Origin: Luteolibacter flavescens
GTDB taxonomy: Bacteria; Verrucomicrobiota; Verrucomicrobiia; Verrucomicrobiales; Akkermansiaceae
Length of the DNA stretch: 64,000 nt
Reading direction: 5' to 3'
Assembly (NCBI RefSeq): GCF_025950085.1
Contig: NZ_JAPDDS010000001.1
Coordinates: 682,001-746,000, forward strand
The translations under genes were made by a program, and so were the position numbers. Below, in pieces: positions 1 through 64,000 of this stretch. The notes beneath the pieces were generated by a model that was not told the DNA's origin, ran no database searches, and saw only the letters and a list, made by a program, of their open reading frames with translations. Each line of letters opens with the position of its first letter. The stretch's first letter is position 1.

Positions 1-161
1 CCGCCGGAAAGCACCCCGGATTCACGTGCAACGATGAAGCCGGTCGCGCGGCGTTCAGCCGGAACGAAATACCGCGAGGTCAGATCCCCGGGTCCGATGT
101 CTTCTGCCAAGGCCGCCTGGATCAAACGCTCGACGCTTTCGTGCACGCGCCGATTGTTCAT
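1..161 (-). CDS. nadC: Nicotinate-nucleotide pyrophosphorylase (carboxylating), N-terminus only
   Basis: Reading leftward from the ATG at 161 gives 53 open codons that run off the window edge, so only the N-terminus is present. The translation contains LIQAALAEDIGPGDLTS followed by RATGFIVARESGVLSG, the typical beginning of quinolinate phosphoribosyltransferase. That enzyme converts quinolinate and PRPP to nicotinate mononucleotide in NAD synthesis in the cytoplasm. The start lies 58 bp downstream of the DUF3500 stop on the same strand, so co-transcription is possible. The catalytic core is outside the window; the call rests on the N-terminal domain alone. Confidence 0.8.
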   Translation of the reverse strand, partial: MNNRRVHESVERLIQAALAEDIGPGDLTSRYFVPAERRATGFIVARESGVLSG

Positions 162-219
162 TCGTCAGCCCTTTGAAAGCAAACAAACATTCGCTCTGAC
201 CGGGACGATGAATCCGTTC

Positions 220-1239
220 TCAATGGTGGTGACCACCGTCCTCCTCGTGCTGGTGATAGTGCTCGGAAAGCATGTCGCGGCCGAAGTCGCCCTCGAAGCT
301 CCGCCAGGTCGCATGGATGTGGTTGGCGTTGTTCTGGGTATTGGCCGCTTCCATCAGGAAGGTCGGGCCTTGCACCCGGTAGTACCATGCCTCGCCGCGC
401 TTCGTCCCGCCGGCCCAGCCGAAGCGGACCTTGTCGAATCCCGCCTTGTCGATTTTCGCCAGATCCGCCTCTGCGAGGTCCTTACGGTGGCGCCCGACGT
501 ATTCGGTGATCAGCTCGCGCAGCGCCTGCTTCTGTCCATCGGACATCTCGGAAGCGAGCAAGCCGACCGGTTCGAGCGCGGTTGCCTTGCGATTCTCCGC
601 CGTGAGGATTTCCCCGGGTGCCTTGTCGCTGAAAATCACGTCCTTCTTGCCGCCGTCGATGAGGACATTCGCAAGCGCCATGGCGAGGTCTTCCTCCGCG
701 GCCAGCACGCGCAGCCCCTTGTGCTCACCTTCCCGGACTTCCGCGGGATTGGCTGCGAAGAAGGAAGGCGTCACCGCCACCTTGTCGCCGACGACGGTGT
801 AGTTCAGAGCGAGGTGATGGCCCTCGAATTTCCAACCCCAGCCCTTTTCATCGCCGGGCTTCCCGAAAATGGAGACGTAGTATTTCCCGGGATCACGATA
901 AGTCGGGTTCTTCTCCATTTCGCGGAGCACGCCTTCCAGCGTGATGATCTGCATCGCCTTGAGCTTGCCCTTTTCGCTCAGCGCCGCCTCCAGCAGCTTC
1001 ATGGCTGCGGCATTCTGGGTCTCGCTCATTTCCTTCAGCGGCAGGCCGGTGCGCTCGCGCGGGGTGAACTTGAAATTCTCCCGCTCGTCGCCATCGAAGG
1101 CGAAGACGGCCTTCTCGCGCTTGGCCTCGTCGAGTGAGCCGAGGAAGGCATCGGCTGCCGATTTCATCGCGGCCACGGAGGACAGATCGTCGGCCATGAC
1201 AGGAAGGCTAAGCAGCAGAGCGAGGAGCGGGGCTTTCAT
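220..1239 (-). CDS. Secreted DUF3500 family protein
   Basis: 339 residues. I start at the ATG at 1239 because it gives a clean signal peptide (MKAPLLALLLSLPVMA); the open frame continues 89 codons further upstream, but that part is basic, low in hydrophobics and overlaps the next gene's 5' end. The body resembles DUF3500 proteins, a family without assigned function, with the C-terminal block RVQGPTFLMEAANTQNNANH followed by IHATWR. The last 14 residues carry seven histidines among acidic and glycine residues, which could bind metal (inference). It is divergent from the hydrolase gene starting at 1330 and lies just upstream of nadC. Confidence 0.8.
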   Translation of the reverse strand: MKAPLLALLLSLPVMADDLSSVAAMKSAADAFLGSLDEAKREKAVFAFDGDERENFKFTPRERTGLPLKEMSETQNAAAMKLLEAALSEKGKLKAMQIITLEGVLREMEKNPTYRDPGKYYVSIFGKPGDEKGWGWKFEGHHLALNYTVVGDKVAVTPSFFAANPAEVREGEHKGLRVLAAEEDLAMALANVLIDGGKKDVIFSDKAPGEILTAENRKATALEPVGLLASEMSDGQKQALRELITEYVGRHRKDLAEADLAKIDKAGFDKVRFGWAGGTKRGEAWYYRVQGPTFLMEAANTQNNANHIHATWRSFEGDFGRDMLSEHYHQHEEDGGHHH

Positions 1240-1329
1240 GATCCATCCACTACAAGGCCAGCGGGACCGATCTCGCAAGCGGAGTGTCAGTTTCTCGACT
1301 GGATGAGGGTGAGGTGTTAGTTCGGCTCC

Positions 1330-2163
1330 ATGCGAATCCTCCGCCGGGTCTTCCTGTTCCTCGTCGTTCCGATAGCGGGAGCGCTCGCGCTGCTCACCGG
1401 TTGCCAGAGCAAGCTGATCTACTTCCCCCGCCCCTACGGGCCTGACCATGTCGCGCAGTGGGACGCCGAACCCGGCACCACGGTCGTCGGCTACTCCACG
1501 CCGCACGGCCGGCAGCAGGCCTACCTGCTCTCCCCCAACCCGAATCCCGAGCGGCTATGGCTGGTGACCGGTGGCAATGGCACGCTTGCGCTGGATTGGT
1601 CCGACTGGCTGAGGGAAAACGGTCCACGGAACGACGCTTGGCTGCTCATCGACATCCCCGGCTACGGGGCCTGTGAAGGAAAACCACGCCCAGCCACCAT
1701 CCGGGAAAACCTCAAGGCGGTGGTGCCGGCGGCCATGACCTCGCTGAATTGGTCGCTGCCCGCCGATCACAGTAAGCTTCGCTTCTTCGGCCACAGTCTG
1801 GGCAGCGCCGTGTGCCTGATGGCCGCCGAGGAATACGACATCCGCCGCGGCGTGCTGCTCAGCCCCTTCACGAGCTCGATGCAGATGACCGAGGCGATGT
1901 TCGGCGTCGATCTCGGCTTTCTCGTCTGGCATCGCTTCGACAACCGGGAGCGCCTGCGGACACTGGAAAAGACCGGCAATGCGGAGGTTTTCATCATCCA
2001 TGGCAGTGACGACGAGGTGATCCCGGTCACCATGTCGAGGGACTTGGCGAAGGAATTCCCCATGACCGTGCGCTACACCGAGGTCCCCGGCGGACGCCAC
2101 AACACGCTGCAGGACGCGGCGACGGAGCAGATACTCAAGGCGATGAATGAGGCCCGGAAGTGA
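1330..2163 (+). CDS. Lipoprotein-type alpha/beta hydrolase
   Basis: 277 residues. The N-terminus has a hydrophobic stretch ending in LLTGC, with Cys25 as the probable lipidation site, so the protein is likely anchored in the envelope. The alpha/beta hydrolase triad is visible: nucleophile Ser156 in GHSLGS, Asp227 in HGSDDEVIP and His257 in GGRHN. An oxyanion-type segment (LVTGGNGT) precedes the fold. Such proteins are esterases or peptidases of unknown substrate; the sequence does not reveal which. It is transcribed away from the DUF3500 gene, with 90 bp between the two starts, so the promoters must lie there. Confidence 0.85.
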   Translation: MRILRRVFLFLVVPIAGALALLTGCQSKLIYFPRPYGPDHVAQWDAEPGTTVVGYSTPHGRQQAYLLSPNPNPERLWLVTGGNGTLALDWSDWLRENGPRNDAWLLIDIPGYGACEGKPRPATIRENLKAVVPAAMTSLNWSLPADHSKLRFFGHSLGSAVCLMAAEEYDIRRGVLLSPFTSSMQMTEAMFGVDLGFLVWHRFDNRERLRTLEKTGNAEVFIIHGSDDEVIPVTMSRDLAKEFPMTVRYTEVPGGRHNTLQDAATEQILKAMNEARK

Positions 2164-2472
2164 ATCGCCTCCTTTTCCTTTGATCAGAAAGGCTTGCGGC
2201 GGGCTGAATAGTCGATCCTAGTCCGATTTTGGGTCCAAGTGGCCGATTTCGGGAGCACTCGAATCTTCGGAATTCTCCGTTTTATGCGAACGTCCGACAA
2301 GCGTTCTACCTGCTTCTGCAGGATAGGACGGAACGGAATGCTGAATCGACTTCAGATTGCCGGTGCTGAATTCCGGGGGGAATTTCCATCGGCAGAAGAT
2401 TGAGCAGGCATCCGGTTTCAAAAAGGGCGCGGATCGGATTCCTGGGGGGGAACACGGTCCGCGTTCCCTCTT
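2164..2472. other. Intergenic gap without a recognisable gene
   Basis: The gap separates the convergent hydrolase and MFS transporter genes. The only structure seen is a weak 5-bp hairpin near 2177-2192 just after the hydrolase stop, which may help end transcription. A 67-codon frame on the minus strand (2218-2421) has no protein-like character and I do not call it. Confidence 0.5.
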
Positions 2473-3792
2473 TTAGTCCTGTGAGGCCTTGGCCTCGGGC
2501 TTCAGGGCCAGCGCCATCGCTCCAAGGGCGAGCAAAGCCCCGCCAAGGAAAAGCAGCGCCAGCTTGTCGCTCTGCGTCTGGTCCTTGATCATGCCCACGA
2601 TCCGTGGTCCGAAGTAGCCGCCCAAGTTGCCCACCGAATTGATCAAGGCGATGCCACCCGCCGCCGCCGTGCCGCTGAGGGCAGCGGTCCCGAGCGCCCA
2701 GAATGGCCCCAGCGTGGCCTTTTGTCCGGCCAGAAGGATCACAAGTCCGAGCATCGCCAGCCATGGATTTCCAGCGAAGGCAGCCAGCGTCGCGCCGCCT
2801 GCGGCGATGGCGGCGGCTACTGCCACGTGGAAGCGCCGCTCTCCCGTGCGGTCCGAGTGCTTCCCCGCCAGGATCATGGCGGCCCCGGCCACGAGATAGG
2901 GCACCATGTTGATGAGGCCGACGATGAAGTTGTTCTGCTGCTCCCCTTCCCCCGTGAGACCACGGACGATCGTGGGCAGCCAGAACTCGTAGCCGTAGCC
3001 AGCGACATTCACCAGAAAGTAGAGCAGGCAGAGAAGCCATACGCGCGGGTCGCGGAAAGCATCCGAAAGCCGGTGCTTCACCCCCGGAACCCCACGTGCT
3101 TCGTTCGCGATCTTCGTTTGCAGCCAGTCCTTTTCGCGTGGTGTCAGCCACCGCGCCTCGGATGGTCGGTTTGGCAATACCAGCAGGACGACGATGCCTA
3201 ACAAGATGGCAGGAAGCGCCTCGATGAAGAACATCCACCGCCATCCCGCAAACCCGAGGAAGCCATCCATCTCCAGCAAGGCACCGGAAATCGGAGACCC
3301 AATCACCCCGGCGGCGACTCCGCCTAGGGCAAACAGCGCGACCGTTCTTGCCCGCTCCCGCGCGGGAAACCAGAAGGTGAGATAGAGGATGACACCCGGA
3401 AAGAAGCCCGCTTCCGCCGCACCCAACAGGAAGCGCATCACGTAGAACATCGTCTTCCCGTTCAGGAAGATGAATCCCATGGAGACGATGCCCCAGACGA
3501 TCATGATGCGCGCGATCCACAGGCGGGCACCGACCTTCTGGAGGATCAAATTGCTGGGCACCTCGAAGATGAAGTAGCCGATGAAGAACAATCCCGCCCC
3601 CGTTCCGAACACTTCGCCGAAGATCTTCGGATCCACTCCGAGGACCGGCTCCAGGTGGGGCTTCGCGAAGCCGACATTGATGCGGTCGATGTAGGCGATG
3701 ATGTAGCAGGTGAAGAGCAGCGGAATTAGCCGCCAGGTGACCTTCGAGATCACCGCACGCTCTTCAGCTTCCGTCAGGACTTGGGTTTCCAT
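2473..3792 (-). CDS. MFS transporter, anion:cation symporter type
   Basis: 439 residues from the ATG at 3792. The frame stays open 65 codons upstream, but family proteins begin close to TEAEERAVISKVTWRLIPLL. About twelve hydrophobic segments are visible. The segment CYIIAYIDRINVGFAK is characteristic of the ACS family (tartrate/phthalate/hexuronate symporters), followed by the loop RARLWIARIMIVWG-like region (GARLWIARIMIVWG here). The probable role is proton- or sodium-coupled uptake of an organic acid across the inner membrane; the substrate cannot be read from the sequence. The gene stands alone, with no catabolic enzyme beside it. Confidence 0.88.
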   Translation of the reverse strand: METQVLTEAEERAVISKVTWRLIPLLFTCYIIAYIDRINVGFAKPHLEPVLGVDPKIFGEVFGTGAGLFFIGYFIFEVPSNLILQKVGARLWIARIMIVWGIVSMGFIFLNGKTMFYVMRFLLGAAEAGFFPGVILYLTFWFPARERARTVALFALGGVAAGVIGSPISGALLEMDGFLGFAGWRWMFFIEALPAILLGIVVLLVLPNRPSEARWLTPREKDWLQTKIANEARGVPGVKHRLSDAFRDPRVWLLCLLYFLVNVAGYGYEFWLPTIVRGLTGEGEQQNNFIVGLINMVPYLVAGAAMILAGKHSDRTGERRFHVAVAAAIAAGGATLAAFAGNPWLAMLGLVILLAGQKATLGPFWALGTAALSGTAAAGGIALINSVGNLGGYFGPRIVGMIKDQTQSDKLALLFLGGALLALGAMALALKPEAKASQD

Positions 3793-4015
3793 GGATGAAC
3801 CAGAGTAAGGTGCCGGGATTCCCGCTTTCGGAAGGCAGAAATCCGGCATTCCGACGATGGGGCGCATTTGGTGCAAGTTGCGACGCGAGGGGGGATTCCA
3901 AGGTTGCGTGGTGCACCCGCAAGTTCCGCCATCGTTTAAATCATAATTTAATATCAGCGACTTACAACAAAGGCACATGGGCTGCACGTTTCTAACCCGT
4001 AACCTCCTGACAGTT

Positions 4016-4519
4016 ATGACAACGAACTTGGAACAGCTTTATTACGACCAACTTCGAGATCTCTTCAGCGCAAAATCCCAACTCGCCGCAGCCCTTCCCG
4101 AATTGGTCCGCAGGGCCTCAGATGAAAAACTCCGCAAGACCCTCAGCGGCCAACTCGGCCAAGCGCGCGAGCAACGGATCAGATTGCGGGAGCTTTTCTG
4201 CCAACACGGTCTCAATCCCGGTGGCGAACAATGTGAAGCCATGCGCGGCATGATCCGCGAGACCAGAAAGCGACTGGATCACGCCTCTCCCGGCAGTGTG
4301 CGGGATGCGGTGCTGATCGCTTCTCTCAACCGCATCGAGCACTACGGCATTGCCGCCTACGGGGTGGCAAAGGCGTTCGCCGAGTGTCTGGACTTCGATA
4401 CCGACGCCCACGTTCTCCTCGAGTCTTTGGAGGAGGAAAGTGAAGCTGATGATGTCCTCACGAGCATCGCCGTAGGTGGCATTTTCAAGCACGGCATCAA
4501 CAAGGCGGCCGCTGCGTGA
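4016..4519 (+). CDS. DUF892 (YciE/YciF-type) ferritin-like stress protein
   Basis: 167 residues, all helical in appearance. The start MTTNLEQLYYDQLRDLFSAK matches the usual opening of the DUF892 family, so I use the ATG at 4016 rather than the one at 3977. The family folds as a four-helix ferritin-like bundle and is induced by stress in several bacteria; its biochemical role is not settled. Candidate metal-site glutamates occur in RIEHYGIAAYG and LESLEEESEADD. The 5' region (about 3935-3975) is AT-rich, suggesting the promoter. A perfect terminator hairpin follows at 4561. Confidence 0.82.
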   Translation: MTTNLEQLYYDQLRDLFSAKSQLAAALPELVRRASDEKLRKTLSGQLGQAREQRIRLRELFCQHGLNPGGEQCEAMRGMIRETRKRLDHASPGSVRDAVLIASLNRIEHYGIAAYGVAKAFAECLDFDTDAHVLLESLEEESEADDVLTSIAVGGIFKHGINKAAAA

Positions 4520-4560
4520 ACTTATTTCCGGCTGGAAGAGGTGTGGTGCGCACCCGAAAC

Positions 4561-4592
4561 AGGCCGGACTCGTCGGGGGGCGAGTCCGGCCT
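4561..4592 (+). terminator. Perfect 12-bp hairpin after the DUF892 gene
   Basis: Positions 4561-4572 pair perfectly with 4581-4592 around an 8-base loop, and a short T-rich run (CAACTTTTC) follows. It fits a Rho-independent terminator for the DUF892 gene. It also argues that translation of the next protein begins downstream, although the frame is open through the hairpin. Confidence 0.8.
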
Positions 4593-4704
4593 CAACTTTT
4601 CAAACTTCGGCGTAATTCAGAGCCTCGCACACAATGTGGAGGCGCTTATTGTAATGCCGGTCTTGCAGGGATGGGGCGGACCGGCTATCGCCGGTGCTGC
4701 ACAA

Positions 4705-5877
<1,173 letters not shown>

Positions 5878-5884
5878 ACTGACG

Positions 5885-6757
5885 TTATTGGCCGGGGATG
5901 AGCGGCGGGAATTGGGGCGGCGGATTCTTTTTCAGCTCCTCGTCGACGAGTGCCCGAAGTTCCGAATTTCCCAGTTCCGAGAGCTGCTTGTCGCGTGTAG
6001 GCTGATCAAGGATCAGGCGCATCGATGAGGCAACCGCGGCGGCAACCTGCGGCTTGAAATCCGCCTGCTTCGATGCCCAGGAGGAAAGTTCCGCGGGATT
6101 GGACTTGATCCAAGTGTTGACCATGTTGTTCAGCGCGGAGGTCCGGGCCCGGCCTTCCGGCATGGTTTTCACCCAGTCGGCAGCAGCCTGGGGCGAGGAT
6201 TGGGACCATCGCTGTGCGATGAGAATCTGAGTGCGATCCCGCACAACTCCCTCCGGCACTTCTTCGACCAACGCCAGCGCCTGCTGCAGGTCGGTCGTCG
6301 TCAGGGCCACGGCAACGCGACCGATGGCGTCGTCACGTTCCTCTGGTTGGGGCAATCCGCGAGCCCATTCGAGCGCTGCTGCAGCATCATCACCGGCGAT
6401 GCTGGAGGCAAAGTGCGCAATCAGGCGCTTGGATTCCTCACCGCCCGGGGTGAGACCCGCGAAGGCCCTCTCCGCGATGGCACGGTCGATCTCGATGGCA
6501 TCCCAAGCGACTTTTGCGAGGGCCTTCTCACGGGCAACCGGGTCCGTTTCAAGCTCGGCCTCGTCCAGCGCCTTGCGTAGTGCGGTCTTCGCCTCCGCTT
6601 CCCGGGCCGAGCCCAGATCGCGTCGCTCGGTGCGACTGGACTTCGAGGAGATGCGGGAATGGGCGGCGGGATCGCTGCTGGTCGTCTCCTCCTCCTTCTT
6701 TTCGCAGGAGGAAATGAACAGCAGGAGGACTGCGGCGGTGCTATGGGTCAGGCGCAT
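5885..6757 (-). CDS. Repeat-containing lipoprotein coupled to the giant secreted protease gene
   Basis: 290 residues. The ATG at 6757 overlaps the TGA of the upstream gene in a TGATG arrangement, which indicates translational coupling; a GTG one codon earlier is the alternative. The N-terminus is a lipoprotein signal ending in FISSC (Cys18), followed by a charged low-complexity linker. The rest is helical, with repeats of the type AAALEWARGLPQPEERDDAI and AADWVKTMPEGRARTSALNN. This resembles a lineage-specific helical-repeat family common in Verrucomicrobia; similar proteins lie at 45.6-49.2 kb. Function unknown. It converges with the kinase gene, with 7 bp between stops. Confidence 0.75.
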   Translation of the reverse strand: MRLTHSTAAVLLLFISSCEKKEEETTSSDPAAHSRISSKSSRTERRDLGSAREAEAKTALRKALDEAELETDPVAREKALAKVAWDAIEIDRAIAERAFAGLTPGGEESKRLIAHFASSIAGDDAAAALEWARGLPQPEERDDAIGRVAVALTTTDLQQALALVEEVPEGVVRDRTQILIAQRWSQSSPQAAADWVKTMPEGRARTSALNNMVNTWIKSNPAELSSWASKQADFKPQVAAAVASSMRLILDQPTRDKQLSELGNSELRALVDEELKKNPPPQFPPLIPGQ

Positions 6758-9700
6758 CACGGTTCGAGGGAAATGTGGCTGAAGATCGCGGTGTTTTCAA
6801 CATCGGTGCTTCCACCCGCCACGGCGAGGCCGAAATAGCAAGTGACGGGAAACCCTGCGGAAAGACTGCCGACGGAGGTCCACTCCACTCCGTCAGCACT
6901 CTTCAAGGCCGTGACGGTATTGTCCCTGCGGATCAGACGAAGCCAGACATCGGGAGTAGCACCGGTGCCACTCGGGGAGTTGGACGTGTTTCCATTGGTC
7001 GTGGTGCGGCGGATCCAGCGGTATCCGCCATCGCCGGTCACGCCGATGAAAACATGGCGGGAGTTTGACGCGAGCGAGTCGCGGATCATCAGGCCGGCGA
7101 TACCCTCGGAGCCAATATTCCCCACGGAGTCCAGACGGGCGGTGATAGTGCCATCGCCACTCAGGGGCTGCCATACCAAATGGAGTGCATCATTCCTCGA
7201 TGCCAATGACCCGCTGCCACTGAGCAGGAAAGCATCCCCGAAGCCAAGCCCCTCTCCTGCCAAGACGCTGCCGATCGACATCTCCTCCCAAGGAAGTGGG
7301 AGCGACGCGACCACCTCGACGGTCATGGTAGCCTCGTCATACAGGCCTGCCGCGTCGGTGGCGCGGATGGTGAAAGCATTGATCCCGGAACTGCCCACGG
7401 GCGGGGTTCCGGAAAACACCCCGTCCGGGGAAAGCTCCAGCCATGTCGGACCGGAAACGATCGAATAGTAGGGCACATCCAGCCTGTCGGGATCAACCGC
7501 GCTCCCGGTGATGTCCGGCGTGGTGTAAGCGACCCCCTCCTTGCCTCGGGCCGCTATGATGAGATGGGACGCGAAAACCGGTGCGTCATTGACGTTCTCC
7601 ACCGTGATGACGAGCACCGCCTCATCCGACAAGCCCTCCGGATCCGACACCCGGATGACGAACTCATTCACCCCAACATCGTCATTGTCTGGCGTGCCGG
7701 AGAACGAGCCATCCGTGGCGACCAACAGCCAGTCCGGGCCGCTGACCTTTGTAAAAGTGAGCAGGTCCGCAGCATCGGGATCGGACGCCGCGATGGCACC
7801 CGAGAAGGGTTGATCTTCCGTGGCCGACATCTCGAAGAAGTCGGCTTCAAAAGAAGGCGGCTGATTGTTGCTGATGACCGTGATCTCCACGGCAACGCTG
7901 CCGGTCTTCAGTGGATAGGTCGATCCGATGCCGCGGTCCTGCGCCGATACGGTGAGGATATTCAGCCCCGGCCTCATGCTCATCGCGGCGCTGTCAGCTA
8001 CCGTGATCTCACCGGTCAGCGCATCGATGGAGAAAGCCCCTGGAGACGGGCTTGAAGTGATCGCATGGAGGGGCACCTCGCCTTCCGGGTCCAAGGCGTG
8101 GACCACGCCGATCACGGTCCCCGCCGGACTCCCTTCCGGCACGCTGAAAGACACGGGACCCTCCGGAAAATAGGGAGTCTCATTCAGATCGTAGGGCTCC
8201 AGCGCCGAGGCCGGGATGATCGTGATGGACGGGATGCCCGGGCCTGTCCATCCGACCTGCAGGTGGTCCGCACCGGCGCCCTCCTTGTGGATTGCTTCGA
8301 TGTAGTACTGCTGCCCCCCTACCAACTCCACGGCATGAGACTGCTGCGAGGGGAACTTATCCCACTCGCCGGGACTCGTGGAACCTGTGACAGACGCGAT
8401 CCGCGTCGCATCCCCTCCATCCGGGCCGCTGCCTAACAGAAGCTCTGACTGCTCGTCCGAGGACAGGTAAAAGGTGTAGCTGCCACTCACGGGCGGCGTG
8501 ACCAGAGCCCGGATACGGGACCCATAGTCATCCGCGAAATTCACCCCAGCATCAAGCCCCGAAAGCGTGCGGATCGAGGTTGGGTGATAGGGGTAGTCCG
8601 GACTGGAGGTGAGCGAGGCCAGGTCGTCACCCGGGATACCGGACCACATCTGCTGCATGACATTCGTCGTGACGAACTCCCCGGGTGAAAGCACCACGAC
8701 CGTGATGTTCCCCGTGCCGGATTGGAGGGGCGAGCCATTGTCACTGACGCCGATGGTCAGGTTGTGAACCGGTTGAATGCCGGGATTCAGCATGTTCGCC
8801 ACCGCGACCCGGAGCACGCCGGTGGCCGGGTCGATGGCGAAGATCCCCGCCGCATTTCCCGAGAGGATAGTGAAACCGCCATGGGAATCCTGAGCATTCG
8901 CATCGGTCACTTCCACCCTGCCGATCTGCTGCCCGGCAAAGGCGTCCTGCTGGATAGGAAAAGACGCCGCACGGATCCGCGGCTGATAATTCTGATAGTA
9001 GGGAGCGAGGTAGAGCCCCCGGAGAAGCTGCTTCGGAATCCCCGGCCCGGACCATGCCACCGAGATGTGGTCCCTCCCCTCGCCGTCCTTGTGGCGGGCC
9101 TCGATGTAATAAGCCTGACCCGCATTCAGAAAGACCGGCTCCGACTGCTGGGGACCGTCGTCGATCCAGGTATTCGGGTCCGTGGGTGAAGCGACCGATG
9201 CGATGACGGTGACATTTGCCGGGCTGGAATTCGTGCTCAGCCGGAGTTGCCCGGAATCGTCCGCAGCGATCCAGAAGCGATAGCTTCCCGTCTCCGGAGG
9301 GATGACGTAGCCGCACACCGTGCTGCCGTAGCTATCTCCATGCTCCCCACCCCGGAAGTCATTTAGCAATTCCTCGCTGTCCGGTTGATCCGGGAATCTC
9401 GGGCTCGCAGTGAGATTGCTGACAGCGGTGCCGCCGATCCCCTCGAAGAAGGTGCGGGTGATCTTGCCCGTCTGATACTCATCGGCGATGTCGAGGACGG
9501 TCACATTGATCGTGGCCGTCGCGGAAAGTGCCGGCACACCTTGGTCGGTCACACGCACCAGCAGCGGGACTGTAACGGCAGAAGTCACCTCGATGGGCGC
9601 CGCCACGCGAAGCTCCCCGGTGCCGGGATCAATCTCGAACCAGCCATCATCATTCCCCCCGACGATGCTGAAGACGGGAAAGTCGAAGTGATCGGGATCG

Positions 9701-11685
9701 TCAGCCTGCACCTTGGCGAGCCAGCTGCCCACCCGCGTACGCTCCAGCATGGTCAGGCTTCCATCCGGTATCACCGGCTCCTCGTTCACATCGGTGACCG
9801 TTACCACCACCCGGATAGTTTCATTCAGGGAAGGGTCCAGGACGTCGGAGATGGTCACGAACAAACCGATCTCCGCGGGACCGTCCCAGCGTGACGACAA
9901 GGCCTCATAGTCAAACGGGCCCGAGGCAAAGAGATCGCCAGTCACCGGATCCATGAAGAAAGCGCCGTCTTCATTGCCGCCCGTGATGCTCCACAGCAAC
10001 ATGGACAAGCCGTGATCCAGCCTCGCAGCCACCGATCCGACCAGTGCTCCAGCGGGCCGGTTCTCCGCGAGCGTGAAGCGATCCGGTTTCGTGCCGCCTT
10101 CAATGCTCCCGCTGATCAGGTAAGTCCCGAGCGAGCCGTAATCCGTGTAGCCATCCACAAGCGGATCGCCCCGCCCAGTGCCACGGACTCTCAGCAGGTA
10201 TTCCCCGGCCGGAAGCGTCCCGGTGGTCGTGGCAGTGATCGCGAGATCGGGATTCGACGTTGCTACGATGGTCTCCGTACTTGCCTCCACCAGTTCGGCA
10301 TGAATGTCGAGATTCGGACTCGCCGATGCCGGGCTGAGATCGAGCACCACCGCCCCGCCCGAGGTGACGAAGCGAAAGGCATCCACATCGCCCGTTCGCC
10401 CGATGATCCCCTCCCCCTTCACGCTGTCATCCGCCGCGATCTCCAGATGACGCGCGGTGGCGAGGGAGTCACCGGCATCATCGTCACGATACGCCACGTT
10501 GTTGTTCGTGGTGGCGATGATCGCCAGGTCATCCTCGGTGTTGTTGGCGCTGCTGTATTCGCCTTTCGACCACTGGCTGAGGTTCCTGTAGTATCCCACA
10601 CCCATGATGGGCGCCCAGCTCACCGCACCGTCGCCATGCCCCTGGGAGTAATCTTCCGCAGGCGAAATCCGGCCATCGTGCCTGAGACCGAGCGTATGCC
10701 CCACCTCGTGGGAGATCGCTTCGGCAGCGGTCTTGCCCGTGCTGTAAAAGGCCCAGCAAACCGTATCTCCCGGCCAATTGTAGGAGCCGACAAATGCCAC
10801 GCCTCCCGCCGTGGGTGCCGCGTTTTTCGTCGGCGAGATCACCACGTGCTGACGGCTGCCTTCCGGTGCCGCGTCAAAGACCGCGCGGTCCGTGGTGACG
10901 TTGAGAGTGAAGCTCAGGAAGTCCTCCGATACGCGTTTCCAGACATCGTGGATCTGGGCGTTAGTGGCGGCAGCAGGCGCTGCATCGAAATTCCCCCACC
11001 CCGTGAACGGCCCCGCCTCGCCATCGAAATCGAGGTAGATGACCCCCGTCGCACCCGGAAGGCTCTGGAGAGGAATGACGGCCTGATAGGGTGGAATCGG
11101 AATGTCCTCGGGATGATCCTGTGGAGCCTCCTCCCGCACGGCGACGGGTGGCACGGCATAGTCCACGCAAAGGATGCGGTCCTTCAAGACCTCGGCCAAC
11201 ATGGGCTCCCCTCTCGCCCTCACCGGCTCGACCTTCCAACCTACCGGAGAGTTGTCGAAATAGACGTGCCCGACGAGACTACCCGCGACGCCTTCCTGAT
11301 GAGTCCTCTGGAAGAAGAAGCGTCCCGCGGATGGAGATGCCAGTTCTCCCTGAACCAGCGAGACCCCGGTGGCATCCCGCCGGATCATGTCGATCTTCCC
11401 CATCGCTGACTGCCCGTCCGGGAGATCGAGTTGGAAACCCGTGCCATCGACCGAGCGATCGAGGACATCGTCCGGAAGCCGGACCGATCTGCCTGCCCGT
11501 CCGGCCCGCAGGTGAGTGATGCGATTCCGGCCCAAGACATCTTCCGGATGCATCTCTGTCTGGCTCCCCGGAAAAGGACCCACTGCTCCTGCCTCCGATG
11601 TCATCTCGGGCAGGCGAGCTTTCCAGAAAAAGGAAATCGCCAGCACTCCGAGGATCAGGGAGGCCGCCAGGGAAGGGCTGCGCAT
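6757..11685 (-). CDS. Giant secreted metzincin-like protein with cadherin, PA14 and Ig-like domains
   Basis: 1642 residues with an N-terminal hydrophobic signal (SLILGVLAISFFW). A metalloprotease-like domain occupies about residues 200-400, with the zinc motif HEVGHTLGLRHD (His326, Glu327, His330, His336). Beyond it come a pre-peptidase-C-like segment (DAFRFVTSGGAVVLDL), cadherin-like repeats, two PA14-like domains (one starting at KITRTFFEGIGG, one at TNVMQQMWSGIPG), another cadherin-like repeat, two Ig-like repeats with the pattern DGSFSGTP / DGVFSGTP, and a C-terminal DUF1349-like beta domain. It is probably exported and binds or degrades extracellular polymer. It is the first gene of a two-gene unit with the lipoprotein at 5885. 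The bounds of individual domains are approximate. Confidence 0.85.
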   Translation of the reverse strand: MRSPSLAASLILGVLAISFFWKARLPEMTSEAGAVGPFPGSQTEMHPEDVLGRNRITHLRAGRAGRSVRLPDDVLDRSVDGTGFQLDLPDGQSAMGKIDMIRRDATGVSLVQGELASPSAGRFFFQRTHQEGVAGSLVGHVYFDNSPVGWKVEPVRARGEPMLAEVLKDRILCVDYAVPPVAVREEAPQDHPEDIPIPPYQAVIPLQSLPGATGVIYLDFDGEAGPFTGWGNFDAAPAAATNAQIHDVWKRVSEDFLSFTLNVTTDRAVFDAAPEGSRQHVVISPTKNAAPTAGGVAFVGSYNWPGDTVCWAFYSTGKTAAEAISHEVGHTLGLRHDGRISPAEDYSQGHGDGAVSWAPIMGVGYYRNLSQWSKGEYSSANNTEDDLAIIATTNNNVAYRDDDAGDSLATARHLEIAADDSVKGEGIIGRTGDVDAFRFVTSGGAVVLDLSPASASPNLDIHAELVEASTETIVATSNPDLAITATTTGTLPAGEYLLRVRGTGRGDPLVDGYTDYGSLGTYLISGSIEGGTKPDRFTLAENRPAGALVGSVAARLDHGLSMLLWSITGGNEDGAFFMDPVTGDLFASGPFDYEALSSRWDGPAEIGLFVTISDVLDPSLNETIRVVVTVTDVNEEPVIPDGSLTMLERTRVGSWLAKVQADDPDHFDFPVFSIVGGNDDGWFEIDPGTGELRVAAPIEVTSAVTVPLLVRVTDQGVPALSATATINVTVLDIADEYQTGKITRTFFEGIGGTAVSNLTASPRFPDQPDSEELLNDFRGGEHGDSYGSTVCGYVIPPETGSYRFWIAADDSGQLRLSTNSSPANVTVIASVASPTDPNTWIDDGPQQSEPVFLNAGQAYYIEARHKDGEGRDHISVAWSGPGIPKQLLRGLYLAPYYQNYQPRIRAASFPIQQDAFAGQQIGRVEVTDANAQDSHGGFTILSGNAAGIFAIDPATGVLRVAVANMLNPGIQPVHNLTIGVSDNGSPLQSGTGNITVVVLSPGEFVTTNVMQQMWSGIPGDDLASLTSSPDYPYHPTSIRTLSGLDAGVNFADDYGSRIRALVTPPVSGSYTFYLSSDEQSELLLGSGPDGGDATRIASVTGSTSPGEWDKFPSQQSHAVELVGGQQYYIEAIHKEGAGADHLQVGWTGPGIPSITIIPASALEPYDLNETPYFPEGPVSFSVPEGSPAGTVIGVVHALDPEGEVPLHAITSSPSPGAFSIDALTGEITVADSAAMSMRPGLNILTVSAQDRGIGSTYPLKTGSVAVEITVISNNQPPSFEADFFEMSATEDQPFSGAIAASDPDAADLLTFTKVSGPDWLLVATDGSFSGTPDNDDVGVNEFVIRVSDPEGLSDEAVLVITVENVNDAPVFASHLIIAARGKEGVAYTTPDITGSAVDPDRLDVPYYSIVSGPTWLELSPDGVFSGTPPVGSSGINAFTIRATDAAGLYDEATMTVEVVASLPLPWEEMSIGSVLAGEGLGFGDAFLLSGSGSLASRNDALHLVWQPLSGDGTITARLDSVGNIGSEGIAGLMIRDSLASNSRHVFIGVTGDGGYRWIRRTTTNGNTSNSPSGTGATPDVWLRLIRRDNTVTALKSADGVEWTSVGSLSAGFPVTCYFGLAVAGGSTDVENTAIFSHISLEP

Positions 11686-11929
11686 CGGGTGGGGTGAGGG
11701 TGAGCGGGTGGTCCCGTGGGCGGACTATGTGGTTCGCCCCTTTTCACAGCAAGGGAGGACTTTCTACTTATCAACAGCTTACATCTCCGCGCGGATATCC
11801 CTGCTCCATCCGTGCCAAATTCCGTCGCTTTTACTCCCTTTCCCGCGGACTGCCTGCGCACCGTGCGGCGACATCGCAGCAATTCCGCACTGGTAGAATC
11901 CCCGCGGTCCCTCCGTAATCCCTCCCAAC

Positions 11930-13915
11930 ATGACGTTCGCGAGCCGATTCTTGTCCCTGGCCCTCACCCTAGCCGCTCTGCCGGCTGCCGCCGAAGTGCG
12001 GCTGCCGCGGATCTTCACCGATGGAGCCGTGCTCCAGCGCGACCGCGCCGTGCCCGTGTGGGGCACCGCCGAACCGGGCAAGAAGGTCATCGTGAAGTTC
12101 GCCGGGCAGGAAAAGGCCACCCAGGCCGCAGGCGACGGGAAATGGCGCATCGATCTGGACGCGATGCCCGCCTCCGCCGAGGGCCGCGCCCTTGAAGCCG
12201 CCGAGGAAAACGGCCATCGCGTGGAAGTGAAGGACGTGCTGGTCGGGGAGGTATGGCTCGCCTCCGGCCAATCGAACATGGAATGGAGCATCGGAGCTTC
12301 CCGCCAGGAAGATCAGGACGCAGCGAAGACCGGGCCTATCCCCATGCTCCGCATCATCACGGTGCCGAAGAAGCTCTCGCCCTACCGGCTCGACGATTTC
12401 GAGGGCCAGTGGAGCCACGCCACGCCCGAGACGGCGATGCCCTTCTCCGCCGTGGCCTATTTCTTCGGACGGAAGCTCACCGAGGAACTCGGCATTCCCG
12501 TCGGCATGATCCACTCGTCGTGGGGCGGCTCGCGGATCGAGCCTTGGCTGGCTGACGAGGGATTCGAGGGCATCGACGATCTGCGCGAGATGCGGGAATT
12601 CCGCGAATCCCGCACTCCGGGCACCCCGAAGTATGACGAGCTGATGCGCCGCCATCTGGCCGCGACGCGCGGATGGGTGGATGCCGCGGAGCGCGCCCTG
12701 CAGGCGCACCAGCCCCTGCCGGGCCAGCCAGCCGCGCCGCCGGTGCTGCCAGTGGGCCACGGCCAGGCGCTGGGCACCTATCAGGCGATGATTCACCCCG
12801 TGGTCCCCTACGGCGTGCGAGGCTTCCTCTGGTATCAGGGCGAGTCGAATGTCGGCGAGGGCATGCTCTACACGCTGAAGATGCAGGCGCTCATCCAGGG
12901 CTGGCGCAAGCAATTTGCCGCGCCGGAGGCCCCTTTCCTCTACGTCCAGCTCGCCCCCTACAATTACGGCGACGAGCGTGAAGGTGCCCTGCAAGGCATC
13001 TGGGCCGCCCAGCGTGACGCACTGAAAATCCCGCGCACCGGTATGGCCGTCACCATGGACATCGGCAATCCCGGCGACATCCACCCGCGGAACAAATCCG
13101 AGGTCGGCCGCCGCCTCGCCCTGTGGGCCATGGCAGACACCTACGGAAAGGCGGGCGTGGTGAAATCCGGACCGATTTTCCAAGGCTTCAAGGCCGAGGG
13201 AAATGCCATCCGCATCCAATACCATTACGCGGAAAGCGGCCTTGCCACGCGCGACGGGCAGGCACCGAATCACTTCGAGGTCGCCGGACCGGACTGGAAC
13301 TTCCAGCCCGCCACCGCGGAGATCGCGGGTGGTGAGATCATTCTCAAGTCGGACAAGATCGCCCAACCGGTGATGGCCCGCTACGGATGGTATCAGAAGG
13401 CCGAGCCAAACCTGATGAACAAGGAAGGCCTGCCTGCCGCCTCCTTCCACACCCACTGGCCGGACGATCCGGTGCTCGGCCGCAATGTCGCCTTCCAGAA
13501 ATCATTCACCTCCAGCGACCCGAACAAGAGCGGCTGGAATGCCGGCCTGACCGACGGGAATTGGGAAGGCGGTGCCGGATCTTGCTTCGCTACCGGAAAC
13601 GCTCCGGAATTCCCCAAGCATGTGACGCTTGATCTCGGCCACGCCCGGGACATCCAGGCAGTGCGCTTCGGCGTGCCGGACTTCGGTGCCACCAAAACAG
13701 TCGTCATGTCCGTGAGCTCGGACGGCAAGGAATTCCAGGAAGTCGGCAAGCACGAGTTCGCAGGGAAGACCCGCGCCGTCACCGAGCTCCGCTTTGACAA
13801 GCGCCCGGTGCGCTTCGTCCGCGCGACCTTTGCCGATCATCACGACAAGCAGGACCAATACAGCGAGCACCACGGCTTCCTGACCGAGCTCGAAGCATAC
13901 GGTTCGGCTCAATAA
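11930..13915 (+). CDS. Secreted sialate O-acetylesterase
   Basis: 661 residues with a signal peptide (LSLALTLAALPAAA). The SGNH-type catalytic residues are visible: Ser115 in ASGQSNMEW, and Asp383 and His385 in NPGDIHPRNK. The segment VGMIHSSWGGSRIEPW is typical of the 9-O-acetylesterase family. The last 150 residues (from LGRNVAFQKSF) form an F5/8-type discoidin-like carbohydrate-binding module. It removes O-acetyl groups from sialic acids or from decorated plant or algal polysaccharides, in the periplasm or outside. The 244-bp gap upstream is shared with the divergent giant protease gene and must contain both promoters. Confidence 0.9.
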   Translation: MTFASRFLSLALTLAALPAAAEVRLPRIFTDGAVLQRDRAVPVWGTAEPGKKVIVKFAGQEKATQAAGDGKWRIDLDAMPASAEGRALEAAEENGHRVEVKDVLVGEVWLASGQSNMEWSIGASRQEDQDAAKTGPIPMLRIITVPKKLSPYRLDDFEGQWSHATPETAMPFSAVAYFFGRKLTEELGIPVGMIHSSWGGSRIEPWLADEGFEGIDDLREMREFRESRTPGTPKYDELMRRHLAATRGWVDAAERALQAHQPLPGQPAAPPVLPVGHGQALGTYQAMIHPVVPYGVRGFLWYQGESNVGEGMLYTLKMQALIQGWRKQFAAPEAPFLYVQLAPYNYGDEREGALQGIWAAQRDALKIPRTGMAVTMDIGNPGDIHPRNKSEVGRRLALWAMADTYGKAGVVKSGPIFQGFKAEGNAIRIQYHYAESGLATRDGQAPNHFEVAGPDWNFQPATAEIAGGEIILKSDKIAQPVMARYGWYQKAEPNLMNKEGLPAASFHTHWPDDPVLGRNVAFQKSFTSSDPNKSGWNAGLTDGNWEGGAGSCFATGNAPEFPKHVTLDLGHARDIQAVRFGVPDFGATKTVVMSVSSDGKEFQEVGKHEFAGKTRAVTELRFDKRPVRFVRATFADHHDKQDQYSEHHGFLTELEAYGSAQ

Positions 13916-13991
13916 GCTTTCAGCTTCGTGTGAGACTTCCGCGGCTGCCGGTCATCGGAGATCGGCTGCCGCAGCTCGGCGCGACATTGCA

Positions 13992-15149
13992 TCACTCGCC
14001 ACCTGAAACATCGGGGACGATCCGGCTGAGCTTGTGATTGTTCCCTTTCGACTCGGAATAGTAGGTCTGCGTGAGATAAAGCGCGCCATCCGGGCCGAAT
14101 GTGGCGTGGACGGTGGCATGATCTGCTAGAAAGGGACGGGCATTGTCTGCCGGGATGGCGGCCATTTCCGAGAGGCCTTTCCCCGCCAGCTTCCAGCGCA
14201 TCAGGTCCTTGGTGAACCAGTTCTGCGCGTAAAGCACCGGACCGCTAGGGGCGAACGGCCCCTTGGGAGCAACGGCGATGGAGGTCAGGCAGGGCTTGGT
14301 GGTGTAGAGCACGCTGGTGCGCTTGTCCTCGGGATTGATGAGTCCCTTGTCCCCGTGCCGCCCCCATCCGGCATCCGCGCCACGCTCGACGCGGGCGATG
14401 CGGTCCGTGCCATCTCCATTTTCCGAGACATAGACCGCGTCCGGCGACTTGCCGGGCACGAAGACGAAGCGGTAGGGATTCCGGAAACCCTTTGCCCACA
14501 CCCGGGAGCGGATCGAGTTCACGTCCCCGTCGAAGAAGGGATTGTCACGCAGGCCTTTGCCATTGGAACTGTCGAGGCGCAGCAGCTTCCCATGATAGCG
14601 CTCCAAGTCCGGTGCGAACTCGCGCTTCGTATCGTCCCCGAGCACCAGATAAATCGCCCGGGGATCGGCGGGATGGAAGTGGATGTCACCCGCCTTGTGA
14701 TTGGTGAATTGCCGGGGCAGGCCATCCAGCAGAACCACCTCCTGGCCGGGAACCGCGGCCTTGAAATCCTTGTCCGCAGTGAGCCGGACCAGCCTCTGCT
14801 CATCATCCGCCGTGTAGAAAACGTAGAGACGGCGGTTCTTTGCGAAGCCAGGATCGAGCGCAATACCCAGCAGGCCGCTCTCGCCTTCCGGATTCACTTG
14901 GTCGCGGAAGTCGGCAAAGACCGACGGTTTGGCGTATCGTCCCTTCTCCCTTGGCTCGAAAAGCAGGATCCTCCCCTGTTTCTCGCAGACAAACATCCTG
15001 CCGGCGGCATCGAAATCGATCGCCGTCATGCCATTGCCGGAATGGATCTCCTCGTATCTGAAGCCCGGCAAGGTCGCCTTTTTGACGTCCCCGGCACGAA
15101 CCGGAATGGGGGCGACAACAAGGGCAAGGAGCAGAAGCGGAACTTTCAT
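13992..15149 (-). CDS. PQQ-dependent sugar dehydrogenase-like beta-propeller
   Basis: 385 residues from the ATG at 15149, giving a signal peptide (VPLLLLALVVAPIPVRA); 17 codons upstream are ignored. It matches the soluble glucose/sorbosone dehydrogenase fold. Key pieces are NPEGESGLLGIALDPGF, TNHKAGDIHFHPAD and WAKGFRNPYRFVF. The family oxidises sugars with PQQ in the periplasm, and some members have lost cofactor binding, so activity is not certain. It converges with the sialate esterase and is followed by 76 bp of gap. Start 15149 sits 118 bp from the small gene stop at 15268 on the same strand. Confidence 0.85.
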   Translation of the reverse strand: MKVPLLLLALVVAPIPVRAGDVKKATLPGFRYEEIHSGNGMTAIDFDAAGRMFVCEKQGRILLFEPREKGRYAKPSVFADFRDQVNPEGESGLLGIALDPGFAKNRRLYVFYTADDEQRLVRLTADKDFKAAVPGQEVVLLDGLPRQFTNHKAGDIHFHPADPRAIYLVLGDDTKREFAPDLERYHGKLLRLDSSNGKGLRDNPFFDGDVNSIRSRVWAKGFRNPYRFVFVPGKSPDAVYVSENGDGTDRIARVERGADAGWGRHGDKGLINPEDKRTSVLYTTKPCLTSIAVAPKGPFAPSGPVLYAQNWFTKDLMRWKLAGKGLSEMAAIPADNARPFLADHATVHATFGPDGALYLTQTYYSESKGNNHKLSRIVPDVSGGE

Positions 15150-15267
15150 GGAAAGATGGGCCGCCCTCCTAAAACGAAAAACAGGTCGGCGATGGTGCAT
15201 GAAGTTGCACTATCGGATGCACTGCCGCCCGGCAAACTATTCCCGAGTCCGGCTGCTGACCCACTTG

Positions 15268-15648
15268 CTACTTCACCACCACCTCCCCCTGAAGCTCGCT
15301 GTAGATATAGACGACGTCCACGCCGCGCTCCTCGCGCTTCTCCCAGCAGTGCCAGCCGTATTCGTCGTTCCAATGGAAGTCGTAGGTCTGCACGCGGCGG
15401 ACCCGCCGGCCTTCCTCCGGCACCGGGTGGATCGCCATTACCCGGCGGACGTTCTTTTCCTCCAGGCCCCGGGTGACCTTTGATCCCTCGGAGATCATGA
15501 CGATCTGGATCCGTTCCTGATGGTCTTCGATGAGGAGGTTGATCAGCTTGACCGCGGATTCCTTGGAGAGGTTGTGAGTGGGTTCGCCCGCGAAACACAC
15601 TCCGGCCGTGAGGAAGACGGCCCCGACTATTGAACGCAAGGAGTTCAT
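15268..15648 (-). CDS. Small secreted protein of unknown function
   Basis: 126 residues from the ATG at 15648, with a signal peptide (IVGAVFLTAGVCFA). The mature part is mixed alpha/beta with a tryptophan-rich block (YDFHWNDEYGWHCWEKRE) and ends YIYSELQGEVVVK. No family is recognised. A much longer frame runs on upstream to 16491 but it is the antisense shadow of tcdA. The gene is divergent from tcdA with 117 bp between starts. Confidence 0.7.
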   Translation of the reverse strand: MNSLRSIVGAVFLTAGVCFAGEPTHNLSKESAVKLINLLIEDHQERIQIVMISEGSKVTRGLEEKNVRRVMAIHPVPEEGRRVRRVQTYDFHWNDEYGWHCWEKREERGVDVVYIYSELQGEVVVK

Positions 15649-15765
15649 CGCGAGTAGGACTCCGGGGGCGGGAAAGATATTCGGAGCGATTTCAGGAAAA
15701 TGTGACACCGCGTTCTTCCTCACTCGGCATTTGCACCGGTCCTCCGGTGCGGCTAGGACGCCGGC

Positions 15766-16569
15766 ATGAGCGACGCCTATCTCGACCGCTTCTCCGGCAT
15801 CGGCCGCCTCTACGGCACTGCCGGGCTTGAGAAATTCCGCCACGCCCACGTCGCGGTGGTGGGCATCGGCGGCGTCGGGTGCTGGGCCGCGGAGTGCCTG
15901 GCGCGCTCCGGCATCGGCAAGATCACCCTGATCGATGCCGATGACCTGTGCGTCACGAATACGAACCGCCAGATCCACGCGCTGGACGGCACCTACGGGA
16001 AGCCGAAGGTGGGCGTGATGGCTCTGCGACTGCGGGCCATCCAACCGGAGATCGAGGTGACCGAGCGCCATGAATTCCTCTCCGACCGCAATGTGGATGA
16101 CTTCCTGAACGAGGGATTTGATGCGGTGATCGATGCGATCGATGCGGTGCGCGCGAAATGCGTGCTGCTCGCGAAATGCAGGGATCGTCAGGTGCCGGTC
16201 ATAGCCTGTGGCGGTGCCGGTGGTCGTCGTGATCCCTCGCAGATCCGCGTGGCCGATCTCGCCCGGACGCGGGATGACGCGCTGCTGATGACGGTGCGGA
16301 AGCGCCTCCGGGACGAGCACGGCTTTCCCAAGGCCCGGCCCGGCGAGAAGGTGCGGAAATTCAGGATCGAGGCCGTCTATTCCGAGGAGCCGCCGCTCTT
16401 CCCGACCTGCGAAGGCGGAGTGAGCCACGAGCGCCCCGAAGACCTGCCAAGCGGTCTGCGCTGCGACGCGGGCTACGGCACCGCCACGCACATCACCGCG
16501 GTCTTCGGCATGATCGCCGCGGGGCGAGTGCTGGAAATGCTGGCCGCGCCAACTACTACCCCGGAGTAG
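15766..16569 (+). CDS. tcdA: tRNA threonylcarbamoyladenosine dehydratase
   Basis: 267 residues, the usual length for TcdA (CsdL, YgdL). The start MSDAYLDRFSGIGRLYG is typical. A nucleotide-binding motif follows (VVGIGGVGCWAAECLARSGI), then the ThiF/E1-like segment LIDADDLCVTNTNRQ and the adenylation region GGAGGRRDPSQ. TcdA uses ATP to cyclise t6A at position 37 of ANN-decoding tRNAs. The expected C-terminal block GYGTATHITAVFGM is present. Its stop overlaps the next, convergent gene by 14 bp. Confidence 0.93.
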   Translation: MSDAYLDRFSGIGRLYGTAGLEKFRHAHVAVVGIGGVGCWAAECLARSGIGKITLIDADDLCVTNTNRQIHALDGTYGKPKVGVMALRLRAIQPEIEVTERHEFLSDRNVDDFLNEGFDAVIDAIDAVRAKCVLLAKCRDRQVPVIACGGAGGRRDPSQIRVADLARTRDDALLMTVRKRLRDEHGFPKARPGEKVRKFRIEAVYSEEPPLFPTCEGGVSHERPEDLPSGLRCDAGYGTATHITAVFGMIAAGRVLEMLAAPTTTPE

Positions 16570-17107
16570 CGACGAGGAAGAAAATCAGAAGCGCTGCGAG
16601 CAGCACCACCATCACCGCGATGGCGATCCAGAACCATCGCGGCGTACGGTAATGCATGTCCGGCGTGCGGGCCACAATCTCCCGATATCCCGCCGTGAAA
16701 ACCCGGCCGCCCCGCGGACTGAAAAGGAGATACAAGAGGTAGATCCCGAAGGCGGTGCCGATGGGGACGGCAAACATCGACACCACCACCACGAAGCTCG
16801 CGGTGATGCGGGACCACCCCTGCAATTGCCCGAGGCCGATGCCGGAGATGAGCTTGAGCGTCCCGAGGCCGAACGCAAACAGCAGGCCCGTCGCGGTCGG
16901 CTCCGGAAGATAATTCGCCGCGATCACCTCGATGCAGACGAAGGCGAACGAACCCAGCAGCATCACCCCGCCCAAGACGCAGAGGATGCCCATGGCCTTC
17001 ACGGATGCCTCGTGCTGGATGTGCCTCGCGCGGACCGCCCGCATGTCCGGAGGCAACGGCCCGGACACCTCATTCCCCGTCGGGGTCTGGTAGGGATTTT
17101 CGGTCAC
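16556..17107 (-). CDS. Four-helix membrane protein with NPYQTP N-terminus
   Basis: 183 residues from a GTG at 17107, giving the start MTENPYQTP; such NPYxxP openings are frequent in membrane proteins of Planctomycetes and Verrucomicrobia. The alternative ATG at 17185 would overlap the permease gene by 28 bp. Four hydrophobic segments are visible (around AMGILCVLGGVMLLGSFAFV, LLFAFGLGTLKLISGIGLG, ASFVVVVSMFAVPIGTAFGI and FWIAIAVMVVLLAALLIFF). Function unknown. It is the third gene of a minus-strand run after the ABC ATPase and permease, so it may belong to that exporter operon. Confidence 0.7.
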   Translation of the reverse strand: MTENPYQTPTGNEVSGPLPPDMRAVRARHIQHEASVKAMGILCVLGGVMLLGSFAFVCIEVIAANYLPEPTATGLLFAFGLGTLKLISGIGLGQLQGWSRITASFVVVVSMFAVPIGTAFGIYLLYLLFSPRGGRVFTAGYREIVARTPDMHYRTPRWFWIAIAVMVVLLAALLIFFLVATPG

Positions 17108-17157
17108 GGTTCCAGCGCCCGGAATCGGTCGGAGGGCAAGCGGCAGATCGGGGATTC

Positions 17158-18177
17158 TCAATAATCCCGTCTTGCGAAGATCCATCCCGCGAGGCCGAGG
17201 ATCACGAGTTCAAACGCTGCCGACGTTCCAAAGACATACCACGCGGAATGACGATCTTCCATGCGGCGTACGGCCGAGGCTGTTTGGGGATCGGGGATCT
17301 GTCCGCTGAGCAGCATGTCAAAGCTCACCCCGGAGAGAAGTGAATCGCGTTCGGGGAAGCGGATCAGACGCTTGAGATACAGCGTGCAGTCGCGGGTCTT
17401 CGGCAGGGGTGCCGTCACCGCCTTGGCCGTGCGATGCGCGGCCATCATCCCGTCATCCTTTTCCAGCTCTCTGCCTTGGCTGGTCTCTCCGGTCTGGAAG
17501 TCCACCTTCACGCCAGCCTCGGGGAAGAGGTAGGCAGCTTTGTAAAGGGCGCTCTCTGTCCACTGAGCCAACAGGCTGACACCCCACACCACTCCTGCTG
17601 CCAAGAGTGCTGCGAGCGTGGACTTCGTCCAGACACCCACCCACACCGCCACCGCATAGACGAGGCTGAAAACGAACGTCACCACGGGCACGGCCCAGAA
17701 GAGCGTGAAATTCCACTCACCGACGCGCAGGCCAATGGAAAGGAAGACCACCAGCGTGAACAGGCCCACCTGGAGGGCGACGAAAAGGAGGCCGCCCAGA
17801 TACTTCAGCAGGAACAAGCGGAAGCGTCCCGGTGGCTTGGAGATCGAGTGCCCGATCGAGCCTTCCGCGAGGAATTCCGGGAAGATGTTAGCCGTCGAGA
17901 TCAGCGCCAGCCCGATCGCAAACCACGCGAGCCAGAAGCGCGCAATGATGTCCGTGAAGAGCATCGTATAAAATGCTGCAGCCTCCGGCTTGCCTGCCTG
18001 GAGTATTTCATTGTCGAACTGCTTCCATCCGAACATGACCGACATGCCCTTTTCATTGAAGCCGATGGAAGCGTAGATCAGGGCGACCATCATGGAGATG
18101 GCGAGCGCCACCCAGAAAAGGCGGCGCGCCCGGAGGAGCTGGAAGGAATCCCAGAGAATCGCGAGGGCCGATCTCAT
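17158..18177 (-). CDS. ABC-2 type transporter permease
   Basis: 339 residues with about six membrane segments, the first at LFWVALAISMMVALIYAS, and a large extracytoplasmic or cytoplasmic loop of about 100 residues before the last helix (FELVILGLAGWIFARRDY). The segment FPEFLAEGSIGHSISKPPGR resembles the conserved amphipathic region of ABC-2 permeases. It starts inside the stop of the ATPase gene (ATGA overlap at 18174-18177), so the two are translationally coupled and form one exporter. The cargo is unknown. Confidence 0.85.
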   Translation of the reverse strand: MRSALAILWDSFQLLRARRLFWVALAISMMVALIYASIGFNEKGMSVMFGWKQFDNEILQAGKPEAAAFYTMLFTDIIARFWLAWFAIGLALISTANIFPEFLAEGSIGHSISKPPGRFRLFLLKYLGGLLFVALQVGLFTLVVFLSIGLRVGEWNFTLFWAVPVVTFVFSLVYAVAVWVGVWTKSTLAALLAAGVVWGVSLLAQWTESALYKAAYLFPEAGVKVDFQTGETSQGRELEKDDGMMAAHRTAKAVTAPLPKTRDCTLYLKRLIRFPERDSLLSGVSFDMLLSGQIPDPQTASAVRRMEDRHSAWYVFGTSAAFELVILGLAGWIFARRDY

Positions 18178-19091
18178 GCCGCCTCCTTTCTGCCCTGCAC
18201 GACCTGAAGGAAGATGTCCTCCAGTGAGAACTTCGCCTCACGGATCTCGCGGATCGGCACCCCGGCACCGCGGAGGAGGTCGATGACCGGCTGCACAGGC
18301 GTGGCATCGTCGGCATCGAGAATGATGAGATCCCCTTTCACCTCCAGCCCTTCGCGCTCCAGCCCCGCACGGATCGTCGGCGGGACGGGGCCCATCGTCC
18401 GAACCTCGTAGCGGCGTCCGCGGCGGGTGAGCTCCGCCACCGTGCCGGTCTCGATCACGCGCCCGTTCGCGAGAATGGCGACATGGTCGGCCACCTGCTC
18501 CACCTCGGCGAGAAGGTGGCTGTTCACGAATACCGTCCGGCCTTCGTCGCGCATGCCCTCAATCATCTTGCGGATCTCGATGCGTCCGCCGGGGTCCACA
18601 CCGTCCGTGGGTTCGTCGAGGAAAACGATGTCCGGCTCATTCACCAGCGCCTGTGCCAGCCCCACGCGCTGGCGCATGCCTTTCGAATAGGTGCCCAGCT
18701 TCTTGTCCCCCCACTCCGCCATACCCACGCGCTCCAGCAGCCTCGCGGTGCGCTCGCGAGTCGTGCCGCGGGGCACACCTGCCAGCCCGGCCGAGTAGCC
18801 AATGACCTCGCGCCCGGTGAGGTATTCCGGAAAGCGTGCATGCTCCGGCAGGTAGCCGACGCGCGACAGGGTTTTGCGATGCCCTATGGGCTGCCCCAAC
18901 ATGCTGCCTCGGCACTCGCTGGGGCGGACGATGGTCAGCAGGGACTTCACCAGCGTGCTCTTCCCCGCGCCATTCGGCCCCAACAGGCCGAAGACACTGC
19001 CACGCGGGACTTGCAAGGCGACGCCTGCGAGGGCTTCGAAGCCACCGTAGCGCTTGCGCAGGTATTCTATATCGACCGCCGGTCCATCCAT
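18174..19091 (-). CDS. ABC transporter ATP-binding protein
   Basis: 305 residues from the ATG at 19091; ATG 19121 and TTG 19130 are possible longer starts, none with a clear ribosome site. Walker A is GPNGAGKST, the signature YSKGMRQR and Walker B IVFLDEPTDGVDP, followed by the H-loop NSHLLAE. The C-terminal 90 residues form the accessory domain found in ABC-2 exporters of the NatA/GldA type (EIREAKFSLEDIFLQVV). It energises the permease encoded immediately downstream. Confidence 0.9.
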   Translation of the reverse strand: MDGPAVDIEYLRKRYGGFEALAGVALQVPRGSVFGLLGPNGAGKSTLVKSLLTIVRPSECRGSMLGQPIGHRKTLSRVGYLPEHARFPEYLTGREVIGYSAGLAGVPRGTTRERTARLLERVGMAEWGDKKLGTYSKGMRQRVGLAQALVNEPDIVFLDEPTDGVDPGGRIEIRKMIEGMRDEGRTVFVNSHLLAEVEQVADHVAILANGRVIETGTVAELTRRGRRYEVRTMGPVPPTIRAGLEREGLEVKGDLIILDADDATPVQPVIDLLRGAGVPIREIREAKFSLEDIFLQVVQGRKEAA

Positions 19092-19278
19092 GATGCGCAG
19101 AGTTGAAGCCAGCAGGCGCATCCTTGCCAAGTGGGAAACCTCCGCCTCTGCAAAAGCTTGCCAGCATCAGGGACGGACGACCTCCGATGTCCGAAGAAAG
19201 AATTCTCAGCCACTTCAATGACATATCTCCATTTCGGGATTTTCAGTTGAGATTCGGGAGAGCAGTTTCCTGCCGCGC

Positions 19279-19599
19279 ATGAATGTGATCGGCCTCTTTC
19301 TCCAGGTGGGCATCCTGTGGTTTCTCATCACTCTCTTCACGGGTTCCACGAGTTCTTCGCGGAGCCTGACTGAAACATGGATCGTGGTGATCGGGATGCT
19401 GATCGTCAGCTTTCTCGTGAGGCTCCTGCTTGGCGGCATCCTCGGACCTTTCACTTTCGTGATCGAGATCGCGGCCCTGTATCTCCTCGTCGACAAGGTC
19501 TGCGGGACAAGACGGAATGTCACCATCAGGATCTGCGCGTGGTATCTAGGCATCTCGTTTCTCTTCAGTCTCTTCTTCGCCATGATCTCGCGCTGGTGA
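19279..19599 (+). CDS. Small membrane protein, unknown function
   Basis: 106 residues with three hydrophobic segments (IGLFLQVGILWFLITLF, TWIVVIGMLIVSFLVRLLL, GPFTFVIEIAALYLLV) and a fourth near the end (WYLGISFLFSLFFAMI). No family is recognised. The ATG at 19279 follows 150 bp of intergenic DNA after the divergent ABC ATPase, and the L,D-transpeptidase starts 58 bp downstream on the same strand. Confidence 0.65.
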   Translation: MNVIGLFLQVGILWFLITLFTGSTSSSRSLTETWIVVIGMLIVSFLVRLLLGGILGPFTFVIEIAALYLLVDKVCGTRRNVTIRICAWYLGISFLFSLFFAMISRW

Positions 19600-19656
19600 A
19601 AAAGGCTGGCCGCACTGCCGGACATCGGGTGATCTCCCCGCAAGCGTTCATCCGTC

Positions 19657-20256
19657 ATGCGCCTCCTCGTCTTTCTCCCCGCCCTCCTACTCCTCCCTTC
19701 CTGCTCCCTCTTCCGGAGCGGCCCGCCGCCAAAGGCCTCCTACGTGATGTATGAGTGGGACGACGACAAGGGCCCGGGCGACGTCTCCGTGGAAATCGAT
19801 CTCTCCTCTCAGATCGCCACCTACAAGCGCGCCGGCCGCACCATCGGCTGGTCCTTCGTCTCCACCGGCAAGGAAGGAAAGTCCACCTCGCCCGGGAACT
19901 ACAAGGTCAGCGAGATGATGGAGCTGAAGCACTCCAATCTCTACGGATGGATCACCGATCCCGAGGGCAACGTGAGCAACGGCGACGCGCAGCCGACCAC
20001 TCCCGTCCCGGAAGGCCACACCTATCATCCCGCGCCGATGAACCACTGGATGCGGCTCACTTGGTCCGGCATCGGCATGCATGCCGGCGAGATCCGCCAG
20101 CCCGGCGTGGCGGCGTCCCATGGCTGCATCCGCCTGCCCAGGGACTTCGTGCCGAAGCTCTATAAGGTCGCGAAGGTCGGGACGCCCGTGAAGATCATCA
20201 AGTCCGGAGCGCCGAAGGCCGAACTCCCCAGAGCGACGGCTGACGCGGGGACTTGA
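19657..20256 (+). CDS. L,D-transpeptidase (YkuD) lipoprotein
   Basis: 199 residues. The lipoprotein signal ends in LLPSC. The YkuD catalytic motif SHGCIRLP is complete, with nucleophile Cys157 and His155; an upstream conserved His lies in GIGMHAGEI. Such enzymes form 3-3 cross-links in peptidoglycan or attach proteins to it, in the periplasm. The gene precedes the archaemetzincin-like gene on the same strand by about 30 bp, so they may be co-transcribed. Confidence 0.88.
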   Translation: MRLLVFLPALLLLPSCSLFRSGPPPKASYVMYEWDDDKGPGDVSVEIDLSSQIATYKRAGRTIGWSFVSTGKEGKSTSPGNYKVSEMMELKHSNLYGWITDPEGNVSNGDAQPTTPVPEGHTYHPAPMNHWMRLTWSGIGMHAGEIRQPGVAASHGCIRLPRDFVPKLYKVAKVGTPVKIIKSGAPKAELPRATADAGT

Positions 20257-20287
20257 ATTCATCCGGCAAGCCCGCTAGATGGGGATC

Positions 20288-20908
20288 ATGATGAAGCGAC
20301 GTTTCTTCCTCTGGGCCTCGCTCGCCACCGTCACCCTCGGAGCGACCGCGGCGGAAAAGCCTGCGACGATCGCGGTGCAGCCGCTGGGTGGCGTGAAGGC
20401 GGAGCGATTGGCAGTGGTGAAGCAGGGATTGGAGAAGGCCTTCGGCGTCACCGTTGTCCTCTTGGAAAATCGCCCTCTTCCCAAGTCGGCATTGTATGCA
20501 CCGCGCGGTCGCTACCGGGCGGACACGCTGCTGGAACATCTCCGCGACATCACGAAGGCGGAGCACCCGGTGGTGATCGGCATCACGGAGAAGGACATCT
20601 CCACGACGAAGGACGAGCATTACGACTGGGGCATCTTCGGCCTCGGGGAGATCGACGGTCGGGCGTGCATCGTCTCCACCTTCCGCCTCGGGGCCCGCGG
20701 AGCGGATGAGGCGAAGCTCCGCGAACGCCTGCGGAAAGTGGCCATCCACGAAGTCGGCCACGTCACCGGCCTGCAGCACTGCGACGACCTCGGCTGCGTG
20801 ATGCAGGACGCCGAGGCGAGCATCGCAACCGTGGACCGCGAGACCGGTGCCTTCTGCGAAAAGTGCAAGGCAGCGAGCCTTAAGTGGCTGCAGGAAAAGT
20901 CGAAGTAA
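20288..20908 (+). CDS. Archaemetzincin-like metalloprotease with signal peptide
   Basis: About 206 residues. ATGs occur at 20279, 20288 and 20291; a GGGGA ribosome site at 20281-20285 favours 20288 or 20291, which gives a signal peptide (FFLWASLATVTLGATAA). The archaemetzincin signature is present: HEVGHVTGLQHC, then four residues, CVM, then FCEKC. It provides three zinc histidines, the catalytic Glu, the Met-turn candidate and four cysteines for a second zinc. Family members are generally cytosolic, so the export signal is unusual. Substrate unknown. Confidence 0.85.
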   Translation: MMKRRFFLWASLATVTLGATAAEKPATIAVQPLGGVKAERLAVVKQGLEKAFGVTVVLLENRPLPKSALYAPRGRYRADTLLEHLRDITKAEHPVVIGITEKDISTTKDEHYDWGIFGLGEIDGRACIVSTFRLGARGADEAKLRERLRKVAIHEVGHVTGLQHCDDLGCVMQDAEASIATVDRETGAFCEKCKAASLKWLQEKSK

Positions 20909-20917
20909 GCGGGGAAC

Positions 20918-21688
20918 TCAATCCTCCAGCGACTTCAGCTCGATGTTCCGGAACCACACGCCTTGCCCTTCGGCCTGGAGCGCGATGTGGCCGTAGGAGA
21001 GCATGATCGGGGCTCCCGCCTTCACCAGCGGTTCCACCGGGGCGATCCGGCAGGCGGGATCCAGTTGAGGCTTCTGGTAGCGCAGGACTTCCTGGCCATT
21101 CACCCGGTGGATGACCTCGTCGTTGCCGCGGACTTCGACCTCGATCTTCACCCACTCGTCGGCGGGAAATGTGGGCGCCGTGGACTCGACGATGTGCTGC
21201 GTGACCTTCTCTCCCTTTAGCTCCAGATGCGTGCCCGGCGTGCAGACATTGCCGGTGGAGCGCTTGCCCTTCCCTTCATCGGCGAGGAATTGGAACTCCA
21301 TGCTGACGGGGAAATGCTGATCCTGCCCCATGCTCTGCGGCGTCTGGGAGTGGATCATCACGCCGCTGTTGAGGTTCACGTAGCTCGGGGCATCGGCCAT
21401 CATCTTGCCCTCGAAGCGATACTCCATGCGCAGGATGTAGCGGGAATACGCGAGGTTTGAGTAGAGGTGGCCGTACTGGTTGTCGAACTTGCCGTACCTG
21501 TCGTAGCTCACCTTCAGGATGCCGTCCTCGATGCGGAAGGTATCGTGAGGGTTCGCACCGAGCGGGTGCCCGGACACCTTCGGCGTCCAGCCACTCAGGT
21601 CCTTGCCATTGAAGAGCGACACCCATGGATGATCCGCGGCGTGGAGCGACGGGAGCAGGGCGAGGATTGCGAGGACCTGAGCTTTCAT
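20918..21688 (-). CDS. Secreted DUF1080 protein (3-keto-disaccharide hydrolase fold)
   Basis: 256 residues from the ATG at 21688, which gives a signal peptide (QVLAILALLPSLHA); 22 upstream codons are left out. DUF1080 hallmarks are VSLFNGKDLSGWTP at the start, LRMEYRFEG in the middle and WVKIEVEVRGNDEVIHRVNG towards the end. The fold is a concanavalin-like beta-sandwich, and some members hydrolyse 3-keto-disaccharides or bind glycans. It converges with the archaemetzincin-like gene. A paralogue lies at 59680. Confidence 0.87.
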   Translation of the reverse strand: MKAQVLAILALLPSLHAADHPWVSLFNGKDLSGWTPKVSGHPLGANPHDTFRIEDGILKVSYDRYGKFDNQYGHLYSNLAYSRYILRMEYRFEGKMMADAPSYVNLNSGVMIHSQTPQSMGQDQHFPVSMEFQFLADEGKGKRSTGNVCTPGTHLELKGEKVTQHIVESTAPTFPADEWVKIEVEVRGNDEVIHRVNGQEVLRYQKPQLDPACRIAPVEPLVKAGAPIMLSYGHIALQAEGQGVWFRNIELKSLED

Positions 21689-21764
21689 CGTGCGGACATG
21701 GTGCCTGCTCATTCCGGGCTGGCAATAGCAGGGGCGCGAAAACGCCATACCCAATCGGGGAGGG

Positions 21765-23333
21765 TCAGACGAATTGACCGTCGATCATGCGGCGGATCCC
21801 GAGCGGATTCTCCTCCTGCAACTCGGCAGGAAGACAGGCATCCGGAAATCCCTGCCAGGCCACCGCGCGCGCGAAGCGATGGATCGCCATGGTGCCGACT
21901 GAAGTACTACGACCATCGGAGGTCGCGGGGAATGGCCCGCCATGGACCATGCTGTGGCAGACTTCCACCCCGGTGGGGAAGCCATTGAAGATCAGGCGAC
22001 CCGCCCGCGACTCCAGCGCCGAAACCAAGGACGCATGTGCGGCGAGTTCCTCCGTCGTCGCATGAATGGTCGCCGTGAGCTGGCCTTCCAGCTCGGGAAT
22101 AGCGGCTTCGATCTCCTCCAGCGAGCCCCTCACGATCAAGGTGGCCGGACCGAACATCTCTCCGCGCAGCAGGTCCGCCTCGAGGAAACGGCGCAGCGAC
22201 ACGCTGAAAATGGCCGCGGCCCCCTGCCCCTCCGCGCCACTCGAGCGCGCGATGGTCTGGACGCCCTCGGTTGAGGCCACCGCTTCCACGGTCTCCGCAT
22301 AGGCCCGGCTGATGCCTGGATTCAGCATCGTGCCCGGCGTCGATGCGCCGACGAGTTCGCGGAGCCTTTCGATGAAGCCGAAGCCCTTTCCTTCGGGAAG
22401 GAAGACGAGGCCAGGATTCGTGCAAAACTGGCCCACACCCAGGGTGAGCGAGCCGAAGAAAGCATCGGCCAATGCGGCCTCTCCTTTGTCCAAGGCTCCC
22501 GGCAGGATGACCACCGGATTGACGGAACTCATCTCGGCATAGACCGGGATCGGCTGTTCGCGATTGGCCGCCGCGGCCATCAGGGCCGTGCCCCCGCTGC
22601 GAGATCCCGTGAAGCCCACCGCCTGGATCACCGGGTGCTGCACCACGCTGATGCCCACCGTGCGACCGCCGCCATAGAGCAGCGAAAAAACGCCCTCCGG
22701 CATATTCGTTGCGAGGGCGGCGCGCGTGATGGCACCGCCGATCAACTCCGCCGTGCCCGGGTGGGACTCATGCGCAATGACGACCACCGGGCAACCGGCA
22801 GCGAGCGCCGCGGCGGTGTCACCACCGGCCACCGAGAAGGCCAGCGGGAAATTGCTCGCGCAGAAAACGGCGACCGGTCCGAGTGCGCGCTGCATGGAGC
22901 GCAGGTCAGGCTTTGGCACCGGCTGGCGATCCGGCTGGGCGTGCTCGATGCGGGCATCGACCCACGAGCCTTCCTCGATCAACGCGGCGAACATCCTGAG
23001 CTGTCCCGTGGTCCGCCCGGTCTCGCCACGCAGGCGGGCTTCCGGCAAGCCGGTTTCCTGTGGCCCGCGCAGCGCGATGTCCTCGGCGATCTTCTCGATC
23101 TCCCCGGCAATCGCACGCAGGAATGCCGCGCGCTGCTGACCCGGAAGGACCGAGTAAACGGGGAATGCCTGCCTCGCCAACTCAACGGCATCGTTCACTT
23201 CATCGGGAGTCGCGCCGATGTAGGCGGGCTCCAGTTTTCCACCACTCGCGGGATGGATCGCATGGCCGCAGACGTCGCTGCCGATGCCGCGGGAGTAGCC
23301 GATGAAGGAAGTGCCGAGAAGCTGGGTGGTCAT
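21765..23333 (-). CDS. 2,5-dioxovalerate (2-oxoglutarate semialdehyde) dehydrogenase, NADP-type
   Basis: 522 residues, the length of KGSADH. Catalytic Cys304 lies in GVGQFCTNPG and the general-base Glu267 in VYAEMSSVNP; the oxyanion Asn is in FCASNFPLAF. Features such as CPVVVIAHESHPGT and TNMPEGVFSLL are typical of the class that oxidises 2-oxoglutarate semialdehyde. Here it would perform the last step of hydroxyproline breakdown, since the preceding genes encode the epimerase and deaminase. Gap to the deaminase stop is 92 bp, same strand. Confidence 0.9.
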   Translation of the reverse strand: MTTQLLGTSFIGYSRGIGSDVCGHAIHPASGGKLEPAYIGATPDEVNDAVELARQAFPVYSVLPGQQRAAFLRAIAGEIEKIAEDIALRGPQETGLPEARLRGETGRTTGQLRMFAALIEEGSWVDARIEHAQPDRQPVPKPDLRSMQRALGPVAVFCASNFPLAFSVAGGDTAAALAAGCPVVVIAHESHPGTAELIGGAITRAALATNMPEGVFSLLYGGGRTVGISVVQHPVIQAVGFTGSRSGGTALMAAAANREQPIPVYAEMSSVNPVVILPGALDKGEAALADAFFGSLTLGVGQFCTNPGLVFLPEGKGFGFIERLRELVGASTPGTMLNPGISRAYAETVEAVASTEGVQTIARSSGAEGQGAAAIFSVSLRRFLEADLLRGEMFGPATLIVRGSLEEIEAAIPELEGQLTATIHATTEELAAHASLVSALESRAGRLIFNGFPTGVEVCHSMVHGGPFPATSDGRSTSVGTMAIHRFARAVAWQGFPDACLPAELQEENPLGIRRMIDGQFV

Positions 23334-23425
23334 GATGAAAGCAAGTGAAGTGAAGACGACGGACCGGAAACGGGAAGCCTAACCGCTAGTCGCGGATTTC
23401 CTTTCCTCAAGTCCCGCGTCTCCGG

Positions 23426-24331
23426 TCAGACGACCGGCGCGGTGGCGATGGCCTTTTCGATGATTGCGGTCGCCTCGGCCAGCTCCTTGCCTTCCAGCTC
23501 CAGACGCGGCGCACGCACGCGGTTGTTTCCGAATTTCCCGCCGCTCGCGAGATTCTGCTGCAGCTTGATGAGCTGCACGAATTTCACCACGGTATCCATC
23601 CGCAGCATCTCCAGCATCCACGTGTAGATCGGCATCGCTTCCTCGATGCGGCCCGTGGTGCCGAGTTCCCAGAGCTTTACATTGTGCTTCGGGAAGGCGC
23701 CGCCCACACCGGTGATCCAGAAGCTTGCTCCCATCGCGGCACTTTCCAGCGCGCAGTCATCGACGCCCACGCCGAGCGCAAGCCGGTCGCCGCAGACCTC
23801 GCGGATGCCGGCGATGCGGCGGGCATCCGTGGAGGATTCCTTCACGGACTCCACGTTCGGCAGCTCGTCGGCGAGTTCCTTGATGTGCTTCGGCGTGAAG
23901 TCGGTCTTGTACGCGACCGGATTGTTGTAGATGATGCACGGCAGGTCCGTGGCCGAGATCACGGCCTTCATGTGGGCCTTCATCTCGCGCCAGTCGGACG
24001 CATAGAGATACGGTGGCAGGACCATGAGCCCGCGGCATCCGTTGTCCTTCGCCGCCTTCGCGATATCGACGGCCTCCTTCGTGGAAAGCGAGGCGACACC
24101 CGGGATGATCGGCGTGTCAGGCAGCGCCTCCACGTACATCTTTTGAAGCGCGATCTTCTCCTCGAAGGAAAGCGTGGCACCTTCACCGAGCGAACCGTGG
24201 GCGACGATGGCGGTGCAGCCGTTCTCGACGAGCCACTTGCCATGCTCCGCCATGAGAGAGTGATCGATGGTGTAGTCGGCGTTGAACTGCGTGAGGGTGG
24301 CGGGCATGACGCCCTTCCAGGTGATGCTCAT
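23426..24331 (-). CDS. DapA-family aldolase/deaminase, probable 4-hydroxy-pyrroline-2-carboxylate deaminase
   Basis: 301 residues. The DHDPS/NAL fold is clear: Schiff-base Lys164 in ESVKESSTDA and Tyr135 in CIIYNNPVAY, with the loop AHGSLGEGATLS replacing the usual GTTGE. The family alone would allow several 2-keto acid lyases. Its place between hydroxyproline epimerase and 2-oxoglutarate semialdehyde dehydrogenase argues for the deaminase that converts pyrroline-4-hydroxy-2-carboxylate to the semialdehyde. It lies 24 bp after the epimerase stop, almost certainly one operon. Confidence 0.85.
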   Translation of the reverse strand: MSITWKGVMPATLTQFNADYTIDHSLMAEHGKWLVENGCTAIVAHGSLGEGATLSFEEKIALQKMYVEALPDTPIIPGVASLSTKEAVDIAKAAKDNGCRGLMVLPPYLYASDWREMKAHMKAVISATDLPCIIYNNPVAYKTDFTPKHIKELADELPNVESVKESSTDARRIAGIREVCGDRLALGVGVDDCALESAAMGASFWITGVGGAFPKHNVKLWELGTTGRIEEAMPIYTWMLEMLRMDTVVKFVQLIKLQQNLASGGKFGNNRVRAPRLELEGKELAEATAIIEKAIATAPVV

Positions 24332-24355
24332 GTCGATGCGGTGCTGTGTTTTTTA

Positions 24356-25312
24356 TTAGAGAGAAGAGGGGATGCCGTTGCGGAATGGATCGGCGGGATC
24401 GAAGTGGTAAACGGACTCGCCGGTGATCCATGCACGGCCGGTCACGCGGGGCAGGACTTTCCCATCGGACAGTTCCTCCACGGTGCCGGTGAAGACGGTG
24501 TCGAGGATGCCGGCCTGCCGCCAGATCACGCCAGGCTGCAGCTTGCCCGCGGCGTGAAGGCAGGCCAGCTTCGCGCTGGTACCGGTGCCGCAGGGCGAGC
24601 GGTCATAGGCCTTGCCCGGGCAGAGGACGAAGTTCCGGCTGTCCGACGTGACCGGATCCGTCGGCGGGCCGAAGCTCTCGATGTGGTCGATGACCATGCC
24701 ATGATCGCCCGTGATGCCGCCGAGTTCCAGCGCCCGGCGGACGGACCAGGTGAAATTCGTGAGGGCATCGAGATTCGCGAACTCGACCGCAGGCCCTTGG
24801 CCATCGATGAGGAAAAACCAGTTCCCACCCCAGGCGATGTCGCCGCGCACCACGCCCCAACCGGGCACCTCCACCGGCACATCGGCCGCCTTCCGGTAGC
24901 TCGGGACATTCGCCACGGTCACCGAGAGATCTTCATGCACACTCGCGACGACCACACCGACCGGGGTATCGATGCGATGATCCCCCACCCCGATCCTTCC
25001 CATGTGCACCAGCGTCGCGGCGAGGCCCACCGTGCCGTGGATGCACATGTTCAGAGTGGAGACATTGTTGAAAAAGATCACCCCGCAGCAGCAGTCCGGC
25101 TCGGCGGGTTCGCACAAAAGCGCACCGACCATCGCATCATGACCGCGCGGTTCATTGCACACGGCGGAGCGCAGCCAGTCGTGCTCCGCGGAGAAACGCG
25201 TTGCCTTCTCCCGCATCGTCCCGCCGCCCAGATCCGGCACCCCTTCGACCACCACTCGGGTGGGCTCGCCTTCGGTGTGTGAATCGATGACTCGGACGCG
25301 GGGAACGCTCAT
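24356..25312 (-). CDS. 4-hydroxyproline 2-epimerase (proline racemase family)
   Basis: 318 residues from the ATG at 25312; a GTG four codons upstream is the alternative. The two catalytic cysteines are present: Cys90 in LNMCIHGTVG and Cys241 in RSPCGTGTSA. The start RVIDSHTEGEPTRVV is typical. Cys at both positions indicates an epimerase or racemase rather than a dehydratase (which has Thr). The context supports conversion of trans-4-L-hydroxyproline to cis-4-D-hydroxyproline. It is the first gene of the three-gene operon. Confidence 0.9.
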   Translation of the reverse strand: MSVPRVRVIDSHTEGEPTRVVVEGVPDLGGGTMREKATRFSAEHDWLRSAVCNEPRGHDAMVGALLCEPAEPDCCCGVIFFNNVSTLNMCIHGTVGLAATLVHMGRIGVGDHRIDTPVGVVVASVHEDLSVTVANVPSYRKAADVPVEVPGWGVVRGDIAWGGNWFFLIDGQGPAVEFANLDALTNFTWSVRRALELGGITGDHGMVIDHIESFGPPTDPVTSDSRNFVLCPGKAYDRSPCGTGTSAKLACLHAAGKLQPGVIWRQAGILDTVFTGTVEELSDGKVLPRVTGRAWITGESVYHFDPADPFRNGIPSSL

Positions 25313-25391
25313 GGGTTGCCCCACGATACATGACCGGGTCTTGTCGGATGACGGACCGGCGCGTCCCGAAATGGCACAGTCGCCACCCCCG

Positions 25392-27458
25392 TCAAGGGAT
25401 CAGCGTGAAGCTGGACTTGTAATCGGAGAAGAGTGAATCCACCTGGCGCTCGGTAGGTGCCGCGAATACCCCCATGTGGAGCACCCCGCCCTGCCGGAAC
25501 ACGGCGATTTTCATGTGATTCCCGTCCGAGGTCCCGGAGCGAACGGTGGCAGGCAAGCCCCCGATCGTGTCGGCCTTCTCCGTGGAGCCTGCGGAATCCG
25601 CCCGGTCCATGTTCAGCTTGAAAAGCTCGTTCACCATGTTGCTCGCGATCGTCGCATCCTGACCGGAACCTCCGGCCTGGATAGCGATGTGGGACATCAT
25701 CGAGGACTTCCCGCTGAATTCCACGGTGCTACCCAGCTTCGCCAAAACATCCTGCTTGCTGACCTTGGCAGTCATGCCGCTCGGAAGCCGGAATTCGAAT
25801 CCCATCCGCACGTCACGATGCAGGCCGCCGCGCTTCTCCAAGGGCCGCAGCTTCTTCCCCGGAAACGAGAATCCGTCCACCGCTTCGATGACGAGATCCT
25901 CCTTGGACTCCATCTTGGAAACCGGGCCGAAGCAGTTCAGTTGGTATGCCTTGTCCCCCACCACGACGGACCCGGCATGATACTCGATATGTGCATCCGG
26001 CCCTTCTAACAAAAGGCAGGTCCGCAGCAGCTTGTGGCCGTCCACGGTCAGGGGTTCCAGACGCTTTTCGCTGACGGAGAAACCACCTGCAACCATGAGG
26101 TCAACCACGGCCCCATGGAATTCTTCCGAGGTGATGCCGCCGGCATCCTCGACCAGCAATTGGACGGAGATGCCACTTTCTACCTCTATAGCATACAAGG
26201 AGCTGGCCTCGTTCCGAAGTCGCGCATTATCCCCCGCATCGATCTGCCAGAAGCCAGCCGGGCGCTTCCATGTGATACCGTCCGCGAAGCTGCGGAAAAC
26301 CCCGTTTCTCACCGAGTGATGCTCGCCCACGCTGCCGTAGGCGACTTCCTCAGCCAGGAGGCTGGTGCGCAGTTCGCCGTGCGATTTCTCGTCCAAGAAA
26401 GAAAACGATCCCAGGCCCTCCGAGAGAGCAGCAGCCAAATCCTTCCCCTCTTGCTCAATGTGCCATGCCTTCACCCTGTAGCCGCGATCGCCGCGCACGG
26501 CGTGTCCCATGTAAAGCCGGATTGCCGGCGGCCCGGAAACGATCACTCCCGAGAACTCGATCGGTTCCCCGCCAAAGTCCCATGTGACCTTTCCAACGGA
26601 CTCCGTGTTGTCTGAGAAGCCCTCGTCCAGAGATCCCAGGAATTTCTCCCGCTCGCTTTCGTCTACAGGTTGATGGGATACAGTGATGAAAAGCCCCTTG
26701 TCCGGCCGCTGGATCCCGGTCTCGGCGTCATCTCCGGTGGTTGACAAGGACAGGCCCCACATGAGCCCCCAGCCCTCCGCCGGTTTTGCCACCAGGCCGG
26801 AGACCGCGCTCTCAAAGCTGCCCCCGCGGATGCGGCTGCCGATGCCGATGGAATCCGGGGCGGGTGCCGGAGGCGGGACCTTCACCGCGCCTTCCTCGAT
26901 GCCCACCGATGCAATGAACTCTTCCAGATCCTGAGCCGCCGCGGCTTCCTTCGGTCTCCAAGCGAGCACCTGATAGCCCATCCCCTGATGGAGGAAGGTC
27001 ATCACCTCGTAGTTGAATAGCACCTCGTTGAAGGACGCCTCGATGCTCCGGCGCATCGCCTTGCCGCCATTGAAATCCACCTCCCGTATCTCGCCGGCAT
27101 GGTAGCCGACGGACATGGCCTCCATGTTTGCACAGATCATCTCCGTGTAGGCCTTCAGGTCGGAGCCCTCATAGGTCTCCACGATCACTGCCCCGTGGGA
27201 TCCGCCCACCTTTGACACCATTGCCGCGGCATCCGGCAGCATGCTCTCGCGCTGTTTGTCCTCGAGGAGGCGCCATTGCGGCCCCAGCCCCTTGATGGAG
27301 AAGCGGTAGTATTCATGCACGTGGGATACCCCGGTCTCGCTGCTGACCATGTTCGTCGCCGAGAGCGGGGTGCCGGTGCTCTTCTTCCGGGCCTGGCATC
27401 CAGTCATGGCCAGCAGGGCCGGCATCATCACCAGCAGCGTGAAACGCTTCATCTTCAT
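25392..27458 (-). CDS. Large lipoprotein of unknown function
   Basis: 688 residues from the ATG at 27458; ATG 27452 would also fit. The signal ends in LLAMTGC, so it is lipid-anchored. The remainder is soluble and seems built from three or four related alpha/beta units of about 150-200 residues (compare EYYRFSIKGLGPQWRLLED, VSGLVAKPAEGWGLMWGL, ITWKRPAGFWQIDA, VRMGFEFRLPSGMTAKV). Each opens with a beta-strand and an aromatic segment, as if a small domain had been duplicated. No family is recognised. It lies 80 bp upstream of the epimerase, on the same strand. Confidence 0.7.
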   Translation of the reverse strand: MKMKRFTLLVMMPALLAMTGCQARKKSTGTPLSATNMVSSETGVSHVHEYYRFSIKGLGPQWRLLEDKQRESMLPDAAAMVSKVGGSHGAVIVETYEGSDLKAYTEMICANMEAMSVGYHAGEIREVDFNGGKAMRRSIEASFNEVLFNYEVMTFLHQGMGYQVLAWRPKEAAAAQDLEEFIASVGIEEGAVKVPPPAPAPDSIGIGSRIRGGSFESAVSGLVAKPAEGWGLMWGLSLSTTGDDAETGIQRPDKGLFITVSHQPVDESEREKFLGSLDEGFSDNTESVGKVTWDFGGEPIEFSGVIVSGPPAIRLYMGHAVRGDRGYRVKAWHIEQEGKDLAAALSEGLGSFSFLDEKSHGELRTSLLAEEVAYGSVGEHHSVRNGVFRSFADGITWKRPAGFWQIDAGDNARLRNEASSLYAIEVESGISVQLLVEDAGGITSEEFHGAVVDLMVAGGFSVSEKRLEPLTVDGHKLLRTCLLLEGPDAHIEYHAGSVVVGDKAYQLNCFGPVSKMESKEDLVIEAVDGFSFPGKKLRPLEKRGGLHRDVRMGFEFRLPSGMTAKVSKQDVLAKLGSTVEFSGKSSMMSHIAIQAGGSGQDATIASNMVNELFKLNMDRADSAGSTEKADTIGGLPATVRSGTSDGNHMKIAVFRQGGVLHMGVFAAPTERQVDSLFSDYKSSFTLIP

Positions 27459-27587
27459 GGATAAGGAACCTAGCGCAGGCATGGCAAACCTGTCGATACC
27501 TTCGCGCGCATTCGGGGCCTGTGCCGCCAAAGGAGGTCATGTGCCGAACCTCAAGGACACGGCAAAGATTCCGTCTCGCCCGCCCGG

Positions 27588-28367
27588 ATGGTGCGTGCCA
27601 TGCTCCGGACCACGATCATGACCCCGGCATCCCGACTTCGTAAGACCTTCTTCGACTCCCTCGACGGGATGCCTCCGGTGGATGATCTCTTCGATGCGGT
27701 GCCGGACATCGTGTTCTTCGTGAAGGACGCCTTCGGCCGCTACATGGCGGTGAATCAAACCCTCGCCACGCGCTGCGGCCTGCCGGACAAGCAGTCCGCC
27801 ATCGGCCTGACCGCCGAGGAGCTTTTCCCGCCCCCGCTCGGCGAGGGCTTCGCCCTGCAGGACCGCGAGATCCTGAAGACCGGCCACGGCATCCGCGATC
27901 ACCTGGAACTGCACCTCTACCCCGGCGGCCGCCGCGGCTGGTGCCTCACCTTCAAGGAAGCCGTGAAGGCAAAGGACGGCCGCATCGTCGGCGTCTGCGG
28001 CATTTCCCGGGACATGCATGGACCGCAGGACCGGCAGGAGGACTTCGCCGCGATGTCGAAGGCGATCGACCATATCCACAAGCACTTCGACGAGCCGCTG
28101 CGCCTGCCCCAGCTCGCGGAAATGGCGGGGCTCTCGATCTACCAGTTCGACCAGCGCATCCGCTCGCTCTTCCACGTCACCGCCGGGCAGTATCTCGTGA
28201 AGGTCCGCATCGATGCCGCGTGCGAGCGGCTGTCCACGACCCAGGAGGTCATCGCCCAGATCGCACTCTCGTGCGGCTACTCGGACCAGTCGGCATTCTC
28301 CCGGCAATTCAAGCAGGCCGTGGGCATCAGCCCGCTGGCCTACCGGAAGAAGATGCAGGGGCAGTAG
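27588..28367 (+). CDS. PAS-domain AraC-family transcription regulator
   Basis: 259 residues if started at 27588; ATGs at 27600 and 27618 are equally possible, and none has a good ribosome site. A PAS domain spans about residues 30-140 (VPDIVFFVKDAFGRYMAVN, then GICGISRDM-like VCGISRDMHG). The C-terminal 100 residues are the AraC double helix-turn-helix, with LRLPQLAEMAGLSIYQFDQR and the second helix GYSDQSAFSRQFKQAVGISP. It is divergent from the minus-strand lipoprotein and hydroxyproline genes, so it could control them (inference). The PAS ligand is unknown. Confidence 0.85.
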   Translation: MVRAMLRTTIMTPASRLRKTFFDSLDGMPPVDDLFDAVPDIVFFVKDAFGRYMAVNQTLATRCGLPDKQSAIGLTAEELFPPPLGEGFALQDREILKTGHGIRDHLELHLYPGGRRGWCLTFKEAVKAKDGRIVGVCGISRDMHGPQDRQEDFAAMSKAIDHIHKHFDEPLRLPQLAEMAGLSIYQFDQRIRSLFHVTAGQYLVKVRIDAACERLSTTQEVIAQIALSCGYSDQSAFSRQFKQAVGISPLAYRKKMQGQ

Positions 28368-28370
28368 GAA

Positions 28371-28790
28371 TCACTCTCCCACCACGCTCACCACGATCTC
28401 CCGCCGGTGCGGGGCGCGTCGGTGCTCGAAAAGGAAGATCCCCTGCCACGTCCCCAGCGTCATCCGCCCGCCAATGATAGGGATGACCTCGCTGGTGCGG
28501 GTCAGCGCCATGCGGATGTGGCTGGGCATGTCGTCCGGGCCTTCGTCGGTGTGGATGAACCACGGCGTGCTCTCCGGCACCAGGCGCTCGAAGAACTCCT
28601 CAAGATCCCGCCGCGCACTCGGGTCGGCATTCTCCATGATGACCAGGCTGGCGGACGTGTGGCGGACGAAGACGGTGACCGTGCCGGTCCGGATGCCGCT
28701 GCGCTGCACGATGTCCGCGACCTCGGACGTGATCTGATAGGTCCCCTTGCCACGGGTGCGGATCTCGAAGGCGTCGGCGTGCGCGGGCAT
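28371..28790 (-). CDS. YjbQ family (UPF0047) protein
   Basis: 139 residues from the ATG at 28790; the frame continues far upstream only as an antisense shadow of the lactonase gene. The family signature is clear: HTSASLVIMENADPSARRDLEE, reported here in part as HTSASLVIMENADPSA, then HTDEGPDDMPSHIRMALT and GTWQGIFLFEHR. Homologues show a weak thiamine-phosphate synthase activity, and their main role is unsettled. It converges with the AraC gene with 3 bp between stops. Confidence 0.9.
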   Translation of the reverse strand: MPAHADAFEIRTRGKGTYQITSEVADIVQRSGIRTGTVTVFVRHTSASLVIMENADPSARRDLEEFFERLVPESTPWFIHTDEGPDDMPSHIRMALTRTSEVIPIIGGRMTLGTWQGIFLFEHRRAPHRREIVVSVVGE

Positions 28791-28868
28791 GGCCGGGATA
28801 TGCGGCGAATGACCGCCTTCGCGCAACGATTCTGATCGAAATCCCCGCCCCGCCGGGTAGGAGACGGG

Positions 28869-29987
28869 ATGATGAAATCCAGCCTCGCCCTCCTCGCCGC
28901 CAGCGCGATCGCCCACGCCGCCCCCCTGCCCATCGCCATCGGCACGAATACCGGCGGCAACAGCAAGAGCGAGGGCATCTACCTGTCGAGCTTCGACCCC
29001 GGGACCGGGGAATTCGGCGAGGTGAAGCTGGGCGCGAAGTATCAGAACCCCGGCTTCCTTGCGCTGCACCCCACGAAGCCGCTGCTCTACAGCGTCGGCC
29101 GGTCCGGGGAACACCCGCGGGGCAGCCTCTCCGTCTTCAAGCTGGGAGCGGGACCGAGCCTGGAATTCGCCGCCGACACCTCCGCGCTCGGCTGGAATCC
29201 CTGCCACCTCGCCGTCGATCCCACCGGCAGCATGCTCGCATCGGCAAACTACAGCGACGGCACCACCGCCGCGGTGAAGCTCGATGCGAACGGAATGCCC
29301 GTCGGCCCCGGCTTCTCGCAAAAGATCGAAGGCACCGGCGCTAACAAAAGCCGCCAGGAAGGCCCCCACGCGCACGGCGTCTATTTCCGCGGGAAGCACC
29401 TGCTCGTCCCGGACCTCGGGCTGGACAAGGTGCTGACGTACACCATGGACCCCGCGACGGCGAAGCCCGTGGCCCCGGAGCCCGCCGCATGGTCATCCGC
29501 TCCCGGCGCCGGGCCGCGCCACATGGACTTCTCGCCGGATGGCAAGCACGCCTACGTCGTCAACGAGCTCGACAACACCGTCGCTGCCTGCCGCTTCGAT
29601 GATGAAAAGGGCACGCTCGAGACCATCGGCACCGTGCCGACCCTGCCCGCCGACTGGACTGGCGAAAGCACCACCGCCGAGATCCAGGTGCATCCCGGCG
29701 GCAAATACGTCTACGCCTCGAATCGCGGGCACGACAGCATCGCCGTCTTCGCACGCGACACTGCCACCGGCGGGCTGACCTCCATCCAGATCGCCCCCTG
29801 CGGCGGCAAGACGCCGCGTCACTTCACGCTCTCTCCCGATGGCAAGTGGCTGCTGTGCGCCCACCAGGAGTCGAACACCATCTCCGCCCTCCCGCTCGAT
29901 CCCGCCACCGGCAAGCTCGGCGAACCCAAGTCCACCGTCCCCTGCCCGACCCCGATCTGCATCGTTTTCCTGCCCGTGGAAAAATGA
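28869..29987 (+). CDS. Exported 6-phosphogluconolactonase-like seven-bladed propeller
   Basis: 372 residues. The fold is that of the lactonase/YbhE family: FLALHPTKPLLYSVGR, NPCHLAVDPTGSMLASANY, GAGPRHMDFSPDGKHAYVVN and IQVHPGGKYVYASNRGHDSI each start a blade. The N-terminus (SLALLAASAIAHAAPLP) is a signal peptide, unlike the cytosolic E. coli enzyme, so the substrate is probably a periplasmic sugar lactone rather than 6-phosphogluconolactone (inference). It is divergent from yjbQ and precedes the tRNA. Confidence 0.85.
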   Translation: MMKSSLALLAASAIAHAAPLPIAIGTNTGGNSKSEGIYLSSFDPGTGEFGEVKLGAKYQNPGFLALHPTKPLLYSVGRSGEHPRGSLSVFKLGAGPSLEFAADTSALGWNPCHLAVDPTGSMLASANYSDGTTAAVKLDANGMPVGPGFSQKIEGTGANKSRQEGPHAHGVYFRGKHLLVPDLGLDKVLTYTMDPATAKPVAPEPAAWSSAPGAGPRHMDFSPDGKHAYVVNELDNTVAACRFDDEKGTLETIGTVPTLPADWTGESTTAEIQVHPGGKYVYASNRGHDSIAVFARDTATGGLTSIQIAPCGGKTPRHFTLSPDGKWLLCAHQESNTISALPLDPATGKLGEPKSTVPCPTPICIVFLPVEK

Positions 29988-30066
29988 TGAGAAAATCATC
30001 AAAAACCTCTTGCCTCGGTCGGATTGAAATGCATCCTTCCGGCCCCGCCGCAAGGCAGGAAGCAAC

Positions 30067-30142
30067 GCCTCGATAGCTCAGTTGGTAGAGCAGAAGACTC
30101 TTAATCTTTTGGTCCTTGGTTCGAGTCCAAGTCGGGGTACCA
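30067..30142 (+). tRNA. tRNA-Lys (anticodon CUU)
   Basis: A 76-base cloverleaf: acceptor 30067-30073 pairs with 30132-30138 (with G-U wobbles at the first and fourth pairs), the D arm contains TAGCTCAGTTGGTAGAGCA, the anticodon loop is CTCTTAA with CTT at 34-36, and the T arm has GGTTCGAGTCC. Discriminator A at 30139 is followed by an encoded CCA. CUU reads AAG, lysine. A strong terminator follows 14 bases later. Confidence 0.95.
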
Positions 30143-30156
30143 CTTTCAAAGAAACA

Positions 30157-30190
30157 AGGCGGGAGGCCAAAACCTCCCGCCTCGTTTTTT
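30157..30190 (+). terminator. Rho-independent terminator of the tRNA gene
   Basis: A perfect 10-bp GC-rich stem (30157-30166 with 30173-30182), a 6-base loop and, after two bases, six Ts (30185-30190). It is the clearest intrinsic terminator in the window and ends the tRNA-Lys transcript. Confidence 0.92.
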
Positions 30191-30278
30191 GCGTTGATCG
30201 GATGCTTTGACGCGCAGTGGTTTTAGACTTGCCCGACCTTACTTTACTCCGGTCCCCGGCCTCTGCTAGAAGCCCCCG

Positions 30279-30581
30279 ATGGCTCGCAAAGCGAAGAAGA
30301 GCGAAACTGGAGGGTGCCTTCTCCTCCTTCTGTTGGTCGGCGGCATTTACTACGCGGCGAAGAGTTGGGGCTGGCCGGTGGCCATTGGTGCGAGCTTGGT
30401 CGGGATTGTCCTTCTGGGCCTGATGTTCGGGGACAAAAACTGTGACGTCTGTGGCAGCCCTATTTCACACACGTCTCGGAAGTGGATCGTGAACGGTAAG
30501 AAACTCAAGGCATGCGCGTCGTGTAGCCGCCGCCTGCAGAACAAGGCGAGCAAAGAGGCAGTGGATCGCCTGACGAGCTAG
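30279..30581 (+). CDS. Small membrane protein with two CxxC zinc-knuckle pairs
   Basis: 100 residues. A basic N-terminus (MARKAKKSETGG) is followed by two hydrophobic helices (CLLLLLLVGGIYYAA and VAIGASLVGIVLLGLMF). The C-terminal domain holds CDVCGSP and CASCSRR, four cysteines that should bind zinc, around a basic segment, facing the cytoplasm by the positive-inside rule. No family is recognised. It overlaps the convergent small gene at 30578 by 4 bp. Confidence 0.65.
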   Translation: MARKAKKSETGGCLLLLLLVGGIYYAAKSWGWPVAIGASLVGIVLLGLMFGDKNCDVCGSPISHTSRKWIVNGKKLKACASCSRRLQNKASKEAVDRLTS

Positions 30582-30850
30582 TCGACGCGTCTCCAGATGC
30601 TGCACGGCTGGCCTCTAACGGATTTCCCTTCCGGATGCTCTTCCCGCCGGAAACTCCACACCGGCTCGCCCTTCTTGAAACGCTCGAAACGGTCCGGCGG
30701 CTGGAAGCGCTGCACGCCTCCCCTGCCCCACCACTCCAGGACAAATTCAGGCCGCTGCCAGTCGCCTACCCGGCAATTGGCAAGAGAAGAAACGAAGCGG
30801 GGAAGTTCCCCCGGCTCGGGTGGGCGCGGAACAAAGGAAACAAGCGGCAT
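30578..30850 (-). CDS. Small soluble protein, third gene of a coupled minus-strand trio
   Basis: 90 residues, rich in Trp, Arg and Pro (EFVLEWWGRGGVQRF, EPVWSFRREEHPEG), with no membrane segment and no recognised family. Support comes from its position 18 bp after the stop of the membrane-protein gene at 30869 and from protein-like composition. A competing plus-strand frame (30635-30862) looks less protein-like. It may be a genuine gene of limited distribution. Confidence 0.5.
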   Translation of the reverse strand: MPLVSFVPRPPEPGELPRFVSSLANCRVGDWQRPEFVLEWWGRGGVQRFQPPDRFERFKKGEPVWSFRREEHPEGKSVRGQPCSIWRRVD

Positions 30851-30868
30851 GCGTTCATGTGAACACTT

Positions 30869-31267
30869 TCACTCTTTCCGGTCAAGGTGCTTCCGCTCTA
30901 ACAGCCTGCGCCACGCGAGAAAGGCAGTCCACAGGGCGATGAAGATGAGGGTAAGGAACCAGTTTGAAATTCGAACAAGGTGCTGTGCTCCATAACTCTG
31001 AAGTTCAAAGGGCATGGACTGCCACCATTCTCGCCTGACATTTACCTCACTGTGGTATCTGACGAAGGCGCGTGAAGGGTTTGCCCAGCAACCCACCGTA
31101 ATTTGCCCGTCCCCGCTGCCGACCCAATACGAATTACCCCCGTTGACCGGAGCATACCACAGTATCTCCTGCGTATAAACGGAGCGAACCCACGCCCACG
31201 CGAGGAAACAGGCGACAAAAATCCCGAGCAAAAAAGAGGGGCGGCGGATGGGGAGGCGCTGGCTCAT
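30869..31267 (-). CDS. Membrane protein, tandem paralogue B
   Basis: 132 residues from the ATG at 31267, which overlaps the TGA of the upstream paralogue (ATGA, 31264-31267). It has one N-terminal helix (SFLLGIFVACFLAWAWV), about 70 extracytoplasmic residues and a C-terminal helix (SNWFLTLIFIALWTAFLAW) ending in a basic tail. It shares this layout and the SNWF...W...WRR end with the upstream gene, so the two arose by duplication. Function unknown. Confidence 0.65.
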   Translation of the reverse strand: MSQRLPIRRPSFLLGIFVACFLAWAWVRSVYTQEILWYAPVNGGNSYWVGSGDGQITVGCWANPSRAFVRYHSEVNVRREWWQSMPFELQSYGAQHLVRISNWFLTLIFIALWTAFLAWRRLLERKHLDRKE

Positions 31268-31662
31268 GCTGTTAGTTTTTTCTGTTCCCGCCTCCAGTGG
31301 AAGAAGAGCCAAGCACACCACGAAATAAGGAATAGTAGGACTATGAACCAGTTGGAGAAGTGGCCGGAGAAGCCCCAACCCGCGTCATTCCAATAGAATT
31401 CCGCCGCCGATGGCCAAACGAATTGCGCATCAGGAAATCTCATGTGGTAGAAGTCCCATCCCAGCGGGAATTCAGCGTCAAGCGCTCCAACATGGAACTC
31501 AATGGAGCCGTGGCTCTGGTCTAAAATCAGGGCATCCGTGCCGTTGAAATAGCTCATGCCCAAATCCTGAGATTCCCAGCGCCGCTCGACCCACAGCAAG
31601 AACCCAAGGACTAAAATTCCGAACCAAAATGATTTCCAGCGGTAGAGGGGGCGAGGGGTCAT
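31264..31662 (-). CDS. Membrane protein, tandem paralogue A
   Basis: 132 residues from the ATG at 31662, preceded by a GAGAAG ribosome-site-like run; longer starts at 31689 and 31755 are less likely. N-terminal helix SFWFGILVLGFLLWV, then an aromatic-rich external segment (EFPLGWDFYHMRFPDAQF), then the C-terminal helix SNWFIVLLFLISWCAWLFF and a basic tail. It is the first gene of the trio that continues with 30869 and 30578. No family is recognised. Confidence 0.65.
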   Translation of the reverse strand: MTPRPLYRWKSFWFGILVLGFLLWVERRWESQDLGMSYFNGTDALILDQSHGSIEFHVGALDAEFPLGWDFYHMRFPDAQFVWPSAAEFYWNDAGWGFSGHFSNWFIVLLFLISWCAWLFFHWRREQKKLTA

Positions 31663-31805
31663 TAACTTCTCTTTTGTTCTTTCTCCCATTGCCAGAAGAG
31701 CAACGCCATCCAGCTCACTTGGAATCCCATGAAAGGCACCCATGTAGGAGCGCAATCCACCACGAATCTCACCCCTTAAAAGGTGGGCAAGATCCGTTCA
31801 CTGTG

Positions 31806-32822
31806 TCAGTAGTAGTGGTCTCTCGGGTGCTCTCTTACCTTATACTCGTGCTCATCCATTGCGACGCTTTCCACCTCGGTCAGTTCGGAGAAGTCGGCGC
31901 TTGTTGTTAGCTTTATAATACCTGTCGCGCTCGCACGATCCCGAACTCGCCCCATATTTATGTGGAAATCGTCAAAATAGCACTTTTCGTATTCCACAGT
32001 AGCCCGAAATAAAAATTCAAGCTCGAACGCGATGCTGCATGAGGACTCCCCCAAGCCCACCACATGATATACCGTTTCGCTAATATCTTCAAATTCAGTC
32101 TCAACTACTTCACCGTTTTCGTAAGCAGCGACGAAGGAAGACTCCATGAATTCGTCGGTTATGGCATTAGTGATAATCGTGTCATCCTTACCCAAGGCTA
32201 GCTGAATCGCAGCTACTCGGTCGTCGACACCCTTCAGGGCCTCTGAATATGCAGCTAAGGAGGGGAAGTAGAAGAGCCCCGGAAACCGTTCGCAGCCAGT
32301 CCGAAAATCACCATCTTTCGAGATGATTGCCACGCCTTCACCGGTTTCATTATAGTATCCTCCGAGCGCCATTAAAGCGATTGCATCAGGAAACTCCTTT
32401 CTTTTCTTCTCAGAGAATGGAGCTAAGCCATGATCATACCAATCCATAACCGTATCTATTTTCACCGCTTCATACCCTAATTTTACAAGCTTGAAATTTT
32501 TGTAGAATTCATGAAGGCTACCTATCCCCTTGAAGTAAATTGAAACCGCGAGCGTCGGCCCACTTTTATTCACCAGAGGCCATCCAGCAAGCTTACGCAC
32601 AGGTGGAAATCGCCGACCTAAGCCTTCCAAAGTAGCTGCTGCATTCTTAGCCTTGTCATTGATATGGCGACGAATTTCCCTCTCAGTCGGATCGGGCATC
32701 ACGAGCGTTAGGTTCATTCCCTCGATTGACCTTTTGAAGGCCACTACGCTCGCGGCCTCAAAATTGTACGACATCTCGTCAAAGATACTTGTATCGAGGA
32801 ATATCGTTTTCGGCACGCTCAT
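31806..32822 (-). CDS. PIN-like nuclease domain protein (DUF4935-like)
   Basis: 338 residues from the ATG at 32822. Acidic PIN residues are visible: Asp in TIFLDTSIFDEMSY, Glu in DPTEREIRRHI, Asp in KEFPDAIALMALGGY and Asp in IISKDGDF. That arrangement indicates a metal-dependent RNase of the DUF4935-like branch. The C-terminal 120 residues form a separate beta-rich domain (EDISETVYHVVGLGES, IAFELEFLFRATVEY) of unknown role. Base composition is clearly lower in GC than the flanking genes, with many AT-ending codons, which suggests transfer. No partner antitoxin gene is adjacent. Confidence 0.8.
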   Translation of the reverse strand: MSVPKTIFLDTSIFDEMSYNFEAASVVAFKRSIEGMNLTLVMPDPTEREIRRHINDKAKNAAATLEGLGRRFPPVRKLAGWPLVNKSGPTLAVSIYFKGIGSLHEFYKNFKLVKLGYEAVKIDTVMDWYDHGLAPFSEKKRKEFPDAIALMALGGYYNETGEGVAIISKDGDFRTGCERFPGLFYFPSLAAYSEALKGVDDRVAAIQLALGKDDTIITNAITDEFMESSFVAAYENGEVVETEFEDISETVYHVVGLGESSCSIAFELEFLFRATVEYEKCYFDDFHINMGRVRDRASATGIIKLTTSADFSELTEVESVAMDEHEYKVREHPRDHYY

Positions 32823-32855
32823 GTTTAGCAAGGGAACAGAGAATGCCTCAGAAAA

Positions 32856-33084
32856 TCAAGCCCTCACAAGCGAGCGCAAACCGTCAAGTTTTCGGCTCTT
32901 CCTTAGTACCGCGCCCCCTTTCCTGTCCCCCGCCGCGTTCGTGTTCCCCTCGATGGCCGTGAATACCCCGTTCTTGTCCAAATCGGTCTCGGCAATTCCC
33001 ATTTGGGAAAGCGAGTAAATCATCACGTCGCCGCGCTTCACCTGCTTGGGTGCCTTGATGACGGGCAAGCCGCCGTCGTGGCCT
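32856..33084 (-). pseudogene. 5'-truncated CHAP-type peptidoglycan amidase remnant
   Basis: About 70 codons are open up to a TGA just above the first possible TTG start (33068). The text KRGDVMIYSLSQMGIAE followed by NGVFTAIEGNTNAAGDRKGG matches the end of CHAP-domain amidases, where HxGI and IEGNT are conserved. The catalytic cysteine part is missing, and there is no good start, so this is a decayed fragment. It lies between the PIN-like gene and the acetyltransferase and may mark the edge of inserted DNA. Confidence 0.55.
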
Positions 33085-33103
33085 CACCCGCCATTCGACT
33101 GAA

Positions 33104-33574
33104 CTACGGCAAGATATCCCCGTAGATCCCTGGGTCGCTGCCGGGGATCTCGATGGCACCGCAGGCCTTGGCGTAGAATTCACGCGGGCCGACGCCGCCG
33201 ATGAAGGCGTAGGCGTAGCCGATGTCGCGGAGGGCTTCGAGGGACTTGAAGAGGAGAGCCTTGCCGATGCCCGTGCCGCGGGCGGACTCGGCGACGCCGG
33301 TGGGACCGAAAAAGCCGCGCATGGTGGTGTCGTAGCAGGCGAAGCCGAGGATGGCCTTGTCCTTCGTGGCGATGAAGCAGGCGACCGGTTGGCGGCTCAG
33401 GGCGACCTCCACCTCGCTGACCCACTTCGGAGAGAAGTGGGTGCGGGCGAAGTCGGCGACGGTGTGTTTTTCAAAGGCCCGCGCGCGCCGGAGCGTGATC
33501 CCCTGCCCGGCCACCTTTGCGTAGAGGTCCGCGCTTTCGGGGAGGTCGTAGAGCCGCACGAGCATGTCGATCAT
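33104..33574 (-). CDS. GNAT family N-acetyltransferase
   Basis: 156 residues. The acetyl-CoA binding motif A is GVAESARGTGIGKALLFKSL, preceded by the beta-strand ILGFACYDTTMRGFFGPT and followed by GYAYAFIGGVGPREFYAKA. The Q/RxxGxG/A pattern is present as RGTGIG. Substrate unknown. ATGs at 33574 and 33565 are both possible. It is divergent from potA with 98 bp between the starts. Confidence 0.87.
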   Translation of the reverse strand: MIDMLVRLYDLPESADLYAKVAGQGITLRRARAFEKHTVADFARTHFSPKWVSEVEVALSRQPVACFIATKDKAILGFACYDTTMRGFFGPTGVAESARGTGIGKALLFKSLEALRDIGYAYAFIGGVGPREFYAKACGAIEIPGSDPGIYGDILP

Positions 33575-33672
33575 GCCCTCCTCCTATCCCATCCGGTGCG
33601 ACGGGCAAACGCAATTCCCCGGCACTTCCCCATCGACATCCCGTGGCGCTTCCGCCTTGCTAGAAGGAGGAA

Positions 33673-34809
33673 ATGGCCTACCTGCGCTTTGAAAAGGTGA
33701 CCCGCCGCTACGGGAGCTTCACCGCCATCAATGACATCACGCTCGATATCGAGAAGGGCGAGACCTTCTCGCTGCTCGGGCCCTCCGGTTGCGGGAAGAC
33801 GACGCTGCTGCGGATGGCCGCGGGATTTGACCAGCCGGATCTGGGCCGCGTCTATCTGGATGGGAAGGACATCACCGCCCTGCCGCCCGACCAGCGTCCG
33901 GTGAATACCGTCTTCCAGAGCTACGCGCTTTTCCCGCACCTCACGGTGAGGGAAAACATCGCCTTCGGCCCGAAGATCGCGAAGTGGACGCCCGGCGAGA
34001 TCGCCAAGGGCGTGGACCAGATGCTCGAGCTCGTGGACCTGAAGGCGCACGGCGACAAAAAGCCATCCCAGCTTTCCGGCGGGATGAAGCAGCGCGTGGC
34101 GATCGCCCGCGCGCTGGTGAACAAGCCGAAGGTGCTGCTGCTGGATGAACCGCTCGCCGCGCTGGACCTGAAGCTCCGCCAGCGCCTCATCGTCGAGCTG
34201 GATGCCATCCACGACGAGGTCGGCATCACCTTCATCTACGTGACGCACGACCAGGGCGAGGCGATGTCCATCTCCGACCGCATCGCCGTGATGAACAAGG
34301 GCGTGATCGAGCAGGTCGGCCCGCCCGCGGAGATCTACGAGGCTCCTCGTAGTTCCTTCGTGGCCGCCTTCATCGGCGACACGAATTTCCTCGATGGGAA
34401 GATCACGGAAGCCATCGACGCCCGCTTCTCGCGCTGCGAGGTGGCGGACTTCGGCAGCATCGTCATCGACAATGACAAGCACGTGACCGTGGGCGACCGC
34501 GTCCACCTGTCGATCCGGCCCGAAAAGCTCGTCGTCTCCCGTGAGAAGCCCGCGATGTCCCCCATGGACAATGCCGTGGAGGGCAAGGTGGAGGACGTGA
34601 TCTACTACGGCTCCCACACCCGCTACTGGGTGCGCTGCGGTGAGTGGCGCATGTGCGCGGAGATGCAGCACCGCACCTTCCTGCTGGATGAGACGCCGCC
34701 GAAGTGGGGCGACACCGTGTGGCTGCTGTGGGATGCGAACGACGGCTTCCTGCTGGAGCAGTATCGCGAGGAAGACGAGGGCATGCTCACCCTGCCGGGA
34801 TCCGACTGA
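33673..34809 (+). CDS. potA: Polyamine ABC transporter ATP-binding protein
   Basis: 378 residues. Walker A GPSGCGKTT, signature LSGGMKQR, Walker B VLLLDEPLAALD and the H-loop THDQGEA are intact. The C-terminal TOBE domain (VHLSIRPEKL) is typical of PotA, and the order PotA-B-C-D supports spermidine/putrescine uptake. An AGAAGGAGG ribosome site sits just upstream at 33662-33670. The TGA stop overlaps the potB start as TGATG. Confidence 0.92.
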   Translation: MAYLRFEKVTRRYGSFTAINDITLDIEKGETFSLLGPSGCGKTTLLRMAAGFDQPDLGRVYLDGKDITALPPDQRPVNTVFQSYALFPHLTVRENIAFGPKIAKWTPGEIAKGVDQMLELVDLKAHGDKKPSQLSGGMKQRVAIARALVNKPKVLLLDEPLAALDLKLRQRLIVELDAIHDEVGITFIYVTHDQGEAMSISDRIAVMNKGVIEQVGPPAEIYEAPRSSFVAAFIGDTNFLDGKITEAIDARFSRCEVADFGSIVIDNDKHVTVGDRVHLSIRPEKLVVSREKPAMSPMDNAVEGKVEDVIYYGSHTRYWVRCGEWRMCAEMQHRTFLLDETPPKWGDTVWLLWDANDGFLLEQYREEDEGMLTLPGSD

Positions 34810-35642
34810 TGAAACGGCCCACTAGACCCGAGGTCCTCTCCACCGCGCCCAGCTTCGTCTGGCTGGTGATGTTCGTGCTGGTGCCGGTGGCGATCATCTT
34901 CGCCATCGCCTTCCGACCCGCGCTGCCTGCCGGGGGCATCGGCGAGGGCTGGAGCCTCGATGCCATCCGTGCCTTGGGCGACCCCAGCTACCCGGCCCTC
35001 TTTGCCCGCACCATCTTCACCGCGGCGGTGACCACCGTCCTCTGCATCGCGGCGTCGCTGCCGGTGGCCTACGCGATGGCCCGCCTCACGCCGGTCTGGC
35101 GCTCGCGCGTGCTGCTGCTGGTGATCGTGCCCTTCTGGACGAATTTCGTCATCCGCGTCTTCGCCTGGCAGCAGATCCTCCACGCACAGGGCTTCGTGGC
35201 GGATGCGCTGCGCTTCATCGGCCTGCTCGGGGAGAATGACCGGCTGCTGGGAAATCTCGGCGCGGTGGTGATCGTCAGCGTTTACACCTACCTGCCCTTC
35301 GCGATCCTGCCGCTGTTCGCCGCGGCGGAGAAGTTCGACTTCGGCTTGCTCGATGCCGCCCGCGACCTCGGGGCGAAGCCGCTGCGCGCATTCTTCTCCG
35401 TCTTCATCCCCGGCATCCGCCAAGGCGTGGTGACCGCATTCCTCGTGGTCTTCATCCCCATGCTGGGCTCCTACGTCGTGCCGGACATGGTCGGCGGGAC
35501 GGACACGCAGATGATCGGCAACAAGATCGCGCAGCGGAACTTCACCGACCGGAACCTGCCGGAAGCCGCGGCCCTCTCCGGCGCGCTCGCTCTTCTCGTG
35601 CTCGCGCCCATGTTCCTCAGGAGAAAGGAGAAGACCGCATGA
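34809..35642 (+). CDS. potB: Polyamine ABC transporter permease
   Basis: 277 residues from the ATG at 34809, coupled to potA by a TGATG overlap; the longer frame from 34704 overlaps potA and is not used. Six membrane segments and the EAA loop (LLDAARDLGAKPLRAFFSVF) are visible. The segment PMLGSYVVPDMVGGTDTQMIG is typical of PotB. It forms the inner-membrane channel with PotC. Confidence 0.92.
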   Translation: MKRPTRPEVLSTAPSFVWLVMFVLVPVAIIFAIAFRPALPAGGIGEGWSLDAIRALGDPSYPALFARTIFTAAVTTVLCIAASLPVAYAMARLTPVWRSRVLLLVIVPFWTNFVIRVFAWQQILHAQGFVADALRFIGLLGENDRLLGNLGAVVIVSVYTYLPFAILPLFAAAEKFDFGLLDAARDLGAKPLRAFFSVFIPGIRQGVVTAFLVVFIPMLGSYVVPDMVGGTDTQMIGNKIAQRNFTDRNLPEAAALSGALALLVLAPMFLRRKEKTA

Positions 35643-36427
35643 AGCCGAGTCGCATTCCCTTCGTCACGCTGATCCTCGTGCTGGTGTTCTTCTACCTGCC
35701 GATCGGCTTCCTGGTGCTGAATTCCTTCAACAACTCGCGCTATGCCTCGACCTGGACCGGCTTTTCCACACGCTGGTATGAGCGGCTCTTCGAGCGCACG
35801 GACATCCTCGCTGCGCTGGGGAACTCGGTAAAGGTCGCCACGGGAGCGAGCCTTGCCTCAATGATCCTCGGGACCGCCGCCGCCTTCGCGCTCCAGCGCT
35901 ACAAGTCCCGCCTGCAGGACGCGCACAAGCTGCTGGTGGCCGTGCCGCTCGTCCTGCCGGACATCCTCATGGGCATGAGCCTGCTGCTGCTTTTCATTTC
36001 CTTCGGGATGAAGCTCAGCCTGCTTACCATCTCGATCGCGCACGTCACCTTTTGCCTCAGCTATGTCGCGCTGGTGGTGCAGGCGCGCTTGCAGGACTTC
36101 GACTTCAATGTGGTGGAGGCCGCGCGCGATCTCGGGGCGACGAAGGTTCAGGCCTTCATGAAGGTCACCCTGCCCCTGCTTGCGCCCGGCATCCTCGCCG
36201 GCGGCCTGCTGGCGTTCACTCTCTCCATCGACGACTACGTCATCACCTACTTCGTGAAGGGACCGGGATCGGACACCCTGCCCACGCTGGTCTATTCGAT
36301 GATCAAGAAGAGCAAGGACCTCCCGGTGATCAATGCCCTCTCGTCGCTGATGCTCATCGTCACCTTCGTGGTCGTCGCGCTTTCGCAGAGGCTTACGCGC
36401 CCTGCGGTGGCGGACTCCACCAAGTGA
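35639..36427 (+). CDS. potC: Polyamine ABC transporter permease
   Basis: 262 residues, with an ATGA overlap to potB. PotC traits are the start YLPIGFLVLNSFNNSR, the EAA loop NVVEAARDLGATKVQAFMKV and the tail FTLSIDDYVITYFVKGPG. Six helices are visible. It pairs with PotB in the same operon. Confidence 0.93.
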   Translation: MKPSRIPFVTLILVLVFFYLPIGFLVLNSFNNSRYASTWTGFSTRWYERLFERTDILAALGNSVKVATGASLASMILGTAAAFALQRYKSRLQDAHKLLVAVPLVLPDILMGMSLLLLFISFGMKLSLLTISIAHVTFCLSYVALVVQARLQDFDFNVVEAARDLGATKVQAFMKVTLPLLAPGILAGGLLAFTLSIDDYVITYFVKGPGSDTLPTLVYSMIKKSKDLPVINALSSLMLIVTFVVVALSQRLTRPAVADSTK

Positions 36428-36487
36428 GAATTTCCAGCCAATTTCCGATTCCCCTTTCCGCCCGCCATCCCCTATCTTCCATCCGTC

Positions 36488-37537
36488 ATGAACCGCCGCC
36501 ACTTCATCGCCGCCTCCGCGCTCGCCGCCGCGTCACTTCCTTCCTGCAAGCCGAAGGGCTCCACCGGCGACGGGGACAAGAAGCTCACCATTTTCACCTG
36601 GGCCGACTATCTCAGTGAAGAGGCGAAGGAGAGCTTCGAGAAGGCACACGGCTGCACCGTGGTCATCGACACCTTTGACTCGAATGAAGCGATGCTCGCG
36701 AAGATAGAGTCCGGCGCGAGCGGCTACGACCTGCTCGTCCCCTCCTCCTACGCCGTGCAGGCGCTGAAGCGGAAGGACCTGCTCGTCCCGCTGGATCACG
36801 CGAAGATTCCCAACATCAAGCACGTGGATGCCGCCTACCTCGGCAAGGCACTCGACGCAAAGATGGAGATGTCCGTCCCCTACCTGATGGCCCCGACCTG
36901 CCTGTGCTACCTCGCGTCGAAGGTGCCGAATCCCACCGACTCGTGGGCGATGCTGGACCGCACCGATCTCAAGGGGCGCGTGACCCTGCTGGACGACATG
37001 CGCGAGGTGCTCGGCGCCGCGCTGAAGTTCCTGGGCCACTCTCTCAACTCCACGGACCCTGCCCAGCTCGCCGCCGCGCGTGATGTCGCGATCCGTTGGA
37101 AGCAGAACATCGCCAAGTGGGAGAGCGAGCAGTACAAGAGCGGGATCGCTTCCGGGGAATTCTACCTCGTCCAGGGCTATGGCAGCGACCTGCTCCAGGC
37201 TCACCAGGAAAACGCCGACATGCACGTGGTCGTGCCCGCGGAAGGCACCGCCTTCTCCTGCGACGACATGTGCATCCCGAAGGGTGCGAAGGAGATCGAT
37301 CTCGCCCACGCTTTCATCAACCACCTGCACGATCCCGCGGTCGCAGCGTCGAACATGGAGGAGATCGGCGCACGCAGCCCGAACAGCGCCGCCTACGAAA
37401 ACCTCAGCGAGGATTTCCGCGGCAGCGAGATCCTCTTCCCCGCCGATGCCCTTTTCGCGAAGTGCGAGCCCATCGGCGATCTCGGAGACAGCCTCTCGCT
37501 GTGGACGTCCGAGTGGGACAAGGTGAAGACCGCGTGA
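36488..37537 (+). CDS. potD: Polyamine-binding lipoprotein
   Basis: 349 residues. The lipoprotein signal ends at SLPSC (Cys20). The mature domain begins KLTIFTWADYLSEEAKESF, which is the PotD/PotF pattern, and contains GYDLLVPSSYAVQAL and VVPAEGTAFSCDDMCIPKGA. Trp and Asp residues of the polyamine pocket are seen in this layout. It delivers polyamine to PotBC. The gene lies 60 bp after potC, same operon. Confidence 0.92.
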   Translation: MNRRHFIAASALAAASLPSCKPKGSTGDGDKKLTIFTWADYLSEEAKESFEKAHGCTVVIDTFDSNEAMLAKIESGASGYDLLVPSSYAVQALKRKDLLVPLDHAKIPNIKHVDAAYLGKALDAKMEMSVPYLMAPTCLCYLASKVPNPTDSWAMLDRTDLKGRVTLLDDMREVLGAALKFLGHSLNSTDPAQLAAARDVAIRWKQNIAKWESEQYKSGIASGEFYLVQGYGSDLLQAHQENADMHVVVPAEGTAFSCDDMCIPKGAKEIDLAHAFINHLHDPAVAASNMEEIGARSPNSAAYENLSEDFRGSEILFPADALFAKCEPIGDLGDSLSLWTSEWDKVKTA

Positions 37538-37596
37538 CGGACAAGATGCCACCGATTGCCGGTTGGAAGACCGGCTTTCGGTGATTTATTGCCGCC

Positions 37597-37923
37597 ATGA
37601 AGCGCGTCTTCGATCACATCGACTTCACCGTCGTCGGCCACCTACAGTCGCTCCTGGAGTCGGAAGGCATCCGCACCGAGATCCGCAACGAGGGAGCCTC
37701 ACGCGCCGCCGGTGAGCTGCCGATCTCCGAGGTCTATCCCGAGCTGTGGGTGCTCGACAATGCGGACGAAGCGAAGGCGAAAGAGATCATCCGCGAATTC
37801 CGCCAGGCAGCCGAGACCGCGCCCACCGGCCCGGACTGGACCTGCCCGGTCTGCAAGGAGCATGTCGAAGGCGTCTTCTCCGAATGCTGGAACTGCGGCG
37901 CGGCCTCGCCGGTCGTAGGCTGA
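37597..37923 (+). CDS. DUF2007 signal-transducing-type protein with zinc ribbon
   Basis: 108 residues. The N-terminal DUF2007 ferredoxin-like domain (FTVVGHLQSLLESEGIRTEI, PELWVLDNADEAKAKEII) is followed by a C-terminal CPVCKEHVEGVFSECWNC, two CxxC pairs that should bind zinc. DUF2007 proteins have no proven biochemical role. It lies 59 bp after potD, possibly transcribed with it, and is followed by a shared terminator. Confidence 0.82.
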   Translation: MKRVFDHIDFTVVGHLQSLLESEGIRTEIRNEGASRAAGELPISEVYPELWVLDNADEAKAKEIIREFRQAAETAPTGPDWTCPVCKEHVEGVFSECWNCGAASPVVG

Positions 37924-37938
37924 GCGATGAAATAAAAA

Positions 37939-37966
37939 AGAAGGAGGGCGTCTCCACCCTCCTTCT
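37939..37966. terminator. Bidirectional terminator between DUF2007 and metallophosphoesterase genes
   Basis: A perfect 10-bp stem (37939-37948 with 37957-37966) around an 8-base loop. The A-rich stretch just before it becomes a T-tract on the minus strand, so it serves best as terminator of the minus-strand metallophosphoesterase gene, and also separates it from the convergent DUF2007 gene. Confidence 0.8.
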
Positions 37967-37998
37967 CGCATGAGCACGTCAACTGTCGCGACGATCAC

Positions 37999-40797
37999 TT
38001 ACTCGCCGCGGACACGCATGAAGGCCTTGTCACCGGTGGCCGGCACGGTCCACTCGACCGGCTCACCGGAGGGGGCAAAAGGGACCGTTCCGAGCTGGCT
38101 CGTGGTTTCGAGTTGGAGGCGCAGCTTGAAGACGCCGCCCTCCGGCTCGATCAGAAACTGGCCCATGTTCACGTCGATCAGTTGCGCCGGCGTGAAATAG
38201 CCGAAAAGGCCGGCGTTCTGGAGGATCGCATCGGCCACCGGCTTGTTGCTGACCGCGGGCTTGGTGCCGATCTGCTTTTCGATCGCATCGGGGATCCCGT
38301 CGCCGTCGCTGTCGGTCGAGAAGGGATTCGAGCGCAGGGTGACGAACTCCTCGCGGTTGTTGATGCCGTCGCCGTCGCTGTCGAGCTCCGGGTCGAAGTA
38401 GTCCGGGATACCGTTGTCGTTCACATCGGCAGGATCATACCATTCGAAGTCAAATTCGAATGCCTGGTCCGCTTCCGAGCGGAAGTCATTGTAGATCGGC
38501 GAGTAGCTCTTCACCTCCACGGTGCCATCCGGATTCACCACCAGCAGGCGAAGGTAACCATTGCCACCGAGCGGCGCGAGGAATTGGTAGTTCGCCAGCA
38601 TCTGGTGAACGTTCTGGCCGGCATCGTTCGCGTCCGTGCGGAAGCCGGTGCCATCGCCGAGCACGTGACCGTTCACGGTCAGCACGAAGTTGTGCTTCTT
38701 CACCAGCTTCTGCCACAGCTCCTCGCCGTCGTTCACGCCGCCGGGCGTGCTGTAGGCATGGGGATTGTAGGCCTGCGGATTCGCCGTGTCGGTGTGGTTG
38801 TAGCGCAGGTCGTTGTTGTTCATGTAGGCGTGGGTCACCAGGATCGCCTTCTTATCGGGATGCTGGGACATGATCGAGTCCGCCCACTCGATGGTGCTGT
38901 TGCGCGGGCCCCACTCCAGGCACATCACGATCCAGTCGTAGCCGCCCGCTTGGAAGAAGTGGTAACTGTTGTCCATCTCTCCCTCGATCATCGCGCCGCC
39001 GAAGTTCGGGCGCGCCGAGTAGTCGTCGAAGAGGAAGTAGTCATTGAGGAAGGTGTCGCGCGTGGAGGCATTGCCACTCGGACCGTGGTCGTGGTTTCCA
39101 GGTACGAAGGCATACGGGATGTGACCGTCGAGGATGGCCATCGCCTCGCGTGCTGCCTTCCACTCCGGCTGCGAGTTCACATTGACGATGTCCCCGAGGT
39201 GCAGGGTCATGCGGATGTTGTAGCGGTCGGCATTGTCGCGAAGCCAGGCGGTCTGCGCGGAGAAAACGCCGGGGCGATTCTGCGAATAGATCTGCGTGTC
39301 CGGCAGCAGCGCGATGGTCCATGCGCCCTCGGCAATCTCCGAGTCACCCGGCTGGGGCGTCACCTTGATCGGCGGGGCCTCACGGTCGCGCACCTTGCGG
39401 GTATGCGTGTAGAGGTTTTCGAAGAAGGCTTCGTTGAACTGGCTGTAGGCGGGGTCCGCCTGCAGCGCGCCCGAGGATGCATTGATGATCTTGTCCGGTG
39501 CCATCGCGGCCAGCAGGAGCTGACCCTGGCCATAGGCACCCTCCATCAGCCCCGGGAAGCGAGCGCGCGCGTCACCGGCGAGGATGACCTCGAAGCCTGC
39601 AAAGGACGAGAATGCTTCCCAAATCACGTCATCCAGGTGCGGCGTGATGTGAGGCTGGGTGTAGAAGACCTTCCCGGCCGCATTCGTCGGGAAGCCCTGG
39701 ATCATCGGGTGAGTCGGCGAGAGAATGAATGCTTCGGTGAAATCGTTGTCCACGCGGATGGCATTCTGCGTGTCGGGCAAAAATTTCGGCTCGGCCTCGG
39801 TCTGGTCGGCCTGTGAGAGCTGCACGAGATAGCCGCAGCGGTCCACGTAGTCGTCGAGCACATCACCATAGGTGTCGATGTAGGTCGCATAGCGCGGGTC
39901 CTGGCTGATGAAGGAGCCGAAGACGATGAGGTCCACATCGTCCGCCGGATTATCCGAAAACTCGAAGGGCGGCCGGTCCAGCGGCAGCGGCATCACGTGG
40001 AAGCCAGCACGACGCAGCGACTCGGCAGCACCGACGTGACCGCTGAAGCCGTCCGCCGTCTCCCACACGTAGGCGGTCAGACCATCGGGGTTCGCGGGAT
40101 TCGGCTCGGCGGCAGGATTCGGGGTCTGCCCGGCATTTGCCCAATTGATCTGCTGCGGATCGGCGGCGACAGGCTCGGAGGCATCGCGCCCGACGATTTC
40201 AAGAATACCGATGCCGCCGAACTCATTCGAAGTCTGCGCGGCTGCCAATGTGATCTCGATCTGGCCATCCTGATTCGGGACCATGCCGGAAACCGAAGCC
40301 ACCTTGTCCCGATTCGCGATTGCTTCGAGAGAGGTCGTTGCCGACGTGGCACCGACAACCGTGTAGTCGGTCTTGAAAACCTGCGTCGCGGGTCGATTGC
40401 TGGAGACGAAGAACTTGAAGTCGTAAACGCGCTCGGCACTCAAGCCACTGACGAGGATCTTGGCGGTCGTGTTCGTCGTCTTGTTGACGTAGGAGAAGTC
40501 ACCGGTCGCGGTCGGCACGTAGATCGTCTCGCCGCCCAGGGAGTTCGACGAGGTGGCGGCAAAGGCATCCGTCACGGCGACGGTGATGCCGGTAGGGTTG
40601 CCTCGATCGTTGACGATGGAATTGTTCGCCTGAATCCCCACGCCCGCGATGTTGTTCCAATGCTGGGCGAAAATGTCGGGGCTGGAGGTGGTCTCGTTCG
40701 CCAGGCCGAAGTCGACGAGAATCCGCTCGGCGGCGGACAGGGTGGCCACGGGGAGGACCGCGGCGCTGAGAAGCAGGTAATGTGGTTTCATGGGCAT
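37999..40797 (-). CDS. Large secreted metallophosphoesterase with calcium-type repeats
   Basis: 932 residues with a signal peptide (LLLSAAVLPVATLSAA). Residues 1-200 form a beta-rich domain, and about 210-480 contain a ThuA-like or glutamine-amidotransferase-like region (VDLIVFGSFI, LIQGFPTNAAGK-type). The calcineurin-like phosphoesterase domain lies at about 490-740, with metal residues in LLPDTQIYS (Asp500), LHLGDIVN, VPGNHDHGP, VTHAYMN and VNGHVLGD. Near the C-terminus, DVNDNGIPDYFD and STDSDGDGIPDAIE are thrombospondin-3-type calcium repeats. Exported, phosphate-scavenging or glycan-linked role possible. ATG 40791 is an alternative start. Confidence 0.85.
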   Translation of the reverse strand: MPMKPHYLLLSAAVLPVATLSAAERILVDFGLANETTSSPDIFAQHWNNIAGVGIQANNSIVNDRGNPTGITVAVTDAFAATSSNSLGGETIYVPTATGDFSYVNKTTNTTAKILVSGLSAERVYDFKFFVSSNRPATQVFKTDYTVVGATSATTSLEAIANRDKVASVSGMVPNQDGQIEITLAAAQTSNEFGGIGILEIVGRDASEPVAADPQQINWANAGQTPNPAAEPNPANPDGLTAYVWETADGFSGHVGAAESLRRAGFHVMPLPLDRPPFEFSDNPADDVDLIVFGSFISQDPRYATYIDTYGDVLDDYVDRCGYLVQLSQADQTEAEPKFLPDTQNAIRVDNDFTEAFILSPTHPMIQGFPTNAAGKVFYTQPHITPHLDDVIWEAFSSFAGFEVILAGDARARFPGLMEGAYGQGQLLLAAMAPDKIINASSGALQADPAYSQFNEAFFENLYTHTRKVRDREAPPIKVTPQPGDSEIAEGAWTIALLPDTQIYSQNRPGVFSAQTAWLRDNADRYNIRMTLHLGDIVNVNSQPEWKAAREAMAILDGHIPYAFVPGNHDHGPSGNASTRDTFLNDYFLFDDYSARPNFGGAMIEGEMDNSYHFFQAGGYDWIVMCLEWGPRNSTIEWADSIMSQHPDKKAILVTHAYMNNNDLRYNHTDTANPQAYNPHAYSTPGGVNDGEELWQKLVKKHNFVLTVNGHVLGDGTGFRTDANDAGQNVHQMLANYQFLAPLGGNGYLRLLVVNPDGTVEVKSYSPIYNDFRSEADQAFEFDFEWYDPADVNDNGIPDYFDPELDSDGDGINNREEFVTLRSNPFSTDSDGDGIPDAIEKQIGTKPAVSNKPVADAILQNAGLFGYFTPAQLIDVNMGQFLIEPEGGVFKLRLQLETTSQLGTVPFAPSGEPVEWTVPATGDKAFMRVRGE

Positions 40798-41210
40798 TTG
40801 AGGGAAGATCAGGTTTTGCAGACGATCTCCCGTGACCGGTGCATCGCGTCACGACGCACCGACCGCCCATCCATCCCGAATCCGATTCCCATTCGCCACG
40901 TGGAGGAAGTGACGATTCCGTGAATCGCATTTCGCCCGATCTATCAGCCTCTTCATTCTGCAAGCGGTGGGGCCGCTGACATGCAAGATGCACACGGCAC
41001 GAGCGGAGAGAAAACGGCGATCATCACCTGAGACAATTCACGCAGTCCTTGTCCCGCAAGGAATCGGTCACGAACCAGGCAAGGCCATCACCCGGTCAGA
41101 AGCTCGTGGCACATGAAGTGGTGAAGAGGATCCGACTGGCGTCGCGCCCTTCATCGGGGACGCAACCTCGTGAGCGCGCAACGCCGGTCGCCCAAACCGA
41201 TCCAACCACC
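40798..41210. other. Intergenic gap with no recognisable gene
   Basis: 413 bp lie between the divergent metallophosphoesterase and SYLF lipoprotein genes, so both promoters should be here. I see only a weak 6-bp hairpin near 40838-40862 and no convincing promoter boxes or repeats. The plus-strand frame stays open from 41049 but its first 54 codons are not protein-like. Confidence 0.5.
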
Positions 41211-41801
41211 ATGAACACCTCGATTCCGATGATCTGCCGCGTGGCTATTGCCATGGCCGCCCCTGCCCTGCTCACGCAATGCGCTTACGAGCCCGTCACC
41301 CGCGCAAACGAAGAGCAGGCGAGCCGCTCCGAAATCTCCGGCGATGCCCGCGCCGCCCTGAATGATCTCTACGCCCGTGACCCGAGCGCCCGCAAGCTGG
41401 GCAAGTCGGCCGCGGGAATCCTTGTCTTTCCCCACATCGCCAAGGGCGGCCTCGTCGTGGGTGCCGAGGCAGGCAATGGCGTGCTCTTCGGCAGCGATGG
41501 CGGCGTGAAGGGCTACTACCAGACTGCCGGCGCATCCTACGGTCTGCAGGCAGGCGTTCAGAAGTATGGCTATGTGCTGTTCCTCATGAGTTCCTCCGAG
41601 GTCAACCAACTCAATCGCGCGGCCGGATGGGAATTCGGAACCAGCCCTGGTTTCGTGGTCGTGGATCGCGGTGCCGGAGCGACCCTCACGTCGCGCACGG
41701 TGGACAGCGGCGTCTATGCCTATGTCTTCGACCAGAAGGGCCTGATGGCAGGCGTCAGCTTCAAGGGCACCAAGATCACCCGTATCCAGCCCCGTCGCTG
41801 A
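41211..41801 (+). CDS. SYLF (YSC84-type) lipoprotein
   Basis: 196 residues from the ATG at 41211. The lipoprotein signal ends in LLTQC. The SYLF domain is clear: KSAAGILVFPHIAKGGLVVG, then YYQTAGASYGLQAGVQKYGY and SPGFVVVDRGAGATLTS. The eukaryotic SYLF domain binds phosphoinositides; bacterial members are envelope lipoproteins of unproven function. It appears to be a single-gene unit ended by the hairpin at 41863. Confidence 0.88.
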   Translation: MNTSIPMICRVAIAMAAPALLTQCAYEPVTRANEEQASRSEISGDARAALNDLYARDPSARKLGKSAAGILVFPHIAKGGLVVGAEAGNGVLFGSDGGVKGYYQTAGASYGLQAGVQKYGYVLFLMSSSEVNQLNRAAGWEFGTSPGFVVVDRGAGATLTSRTVDSGVYAYVFDQKGLMAGVSFKGTKITRIQPRR

Positions 41802-41862
41802 ATGAGCACTCCCCCGGAGACAAAGAAGTGATGAGGTTTCTGTCCCATCCGTCTTCTCAAAG

Positions 41863-41900
41863 CAAACGCCGCGTGCGCCACTATTGCATCGCGGCGTTTG
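41863..41900. terminator. Eleven-bp hairpin between SYLF and VOC genes
   Basis: Positions 41863-41873 pair perfectly with 41890-41900 around a 16-base loop. It sits in the 109-bp gap between two convergent genes, so a terminator role is likely, although the T-tract is poor on either strand. Confidence 0.6.
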
Positions 41901-41910
41901 TGCTTTGAAG

Positions 41911-42300
41911 CTACCAGCGATGGCAGACTTCGAAGCGGTTCCCGCATGGATCTCCGAAGAAGACCGCGTAGTAGCCCGTCTCATACATCATGGGGCCTTC
42001 GACAAGCCGGGTTCCTGATCGTTTTGCGACATCGGCAAGACGATCCACCTCGGCATTGCTCGCAGCTTGGAAGGCGATGCGGTTCTCATTCGCGACGTGG
42101 TGAGTTGACTCGGTGACCCCGAAGAAAGCCCCACACGTTTCGTTCTCGCTTTGGTATTGCAGCCATCCTTCCACCTCCACCTTTCGTGGGAAGCCGAGCG
42201 CAGGCAACAAGGCTTCGTAGAAGGTGGCGGCATCGCGTAGTGACGGCACCCGCAGATCGATGTGATCGTAAAGGCGAAGCATGGTGATCGGATCATTCAT
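41911..42300 (-). CDS. VOC (glyoxalase/bleomycin-resistance fold) protein
   Basis: 129 residues from the ATG at 42300; ATG 42282 gives MLRLYDHIDLRV and fits as well. The vicinal-oxygen-chelate pattern is present: DHIDLRVPSLRDAATFYEALLPALGF, seen as its parts DHIDLRV and AATFYEALLPALGF, and the end YAVFFGDPCGNRFEVCH with a metal-ligand Glu. Members include lyases, dioxygenases and resistance proteins; the substrate cannot be read. No partner gene is near. Confidence 0.83.
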   Translation of the reverse strand: MNDPITMLRLYDHIDLRVPSLRDAATFYEALLPALGFPRKVEVEGWLQYQSENETCGAFFGVTESTHHVANENRIAFQAASNAEVDRLADVAKRSGTRLVEGPMMYETGYYAVFFGDPCGNRFEVCHRW

Positions 42301-42367
42301 GTCCGATTTTCACCCTCCATCTGAATGCATCAGTCCGCAAACGACGATGTCTGCGATGACGCTGAAA

Positions 42368-42598
42368 TCACGGGTTCGGCTGCCACGCCGTGTATTGCCA
42401 GTGCCGGTAGAGAAGCAGTCTCGCGGCGAGACGCGCGATCAAGCGGTCAGCTTCCTCTTCCGACGAGCATGTCCCGAAAATCTGCGCGCGATTGTCGGGA
42501 CCGATGGCGGAGACCACGAAGAGTGATGTGGATGCGATCATGGCTCGAGAGGTGCGCTTACCAAGGCAGAGAAGCATGGACCCATCGGAATGCCTCAT
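42368..42598 (-). CDS. Short hypothetical protein
   Basis: 76 residues, possibly starting at MLLCLG seven codons in. It has the amphipathic helix SEEEADRLIARLAARLLL after the strand-like segment TSLFVVSAIG, which looks protein-like, but no family is recognised. It lies upstream of the VOC gene on the same strand with a 67-bp gap. The call is weak; it could be a chance frame. Confidence 0.4.
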   Translation of the reverse strand: MRHSDGSMLLCLGKRTSRAMIASTSLFVVSAIGPDNRAQIFGTCSSEEEADRLIARLAARLLLYRHWQYTAWQPNP

Positions 42599-42698
42599 GC
42601 TGCCACGGTCTTCATAGTAGTTGAATTACGCGATCACGTCAGAAAAAGGCATTCCGCCGCTTGCACCTAGTCGCCTGCCTTGTTAGGCGAACCCCGTC

Positions 42699-43037
42699 AT
42701 GAGCACATCCAAAGTCAACGCGTCGAAAGGCCGCCGTTACAGCCAGAAGGAAAAGGCGGAGATCCTTGCCTTCGTGAACAAGGTGAATGAGGAAAAAGGA
42801 CGTGGCGGCCAGATGGCTGCCACGAAGAAGTACAAGCTTTCCCCGCTGACCATCGCGTCGTGGATCCGGAGCGGAGTCTCCGAGGAAGGCGAGACCCCGA
42901 TCGTCGCCGCGCACAACGCAGGCCCGATCGGCAAGAAGCTCGCCGAGCTGCAATCGCTGCACGTCCAGATCGCCAAGGCCGAGAAAGAACTGGCACGCAT
43001 GAAGACCCAGTTCACCGCGCTGAAATCGAAACTCTAA
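42699..43037 (+). CDS. Small basic helix-turn-helix protein
   Basis: 112 residues. The first half, RRYSQKEKAEILAFVNKV followed by MAATKKYKLSPLTIASWIRSG, looks like a helix-turn-helix of the transposase-like or sigma-like type, where the second helix would contact DNA. The second half (IGKKLAELQSLHVQIAKAEK) is a coiled coil, so the protein probably dimerises. It stands alone before the structured gap at 43040. Its role is unknown: a DNA-binding architectural or regulatory protein is likely. Confidence 0.7.
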   Translation: MSTSKVNASKGRRYSQKEKAEILAFVNKVNEEKGRGGQMAATKKYKLSPLTIASWIRSGVSEEGETPIVAAHNAGPIGKKLAELQSLHVQIAKAEKELARMKTQFTALKSKL

Positions 43038-43039
43038 CA

Positions 43040-43058
43040 GGAAGGGGTCTCCCCTTCC
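43040..43058 (+). terminator. Terminator-like hairpin after the helix-turn-helix gene
   Basis: Positions 43040-43047 pair perfectly with 43051-43058 around a 3-base loop, immediately after the stop at 43037. No T-tract follows, so it may act with other factors or stabilise the transcript end. Confidence 0.5.
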
Positions 43059-43059
43059 A

Positions 43060-43375
43060 ATTCCCGCGCAGGATTTCCCCTGCTCCGCGCGGATGCCAAT
43101 CCATCATCCAAGGGCGGCCGACATGACTCCGGTTCATCGGTTTCGCCCTTGGATCACTGTGTACGACATACGGGAAAACCCGCGCGTAGATACCCTAGGT
43201 GCAGATTGATTGCATTTCCCGAGGAATGGGGCATGATCTCTGTATTGCGGAAACGCAATGGTGCCCGCGGCCCTTGGGAGGGGAGCTGCGGGCACCCCCA
43301 CTTTCCAGGTTAAGAACGTGTCCATCATGGTAGCAAGTGCCCGCGGCCGGCTCCAACCCGGTCGCGGCGCATTTG
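43060..43375. other. Convergent gap packed with hairpins; possible structured RNA
   Basis: No gene is seen here, but several stems are: a 6-bp stem at 43064-43069/43087-43092; an 11-bp perfect stem at 43106-43116/43144-43154 with a nested 4-bp stem; a 6-bp stem closed by a GAAA tetraloop at about 43244-43259; an 8-bp perfect stem at 43261-43268/43288-43295; and a GC-rich stem at about 43339-43372. The sequence does not match the tmRNA, SRP RNA, RNase P or 6S patterns I know. The genes on both sides end here, so the structures are not their promoters. Confidence 0.45.
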
Positions 43376-43399
43376 GGAAAACCCCGAGGCACGAGACTT

Positions 43400-44341
43400 C
43401 TAGACCACCAGCCGGCCCTTTCGCCCGGCCAATGAGACGGTAGCCAGCGAGCCCGAATTGAACTCGAGGAAATCCTGCTCGATTCCATCGCTGAAGATCA
43501 CACCGCCCTCTCCCATCCTCGACTCGATGGTCAGCGGCTCCCTCGGAGTCACCTTGCCAAATACCAGCGCGGTGCCCGTGGTATTGCTCGGAAAGGGCTC
43601 TCGAACGGTGAAGAACAAGTGATCCGACTCCCACGGAAAGGTGATGTCCTGCGGCGTGGCACCGCGTGCCTGTCCCGAGGCGGCCGCGACTGCAGCGGCA
43701 CCCGTCATCAGGCTCTTGAACCAACCGGTCGATCCGAGGCCGGTCGATACGATGATGCCGCTGGATGAGTGATCCTCAGCCGCCTTTCCCATCGCGATCC
43801 GGTATCTCGCGGAGCCGTGCGACTTCATGCCGATGAAGAGGTCATTCACCGCGCACAGGCTCAGCCCGGTATTCAGCTTTGCCTCCGCCATCGTGACATC
43901 GCGATAGGATCGCCCCGAGCGCAGCACCTCGCGCGTCACCTTCTCCAGATCCTCGATGCGGAAGGGCAGCAGCTTGCCATCCCAACGCTTCGGGTCCGGA
44001 TTCACGCCGATCAAAGGCTGGCCGTTCAGATACTTCAGCGTGTTTGCCACCAGGCCGTCCTGGCCGAGCGTCACGACGATATCCTCCGGGCCGAAGACGA
44101 AGTTCGGCAGGAAGACACGCTGCACCAATTGCACGCGGCCCAGCGTCGAGAGCGTCTGCTGGGCGCGCGTGATCGCCTTCTGGTAGGCCTCGTCCTCGCG
44201 CTCGTAGTCGGCGAAATCCCCGCCCAACCGTGTGACGTAGAACTTCGCCTGCGACTTCGTGGCAAAGCGCGCCCTGAGATCGGCCAAGCGGGTCGCCCGG
44301 ACGACGAGGATGAGCTTCGTCTCCGTGAGCCGCTTCATCAT
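43400..44341 (-). CDS. nadK: NAD kinase (ATP-NAD kinase family)
   Basis: 313 residues. The family features are the C-terminal STGLGSTGW motif, the NDLFIGMKS loop and the segment IGVNPDPKRW. The usual GGDGT box reads GQDGLVAN (residues 93-100) with Asp95 kept, so the second glycine of the motif is replaced. Longer insertions than in E. coli NadK are present near residues 40-90. It phosphorylates NAD to NADP in the cytoplasm. It is coupled to the SPFH gene by an ATGA overlap. Confidence 0.8.
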   Translation of the reverse strand: MMKRLTETKLILVVRATRLADLRARFATKSQAKFYVTRLGGDFADYEREDEAYQKAITRAQQTLSTLGRVQLVQRVFLPNFVFGPEDIVVTLGQDGLVANTLKYLNGQPLIGVNPDPKRWDGKLLPFRIEDLEKVTREVLRSGRSYRDVTMAEAKLNTGLSLCAVNDLFIGMKSHGSARYRIAMGKAAEDHSSSGIIVSTGLGSTGWFKSLMTGAAAVAAASGQARGATPQDITFPWESDHLFFTVREPFPSNTTGTALVFGKVTPREPLTIESRMGEGGVIFSDGIEQDFLEFNSGSLATVSLAGRKGRLVV

Positions 44342-45363
44342 CGTGCCCGTTCCGGCTTGTGGATCAGCTCGCGCAGCAGGTCGGGAGAGATATTGAGCTG
44401 CCCGATCTTGTCAGCCTGGCCCGCCAACTCCTGGAAGGCGAAGGCGATCAATTGCTCAGGCTTCATGCCGCTGGTGGCGAGCGCCTGGAGCACCGAGGCA
44501 TCCGCACTCGCGAGCGCCTTCATCGTCGCCGCGATGCCATAGGCGCGGGTGTCGGACTCGGAGCGGGAATTCTCGGCGGCGAGCGTCACCAGCTTCTTGC
44601 GCTCCTCTTCAAGGCCGATGTTGCTTTCCAGCGTCGCGCGCTCGAGCTGCGCCTGCTTCTCCTGCACGGCGCGCTCCGCATCCATCTGGGTCTCGCGGAT
44701 CTGGCGCTTCTTATTTTCCACCGCGATCTCGGTATTCAGCTCGTTCTCCTTGATGGCGCGCTCCTGCTCCACAGCAGCGTTCCGCCGCGCGTAGATCGCC
44801 TCGTCCGCACCGCGCAGCAGCAGCTCGCGGGTCTCGGCCTCGAGAGCACGCGCCGTCTCCGGTGTCGGCTTGATCGCCAGCAGCGAAAGCCCGAGCACCT
44901 CGAGGCCAAGCGCGGATAGCTCCGCCGACTTCGCAAGCTCGCCCCGGATCGCCGCGACCAGCGGCTCCGACGCGCGCAATGCCTGGCGCAGGGAAAGCTT
45001 CTCGATCTCCGCACGGGCAAGCACGTGGACCAGATTGATCACCCGCTGCGGCAGCTTCTCCGGGTCTTCCGAGGCGTAGCCCCGGCCGTGGGGAGCCAGC
45101 GTGAAATCCATCAGCGTCGCCAGCTTCCGCGGATCGGCGATCCGGTAGGTCACCTGACCCTGCAGGCTGACCGTCTGGTAATCCGCCGTCTGCTCCTCGA
45201 AGATGAAGGGCACATCCGTGCTGCCCACCGGCACCGCTACGAGGGACGTAGTAGGTGAGTAATAGTAGAAGGAAATCCCCGCCCCCTCCCTCACCACCTG
45301 GCCACCGCGATATTGGATGAGATGCGTCGTCGGAGGGATCTTGATGAAACGGATGCCAAACAT
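44338..45363 (-). CDS. SPFH/band-7 domain protein without obvious membrane anchor
   Basis: 341 residues from the ATG at 45363; the frame is open for another 138 codons upstream but that part is not protein-like. The SPFH domain covers about residues 5-190 (TTHLIQYRGGQVVREGAG, SLQGQVTYRIADPRKLA). A long charged coiled coil follows (residues about 190-270, rich in Glu, Lys and Arg). No N-terminal transmembrane helix is seen, which is unusual; attachment could be by a short amphipathic start. It is the first gene of a two-gene unit with the NAD kinase. Confidence 0.85.
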   Translation of the reverse strand: MFGIRFIKIPPTTHLIQYRGGQVVREGAGISFYYYSPTTSLVAVPVGSTDVPFIFEEQTADYQTVSLQGQVTYRIADPRKLATLMDFTLAPHGRGYASEDPEKLPQRVINLVHVLARAEIEKLSLRQALRASEPLVAAIRGELAKSAELSALGLEVLGLSLLAIKPTPETARALEAETRELLLRGADEAIYARRNAAVEQERAIKENELNTEIAVENKKRQIRETQMDAERAVQEKQAQLERATLESNIGLEEERKKLVTLAAENSRSESDTRAYGIAATMKALASADASVLQALATSGMKPEQLIAFAFQELAGQADKIGQLNISPDLLRELIHKPERAR

Positions 45364-46479
45364 GGATGGAAGGGGTTGCCCCGGCGGAAAAGACCATCCG
45401 CCAAGATGGGATGATCCTCCGCCATCACGCCGATTTGGCAAGGGGGAGAACTGGCTGCCAGCGAAGGAGACTTTAGCCGGAAGGCGAAAGGCTTCCGGTC
45501 GCTCAAGTCGCCTTCCAGCGTCCTTTCCCGAACGCTCATCTCTTGCCTTCCCAAAACTCGAGATTTCTCCGATCTTCCCGATGCCATGGATCGCGGCAGG
45601 AAGCATACCATCCTTGTCATTTCCGGCGGGCTCTTGCTCCTCCTGAGTCATGCTGTCGCGTGGCAGCTTGGAAGGACGCCCGGGACGGCACCCCCAACCC
45701 AAACCAAAGCTCCTTCCGTGAAGAATCGCGAGGCGATTCCAAGCCCCACCGATCTGGTCAGCCTCGGTCGCGAACAAGAGGCTGCAAATCTCGCGGCCAC
45801 CCGGGAGCAGCGTGAGTTGAAAGAGCTTTCATGGCTCGATCAAGTGGCCGCCGCACGCGAAAAGCTTCCTCCAGATGCGGATTTTGCCGCTCTTGCCAAG
45901 GCTGGCATGGCTGCCGCGAAAGCGACTCGAGAACACGCCAGCGCAGAAACCGTCGCAGCATTCGGCAAGTGGCTTGAACTCGACCCCGACGCCGCACTCG
46001 ATTTCTTCGGCAAGGCCAGCCATAACCAATCGACCGATGCCTTCCGTTTCGAACTCGGAGATTGGCTCGGCAAAGGAAACGAGTATCGCTTCGGTGAACT
46101 GACCAAGCGCTTCCCCCGGGCCGCCTTGGCGCTGCGCCAAGGCGCGCAGGCACTTTGCCATGATCGAGGGGCGGACTTCACCTTGCAAATGGCATCCGGG
46201 CTCGCGGACCCATCTAAACGGTTGTGGCTGCTCTACGACTGCCTGGAAGCGGAACAGTGGCAGGGCCACCTGGCCAAGATCCCGGCGTTGCTCGGTGACC
46301 GGCAAGCCACCCGGAAGCTCCTTTCCTCCATCTTCGGGAGCGAGGATTCGGAGATCCTGTTAGCCGAGATCCGCGATGCGGGATTTGCAGCGGATGATGT
46401 GGCCCTAGTGGAGACCCAAGTCGCAGAACAAAAGAAAGCAAGGTTCCAGATGGAGACGTTTCCGAACAGACAGTCTGTG

Positions 46480-46483
46480 CTAG
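46480..46483. repeat. Target-site duplication, left copy (CTAG)
   Basis: CTAG here and at 47306-47309 flank the IS directly. A 4-bp CTAG duplication fits the YTAR preference of the IS5 group. Confidence 0.85.
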
Positions 46484-46499
46484 GCTGAATCGACATTCA
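46484..46499. repeat. IS left terminal inverted repeat
   Basis: Sixteen bases, perfectly complementary to 47290-47305. The stop codon of the transposase (46497-46499) lies inside this repeat. Confidence 0.9.
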
Positions 46500-46928
46500 T
46501 TTCAACCAGATCATGGCTGCTGCGAGGTGAAGTGCGCCCATGAAATGACAATCAAGACGGTCGAACCGTGTGGCGATGCGCCTGAAGTGTTTGAGCTTGT
46601 TGAAGCATCTCTCCACCAGATTCCGCTGCTTGTAGATCTCTTTGTCGTAGCGGATGGCGCGCTTGCGGTTGATCTTTGAAGGGATCACCACACGCATCCG
46701 TTTGGCGCGCACCAGATCACGCAACGCCCGGCTGTCATAGCCTTTGTCCGCGATGACCGCCTTGGCTTTCATGCCTGCAAGCAGTTCGGGTGCGCTGCTG
46801 ATATCGGCCGCCTGCCCAGGAGTGAGAAGGAACCTCAAAGGACGGCCGGCACTGTCCGCCACCAAATGGATTTTGGTGGTCAGTCCTCCTCTGGAACGCC
46901 CCACAGCCTGGTCGCAGCCCCCCCTTTT
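46497..46928 (-). CDS. IS transposase, second frame (orfB part)
   Basis: This frame carries the catalytic half: Asp in AVIADKGYDS and Glu in NLVERCFNKLKHFRRIATRF, which complete the DDE triad begun by orfA. It has no good start and is entered by a -1 frameshift at the A4G7 run (46918-46928). The frame is open up to 47219. Together with orfA it would form a protein of about 250 residues. Confidence 0.85.
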   Translation of the reverse strand, partial: KRGGCDQAVGRSRGGLTTKIHLVADSAGRPLRFLLTPGQAADISSAPELLAGMKAKAVIADKGYDSRALRDLVRAKRMRVVIPSKINRKRAIRYDKEIYKQRNLVERCFNKLKHFRRIATRFDRLDCHFMGALHLAAAMIWLK

Positions 46929-47251
46929 CCTGTGACCGCCTGCTGGTGGGCTTTCACAATGGTGGAATCGAGCATTAGATAGGGATTGTCCCGGTCTGTG
47001 ATGAGCGATGCGAAGACTTTCTCCCAGACCTCCGCCTTGGCCCAGCGGGTGAAGCGTTTGTGAACCGTCTTCCATTTGCCATAACGTTCGGGTAGATCGC
47101 TCCAGCGCGCACCGCTGCGAAGGATCCACAGCACTCCATTGACGAAGTTGCGGTTGTCCATCGCTGTCCTTCCCGGATCGCTCGACTTGCCGGGCAACAA
47201 CTCCCGGATTTGATCCCATTGCTGTTCACTGAGTTCATAGCGCTTCGCCAT
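46880..47251 (-). CDS. IS transposase, first frame (orfA)
   Basis: 123 residues from the ATG at 47251. The start MAKRYELSEQQWDQIRELLP is typical of IS5-type proteins with a DUF4096 N-terminal domain, and the first catalytic Asp is in YLMLDSTIVKAHQ. It ends shortly after the slippery A4G7 run; most ribosomes would stop here and a minority shift to the second frame to make the full transposase. Confidence 0.88.
   Translation of the reverse strand: MAKRYELSEQQWDQIRELLPGKSSDPGRTAMDNRNFVNGVLWILRSGARWSDLPERYGKWKTVHKRFTRWAKAEVWEKVFASLITDRDNPYLMLDSTIVKAHQQAVTGKGGAATRLWGVPEED
46918..46928 (-). promoter_or_regulatory. Programmed -1 frameshift site (A4G7) in the IS transposase
   Basis: On the minus strand the sequence is AAAAGGGGGGG. 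In orfA the codons are GGA AAA GGG; in orfB they are AGG AAA AGG, one base earlier, so a -1 shift joins the frames. This kind of site is standard in two-frame IS5 elements. Confidence 0.75.
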
Positions 47252-47289
47252 GACGAGTTTGAATCAAACTTCCGGAAATCGTACAAGTC

Positions 47290-47309
47290 TGAATGTCGAT
47301 TCAGCCTAG
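47290..47309. repeat. IS right terminal inverted repeat and right CTAG duplication
   Basis: 47290-47305 is the inverted copy of the left repeat; 47306-47309 is the second CTAG. Confidence 0.88.
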
Positions 47310-47841
47310 CGTCCGCTCTGAGAGAAAAGCTCGGTCTCGCTGGGAAAGACATCTTCGATGCCAGTACTCCGAGCGAGGTCGAGGAGCTCGACAAAATAGT
47401 CCCGGGTTTCGCGGATGCCATGGCAGATCTCTGCGATGGTCGGCAGACGGAGGAGGATGTGCTGGCGCTGGTGCAGCGAACCTGGCCCCCTGCTTCCGAC
47501 CCAGCCGTGGCAACCAACCTGCGTCGCATGGTCTTCAATGCTGTCTTCATGGCTGATCCATTAAACGCATTGCAGGAGACGCCCACTACTGAAGAAGAAC
47601 CCGGTCGGGAGGTTGCGCACAGCTTGGAAGTGCTGCCTCCGGAAGTGGCCATTCGTGTTCTCACGGTTCATCCGGATCTGTTGCAAGGCGACCCGAACAT
47701 CGTTTACTCAATCTACGTCTTTCACATCGCGAAATGGCAGGACTTCGACCCCGTGGGCTGTCGCCGGGCCTTGCTAGCCGTGCCGGATGAGTCACTGCGC
47801 ACGCAGTTGCTGGAGGAATACACCCGACGGGAGGCTGGCCG

Positions 47842-49224
47842 ATGAAAAAGGAAAGCCTCGTCGCTCGCATCTCCGCCATGCTGCTCCTGCTCGTGGCCTC
47901 ACATGCCTCGGTATTCCTGATCGCACGGACTCCAACAGGCTCGACGGGCAATCATCATGACGCTCCGGATTCACCACACACCCTACCCTCGAAAACGCCT
48001 GATCGCCACAACGCAGCAGGCCCCACGGGCCCCAGCGGCACCTTTGTTCGCCGCTTGCGTGAACTGGAGGAGACGACACTGCCGCGGCGCGATTTCGAGC
48101 TCGCACGGCAAGCGCTGTTCCGCGAGTGGATTCGCCGCGACCTGCGAGGAGCCATGATCCAGCTCTACGGGCCCATGCACCGGGAGCGCTACGAATCCTT
48201 GGCCCTCACCTTGGAAACCGAGGTCGTTGAAGAGATCGCCCGTCAGCCGCGTGCCGTCTGGGATTGGCTCACTTCCCATCACTTCGGGTCGTCGGGACCA
48301 AAGGTTTTCGATTTATGGAGCAAGACCCTGATCAAGGCCGGGCACACGGACATCCTGTTAGAGTGCCTGGATCAGCCAGGTGCGCCGAACTTCAGGGATC
48401 GGAAGATCATCTCCGACCTCTGTGCAGCCATCCCGCCGGGTGCCACGGAGCAGCTTGCCATGCTGCGAAAATGGATCGAGATCCCCGAACACAGCAGTGA
48501 GGCGAGGGGACCGGCCGCGGACTTCGCAGAGCGCATGGCCGAGGAAGCCGGTGAGGATCCCCTGCCCTTTCTAAGGTCGGAGCCCGATGACGTGCTTCGC
48601 TCGATCTTCCTGGAGAAGTGGGAATCCCAGGAGCTAGGCCACCTGCCCGTGGACGAGCAGGTCCAGCGCCTGGCCGCCCTGCCAGAGGAATTCCGCGCTG
48701 CTGCCGCGGATGCCATGGTTCATCACTCGCGCGGCGACACCACCGCCGCGGTGAAGCTGATCAACTCGATGGATGCTGCCGGGCTGATGGGAGATCCCGC
48801 TGGAGAGACCGCACGGGTGCTGGCGAAGTCCGCACTGGACTGGGTGATTGAAGACGAATTCACCACCGCCTTGGAGTCCGTCCAGCGTCTGCAAGCCATC
48901 CGTGCAGAGCCGCTACGTCAGCAGGCGCTGCGGAACTTCGGTTCCCTCTTCGATCATCGTGCGCCATCACCGGTCCAGGACTGCGTGGCAGCCCTGCCTC
49001 CCGGGCCGGACCGCGATGCCTTCATCCGCGGCGTCATTATCCATACCGACTTCACGCCGGAGGTTCGCGAGCAACTGCTGTCTGCAATCGAAGACCCGCA
49101 GACCGCTGCGCAAGCCCGGCAGAATTTGGAAGAACTCAGTCGGCGGAAAAAGGAGGAAGCAGAGAAGAGCATGGAGGAGGAGGCGGAAGATCCCTTTGCG
49201 GAGATTCCTACCAAGCCTGAGTGA
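47842..49224 (+). CDS. Secreted helical-repeat protein coupled to the split gene
   Basis: 460 residues. The ATG at 47842 overlaps the TGA of the split gene (ATGA), so both were translationally coupled before the insertion. The N-terminus is a signal or anchor (LLLLVASHASVFLIA), then a Pro/His/Ser-rich linker, then a helical body with units such as IEIPEHSSEARGPAADFAER and AAVKLINSMDAAGLMGDPAG. The C-terminus is a charged helix (EELSRRKKEEAEKSMEEEAE). It belongs to the same loose family as the split gene. The IS may interrupt its transcription. Confidence 0.75.
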   Translation: MKKESLVARISAMLLLLVASHASVFLIARTPTGSTGNHHDAPDSPHTLPSKTPDRHNAAGPTGPSGTFVRRLRELEETTLPRRDFELARQALFREWIRRDLRGAMIQLYGPMHRERYESLALTLETEVVEEIARQPRAVWDWLTSHHFGSSGPKVFDLWSKTLIKAGHTDILLECLDQPGAPNFRDRKIISDLCAAIPPGATEQLAMLRKWIEIPEHSSEARGPAADFAERMAEEAGEDPLPFLRSEPDDVLRSIFLEKWESQELGHLPVDEQVQRLAALPEEFRAAAADAMVHHSRGDTTAAVKLINSMDAAGLMGDPAGETARVLAKSALDWVIEDEFTTALESVQRLQAIRAEPLRQQALRNFGSLFDHRAPSPVQDCVAALPPGPDRDAFIRGVIIHTDFTPEVREQLLSAIEDPQTAAQARQNLEELSRRKKEEAEKSMEEEAEDPFAEIPTKPE

Positions 49225-49252
49225 GATCCGCCCCTGCACCTCGGAAAACAAA

Positions 49253-49280
49253 ATGGCCCGCAGGATTCCCCGCGGGCCAT
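49253..49280. terminator. Terminator hairpin for sucB
   Basis: A perfect 9-bp stem (49253-49261 with 49272-49280). On the minus strand it is followed by a T-rich run (TTTTGTTTTCC), so it serves the sucB transcript; it also separates the convergent gene at 47842. Confidence 0.78.
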
Positions 49281-49307
49281 CGGAAAAGTCAGTTTGGTCC
49301 AGACACC

Positions 49308-50735
49308 TCACATTTCCAGCATCAGGCGCGTCGGATTCTCGATACAGTCCTTGATGCGGATGAGGAAGGTCACGGCTTCCTTGCCGTCCACCAGGCGGTG
49401 GTCGTAGCTGAGGGCCAGATACATCATCGGGCGGATGACGACCTGGTTATTCACGGCGACCGGGCGCTGCTGGATGGTGTGCATGCCGAGGATGCCGCTC
49501 TGGGGCGGGTTGAGGATCGGCGTGCTGAGCAGCGAGCCGTAGGTGCCGCCATTCGAGATGGTGAAGACACCGCCCTGGAGGTCCTCGATGGCGATCTTGC
49601 CGTCCTTGGCCTTCTTCGCGTAGTCGAGGATGTCCTGCTCGATCTGGGCGAAGCTCTTCTTGTCGGCATCGCGGATGACCGGGACGATGAGGCCCTTCTC
49701 GGTGCCGATGGCGACGCCGATGTCGTAGAAGTGGTTCTCCACGATGTCCTGGCCGTCGATCATGCCATTCACTTGTGGCACGTCCTTCAGCGCCTGCACC
49801 ACGGCCTTCACGAAGAAGGACATGAAGCCGAGCTTCACGCCGTGCTTCTTGAGGAAGTCCTCCTGCACGGCCTTGCGCAGGTCCATGACGGCGGACATGT
49901 CAGCCTCGTTGAAGGTGGTGAGGATCGCCGCGGTCTGCTGGGCATTCACGAGGTGCGTCGCGATCTTGCGGCGCAGCATGCTCATCTTCTTGCGGGTCGT
50001 GCGACCGTCGGTGACTGGCGCGGATGCGGCGGCGGGAGAAGACGGGGCGGTAGGAAGCTCGATGGCGCGTGGCTTTGGTGCCTCGGCCGGTGCCGGAGCG
50101 GGCGCAGCGGCGGCGGCGGGAGCCGGAGTCGCGGCAGATGCCGGTGCGGAGGCCGGAGCAGCAGCGACATCGCCGACGGCAATGCGGGCGACCACGGTGC
50201 CGATGGCGACCTCGGTGCCTTCAGCGACGAGGATCTTGAGCGTGCCGGAAGCTTCCGCCTCCAGTTCACTGGAGACCTTGTCGGTTTCCAGGGTCACGAG
50301 CACTTCGCCCTTGGTGACGGCGGCGCCGTCGGACTTGTGCCAGCGGCCGACATTCGCAGAGGTGATGGACTCGCCGGCGGCGGGCACCTTCACGTCGAGC
50401 ACTTGTCCGCTCGCCGAGGCAGGGGCCGGTGCGGCGGAGGCAGCAGGCGCGGATGCCGGGGCTGCTGCGGCAGGAGCCGGAGCACTGCCGGAAGCAGCGG
50501 CGGTCTCGTCGAGCTTGGCGATCACGGTGCCGATGGCGACTTCCTCCCCTTCCCCGACGATGATCGTGAGGACCCCGTCGGCGGCGGCTTCAAGTTCGCT
50601 GGAAACCTTGTCGGTTTCGAGCGTCACGAGGATTTCACCTTTGCGGACGGCTTCGCCGTTCTGCTTGTGCCAGCGGGCGACATTGGCCGAGGTGATGGAC
50701 TCACCGGCTGCGGGTACTTTGACTTCGAGAGACAT
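49308..50735 (-). CDS. sucB: 2-oxoglutarate dehydrogenase E2, dihydrolipoyl succinyltransferase
   Basis: 475 residues from the ATG at 50735. Two lipoyl domains are present, with Lys43 and Lys152 each in the [11 protein letters not shown] motif, joined by Ala/Pro-rich linkers. The catalytic domain (from [12 protein letters not shown]) ends with [12 protein letters not shown], giving His446 and Asp450. A peripheral subunit-binding domain is not visible between residue 189 and 250, where one would expect it. E2 transfers the succinyl group to CoA in the TCA cycle. It lies 86 bp after sucA, same operon. Confidence 0.92.
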
Positions 50736-50821
50736 CGGGAAAGGCTTTAGTGGAGACGAGAAAATCGGGAATGCAAGGAGAGGCGGATAGCAGTCTGCCT
50801 GCCACCCGCCATCTACCAATC

Positions 50822-53602
50822 TCAGACGTTGAACGCGGCCTCGAGGAGGGCCTTGTGTTCCTTGTAGTGCTGGGCCTTCGACCCGGCGGCCGGGCTGGAG
50901 GCGCGGTTGCGGCCGGCGTAGCGCACGCGGCGGTCCAGCACCTTCTCCAGGCGTGGGAAGATGTAGGACCACGCACCCATGTTGAGCGGTTCTTCCTGGC
51001 ACCAGACGAACTTGCTCGCGGCTCCGTATTGGCCGACCAGCGCGGCGATGAGCTCGTCGTGGAAGGGATAGAGCTGCTCCACGCGGAGGATGGCGGTGTT
51101 CGTGATGCCATGCTCCTCGCGGTAGGCGGCGAGATCGTAGTAAACCTTGCCCGAGCAGAAGACGATGCGCTCGACCGACATCGGATCGTCGAAGTGCTTC
51201 GGATCCGGCAGCACTTCCTGGAAGCACGAGCCCTCGAGGAAGTCGGCCTCCTGGGAGACCGCTTCCGGACGCGTGAGCAGGCTCTTCGGCGTCATCAGGA
51301 TCAGCGGCTTGCGGAAAGGACGCATCTTCTGGCGGCGCAGCGCGTGGAAGTACTGGGCCGGCGTGGTGAAGTTCCCGACGATGATGTTCTTTCCGGCGCA
51401 GAGCTGGAGGAAGCGCTCGAGGCGGGCGCTGGAGTGCTCCGGGCCCTGGCCTTCGTAGCCGTGTGGCAGCAGCATCACGAGGTCGGATGGCGTCTGCCAC
51501 TTCGACTCGGCGGAGGCGATGAACTGGTCGATGATGACCTGCGCGCCGTTCGAGAAGTCACCGAACTGGGCTTCCCACAGGGTCAGCATGTTCGGCGCAC
51601 CGAGCGAGTAGCCGTAGTCGAAGCCGAGCACGGCGAACTCCGAGAGGAAGGAATTGTAGACGCAGAACTTCGCCTGATTCGGGCTGACGTGCTCCAGCGG
51701 GATGTAGCGGGCGCGCGTCTCGGAATCGTAGAAGACCGCGTGGCGGTGCGAGAAGGTACCGCGGCGGCAATCCTGACCGGAGAGGCGGACCTGATGACCT
51801 TCGGTAAGGAGGGCACCCCAAGCGAGGGATTCGGCGAAGGCCCAGTCGATCGGCCCGCCATTCTGGAGGGCTTCCTGACGGCGCGGGACGAAACGCTTGG
51901 CGAGGGTCGGGTGGAGATTGAAGCCATCCGGCACGGTGGTCAGCACCTGACCGACATGCTGGAGCAGGTCACGGCCGATGCCGGTGGGCACGGGCGCGTG
52001 GGTGTAGGGCATCTGCTCGACCGCGGTGGAGCCGCTGAATGCGCTGCGGTCGCCCTTTTCCTGGAGCTCCAGCATCTTCGCATGGCCTGCCTCGAAGCGA
52101 TCCCAGATGTCCTGCTCGATCTTGTCGGCTTCGGCCTGGGAAAGCACGCCCTGCGCGACGAGCTGCTTCTTGTAGATCTGGCCGATGGTCTCGCGGCCCT
52201 GGATCAGCTTGTAGATGTGCGGCTGGGTGAACGCGGCCTGGTCGGTCTCGTTGTGGCCCTGGCGGCGGTAGCAATACATGTCGATCACGACGTCGCGACC
52301 GAATTGCTGGCGGAATTCGAGGGCGAATTGGGCCGCCCAGTAGAGTTCCATCGGCACTTCGCCATTCACGTGCAGGATCGGAGCCTCGATCATCTTCGCC
52401 ACGTCGGTCGCGTAGGCGGACGAGCGGGCATCGGCCGGCATCGTGGTGAAGCCGATCTGGTTGTTGATGATGAGGTGGATCGTGCCGCCGGTGCGGTAGC
52501 CGGGTAGCTGGGAAAGATTGAGACACTCCGCCACCGGGCCTTGGCCCGCGAAGGCGGCGTCACCGTGGAGCAGGATCGGCAGGACGCGCTTGCGATCCGT
52601 CGCCACGCCGTCATCTCCGAGGATGCGCTGGCGGGCGCGGGCCTTGCCCTCCACGACCGGATTCACGGCTTCGAGGTGGCTCGGGTTTGCGGCGAGGCTC
52701 ACACGCACCTTGCCATCAGCCAGTTCGCGGACGCTCTCGTAGCCGAGGTGATACTTCACGTCGCCATCCCCCGCCACGAGGTCCGGCATGTAGTTCGGAG
52801 TGAATTCGTAAAGAATGGTGGTCAGCGACTTGCGGACGAAGTTCGCCAGCACGTTCAGGCGGCCTCGGTGGGCCATGCCCATCTCGATCTCCAGCACGCC
52901 TGCTGCCGGGCACTTCTCGAGGATCGCATTCAGGACGACCATCGCGCCTTCACCGCCCTCCAGCGAGAAGCGCTTCTCGCCGAGGAACTTCTTGCCGAGG
53001 AAATTCTCGAAGCTGTCCGACTCGATGAGCCAGCCCATCGCCTGCACCTTGCGGGAGGCGGGATCCTCCTCGCGCAGGGCGTGGCCCTCGATGCGGTGGC
53101 GGACCCAGTTGCGGACGGTGGTGTTGTGGATGTGGGTGAATTCGAAGCCGATGTGGCCGGAGTAGGTGGCCTCCAGCGCGGCGATCATGTCGCGCAGCTT
53201 CATTTTCGCCCCGTCACGGAAGAGCGGATTGGACGCCTCGCGGTCCATGTCGGCCTCGGTGAAGCCGAATTGTGAAATATCCAGACGCGGATTCCGCTCC
53301 GGACGGTCGGAGAGCGGGTTGATGTGGGCCTGCGTGTGGCCGAGGGCGCGGAAATTGTAAACGAGGCTGACCACCTTGCCGTAGAATGCGAGGTCGGTCT
53401 CGCTGGTGGATCCGGATGCCGCGGGAGCACCGGTAGGAGCCGCAGCCTCCCCTCCCTTCGGCTTGAGCTGGGCCACGCCGAGCTCGAAGCCTTCAAAGAA
53501 GGCCGACCACGTGGGATCGACCGAGCGGGGATCTGAGCACCAAAGTGCGTATTGCTGCTCCAACAAGTCCGCATTCAAGCGGGCGGAAACCGACGATTTC
53601 AT
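50822..53602 (-). CDS. sucA: 2-oxoglutarate dehydrogenase E1 component
   Basis: 926 residues from the ATG at 53602, the usual length. The N-terminal E2-binding region ([20 protein letters not shown]) is followed by the thiamine-diphosphate domains: [45 protein letters not shown] and [14 protein letters not shown]. The transketolase-like end includes [20 protein letters not shown] and [14 protein letters not shown]. It decarboxylates 2-oxoglutarate. It is divergent from the ABC gene, with 142 bp between the starts. No E3 gene is in the window. Confidence 0.95.
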
Positions 53603-53744
53603 GGCGGTAGATTCGGGTGCCGGCGGGAGATTGCGGAAATTCCCGCTTGGCCCCCTGCGCGCAGCGCTTAGGTAGGGGGCGGCCCCGGACCCGTCAACGC
53701 ACAAGGCCGGTTTCCGGGGTAATTTCCAGCGTCTCCTGCTTTTC

Positions 53745-54677
53745 ATGATCGAAGTCCGGCAACTCACCAAGAGCTTCGCCCGCCATCAGGCGGTCAAAGG
53801 GATCGATTTCAACGTCTCCCCCGGCGAGATCGTCGGCTTCCTGGGGCCGAATGGCGCCGGGAAAACCACGACCCTCCGGATGCTGACCGGCTACCTGCCG
53901 CCCACCTCCGGCAGCGCGCGGGTCGCGGGGTTCGACATCTTCCGCCAGTCGCTCGAGGCCCGGCGCTGCATCGGCTACATGCCGGAGAACGTGCCACTCT
54001 ACGACGACATGCGGGTCCGCGAGTATCTGAAATACCGCGCCACCCTGAAGGGCCTGAGCAACCGAGACGCCCGCCGCCGGGTGAACGAGGTGATCGACAT
54101 CTGCGGCTTGGAAGGCGTCCGCCGGAAGATGATCCGCGTCCTTTCCAAGGGCTACCGGCAGCGGGTCGGCCTGGCCGACGCACTGGTCCACGAGCCGCAG
54201 CTCCTCATCCTCGACGAGCCGACCAACGGACTGGACCCCAATCAGATCCGCCAGATCCGCGACCTGATCAAGAAGCTCTCCGAGAAGCATACCATCCTGC
54301 TTTCCACCCACATCCTGCATGAGGTGGAAATGACCTGCGGTCGGGTGATCATCATCGACGGTGGCCAGATCAAGGCGCAGGACACGCCGCAGAACCTCGT
54401 CGCCGGCATGCGTGCTGCCGGCCGGGTCCATGCGGAGATTTCCGGCGATCTGGGAGTCATCGGCCCCGCCCTCCAGCGTCTGGATCACGTCAAGCGTGTG
54501 ACCTCCGAGCCGATAGCTGACGATTGGGCCCACTACGAAATCCTCGTGGACTCCGGCACCGACGCCCGCGAACGCATCCACGAGCTCGTCAGCCAGTACG
54601 GCTGGCCGATGCGCAGCCTCCATCGCAAGGACGCCACGCTGGAAGACGTCTTCGTGGAACTGACCCGCCGGGATTGA
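53745..54677 (+). CDS. ABC transporter ATP-binding protein, GldA/NatA type
   Basis: 310 residues. Walker A GPNGAGKTT, signature LSKGYRQRVGLA, Walker B LLILDEPTNGLDP and the H-loop STHILHEV are intact. The C-terminal domain (RSLHRKDATLEDVFVELT) is that of ABC-2 type exporters. No permease lies beside it; the next gene is a sugar isomerase, so the partner must be elsewhere. In Bacteroidetes such genes serve gliding, but here the role is open. Confidence 0.9.
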   Translation: MIEVRQLTKSFARHQAVKGIDFNVSPGEIVGFLGPNGAGKTTTLRMLTGYLPPTSGSARVAGFDIFRQSLEARRCIGYMPENVPLYDDMRVREYLKYRATLKGLSNRDARRRVNEVIDICGLEGVRRKMIRVLSKGYRQRVGLADALVHEPQLLILDEPTNGLDPNQIRQIRDLIKKLSEKHTILLSTHILHEVEMTCGRVIIIDGGQIKAQDTPQNLVAGMRAAGRVHAEISGDLGVIGPALQRLDHVKRVTSEPIADDWAHYEILVDSGTDARERIHELVSQYGWPMRSLHRKDATLEDVFVELTRRD

Positions 54678-54744
54678 TTTCCCGGCAGGTGCGGAAAGAT
54701 CGCATCAAATCACATCCCGGCCAGCTTGCTTTTCGGGGGAATTC

Positions 54745-55701
54745 ATGATGGATCGCGACAGCATGAATCGCCGCCATTTCCTTGCCACCGGAGCCCTTGC
54801 TGGAGTCGCCACCGCCCTGCCCTCACTGGCGCAGGAGTCGGGCGCTATCCCGAAGCCGGTCTTCCCCGCGAACCGCATCGGGGTTTCCTCCTACTCCTTC
54901 TGGGGCTTCCAGCGTGACGACCTGCGCGCGATTCCGACCTGTCTGGATCACGCTGCGCGGATGGGCTTCGATGGCTTCGAGGTGCTACAGCGCCAACTCG
55001 TCTCCACGGACAATGCCGAGCTGCAGAAGATCAAGCGCCAAGCCTTCCTGCTCGGCCTCGATCTGATGGGTTACTCGACGCATCAGGGCTTCCTCTCGCC
55101 GGACAAGGAAAAGCGCGAGGCGCAGATCAAGCACACCACCGATTGCATCGAGCAGGCCTACGCACTGGGCATCCCGACGATGCGGGTGAACTCCGGCACG
55201 TGGGGAACCTCGAAGGATTTCAATGACCTGATGGCCAAGCGCGGCATCGAGGCCCCGCTGGAAGGCTACACCGAGGAAGATGCCTACGGCTGGGTAATCG
55301 AGTCCTACAAGAAGATCCTCCCGGTGGCGGAGAAATGCGGCGTGGTCCTCGGCCTGGAGAATCACTGGGGCCTCGGCGTCACACCGGAAGGCGTGAAGCG
55401 CGTGGTGGATGCCATCGACTCGCCGTGGCTGCGCGTGACGCTGGATACCGGGAACTTCCTCGAAGACCCGTATGATCGCCTGACGAAGCTGGCACCGGAT
55501 ACCGTGCTGCTGCAGGCGAAGACCTACTATGGCGGCGGCGTGTGGTACACGCTGGATCTGGATTACACACGCATCGGCAAGATCATGCGCGACGCGAATT
55601 TCAAGGGCTACGTCTCGCTGGAATTCGAGGGCAAGGAGGACCCGCTGACGGCGATTCCGAAGAGTCTGGACTTGCTCCGCAAGGCCTTCGCGGGATCGTG
55701 A
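54745..55701 (+). CDS. Exported sugar-isomerase-like TIM-barrel protein
   Basis: 318 residues. A GGGGGA ribosome site at 54735-54740 supports starts at 54745 or 54748; MNRRHFLATG at 54763 gives a twin-arginine-like signal peptide (RRHFLATGALAGVATALP). The fold is the xylose isomerase-like/AP-endonuclease-2 barrel: GLENHWGLG, RVTLDTGNF and YVSLEFEGKED carry the metal-ligand Glu, Asp and Glu. It may isomerise or oxidise-reduce a keto-sugar, perhaps one derived from DUF1080-type substrates (inference). Confidence 0.85.
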   Translation: MMDRDSMNRRHFLATGALAGVATALPSLAQESGAIPKPVFPANRIGVSSYSFWGFQRDDLRAIPTCLDHAARMGFDGFEVLQRQLVSTDNAELQKIKRQAFLLGLDLMGYSTHQGFLSPDKEKREAQIKHTTDCIEQAYALGIPTMRVNSGTWGTSKDFNDLMAKRGIEAPLEGYTEEDAYGWVIESYKKILPVAEKCGVVLGLENHWGLGVTPEGVKRVVDAIDSPWLRVTLDTGNFLEDPYDRLTKLAPDTVLLQAKTYYGGGVWYTLDLDYTRIGKIMRDANFKGYVSLEFEGKEDPLTAIPKSLDLLRKAFAGS

Positions 55702-55704
55702 GGC

Positions 55705-55935
55705 ATGGAGAATGTCGGACGCATGCTGGTCATCGCGGGGCTCGGACTCGCGGTGATCGGCGCGGTGCTATGGTTCGCCGGAGGGAAAGGCTGGCTTTCG
55801 TGGCTCGGCCGCCTGCCCGGCGACATTCGCATGGAGGGTGAGCGCGGAGGATTCTACTTCCCCGTGGTGACCTGCCTGCTGGTCAGCGTGGTGCTGAGCG
55901 GCGTGCTGGCGCTGGTGCGGAAGTTCTTCGGATAA
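55705..55935 (+). CDS. DUF2905 family membrane protein
   Basis: 76 residues with two hydrophobic helices (LVIAGLGLAVIGAVLWF and YFPVVTCLLVSVVLSGVLAL) and the linking segment LGRLPGDIRMEGERGGFYFP, which is the DUF2905 signature. Function unknown. It starts 3 bp after the isomerase stop, so it is the second gene of that operon. Confidence 0.88.
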   Translation: MENVGRMLVIAGLGLAVIGAVLWFAGGKGWLSWLGRLPGDIRMEGERGGFYFPVVTCLLVSVVLSGVLALVRKFFG

Positions 55936-55976
55936 CGAGGATCAAGGTTGTGTCGACGGACCGTCGATACGCCTCA

Positions 55977-57143
55977 TTATCCCAGCCGCGCCGCGAAGAA
56001 GCCGTCCCATCCGGTCTCCGCCGGGGATACGGTCAGCTCTTCCTCAATGGCTCGCCGGGGATCACGCTCCACGAGATTGCGGATCTGTCCGCCATTCTCG
56101 GAAGGCAGCAGCGAACAGGTGGCGTAGACGAATTTCCCGCCGGGCCGGAGGAGTTCCGGATAGTGGTCGAGCATGCGGCGCTGGAGCCGCTTCGTTTTCT
56201 CCAAGGATGAAGCGGTGAGCCGCCACTTGAGATCGGGCTGGCGGCGCAGCGTGCCGAGGCCGGAGCACGGCGCATCGATGAGCACGCGGTCTGCCCATCC
56301 GGCGTAGCGCTTCAGCGTGTCCTCACGCCAGGTCTCGGTGCGGATGATGCGGGTCCCTGCGCGTGAGGCGCGGCGTCGGAGTTCGCTGAGCTTTGCCGTG
56401 GAAATGTCCATGGCGACGATCTCCCCCCTGCCCTGCATCAGCGCGGCCAGATGGAGAGCTTTGCCCCCGGCACCGGCGCAGGCGTCGATGACCCGCATCC
56501 CCGGCTCGACGTCGAGCAAGGGCGCGATCTTCTGCGATCCGGCATCCTGGATCTCCACCACACCCTCGGCGGCCAGCGGCTTCGGCAGCATTTTCCCCGC
56601 GGGAAGCACCAACGCGTCCGGCACACCAGGCACCCGGGCAGCCTCGATCCCGTGGGAGGCGAGCCACTCGAGGACACCGCGCACTTCTGCCCGGATGGTA
56701 TTCACCCGCAGGAAAACCGGTGCCCGTCGATTGAGCGCGGCGACCTCGCGATCCCATGCCTCGCCCAGCTCGCCGCGACCGAGCACGTCCAGCCAATCCG
56801 GAATCGACTCGCGGATCGCCAGCGGCTGACCGGCCAGCTCCAGCTCGCGAGCAGCGATCTCCGAAGGATGGCTCGCCCACCAATCCGGCACCTCAAGGCC
56901 GACACGGGTCCACTGCGCGGCGCAAAGGGCCGGGATGGAATCATCGCCAGCGAGGAAGGCCAGAGCCCGCCGCCACCGCGTGACCTCGAATGCCGTCTCC
57001 GCAACGAAGTTCCGGTCACGCTTCCCCCACTTCGGATTCTCGCGGAATATGGTATCGAGTTCGCGATCCAGCACACGGCCGTGCTTGAAAACCTGCTCCA
57101 GCACGCCCGCCGCACTCTCCGCCAACATCCGGTGAATCCTCAC
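55977..57143 (-). CDS. RsmB/NOP-type RNA m5C methyltransferase
   Basis: 388 residues. The S-adenosylmethionine motif is VIDACAGAGGKALHLAALM, with Cys293 in LIDAPCSGLGTLRR and Cys343 in VYATCSLLPSENG, the two cysteines used by m5C methyltransferases. The N-terminal 150 residues include a NusB-like helical domain (AESAAGVLEQVF). The best match is RsmB, which methylates C967 of 16S rRNA, but other NOP-family rRNA targets are possible. It converges with the DUF2905 gene. Confidence 0.88.
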   Translation of the reverse strand: MRIHRMLAESAAGVLEQVFKHGRVLDRELDTIFRENPKWGKRDRNFVAETAFEVTRWRRALAFLAGDDSIPALCAAQWTRVGLEVPDWWASHPSEIAARELELAGQPLAIRESIPDWLDVLGRGELGEAWDREVAALNRRAPVFLRVNTIRAEVRGVLEWLASHGIEAARVPGVPDALVLPAGKMLPKPLAAEGVVEIQDAGSQKIAPLLDVEPGMRVIDACAGAGGKALHLAALMQGRGEIVAMDISTAKLSELRRRASRAGTRIIRTETWREDTLKRYAGWADRVLIDAPCSGLGTLRRQPDLKWRLTASSLEKTKRLQRRMLDHYPELLRPGGKFVYATCSLLPSENGGQIRNLVERDPRRAIEEELTVSPAETGWDGFFAARLG

Positions 57144-57237
57144 GGCCCGACGATGGCCCGGTCACTCACTGGTGGACAATGATGAATCCGGGAACAAATC
57201 CGCTGACAGCACATGAAGTCCCGGCTACTCTCGGCCC

Positions 57238-57453
57238 ATGAGTCTTGCCGAAGTGTTGGCCGAATTGCCGAGCATGTCCGTGGCCGAGCGCCAGGAGCTG
57301 ATTCGCTCGGCAGTCGCGCTCGATGACTCCGGGCTTTCCCCTGAGGACGAGCGGCTGATTGAAGCCCGCCTCAGCGCCCACGATGCGGACACTTCCTCCG
57401 CCATCGGTCTTGATGAAATGAAAGCCAGACTCCTCGCCCGGTCTGCCAAATGA
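57238..57453 (+). CDS. Antitoxin of a ParE-type addiction module
   Basis: 71 residues. The type is that of the short addiction-module proteins (Unstab_antitox) that precede ParE: LAELPSMSVAERQELIRSAV then LSPEDERLIEARLSAH. It would bind and neutralise the toxin encoded next and repress the operon. The ATG of the toxin overlaps its TGA (ATGA at 57450-57453). Confidence 0.8.
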   Translation: MSLAEVLAELPSMSVAERQELIRSAVALDDSGLSPEDERLIEARLSAHDADTSSAIGLDEMKARLLARSAK

Positions 57454-57764
57454 GTTGGCAGGTGATTTTCCGTCCCGAGATCGAGGACGACTTGGACACC
57501 GCAGCCGCTTGGTATGACGCCCGGGAGCAAGGACTTGGCTCCCGATTCATCAGGGAAGTCATCGCAGTCTGGGACCGACTTGCCGTTGATCCGGTCGTTG
57601 GTAGCCACCGTCACCGGAAAACCGACATTCGCTGGCGCTATCCAGCTCGCTTTCCCTATCGGGTAGTCTATCGGCTGAATGAGGAGAACCACACGGTGCT
57701 CGTCGTAGCGGTCCTCCACGCGGCGCGGCATGATCGCCACTGGCAATCACGCCGCGAGCGCTAG
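57450..57764 (+). CDS. ParE/RelE superfamily toxin
   Basis: 104 residues. The ParE fold is apparent: VIFRPEIEDDLDTAAAWYDA at the start, RFIREVIAVWDRLAVDP in the middle and YRVVYRLNEENHTVLVVAVL near the end. ParE toxins inhibit gyrase. It is translationally coupled to the antitoxin and ends 4 bp before the convergent gene at 57769. Confidence 0.87.
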   Translation: MSWQVIFRPEIEDDLDTAAAWYDAREQGLGSRFIREVIAVWDRLAVDPVVGSHRHRKTDIRWRYPARFPYRVVYRLNEENHTVLVVAVLHAARHDRHWQSRRER

Positions 57765-57768
57765 ATCC

Positions 57769-58473
57769 TCACCGCCCCCGACCCTTCGGACCCGCCGCTG
57801 CGGGCTCGTTGAAGCGCAGATAGGTGATCGCTTTGACCCGGGAATTGGAATCGAGGGCATTCACCCTCATCTCCTTGATGGTGTAGCCGCCGGACGGCAT
57901 TTTCATCACCGAGTTCACTTGGAACTCCTTCATCGGCGTTCCTTTCCGGTCATGGGCGCGGATTTGCCAGAAGGCACCGTGTTTTTTATGAACCCAGACA
58001 TAGACGACGCCGTAGGCTCCGTCCTTGCCCGGGTTGTCTAGACGGATTTTGTAGCACTGTTCGCTATTGGCCTTCTCCTCGCCTTCAAGCTTGGCATTCG
58101 GCCAGTAGAGGAAACGGAGCGTCAGATCCTCGTAGCTCACATCGGTGCCGGCGATCGAGTCCGAGAGCTTGGACGCGGGGAATGCGCGGGTGGTTCCCTT
58201 GTCGTCGATCACGTTGAGCAATTCGGCCCGCTCGTCGCCCATGCGGATGTGAAAGCGCTCCTTGTCACCGAGTTGGAACTGCATGTTCTTGTCCCGGATG
58301 AAGAGGTTCAGGCCAAGCTTTGGGCCGCCGCTCTTTTCCACGCTGCCGGTCAGGTCCATCTGCTGGAGCGTCGCCGAGAGGCGGATCGAGCGCACCATCG
58401 CGGCGGCGTCCGGCTGTTGGGCATGCAGCGGGGCGACAGCGGCAGCGAAGAGAAGGGCGGAGATGGCTTTCAT
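57769..58473 (-). CDS. LolA-like outer membrane lipoprotein-sorting protein
   Basis: 234 residues with a signal peptide (ISALLFAAAVAPLHA). The body resembles the family called outer-membrane lipoprotein-sorting proteins, related to LolA: NLFIRDKNMQFQLGDKERFH, LTLRFLYWPNAKLEGEE and VWVHKKHGAFWQIRAHD. These are periplasmic half-barrels that carry lipids or lipoproteins. The exact cargo is unknown. It ends in a short basic tail (AGPKGRGR). Confidence 0.8.
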   Translation of the reverse strand: MKAISALLFAAAVAPLHAQQPDAAAMVRSIRLSATLQQMDLTGSVEKSGGPKLGLNLFIRDKNMQFQLGDKERFHIRMGDERAELLNVIDDKGTTRAFPASKLSDSIAGTDVSYEDLTLRFLYWPNAKLEGEEKANSEQCYKIRLDNPGKDGAYGVVYVWVHKKHGAFWQIRAHDRKGTPMKEFQVNSVMKMPSGGYTIKEMRVNALDSNSRVKAITYLRFNEPAAAGPKGRGR

Positions 58474-58642
58474 CGGTCAAAGGGTGGAGCTGATTGGACA
58501 GACTCGCAAGCTAAGGAAAAGATTCACAAAAACAGCGCCACCGATGACCGGGATTTTTTCAATTCCGTGACATTAGGGGCTTGCTGCCGGACGGTGTGGC
58601 GAAGTGGAATCCGGCACGCCGAAAGGACTGTCCCATCACCGC

Positions 58643-59635
58643 ATGAGCCTCCGCACCCAGCTTACGGAAATCCTCCCACCCCTCCTCCCGAGCAATCCGT
58701 CGGACGCCATCAAGGGAACCGAGCTTATCCGGCTCGCCCGGTTGCAACTCAGTGGTGCTTACTCGGATGCGTCCCTGCGCTATCATTTCTCCATCATGTC
58801 CTGCGATCCGGCCTCGCCGATCGCAAAGGTGGAAAAGGGCCAGGGCTACTACCGCCGCTCCGCCCCGGTGCCAGCACTCACGGGAGCCCAGGAGCTGCTG
58901 TCCCTGAGCCAGGGCCGCTTGGACGACCTGAGCTCGGATCACGAAGCCGTGGACCTTGCGCTGGAGCGCCTGCGGAAATTCCGCGCGGTGGTGACCCGCT
59001 ACTACGAGGTGAACGGCCGCTTCCCCTTCGTTTTCCGCCAAGCATTCGGACAGAATTCCCCGCTGGCAAATCTCTGGAAGTTCCCCGAGGTCGTGCTTGT
59101 GGACTGGGAAACCGGCGACGCGCCCGATGAGGAGCTGACGCTGGATTCCACCATGCTGTCCCTGAAGCAGCGCCTCGGGCTGCCGCCCTTCCGCCTGCAC
59201 GCCGCACGGCTCCGCATCCAGCCGTCGCTGGCCAGCTTCCGCGAGGATTTCTTCCAGGCACTGTCCGCCTCGATGTGGTCGCAGGGTGGCGAGCTGATCT
59301 ATGCCGCACCGGTCGAGGACGAGGCGCTGGCCGATGGCATGCGCCGTCTGAATGCAACCTTTGGCGTCGGCGTGACCTCCTTCGGCCTCACGGCCCAGGC
59401 GCTCGACGACCTGCCGCGCGCCGCGAACATCCTGAATGCCCACCCGCGCGAAACGGAGGCACTGATGGATCGCCTGCAGATCAACCGCATCGCCCTGCCG
59501 CACACCCGCCAGCACATCGACTGGCAATCGCTCGACGGCCTGCGCCGCGAAAGCGAGGAGGTGAACCAGCTCATCGGCTGGCTGAATGGCTGTGTGACGA
59601 AGGGCCGCGCCGAGGCATTCCGCGAGGAAGGCTGA
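58643..59635 (+). CDS. Hypothetical protein with a helix-turn-helix-like N-terminus
   Basis: 330 residues from the ATG at 58643; an ATG 39 bases upstream is the alternative. The first 70 residues (TELIRLARLQLSGAYSDASL and then YHFSIMSC) look like a winged helix. The next part is a mixed alpha/beta domain (VNGRFPFVFRQAFGQ, VLVDWETGDAPDEE) ending in HIDWQSLDGLRRESEEVNQL. I do not recognise the family. It precedes the DUF1080 gene by 44 bp on the same strand. Confidence 0.6.
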   Translation: MSLRTQLTEILPPLLPSNPSDAIKGTELIRLARLQLSGAYSDASLRYHFSIMSCDPASPIAKVEKGQGYYRRSAPVPALTGAQELLSLSQGRLDDLSSDHEAVDLALERLRKFRAVVTRYYEVNGRFPFVFRQAFGQNSPLANLWKFPEVVLVDWETGDAPDEELTLDSTMLSLKQRLGLPPFRLHAARLRIQPSLASFREDFFQALSASMWSQGGELIYAAPVEDEALADGMRRLNATFGVGVTSFGLTAQALDDLPRAANILNAHPRETEALMDRLQINRIALPHTRQHIDWQSLDGLRRESEEVNQLIGWLNGCVTKGRAEAFREEG

Positions 59636-59679
59636 CCTGCGAGCAACATCGGGCGGTTCCCGCGCGTTTCATTTCCACG

Positions 59680-60456
59680 ATGATGACTACCACCCTGCGT
59701 GTCGCCGCCCTCGCGGCCCTGTTGGTCTCCTGCGCCTCCGGCCAGGATGAGAAATGGACCTCCATTTTCAATGGCAAGGACCTCGACGGGTGGACGCCGA
59801 AGATCCGCGGATACGCCCTCGGCGAGGACCCGAAGAAGACCTTCGTGGTCGAGGACGGCGCGATCAAGGTGGACTACAAGAACTACACCGAGTGGGGTGA
59901 TACCTTCGGCCATCTCTTCTACAAGACGAAGTACTCGAACTACAAGATCCGCCTCGAATACCGCTTCGTCGGTGACCAGGTGAAAGGTGGCCCCGGCTGG
60001 GCGACGCAGAATTCCGGCATCATGCTCCACTGCCAGGAGCCGAAGACCATGGGCAAGGACCAAGACTTCCCGGCCTCGCTCGAGTTCCAGCTCCTCGGTG
60101 CCGGAAACGGCGTGAAAACGACCGGCAATCTCTGCACCCCGGGCACCTACATCACCATCGATGGCAAGGTGAACAAGACCCACTGCATCAACTCGCAGGA
60201 GCCCACCAAGCCCCTCGGCGAATGGGTCAAGGCCGAGGCCGAAGTCCACGGCGGCAAGCTGGTGAAGCACCTCATCGACGGCAAGGTCGTCTTTGAATAC
60301 ACCGACACGAAGCTCGACGAGGGCGACGCCAGCGCCAAGCCGCTGATCGAGGTCCAAGGCAACAACAACCTCACCGAAGGCTATATCAGCCTGCAATCCG
60401 AGAGCCACCCCGTGGAGTTCCGGAAGATCGAGGTGCTGGAGCTGAAAGCCGAGTAA
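59680..60456 (+). CDS. Secreted DUF1080 protein
   Basis: 258 residues. The N-terminus ends in LVSCASGQ, so it may be a lipoprotein or a signal-peptidase substrate. DUF1080 traits are WTSIFNGKDLDGWTPKIRGY, KIRLEYRFVGDQ, NSGIMLHCQEPKTMG and LGEWVKAEAEVHGGKLVKH. It shares layout with the paralogue at 20918 (for instance, the STGNVCTPGT/TGNLCTPGT block). It probably binds or cleaves a glycan outside the cytoplasm. A terminator follows. Confidence 0.88.
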   Translation: MMTTTLRVAALAALLVSCASGQDEKWTSIFNGKDLDGWTPKIRGYALGEDPKKTFVVEDGAIKVDYKNYTEWGDTFGHLFYKTKYSNYKIRLEYRFVGDQVKGGPGWATQNSGIMLHCQEPKTMGKDQDFPASLEFQLLGAGNGVKTTGNLCTPGTYITIDGKVNKTHCINSQEPTKPLGEWVKAEAEVHGGKLVKHLIDGKVVFEYTDTKLDEGDASAKPLIEVQGNNNLTEGYISLQSESHPVEFRKIEVLELKAE

Positions 60457-60508
60457 GCCGCGCTGCGCTCCGGGAAGTCCGGGCAACGATCACACTGACT
60501 TTCTCCAT

Positions 60509-60539
60509 CGGGAGCGCTTGAAAGGGCGCTCCCGTTTTT
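60509..60539 (+). terminator. Rho-independent terminator after DUF1080
   Basis: A perfect 9-bp stem (60509-60517 with 60526-60534), an 8-base loop and five Ts (60535-60539). It ends the DUF1080 transcript. Confidence 0.88.
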
Positions 60540-60572
60540 CTTTCGAAGGTCATGCTCGGGAATCACGTGCAG

Positions 60573-60727
60573 CCCGCTGGGAGCGCGTGGCCACTGGCCC
60601 GCTTGGACGTTCCGGGCGAAGTGGGTGGAGAAGCCCACTCACCGGGGATCACTCTTGGGGGGGGCTGCTTTTTCCTTGGGTTCGCCGGACTATCCAAGCG
60701 GGCCAGTGGCCGCGCGCTCCCAGCGGG
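60573..60727. repeat. 155-bp element with 35-bp inverted repeats
   Basis: 60573-60607 and 60693-60727 are inverted copies with one mismatch, and a shorter imperfect pairing continues inward (about 60610-60620 with 60681-60690). The loop contains its own hairpin near 60621-60638 and a G-rich run. It lies in the gap between DUF1080 and the kinase and encodes no protein. It could be a MITE-like element or a structured RNA; no target-site duplication was found. Confidence 0.6.
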
Positions 60728-60797
60728 GTCAGGCGAAAAGAGCGGCAGTCACCCGACGCTGACAGCAAGCCTCTGATCCAATCCCGCGCTCTCAGCC

Positions 60798-62192
60798 TCA
60801 CCCCACCGCCGCCAAGCTCGCCGCAGCCACTGCCTGCCCGTGCCGCTTGGTCTTCTCGTCAGGCACCACGAGCTGGATGCTCAGGTGTGGGAATTCGGTC
60901 GCCAGCACCTTCTCCGCCTCCTCAATGATGATCGTGCCGCCCTCGCCGGAGGTCACACGACCGAGGATGAGAAGGCTGCCGATTTCATAAAAATCCGCGT
61001 AGTGGGCAATCGAGTAGCCGAAGCAGGTGCCGATGGTCTGGTAGATCTTCCGGGCACGCTCGTCGCCTTCCTTCATCGCCTTCTGCACCTCCACGAGTTG
61101 CTCGGGGAAAGGCATGCTGCCGAAGTCAAACCCGGCGACCTTCGCCAGACGGGCGACGCCTTGCTGGGAGAAGAACTGCACGCCACATCCCTCGTCGCCG
61201 CTCCACTCGTCGCGCGGACCGTCTTCCCGGTAATCCACCGGTGCGAAGGCCAGCTCATTGAGCCACGGCCGGATCGAGCCGTTCGGATCCACGTAGCCCG
61301 CGGCCTGGCTGGTGCCCATCGCCACGCCGAGCACGGAGCTCTGATCCAGCGACATCGACCCCGCGAGCGCGGTCACCTCGCCGTCATTCACCACCTCGAA
61401 GGGAATGCCATCCCAGCGGTCCTTCAGCTCCACGAACATACCGCGGATGCGCGACTCGAAGTCAGCGGCACTCACCCCGCGGAAGAGCGAGGCGGCACGC
61501 ACCTCGTTGTTCACATACACGCCGGCGGAGCTGCCACCGATCGCGTCCACCCGTGGCAGATGCGCGGCGGCACGCTGGAGCGAGTCCTGCACGCCCTCGA
61601 TGTGATAGGCCGGGTCGCTCTGGAAATACGGATCCCAAACGATCTCCTCGGAGAAAACGACCTCGCCGTCGATCAGCGCGGCGCATTTCCGGTCGGAGCC
61701 ACCGAGGTCGAAGCCGATGCGGCAGCCGCCCAGATGACGGCCCAGTGCCATCGCATCGCCACATTCCTCGGGCAGCCCGGATGCCTCCACCGCAGTGAAG
61801 CTCAAGGGCTCGCCGAAGATCTTCTTGCCGATGAAATCCCAGTCAAATTCGCGACCGCCACCTGGCCAGTAGATCGCGGCCAGCGCAGGCACCACTTCCG
61901 GCGCGCCGGAGATCAGCACGCGGCTGCCACCCTTTTGCCAGAGGAGGAATTTCACCACACGCTCGACATAGCGCAGCGTCAGCGGAGCATTGTCCGGGGT
62001 ATCCGGGAGCACCGGGGATGACCAGCGGAAGGCCGTTCCATCCTGCCGGACGAGGGCCAGATCAAGCGTGCGGCCACCCGCAGCCATCTCACGGTAAGCG
62101 CGATTCCAGAGGACGGCGGGCAGGAAATCCGGATCAAGGACCGGAACACAGGAAACGGAAAGGTCGGAAAGGCTGGGAGAGGACGCCGTCAT
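60798..62192 (-). CDS. ROK/ASKHA-type sugar kinase-like protein
   Basis: 464 residues. The actin-like ATPase signature is FDLGGSDRKCAALIDGEVVF, with a second in FEVVNDGEVTALAGSMS and VLGVAMGTSQAAGY. It resembles the ROK family of sugar kinases but is longer, with an extra N-terminal domain of about 140 residues (residues 1-160). The acceptor sugar cannot be identified. The gene follows the DUF5069 gene on the same strand; a palindrome lies between them. Confidence 0.78.
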   Translation of the reverse strand: MTASSPSLSDLSVSCVPVLDPDFLPAVLWNRAYREMAAGGRTLDLALVRQDGTAFRWSSPVLPDTPDNAPLTLRYVERVVKFLLWQKGGSRVLISGAPEVVPALAAIYWPGGGREFDWDFIGKKIFGEPLSFTAVEASGLPEECGDAMALGRHLGGCRIGFDLGGSDRKCAALIDGEVVFSEEIVWDPYFQSDPAYHIEGVQDSLQRAAAHLPRVDAIGGSSAGVYVNNEVRAASLFRGVSAADFESRIRGMFVELKDRWDGIPFEVVNDGEVTALAGSMSLDQSSVLGVAMGTSQAAGYVDPNGSIRPWLNELAFAPVDYREDGPRDEWSGDEGCGVQFFSQQGVARLAKVAGFDFGSMPFPEQLVEVQKAMKEGDERARKIYQTIGTCFGYSIAHYADFYEIGSLLILGRVTSGEGGTIIIEEAEKVLATEFPHLSIQLVVPDEKTKRHGQAVAAASLAAVG

Positions 62193-62235
62193 GGATGACA
62201 GGAATAGAGCGATAAACCGACGTCAAAGAAAATGA

Positions 62236-62272
62236 GGTAATGCGCAGGGTATCCCCGTTTTTGCGCATTACC
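62236..62272. promoter_or_regulatory. Perfect 11-bp palindrome upstream of the kinase gene
   Basis: 62236-62246 pair with 62262-62272 around a 15-base spacer. It lies between the DUF5069 stop (62296) and the kinase start (62192). It may be an operator for a regulator or a terminator for DUF5069; a T-rich run lies inside the loop rather than after the stem. Confidence 0.45.
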
Positions 62273-62295
62273 CCATGGAATCTGCTCGATGCGGC

Positions 62296-62736
62296 TTACT
62301 TCAAGACGGCCGCGTGGAATTCGTGCCAGTCATCCAGGTTGTTCAGATTGATGGCATCCTTCGGCGCGCTGGCGTCGTCCGGCAGGCCATCGGCGGAGAG
62401 GATGGACTGGCGCACTTCATCGGCGTGGTTGTAGCCGGTGATGGAGGCATTCAGCGCCTCGACGCTGGCGGCATCCAGCTTCACGCCCGGCTGGGACTTC
62501 ACCCAGGCTTCGAATTGCGGGTAGGTCGGCTTCTCGCCGGCGATGTAGGAAAGCACAGCGTCACGATCCAGACCGAGGCCGTCGATGACCATCTGGTCGT
62601 AGCCTTGGCCGGCACCCGGGTAGCCGTCAGCGAGCACACCGCGGGCTTCGAGGGAGACCTTGAGCCACAGGCGCGGCAGGTGGAGGACGCCGAGCGGACC
62701 GGCGGTGCCGGAGCTGATCAGGGGTACGTATTTCAT
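62296..62736 (-). CDS. DUF5069 family protein
   Basis: 146 residues from the ATG at 62736; the frame is open further upstream but without protein-like character. The segment PLISSGTAGPLGVLHLPRLW is typical of the family, as is PGAGQGYDQMVIDGLGLDRD. DUF5069 proteins are uncharacterised and frequent in Verrucomicrobia and relatives. It is divergent from the sulfatase with 82 bp between the starts. Confidence 0.85.
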   Translation of the reverse strand: MKYVPLISSGTAGPLGVLHLPRLWLKVSLEARGVLADGYPGAGQGYDQMVIDGLGLDRDAVLSYIAGEKPTYPQFEAWVKSQPGVKLDAASVEALNASITGYNHADEVRQSILSADGLPDDASAPKDAINLNNLDDWHEFHAAVLK

Positions 62737-62818
62737 AGCGCGGCTAGGAAAGACGCGTTGGCAATCCCCGTCAAATGGTCCCTGCTGCCAAAACGGGACA
62801 CTTCCTCTTGTCAGACCT

Positions 62819-64000
62819 ATGAATTTCCCCCGTATCCTACGCTCCATGCGCCCGCTGATCCTGCTCGCCGCCCTGGCCGCACCCGTACTCTTCGCCGCGG
62901 AACGGCCGAATATCCTCTTCATCTTCTCCGACGATCACGCGCTGAATGCGATCTCGGCCTATGGCGGGCCGCTGAAGGACCTCGCCCCGACGCCGAATCT
63001 CGACCGCATTGCACGGGATGGTGCCATCTTCACCCGTTCCTACTGCGGAAACTCGATCTGCGGCCCCTCGCGCGCCACCGTGCTCACCGGCAAGCACAGC
63101 CACATCAATGGCTTCCCGGACAATGACGGGTCGCGCTTCGATGGCAGCCAGACGACCTTTCCGAAGCTCCTCCAGAAAGCGGGGTACCAGACCTCGCTGA
63201 TCGGAAAGTGGCACCTCGTCTCGCAGCCGACGGGCTTCGATCACTGGGAGATCCTCCCCGGCCAGGGCAGCTACTATAATCCGGAATTCGTCTCCGCGAC
63301 CGGGCGGAAACGCGAGCAGGGCTACTGCACGGACGTCATCACTGACAAGGCGATCGCATGGCTGGAGGGACGGGACAAGACGAAGCCCTTCGTGCTCATG
63401 TGCCAGCACAAGGCACCGCATCGCAACTGGTCCCCTGCCCTGCGCCACCTCGATCTTTTCAAAGACGTCACCTTCCCCGAGCCGCCGACGCTCTTCGACA
63501 ACTACGAGGGACGTAGTGGCACGCTGAAGGAGCAGCAGATGAGTATCGCCCGCGACATCTCGTGGGGGCATGACATGAAGTTCAAGGGGCAGAATCTTTT
63601 CCCCGAGGACTTCACCAGCCAAGGGGCGAACGGCGAGTACCAGCGGATGACCGCGGAGCAGAAGCAGGCATGGGATGAAAAGCGGGAACCCGAGAACGAG
63701 GCCTTCATCGCCGACATGAAGGCGGGCAAGCTCAAGGCAGACGACGTCACCCGCTGGAAACACCAGCGCTACCTGAAGGACTACCTGCGAACGGTGCGCG
63801 CCGTGGACGAGGGCGTGGGCCGGGTGCTCGACTATCTGGACAAGTCCGGCCTCGCGGAGAACACGCTGGTCATCTACTCCTCCGACCAGGGCTTCTACCT
63901 CGGCGAGCACGGCTGGTATGACAAGCGGTGGATGTTCGAGGAAAGCCTCTCGATGCCCTTCATCGCCCGCTGGCCCGGCGTCGTGAAGCCCGGGCTACGG
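62819..64000 (+). CDS. Secreted sulfatase, cut by the right edge
   Basis: 394 codons are open to the window end. The start is the ATG at 62819 or 62846, giving a signal peptide (PLILLAALAAPVLFAA). The metal-site residues are NILFIFSDDHALN (Asp38, Asp39). Cys81 in NSICGPSRATVLTG is in the CxPSR motif and would become formylglycine. Further blocks are LIGKWHLVSQPTGFDHW and YSSDQGFYLGEHGWYDKR. It hydrolyses sulfate esters, probably on a sulfated glycan outside the cytoplasm. The C-terminus lies beyond the window. Confidence 0.93.
   Translation, partial: MNFPRILRSMRPLILLAALAAPVLFAAERPNILFIFSDDHALNAISAYGGPLKDLAPTPNLDRIARDGAIFTRSYCGNSICGPSRATVLTGKHSHINGFPDNDGSRFDGSQTTFPKLLQKAGYQTSLIGKWHLVSQPTGFDHWEILPGQGSYYNPEFVSATGRKREQGYCTDVITDKAIAWLEGRDKTKPFVLMCQHKAPHRNWSPALRHLDLFKDVTFPEPPTLFDNYEGRSGTLKEQQMSIARDISWGHDMKFKGQNLFPEDFTSQGANGEYQRMTAEQKQAWDEKREPENEAFIADMKAGKLKADDVTRWKHQRYLKDYLRTVRAVDEGVGRVLDYLDKSGLAENTLVIYSSDQGFYLGEHGWYDKRWMFEESLSMPFIARWPGVVKPGLR

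Follow-up and report, generated by a model that had tools for sequence, protein, structure and literature searches.

A putative family of small structured RNA genes in Luteolibacter, with one copy between two convergent genes

In the genome of Luteolibacter flavescens, a 112-aa ORF (42,699-43,037, + strand) and an NAD-kinase-like ORF (43,400-44,341, − strand) face each other across a gap bounded by their stops (43,037 and 43,400). The gap is rich in potential stems, and a preliminary description had singled it out as the foremost candidate site of an undescribed non-coding RNA. This raises the question of which part of the gap, if any, belongs to such an RNA, from which strand it would be read and what kind of gene it would represent. 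All coordinates refer to the window, that is, the whole stretch of 64,000 nt that was analysed.

The gap and the conserved element

The convergent arrangement was borne out by the strands of the two ORFs, and the stems described earlier were found again: perfect stems of 8 bp (43,040-43,058) and 11 bp (43,106-43,154), a GAAA hairpin (43,244-43,259) and the 12-nt arms of a further hairpin (43,260-43,296), together with the two occurrences of GTGCCCGCGGCC (at 43,261 and 43,337). Compared with 100 dinucleotide shuffles, the gap folds better on both strands (z = −5.2 for + and −3.8 for −). Conservation is restricted to its right half, 43,185-43,375; for the left half (43,040-43,180) no conserved counterpart was found, its two stems (43,040-43,160) having only short, chance-type matches elsewhere. 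The perfect 8-bp hairpin (43,040-43,058, +), which is not conserved and lies outside the RNA family, is from its position directly 3′ of the 112-aa gene probably the terminator of that gene, a paralogue of which likewise ends in a hairpin. What stands of the proposed RNA is a structured, conserved block in the right half only, with no Rfam match; part of that block is promoter-like rather than RNA, and its strand can be fixed as +. As judged from its sequence, the right half is a single member of a hitherto unlisted family of putative small structured RNA genes.

Covariance searches with two models, derived from ten and 17 copies, respectively, recovered 19 strong copies in 7 of the 18 Luteolibacter genomes (two in the window's own genome, G000, seven in G007, three each in G009 and G010, two in G012 and one each in G003 and G015). 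The family is thus carried by ~40% of the sampled Luteolibacter species, with one to seven clear copies per carrying genome, and a few degenerate or variant members occur in G003, G007, G008, G009 and G015. Outside the genus, a search of 195 genomes of the family and 236 of the class, to which stricter filters applied, found no copy. A nucleotide search of relatives gave strong matches to the right half of the gap alone, and these only within the genus (query positions 156-343 in G007, 215-321 in G009 and 217-283 in others), and scanning with the hairpin 1-2 pattern returned no match in viral contigs and one L. marinus record among genome contigs. Rfam scans of the window, the element, ten copies and six further loci reported tRNA only, the element having no match above the gathering threshold and none at E <= 1. 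A literature search on small or structured RNAs in Luteolibacter or Verrucomicrobia, with most subscription papers outside its coverage, found nothing relevant.

The 112-aa protein has no Pfam match above the cut-off and belongs to a family with one to five copies in every Luteolibacter genome, among them the loci at window 42,699-43,037, G007:C10:270927-271229 and G000:C1:570352-570669. In three unrelated groups of the RNA gene, a gene of this protein family is 0.1-4.5 kb away, relatives being found near copies of groups A and B (defined below) and near L070. Relatives are also present in genomes without the element, and most are away from any clear copy; the proximity could be due to chance or could mark a linked regulator. 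Elsewhere in the window, overlapping transposase-like ORFs in two frames (46,497-47,251), IS5-like in appearance, split a gene that is seemingly intact in G009, where one 489-aa ORF matches both 45,586-46,488 and 47,210-47,845.

Other structures were observed beside this family. Three genomes (L145, L147 and L149, in G008:C9, G010:C1:3631702 and G015:C31, respectively) share a conserved hairpin of another kind, GGGGCGGGCGCTCGGGGAGGGGTGCCCGCCCC, with a T-tract after it and conserved GATTTGCYGCGGGTAA before it. In one or more of them it apparently precedes a protein gene; it has no Rfam match and is possibly another RNA element. At locus L188 (G008:C40:253596-253753), two divergent relatives lie in tandem, with boxes of the AAGTA type, G-rich hairpins and terminator-like hairpins (GATGGCCCCG...CGGGGCCAT). 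In the window itself, a perfect 12-bp hairpin, AGGCCGGACTCG-TCGGGGGG-CGAGTCCGGCCT, followed by CAACTTTTC (4,560-4,600), is terminator-like and has a G-rich loop.

Hairpins, covariation and strand

The 3′ part of the element carries hairpins on the + strand. Hairpin 1 (ATTGCG-GAAA-CGCAAT; 43,244-43,259), located at the predicted 5′ end of the RNA, exhibits compensatory changes (UA/CG/AU and GC/AU); its loop is of the GNRA type (GAAA or GCAA) in 12 of the 19 copies, the remainder having other loops on mostly compensated stems. Hairpin 2 (GGTGCCCGCGGCCCTTGGGAGGGGAGCTGCGGGCACC; 43,260-43,296) harbours a purine-rich GGGAGG loop region, and its plan across copies is a 14-bp stem with a GGGAGG-type loop, with 98.5% of cells paired and double changes at four pairs. 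A T-rich single-stranded linker (CCCACTTTCCAGG; 43,297-43,309, +) follows, and then the terminator-like hairpin 3 (AAGTGCCCGCGGCCGG...CCGGTCGCGGCGCATTT; 43,335-43,374, +), which is found in 18 of 23 members and absent from about five.

Covariation in hairpins 1 and 2 was evaluated on the 19 copies aligned by sequence only. Standard pairs occupy 97.6% of the cells of these two hairpins, and sliding the pairing partners abolishes the covariation signal. Double changes were found in 16 cells versus 3.2 in shuffles for hairpins 1 and 2, and at five pairs of hairpin 3 (18 copies; 14 cells versus 5.4), with none of 500 shuffles as high in either case, in tests that ignore kinship, are inflated by related sequences and use a structure derived from the very sequences tested. 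The compensatory changes that the preliminary description had named as support for an RNA are present in all three hairpins. Moreover, departures from Watson-Crick pairing on the + strand are G-U rather than A-C (62:7 and 21:3 in two hairpin counts), which assigns the RNA to the + strand.

The loop of hairpin 2 is retained where the stems change (GGGAGG or GGGGGG in 17 of 19 copies), and the variants L031 and L106, with quite different stems, still have GAGGAGG at the top. Because it is kept despite changes in the stem, this loop is the best candidate for a functional contact.

Upstream boxes and predicted RNA ends

Upstream of hairpin 1, the copies share a common plan of a (C/A)GTAGAnnCC box, TTGC 24 nt further on, a 17-nt spacer and a −10-like hexamer, represented in the window by CGTAGATACCC (43,185-43,195), the −35-like TTGCAT (43,210-43,215) and ATGATC (43,233-43,238), respectively, all on the + strand. 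The GTA of the box is invariant in the 19 aligned copies, TTGC is found in nearly all copies, and the distance between them is 24 nt in nearly all. The −10-like hexamer is fixed in position; its second base is A or T throughout the 19 copies and its sixth mostly T, and two copies have one base more in this arrangement. No base pairs between the boxes were predicted in the consensus fold upstream of hairpin 1.

TTGC is also frequent upstream of tRNA genes in the window's genome, and together with a −10-like hexamer ~17 nt on it precedes some of them (3 of 29 pass a strict test, versus 0.3 expected), a comparison that lends moderate support to the promoter reading. Simple sigma-70 promoter and terminator scans returned nothing at the element, the −10 hexamer of which is poor. 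The arrangement is read here as a putative housekeeping promoter assisted by an activator, for which the upstream box, centred some 55 to 60 nt before the predicted start, is the candidate binding site. At L138 and L143 the same box, equally spaced, seems to stand ahead of a protein gene. The GTAGA-TTGC pattern alone was rejected as a definition of a regulon, being too weak, with many further matches coding-sequence-like.

At the other end, T content in the 10-12 nt after hairpin 2 is 43% (19 copies) versus 18% in the window, and in several copies hairpin 3 is followed by a short T-tract (for example, CGCGGGTCTTTTTCTT). Hairpin 3 would be the likelier terminator, and hairpin 2 a possible early one.

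Alternative readings and a proposed role

Based on their flanking proteins, copies were placed in three groups of orthologous loci, with three species each: group A (the window, L022 and L023), group B (L067, the second copy of the window's genome, L029 and L074) and group C (L024, the second copy of L025, and L069). The hairpins could be a cis-acting leader or attenuator that governs read-through into a downstream gene, possibly by a swap in which the 3′ arm of hairpin 2 leaves its own partner for the similar arm of hairpin 3. Consistent with this, the element is upstream of a same-strand gene in group B and of a same-strand methyltransferase-like gene, which we take from its sequence to be PrmA, in group C, and both 43,261 and 43,337 are possible pairing partners of the arm at 43,285-43,295. 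However, the neighbouring genes differ between groups with no consistent neighbour, and the downstream gene in the window is convergent, which makes a leader unlikely; furthermore, some copies have wholly different hairpin-2 stems yet keep hairpin 3, so that the arm swap is not conserved in all. On balance, a leader seems improbable.

If the element were no RNA gene in its own right but only a terminator or pair of hairpins conserved at gene ends, hairpins 2 and 3 would be accounted for, as both resemble GC-rich terminators with T-rich DNA after them, and G-rich loops are shared with intrinsic terminators and some other terminator-like hairpins of the Luteolibacter genomes. This reading explains neither hairpin 1 nor the conserved promoter-like boxes at a fixed distance upstream, which the RNA family has in addition to such hairpins, and we consider it very improbable.

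The multiple, palindromic and intergenic copies per genome would also suit a REP-like dispersed repeat or a MITE-like miniature mobile element. Yet the copies occupy orthologous positions in the three groups rather than non-orthologous insertion sites, with 66-85% identity of the element between orthologues and identity mostly near or below the shuffled level in the sequence just upstream. Such positions across species indicate that the element is inherited, not mobile, and largely refute this explanation; in addition, the copies are divergent (mean column identity of 65%), the spacing of the promoter boxes is fixed and the wobble bias is strongly to one strand, leaving a mobile repeat scarcely credible. 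Neither of the outcomes that had been named as fatal to an RNA, restriction to a single strain or membership of an interspersed repeat family, was encountered, and further species retain the element, at both orthologous and paralogous loci. A reading as a short protein gene was dropped as having next to no probability. Such a gene would start at the ATG of ATGGTAGCA (near 43,327), which in several copies lies after a weak ribosome-site-like sequence and gives MVAxARGR; however, several copies lack the ATG, the frame is not maintained beyond about eight codons and what the copies have in common there is the sequence of the hairpin-3 arm.

We consider it very likely that the copies form a genuine small-RNA gene family transcribed from promoters of its own, the product being probably a regulatory RNA. 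The gene at 43,185-43,375 (+) would be driven by a promoter of the housekeeping type, with TTGC, a 17-nt spacer and a weak −10, and assisted by an activator bound to the CGTAGAnnCCC box around positions −55 to −60. The RNA would start at or just before hairpin 1 (~43,244), consist of hairpin 1, hairpin 2 with its exposed purine-rich GGGAGG loop, the T-rich linker and hairpin 3, and end at hairpin 3 (~130 nt) or partly after hairpin 2 (~65 nt), and its G-rich loop and linker may contact pyrimidine-rich targets or an RNA-binding protein. As the copies lie beside unrelated genes, action in trans is the most likely hypothesis; action in trans through the loop has slightly less than an even chance.

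Profile searches, in which the positive controls worked, found neither Hfq nor CsrA in the genome, and the usual RNA partners are therefore absent. The element accordingly falls outside the Hfq-dependent trans-acting RNAs and the CsrB/RsmY type, while its compensatory changes on one strand are those of a structured small-RNA gene; it adds a new family to a known type of gene. The alphaproteobacterial cuckoo and alpha-r15 families of trans-acting RNAs are alike in being short, with several paralogues per genome, GC-rich hairpins, promoters of their own (predicted ones in Luteolibacter) and a conserved exposed loop. Those RNAs expose CCUCC anti-Shine-Dalgarno loops and have been studied with Hfq, whereas the Luteolibacter family has a GGGAGG-type loop, resides in a genome without Hfq and has no Rfam match. 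GGA-containing hairpin loops and an upstream activator box, here a candidate one, are shared with the protein-titrating CsrB and RsmY-type RNAs, but here CsrA is lacking and there is usually a single such loop per RNA. Tentatively, and as a conjecture that as a whole is rather doubtful, the family may be a genus-restricted, multicopy class of regulatory RNAs of Verrucomicrobiota that is independent of Hfq and CsrA, makes contact through its ribosome-binding-site-like GGGAGG loop and has its members turned on together by one activator via the CGTAGAnnCCC box, which is also found ahead of a few protein genes (L138 and L143 as a possible regulon).

To our knowledge, few regulatory RNAs have been described in Verrucomicrobiota beyond widely conserved classes. 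A family with covariation, paralogues, a common promoter-like box and a clear strand provides a ready gene set for the study of small RNAs in a bacterium without the usual RNA chaperones, and the common upstream box offers a handle on the regulator.
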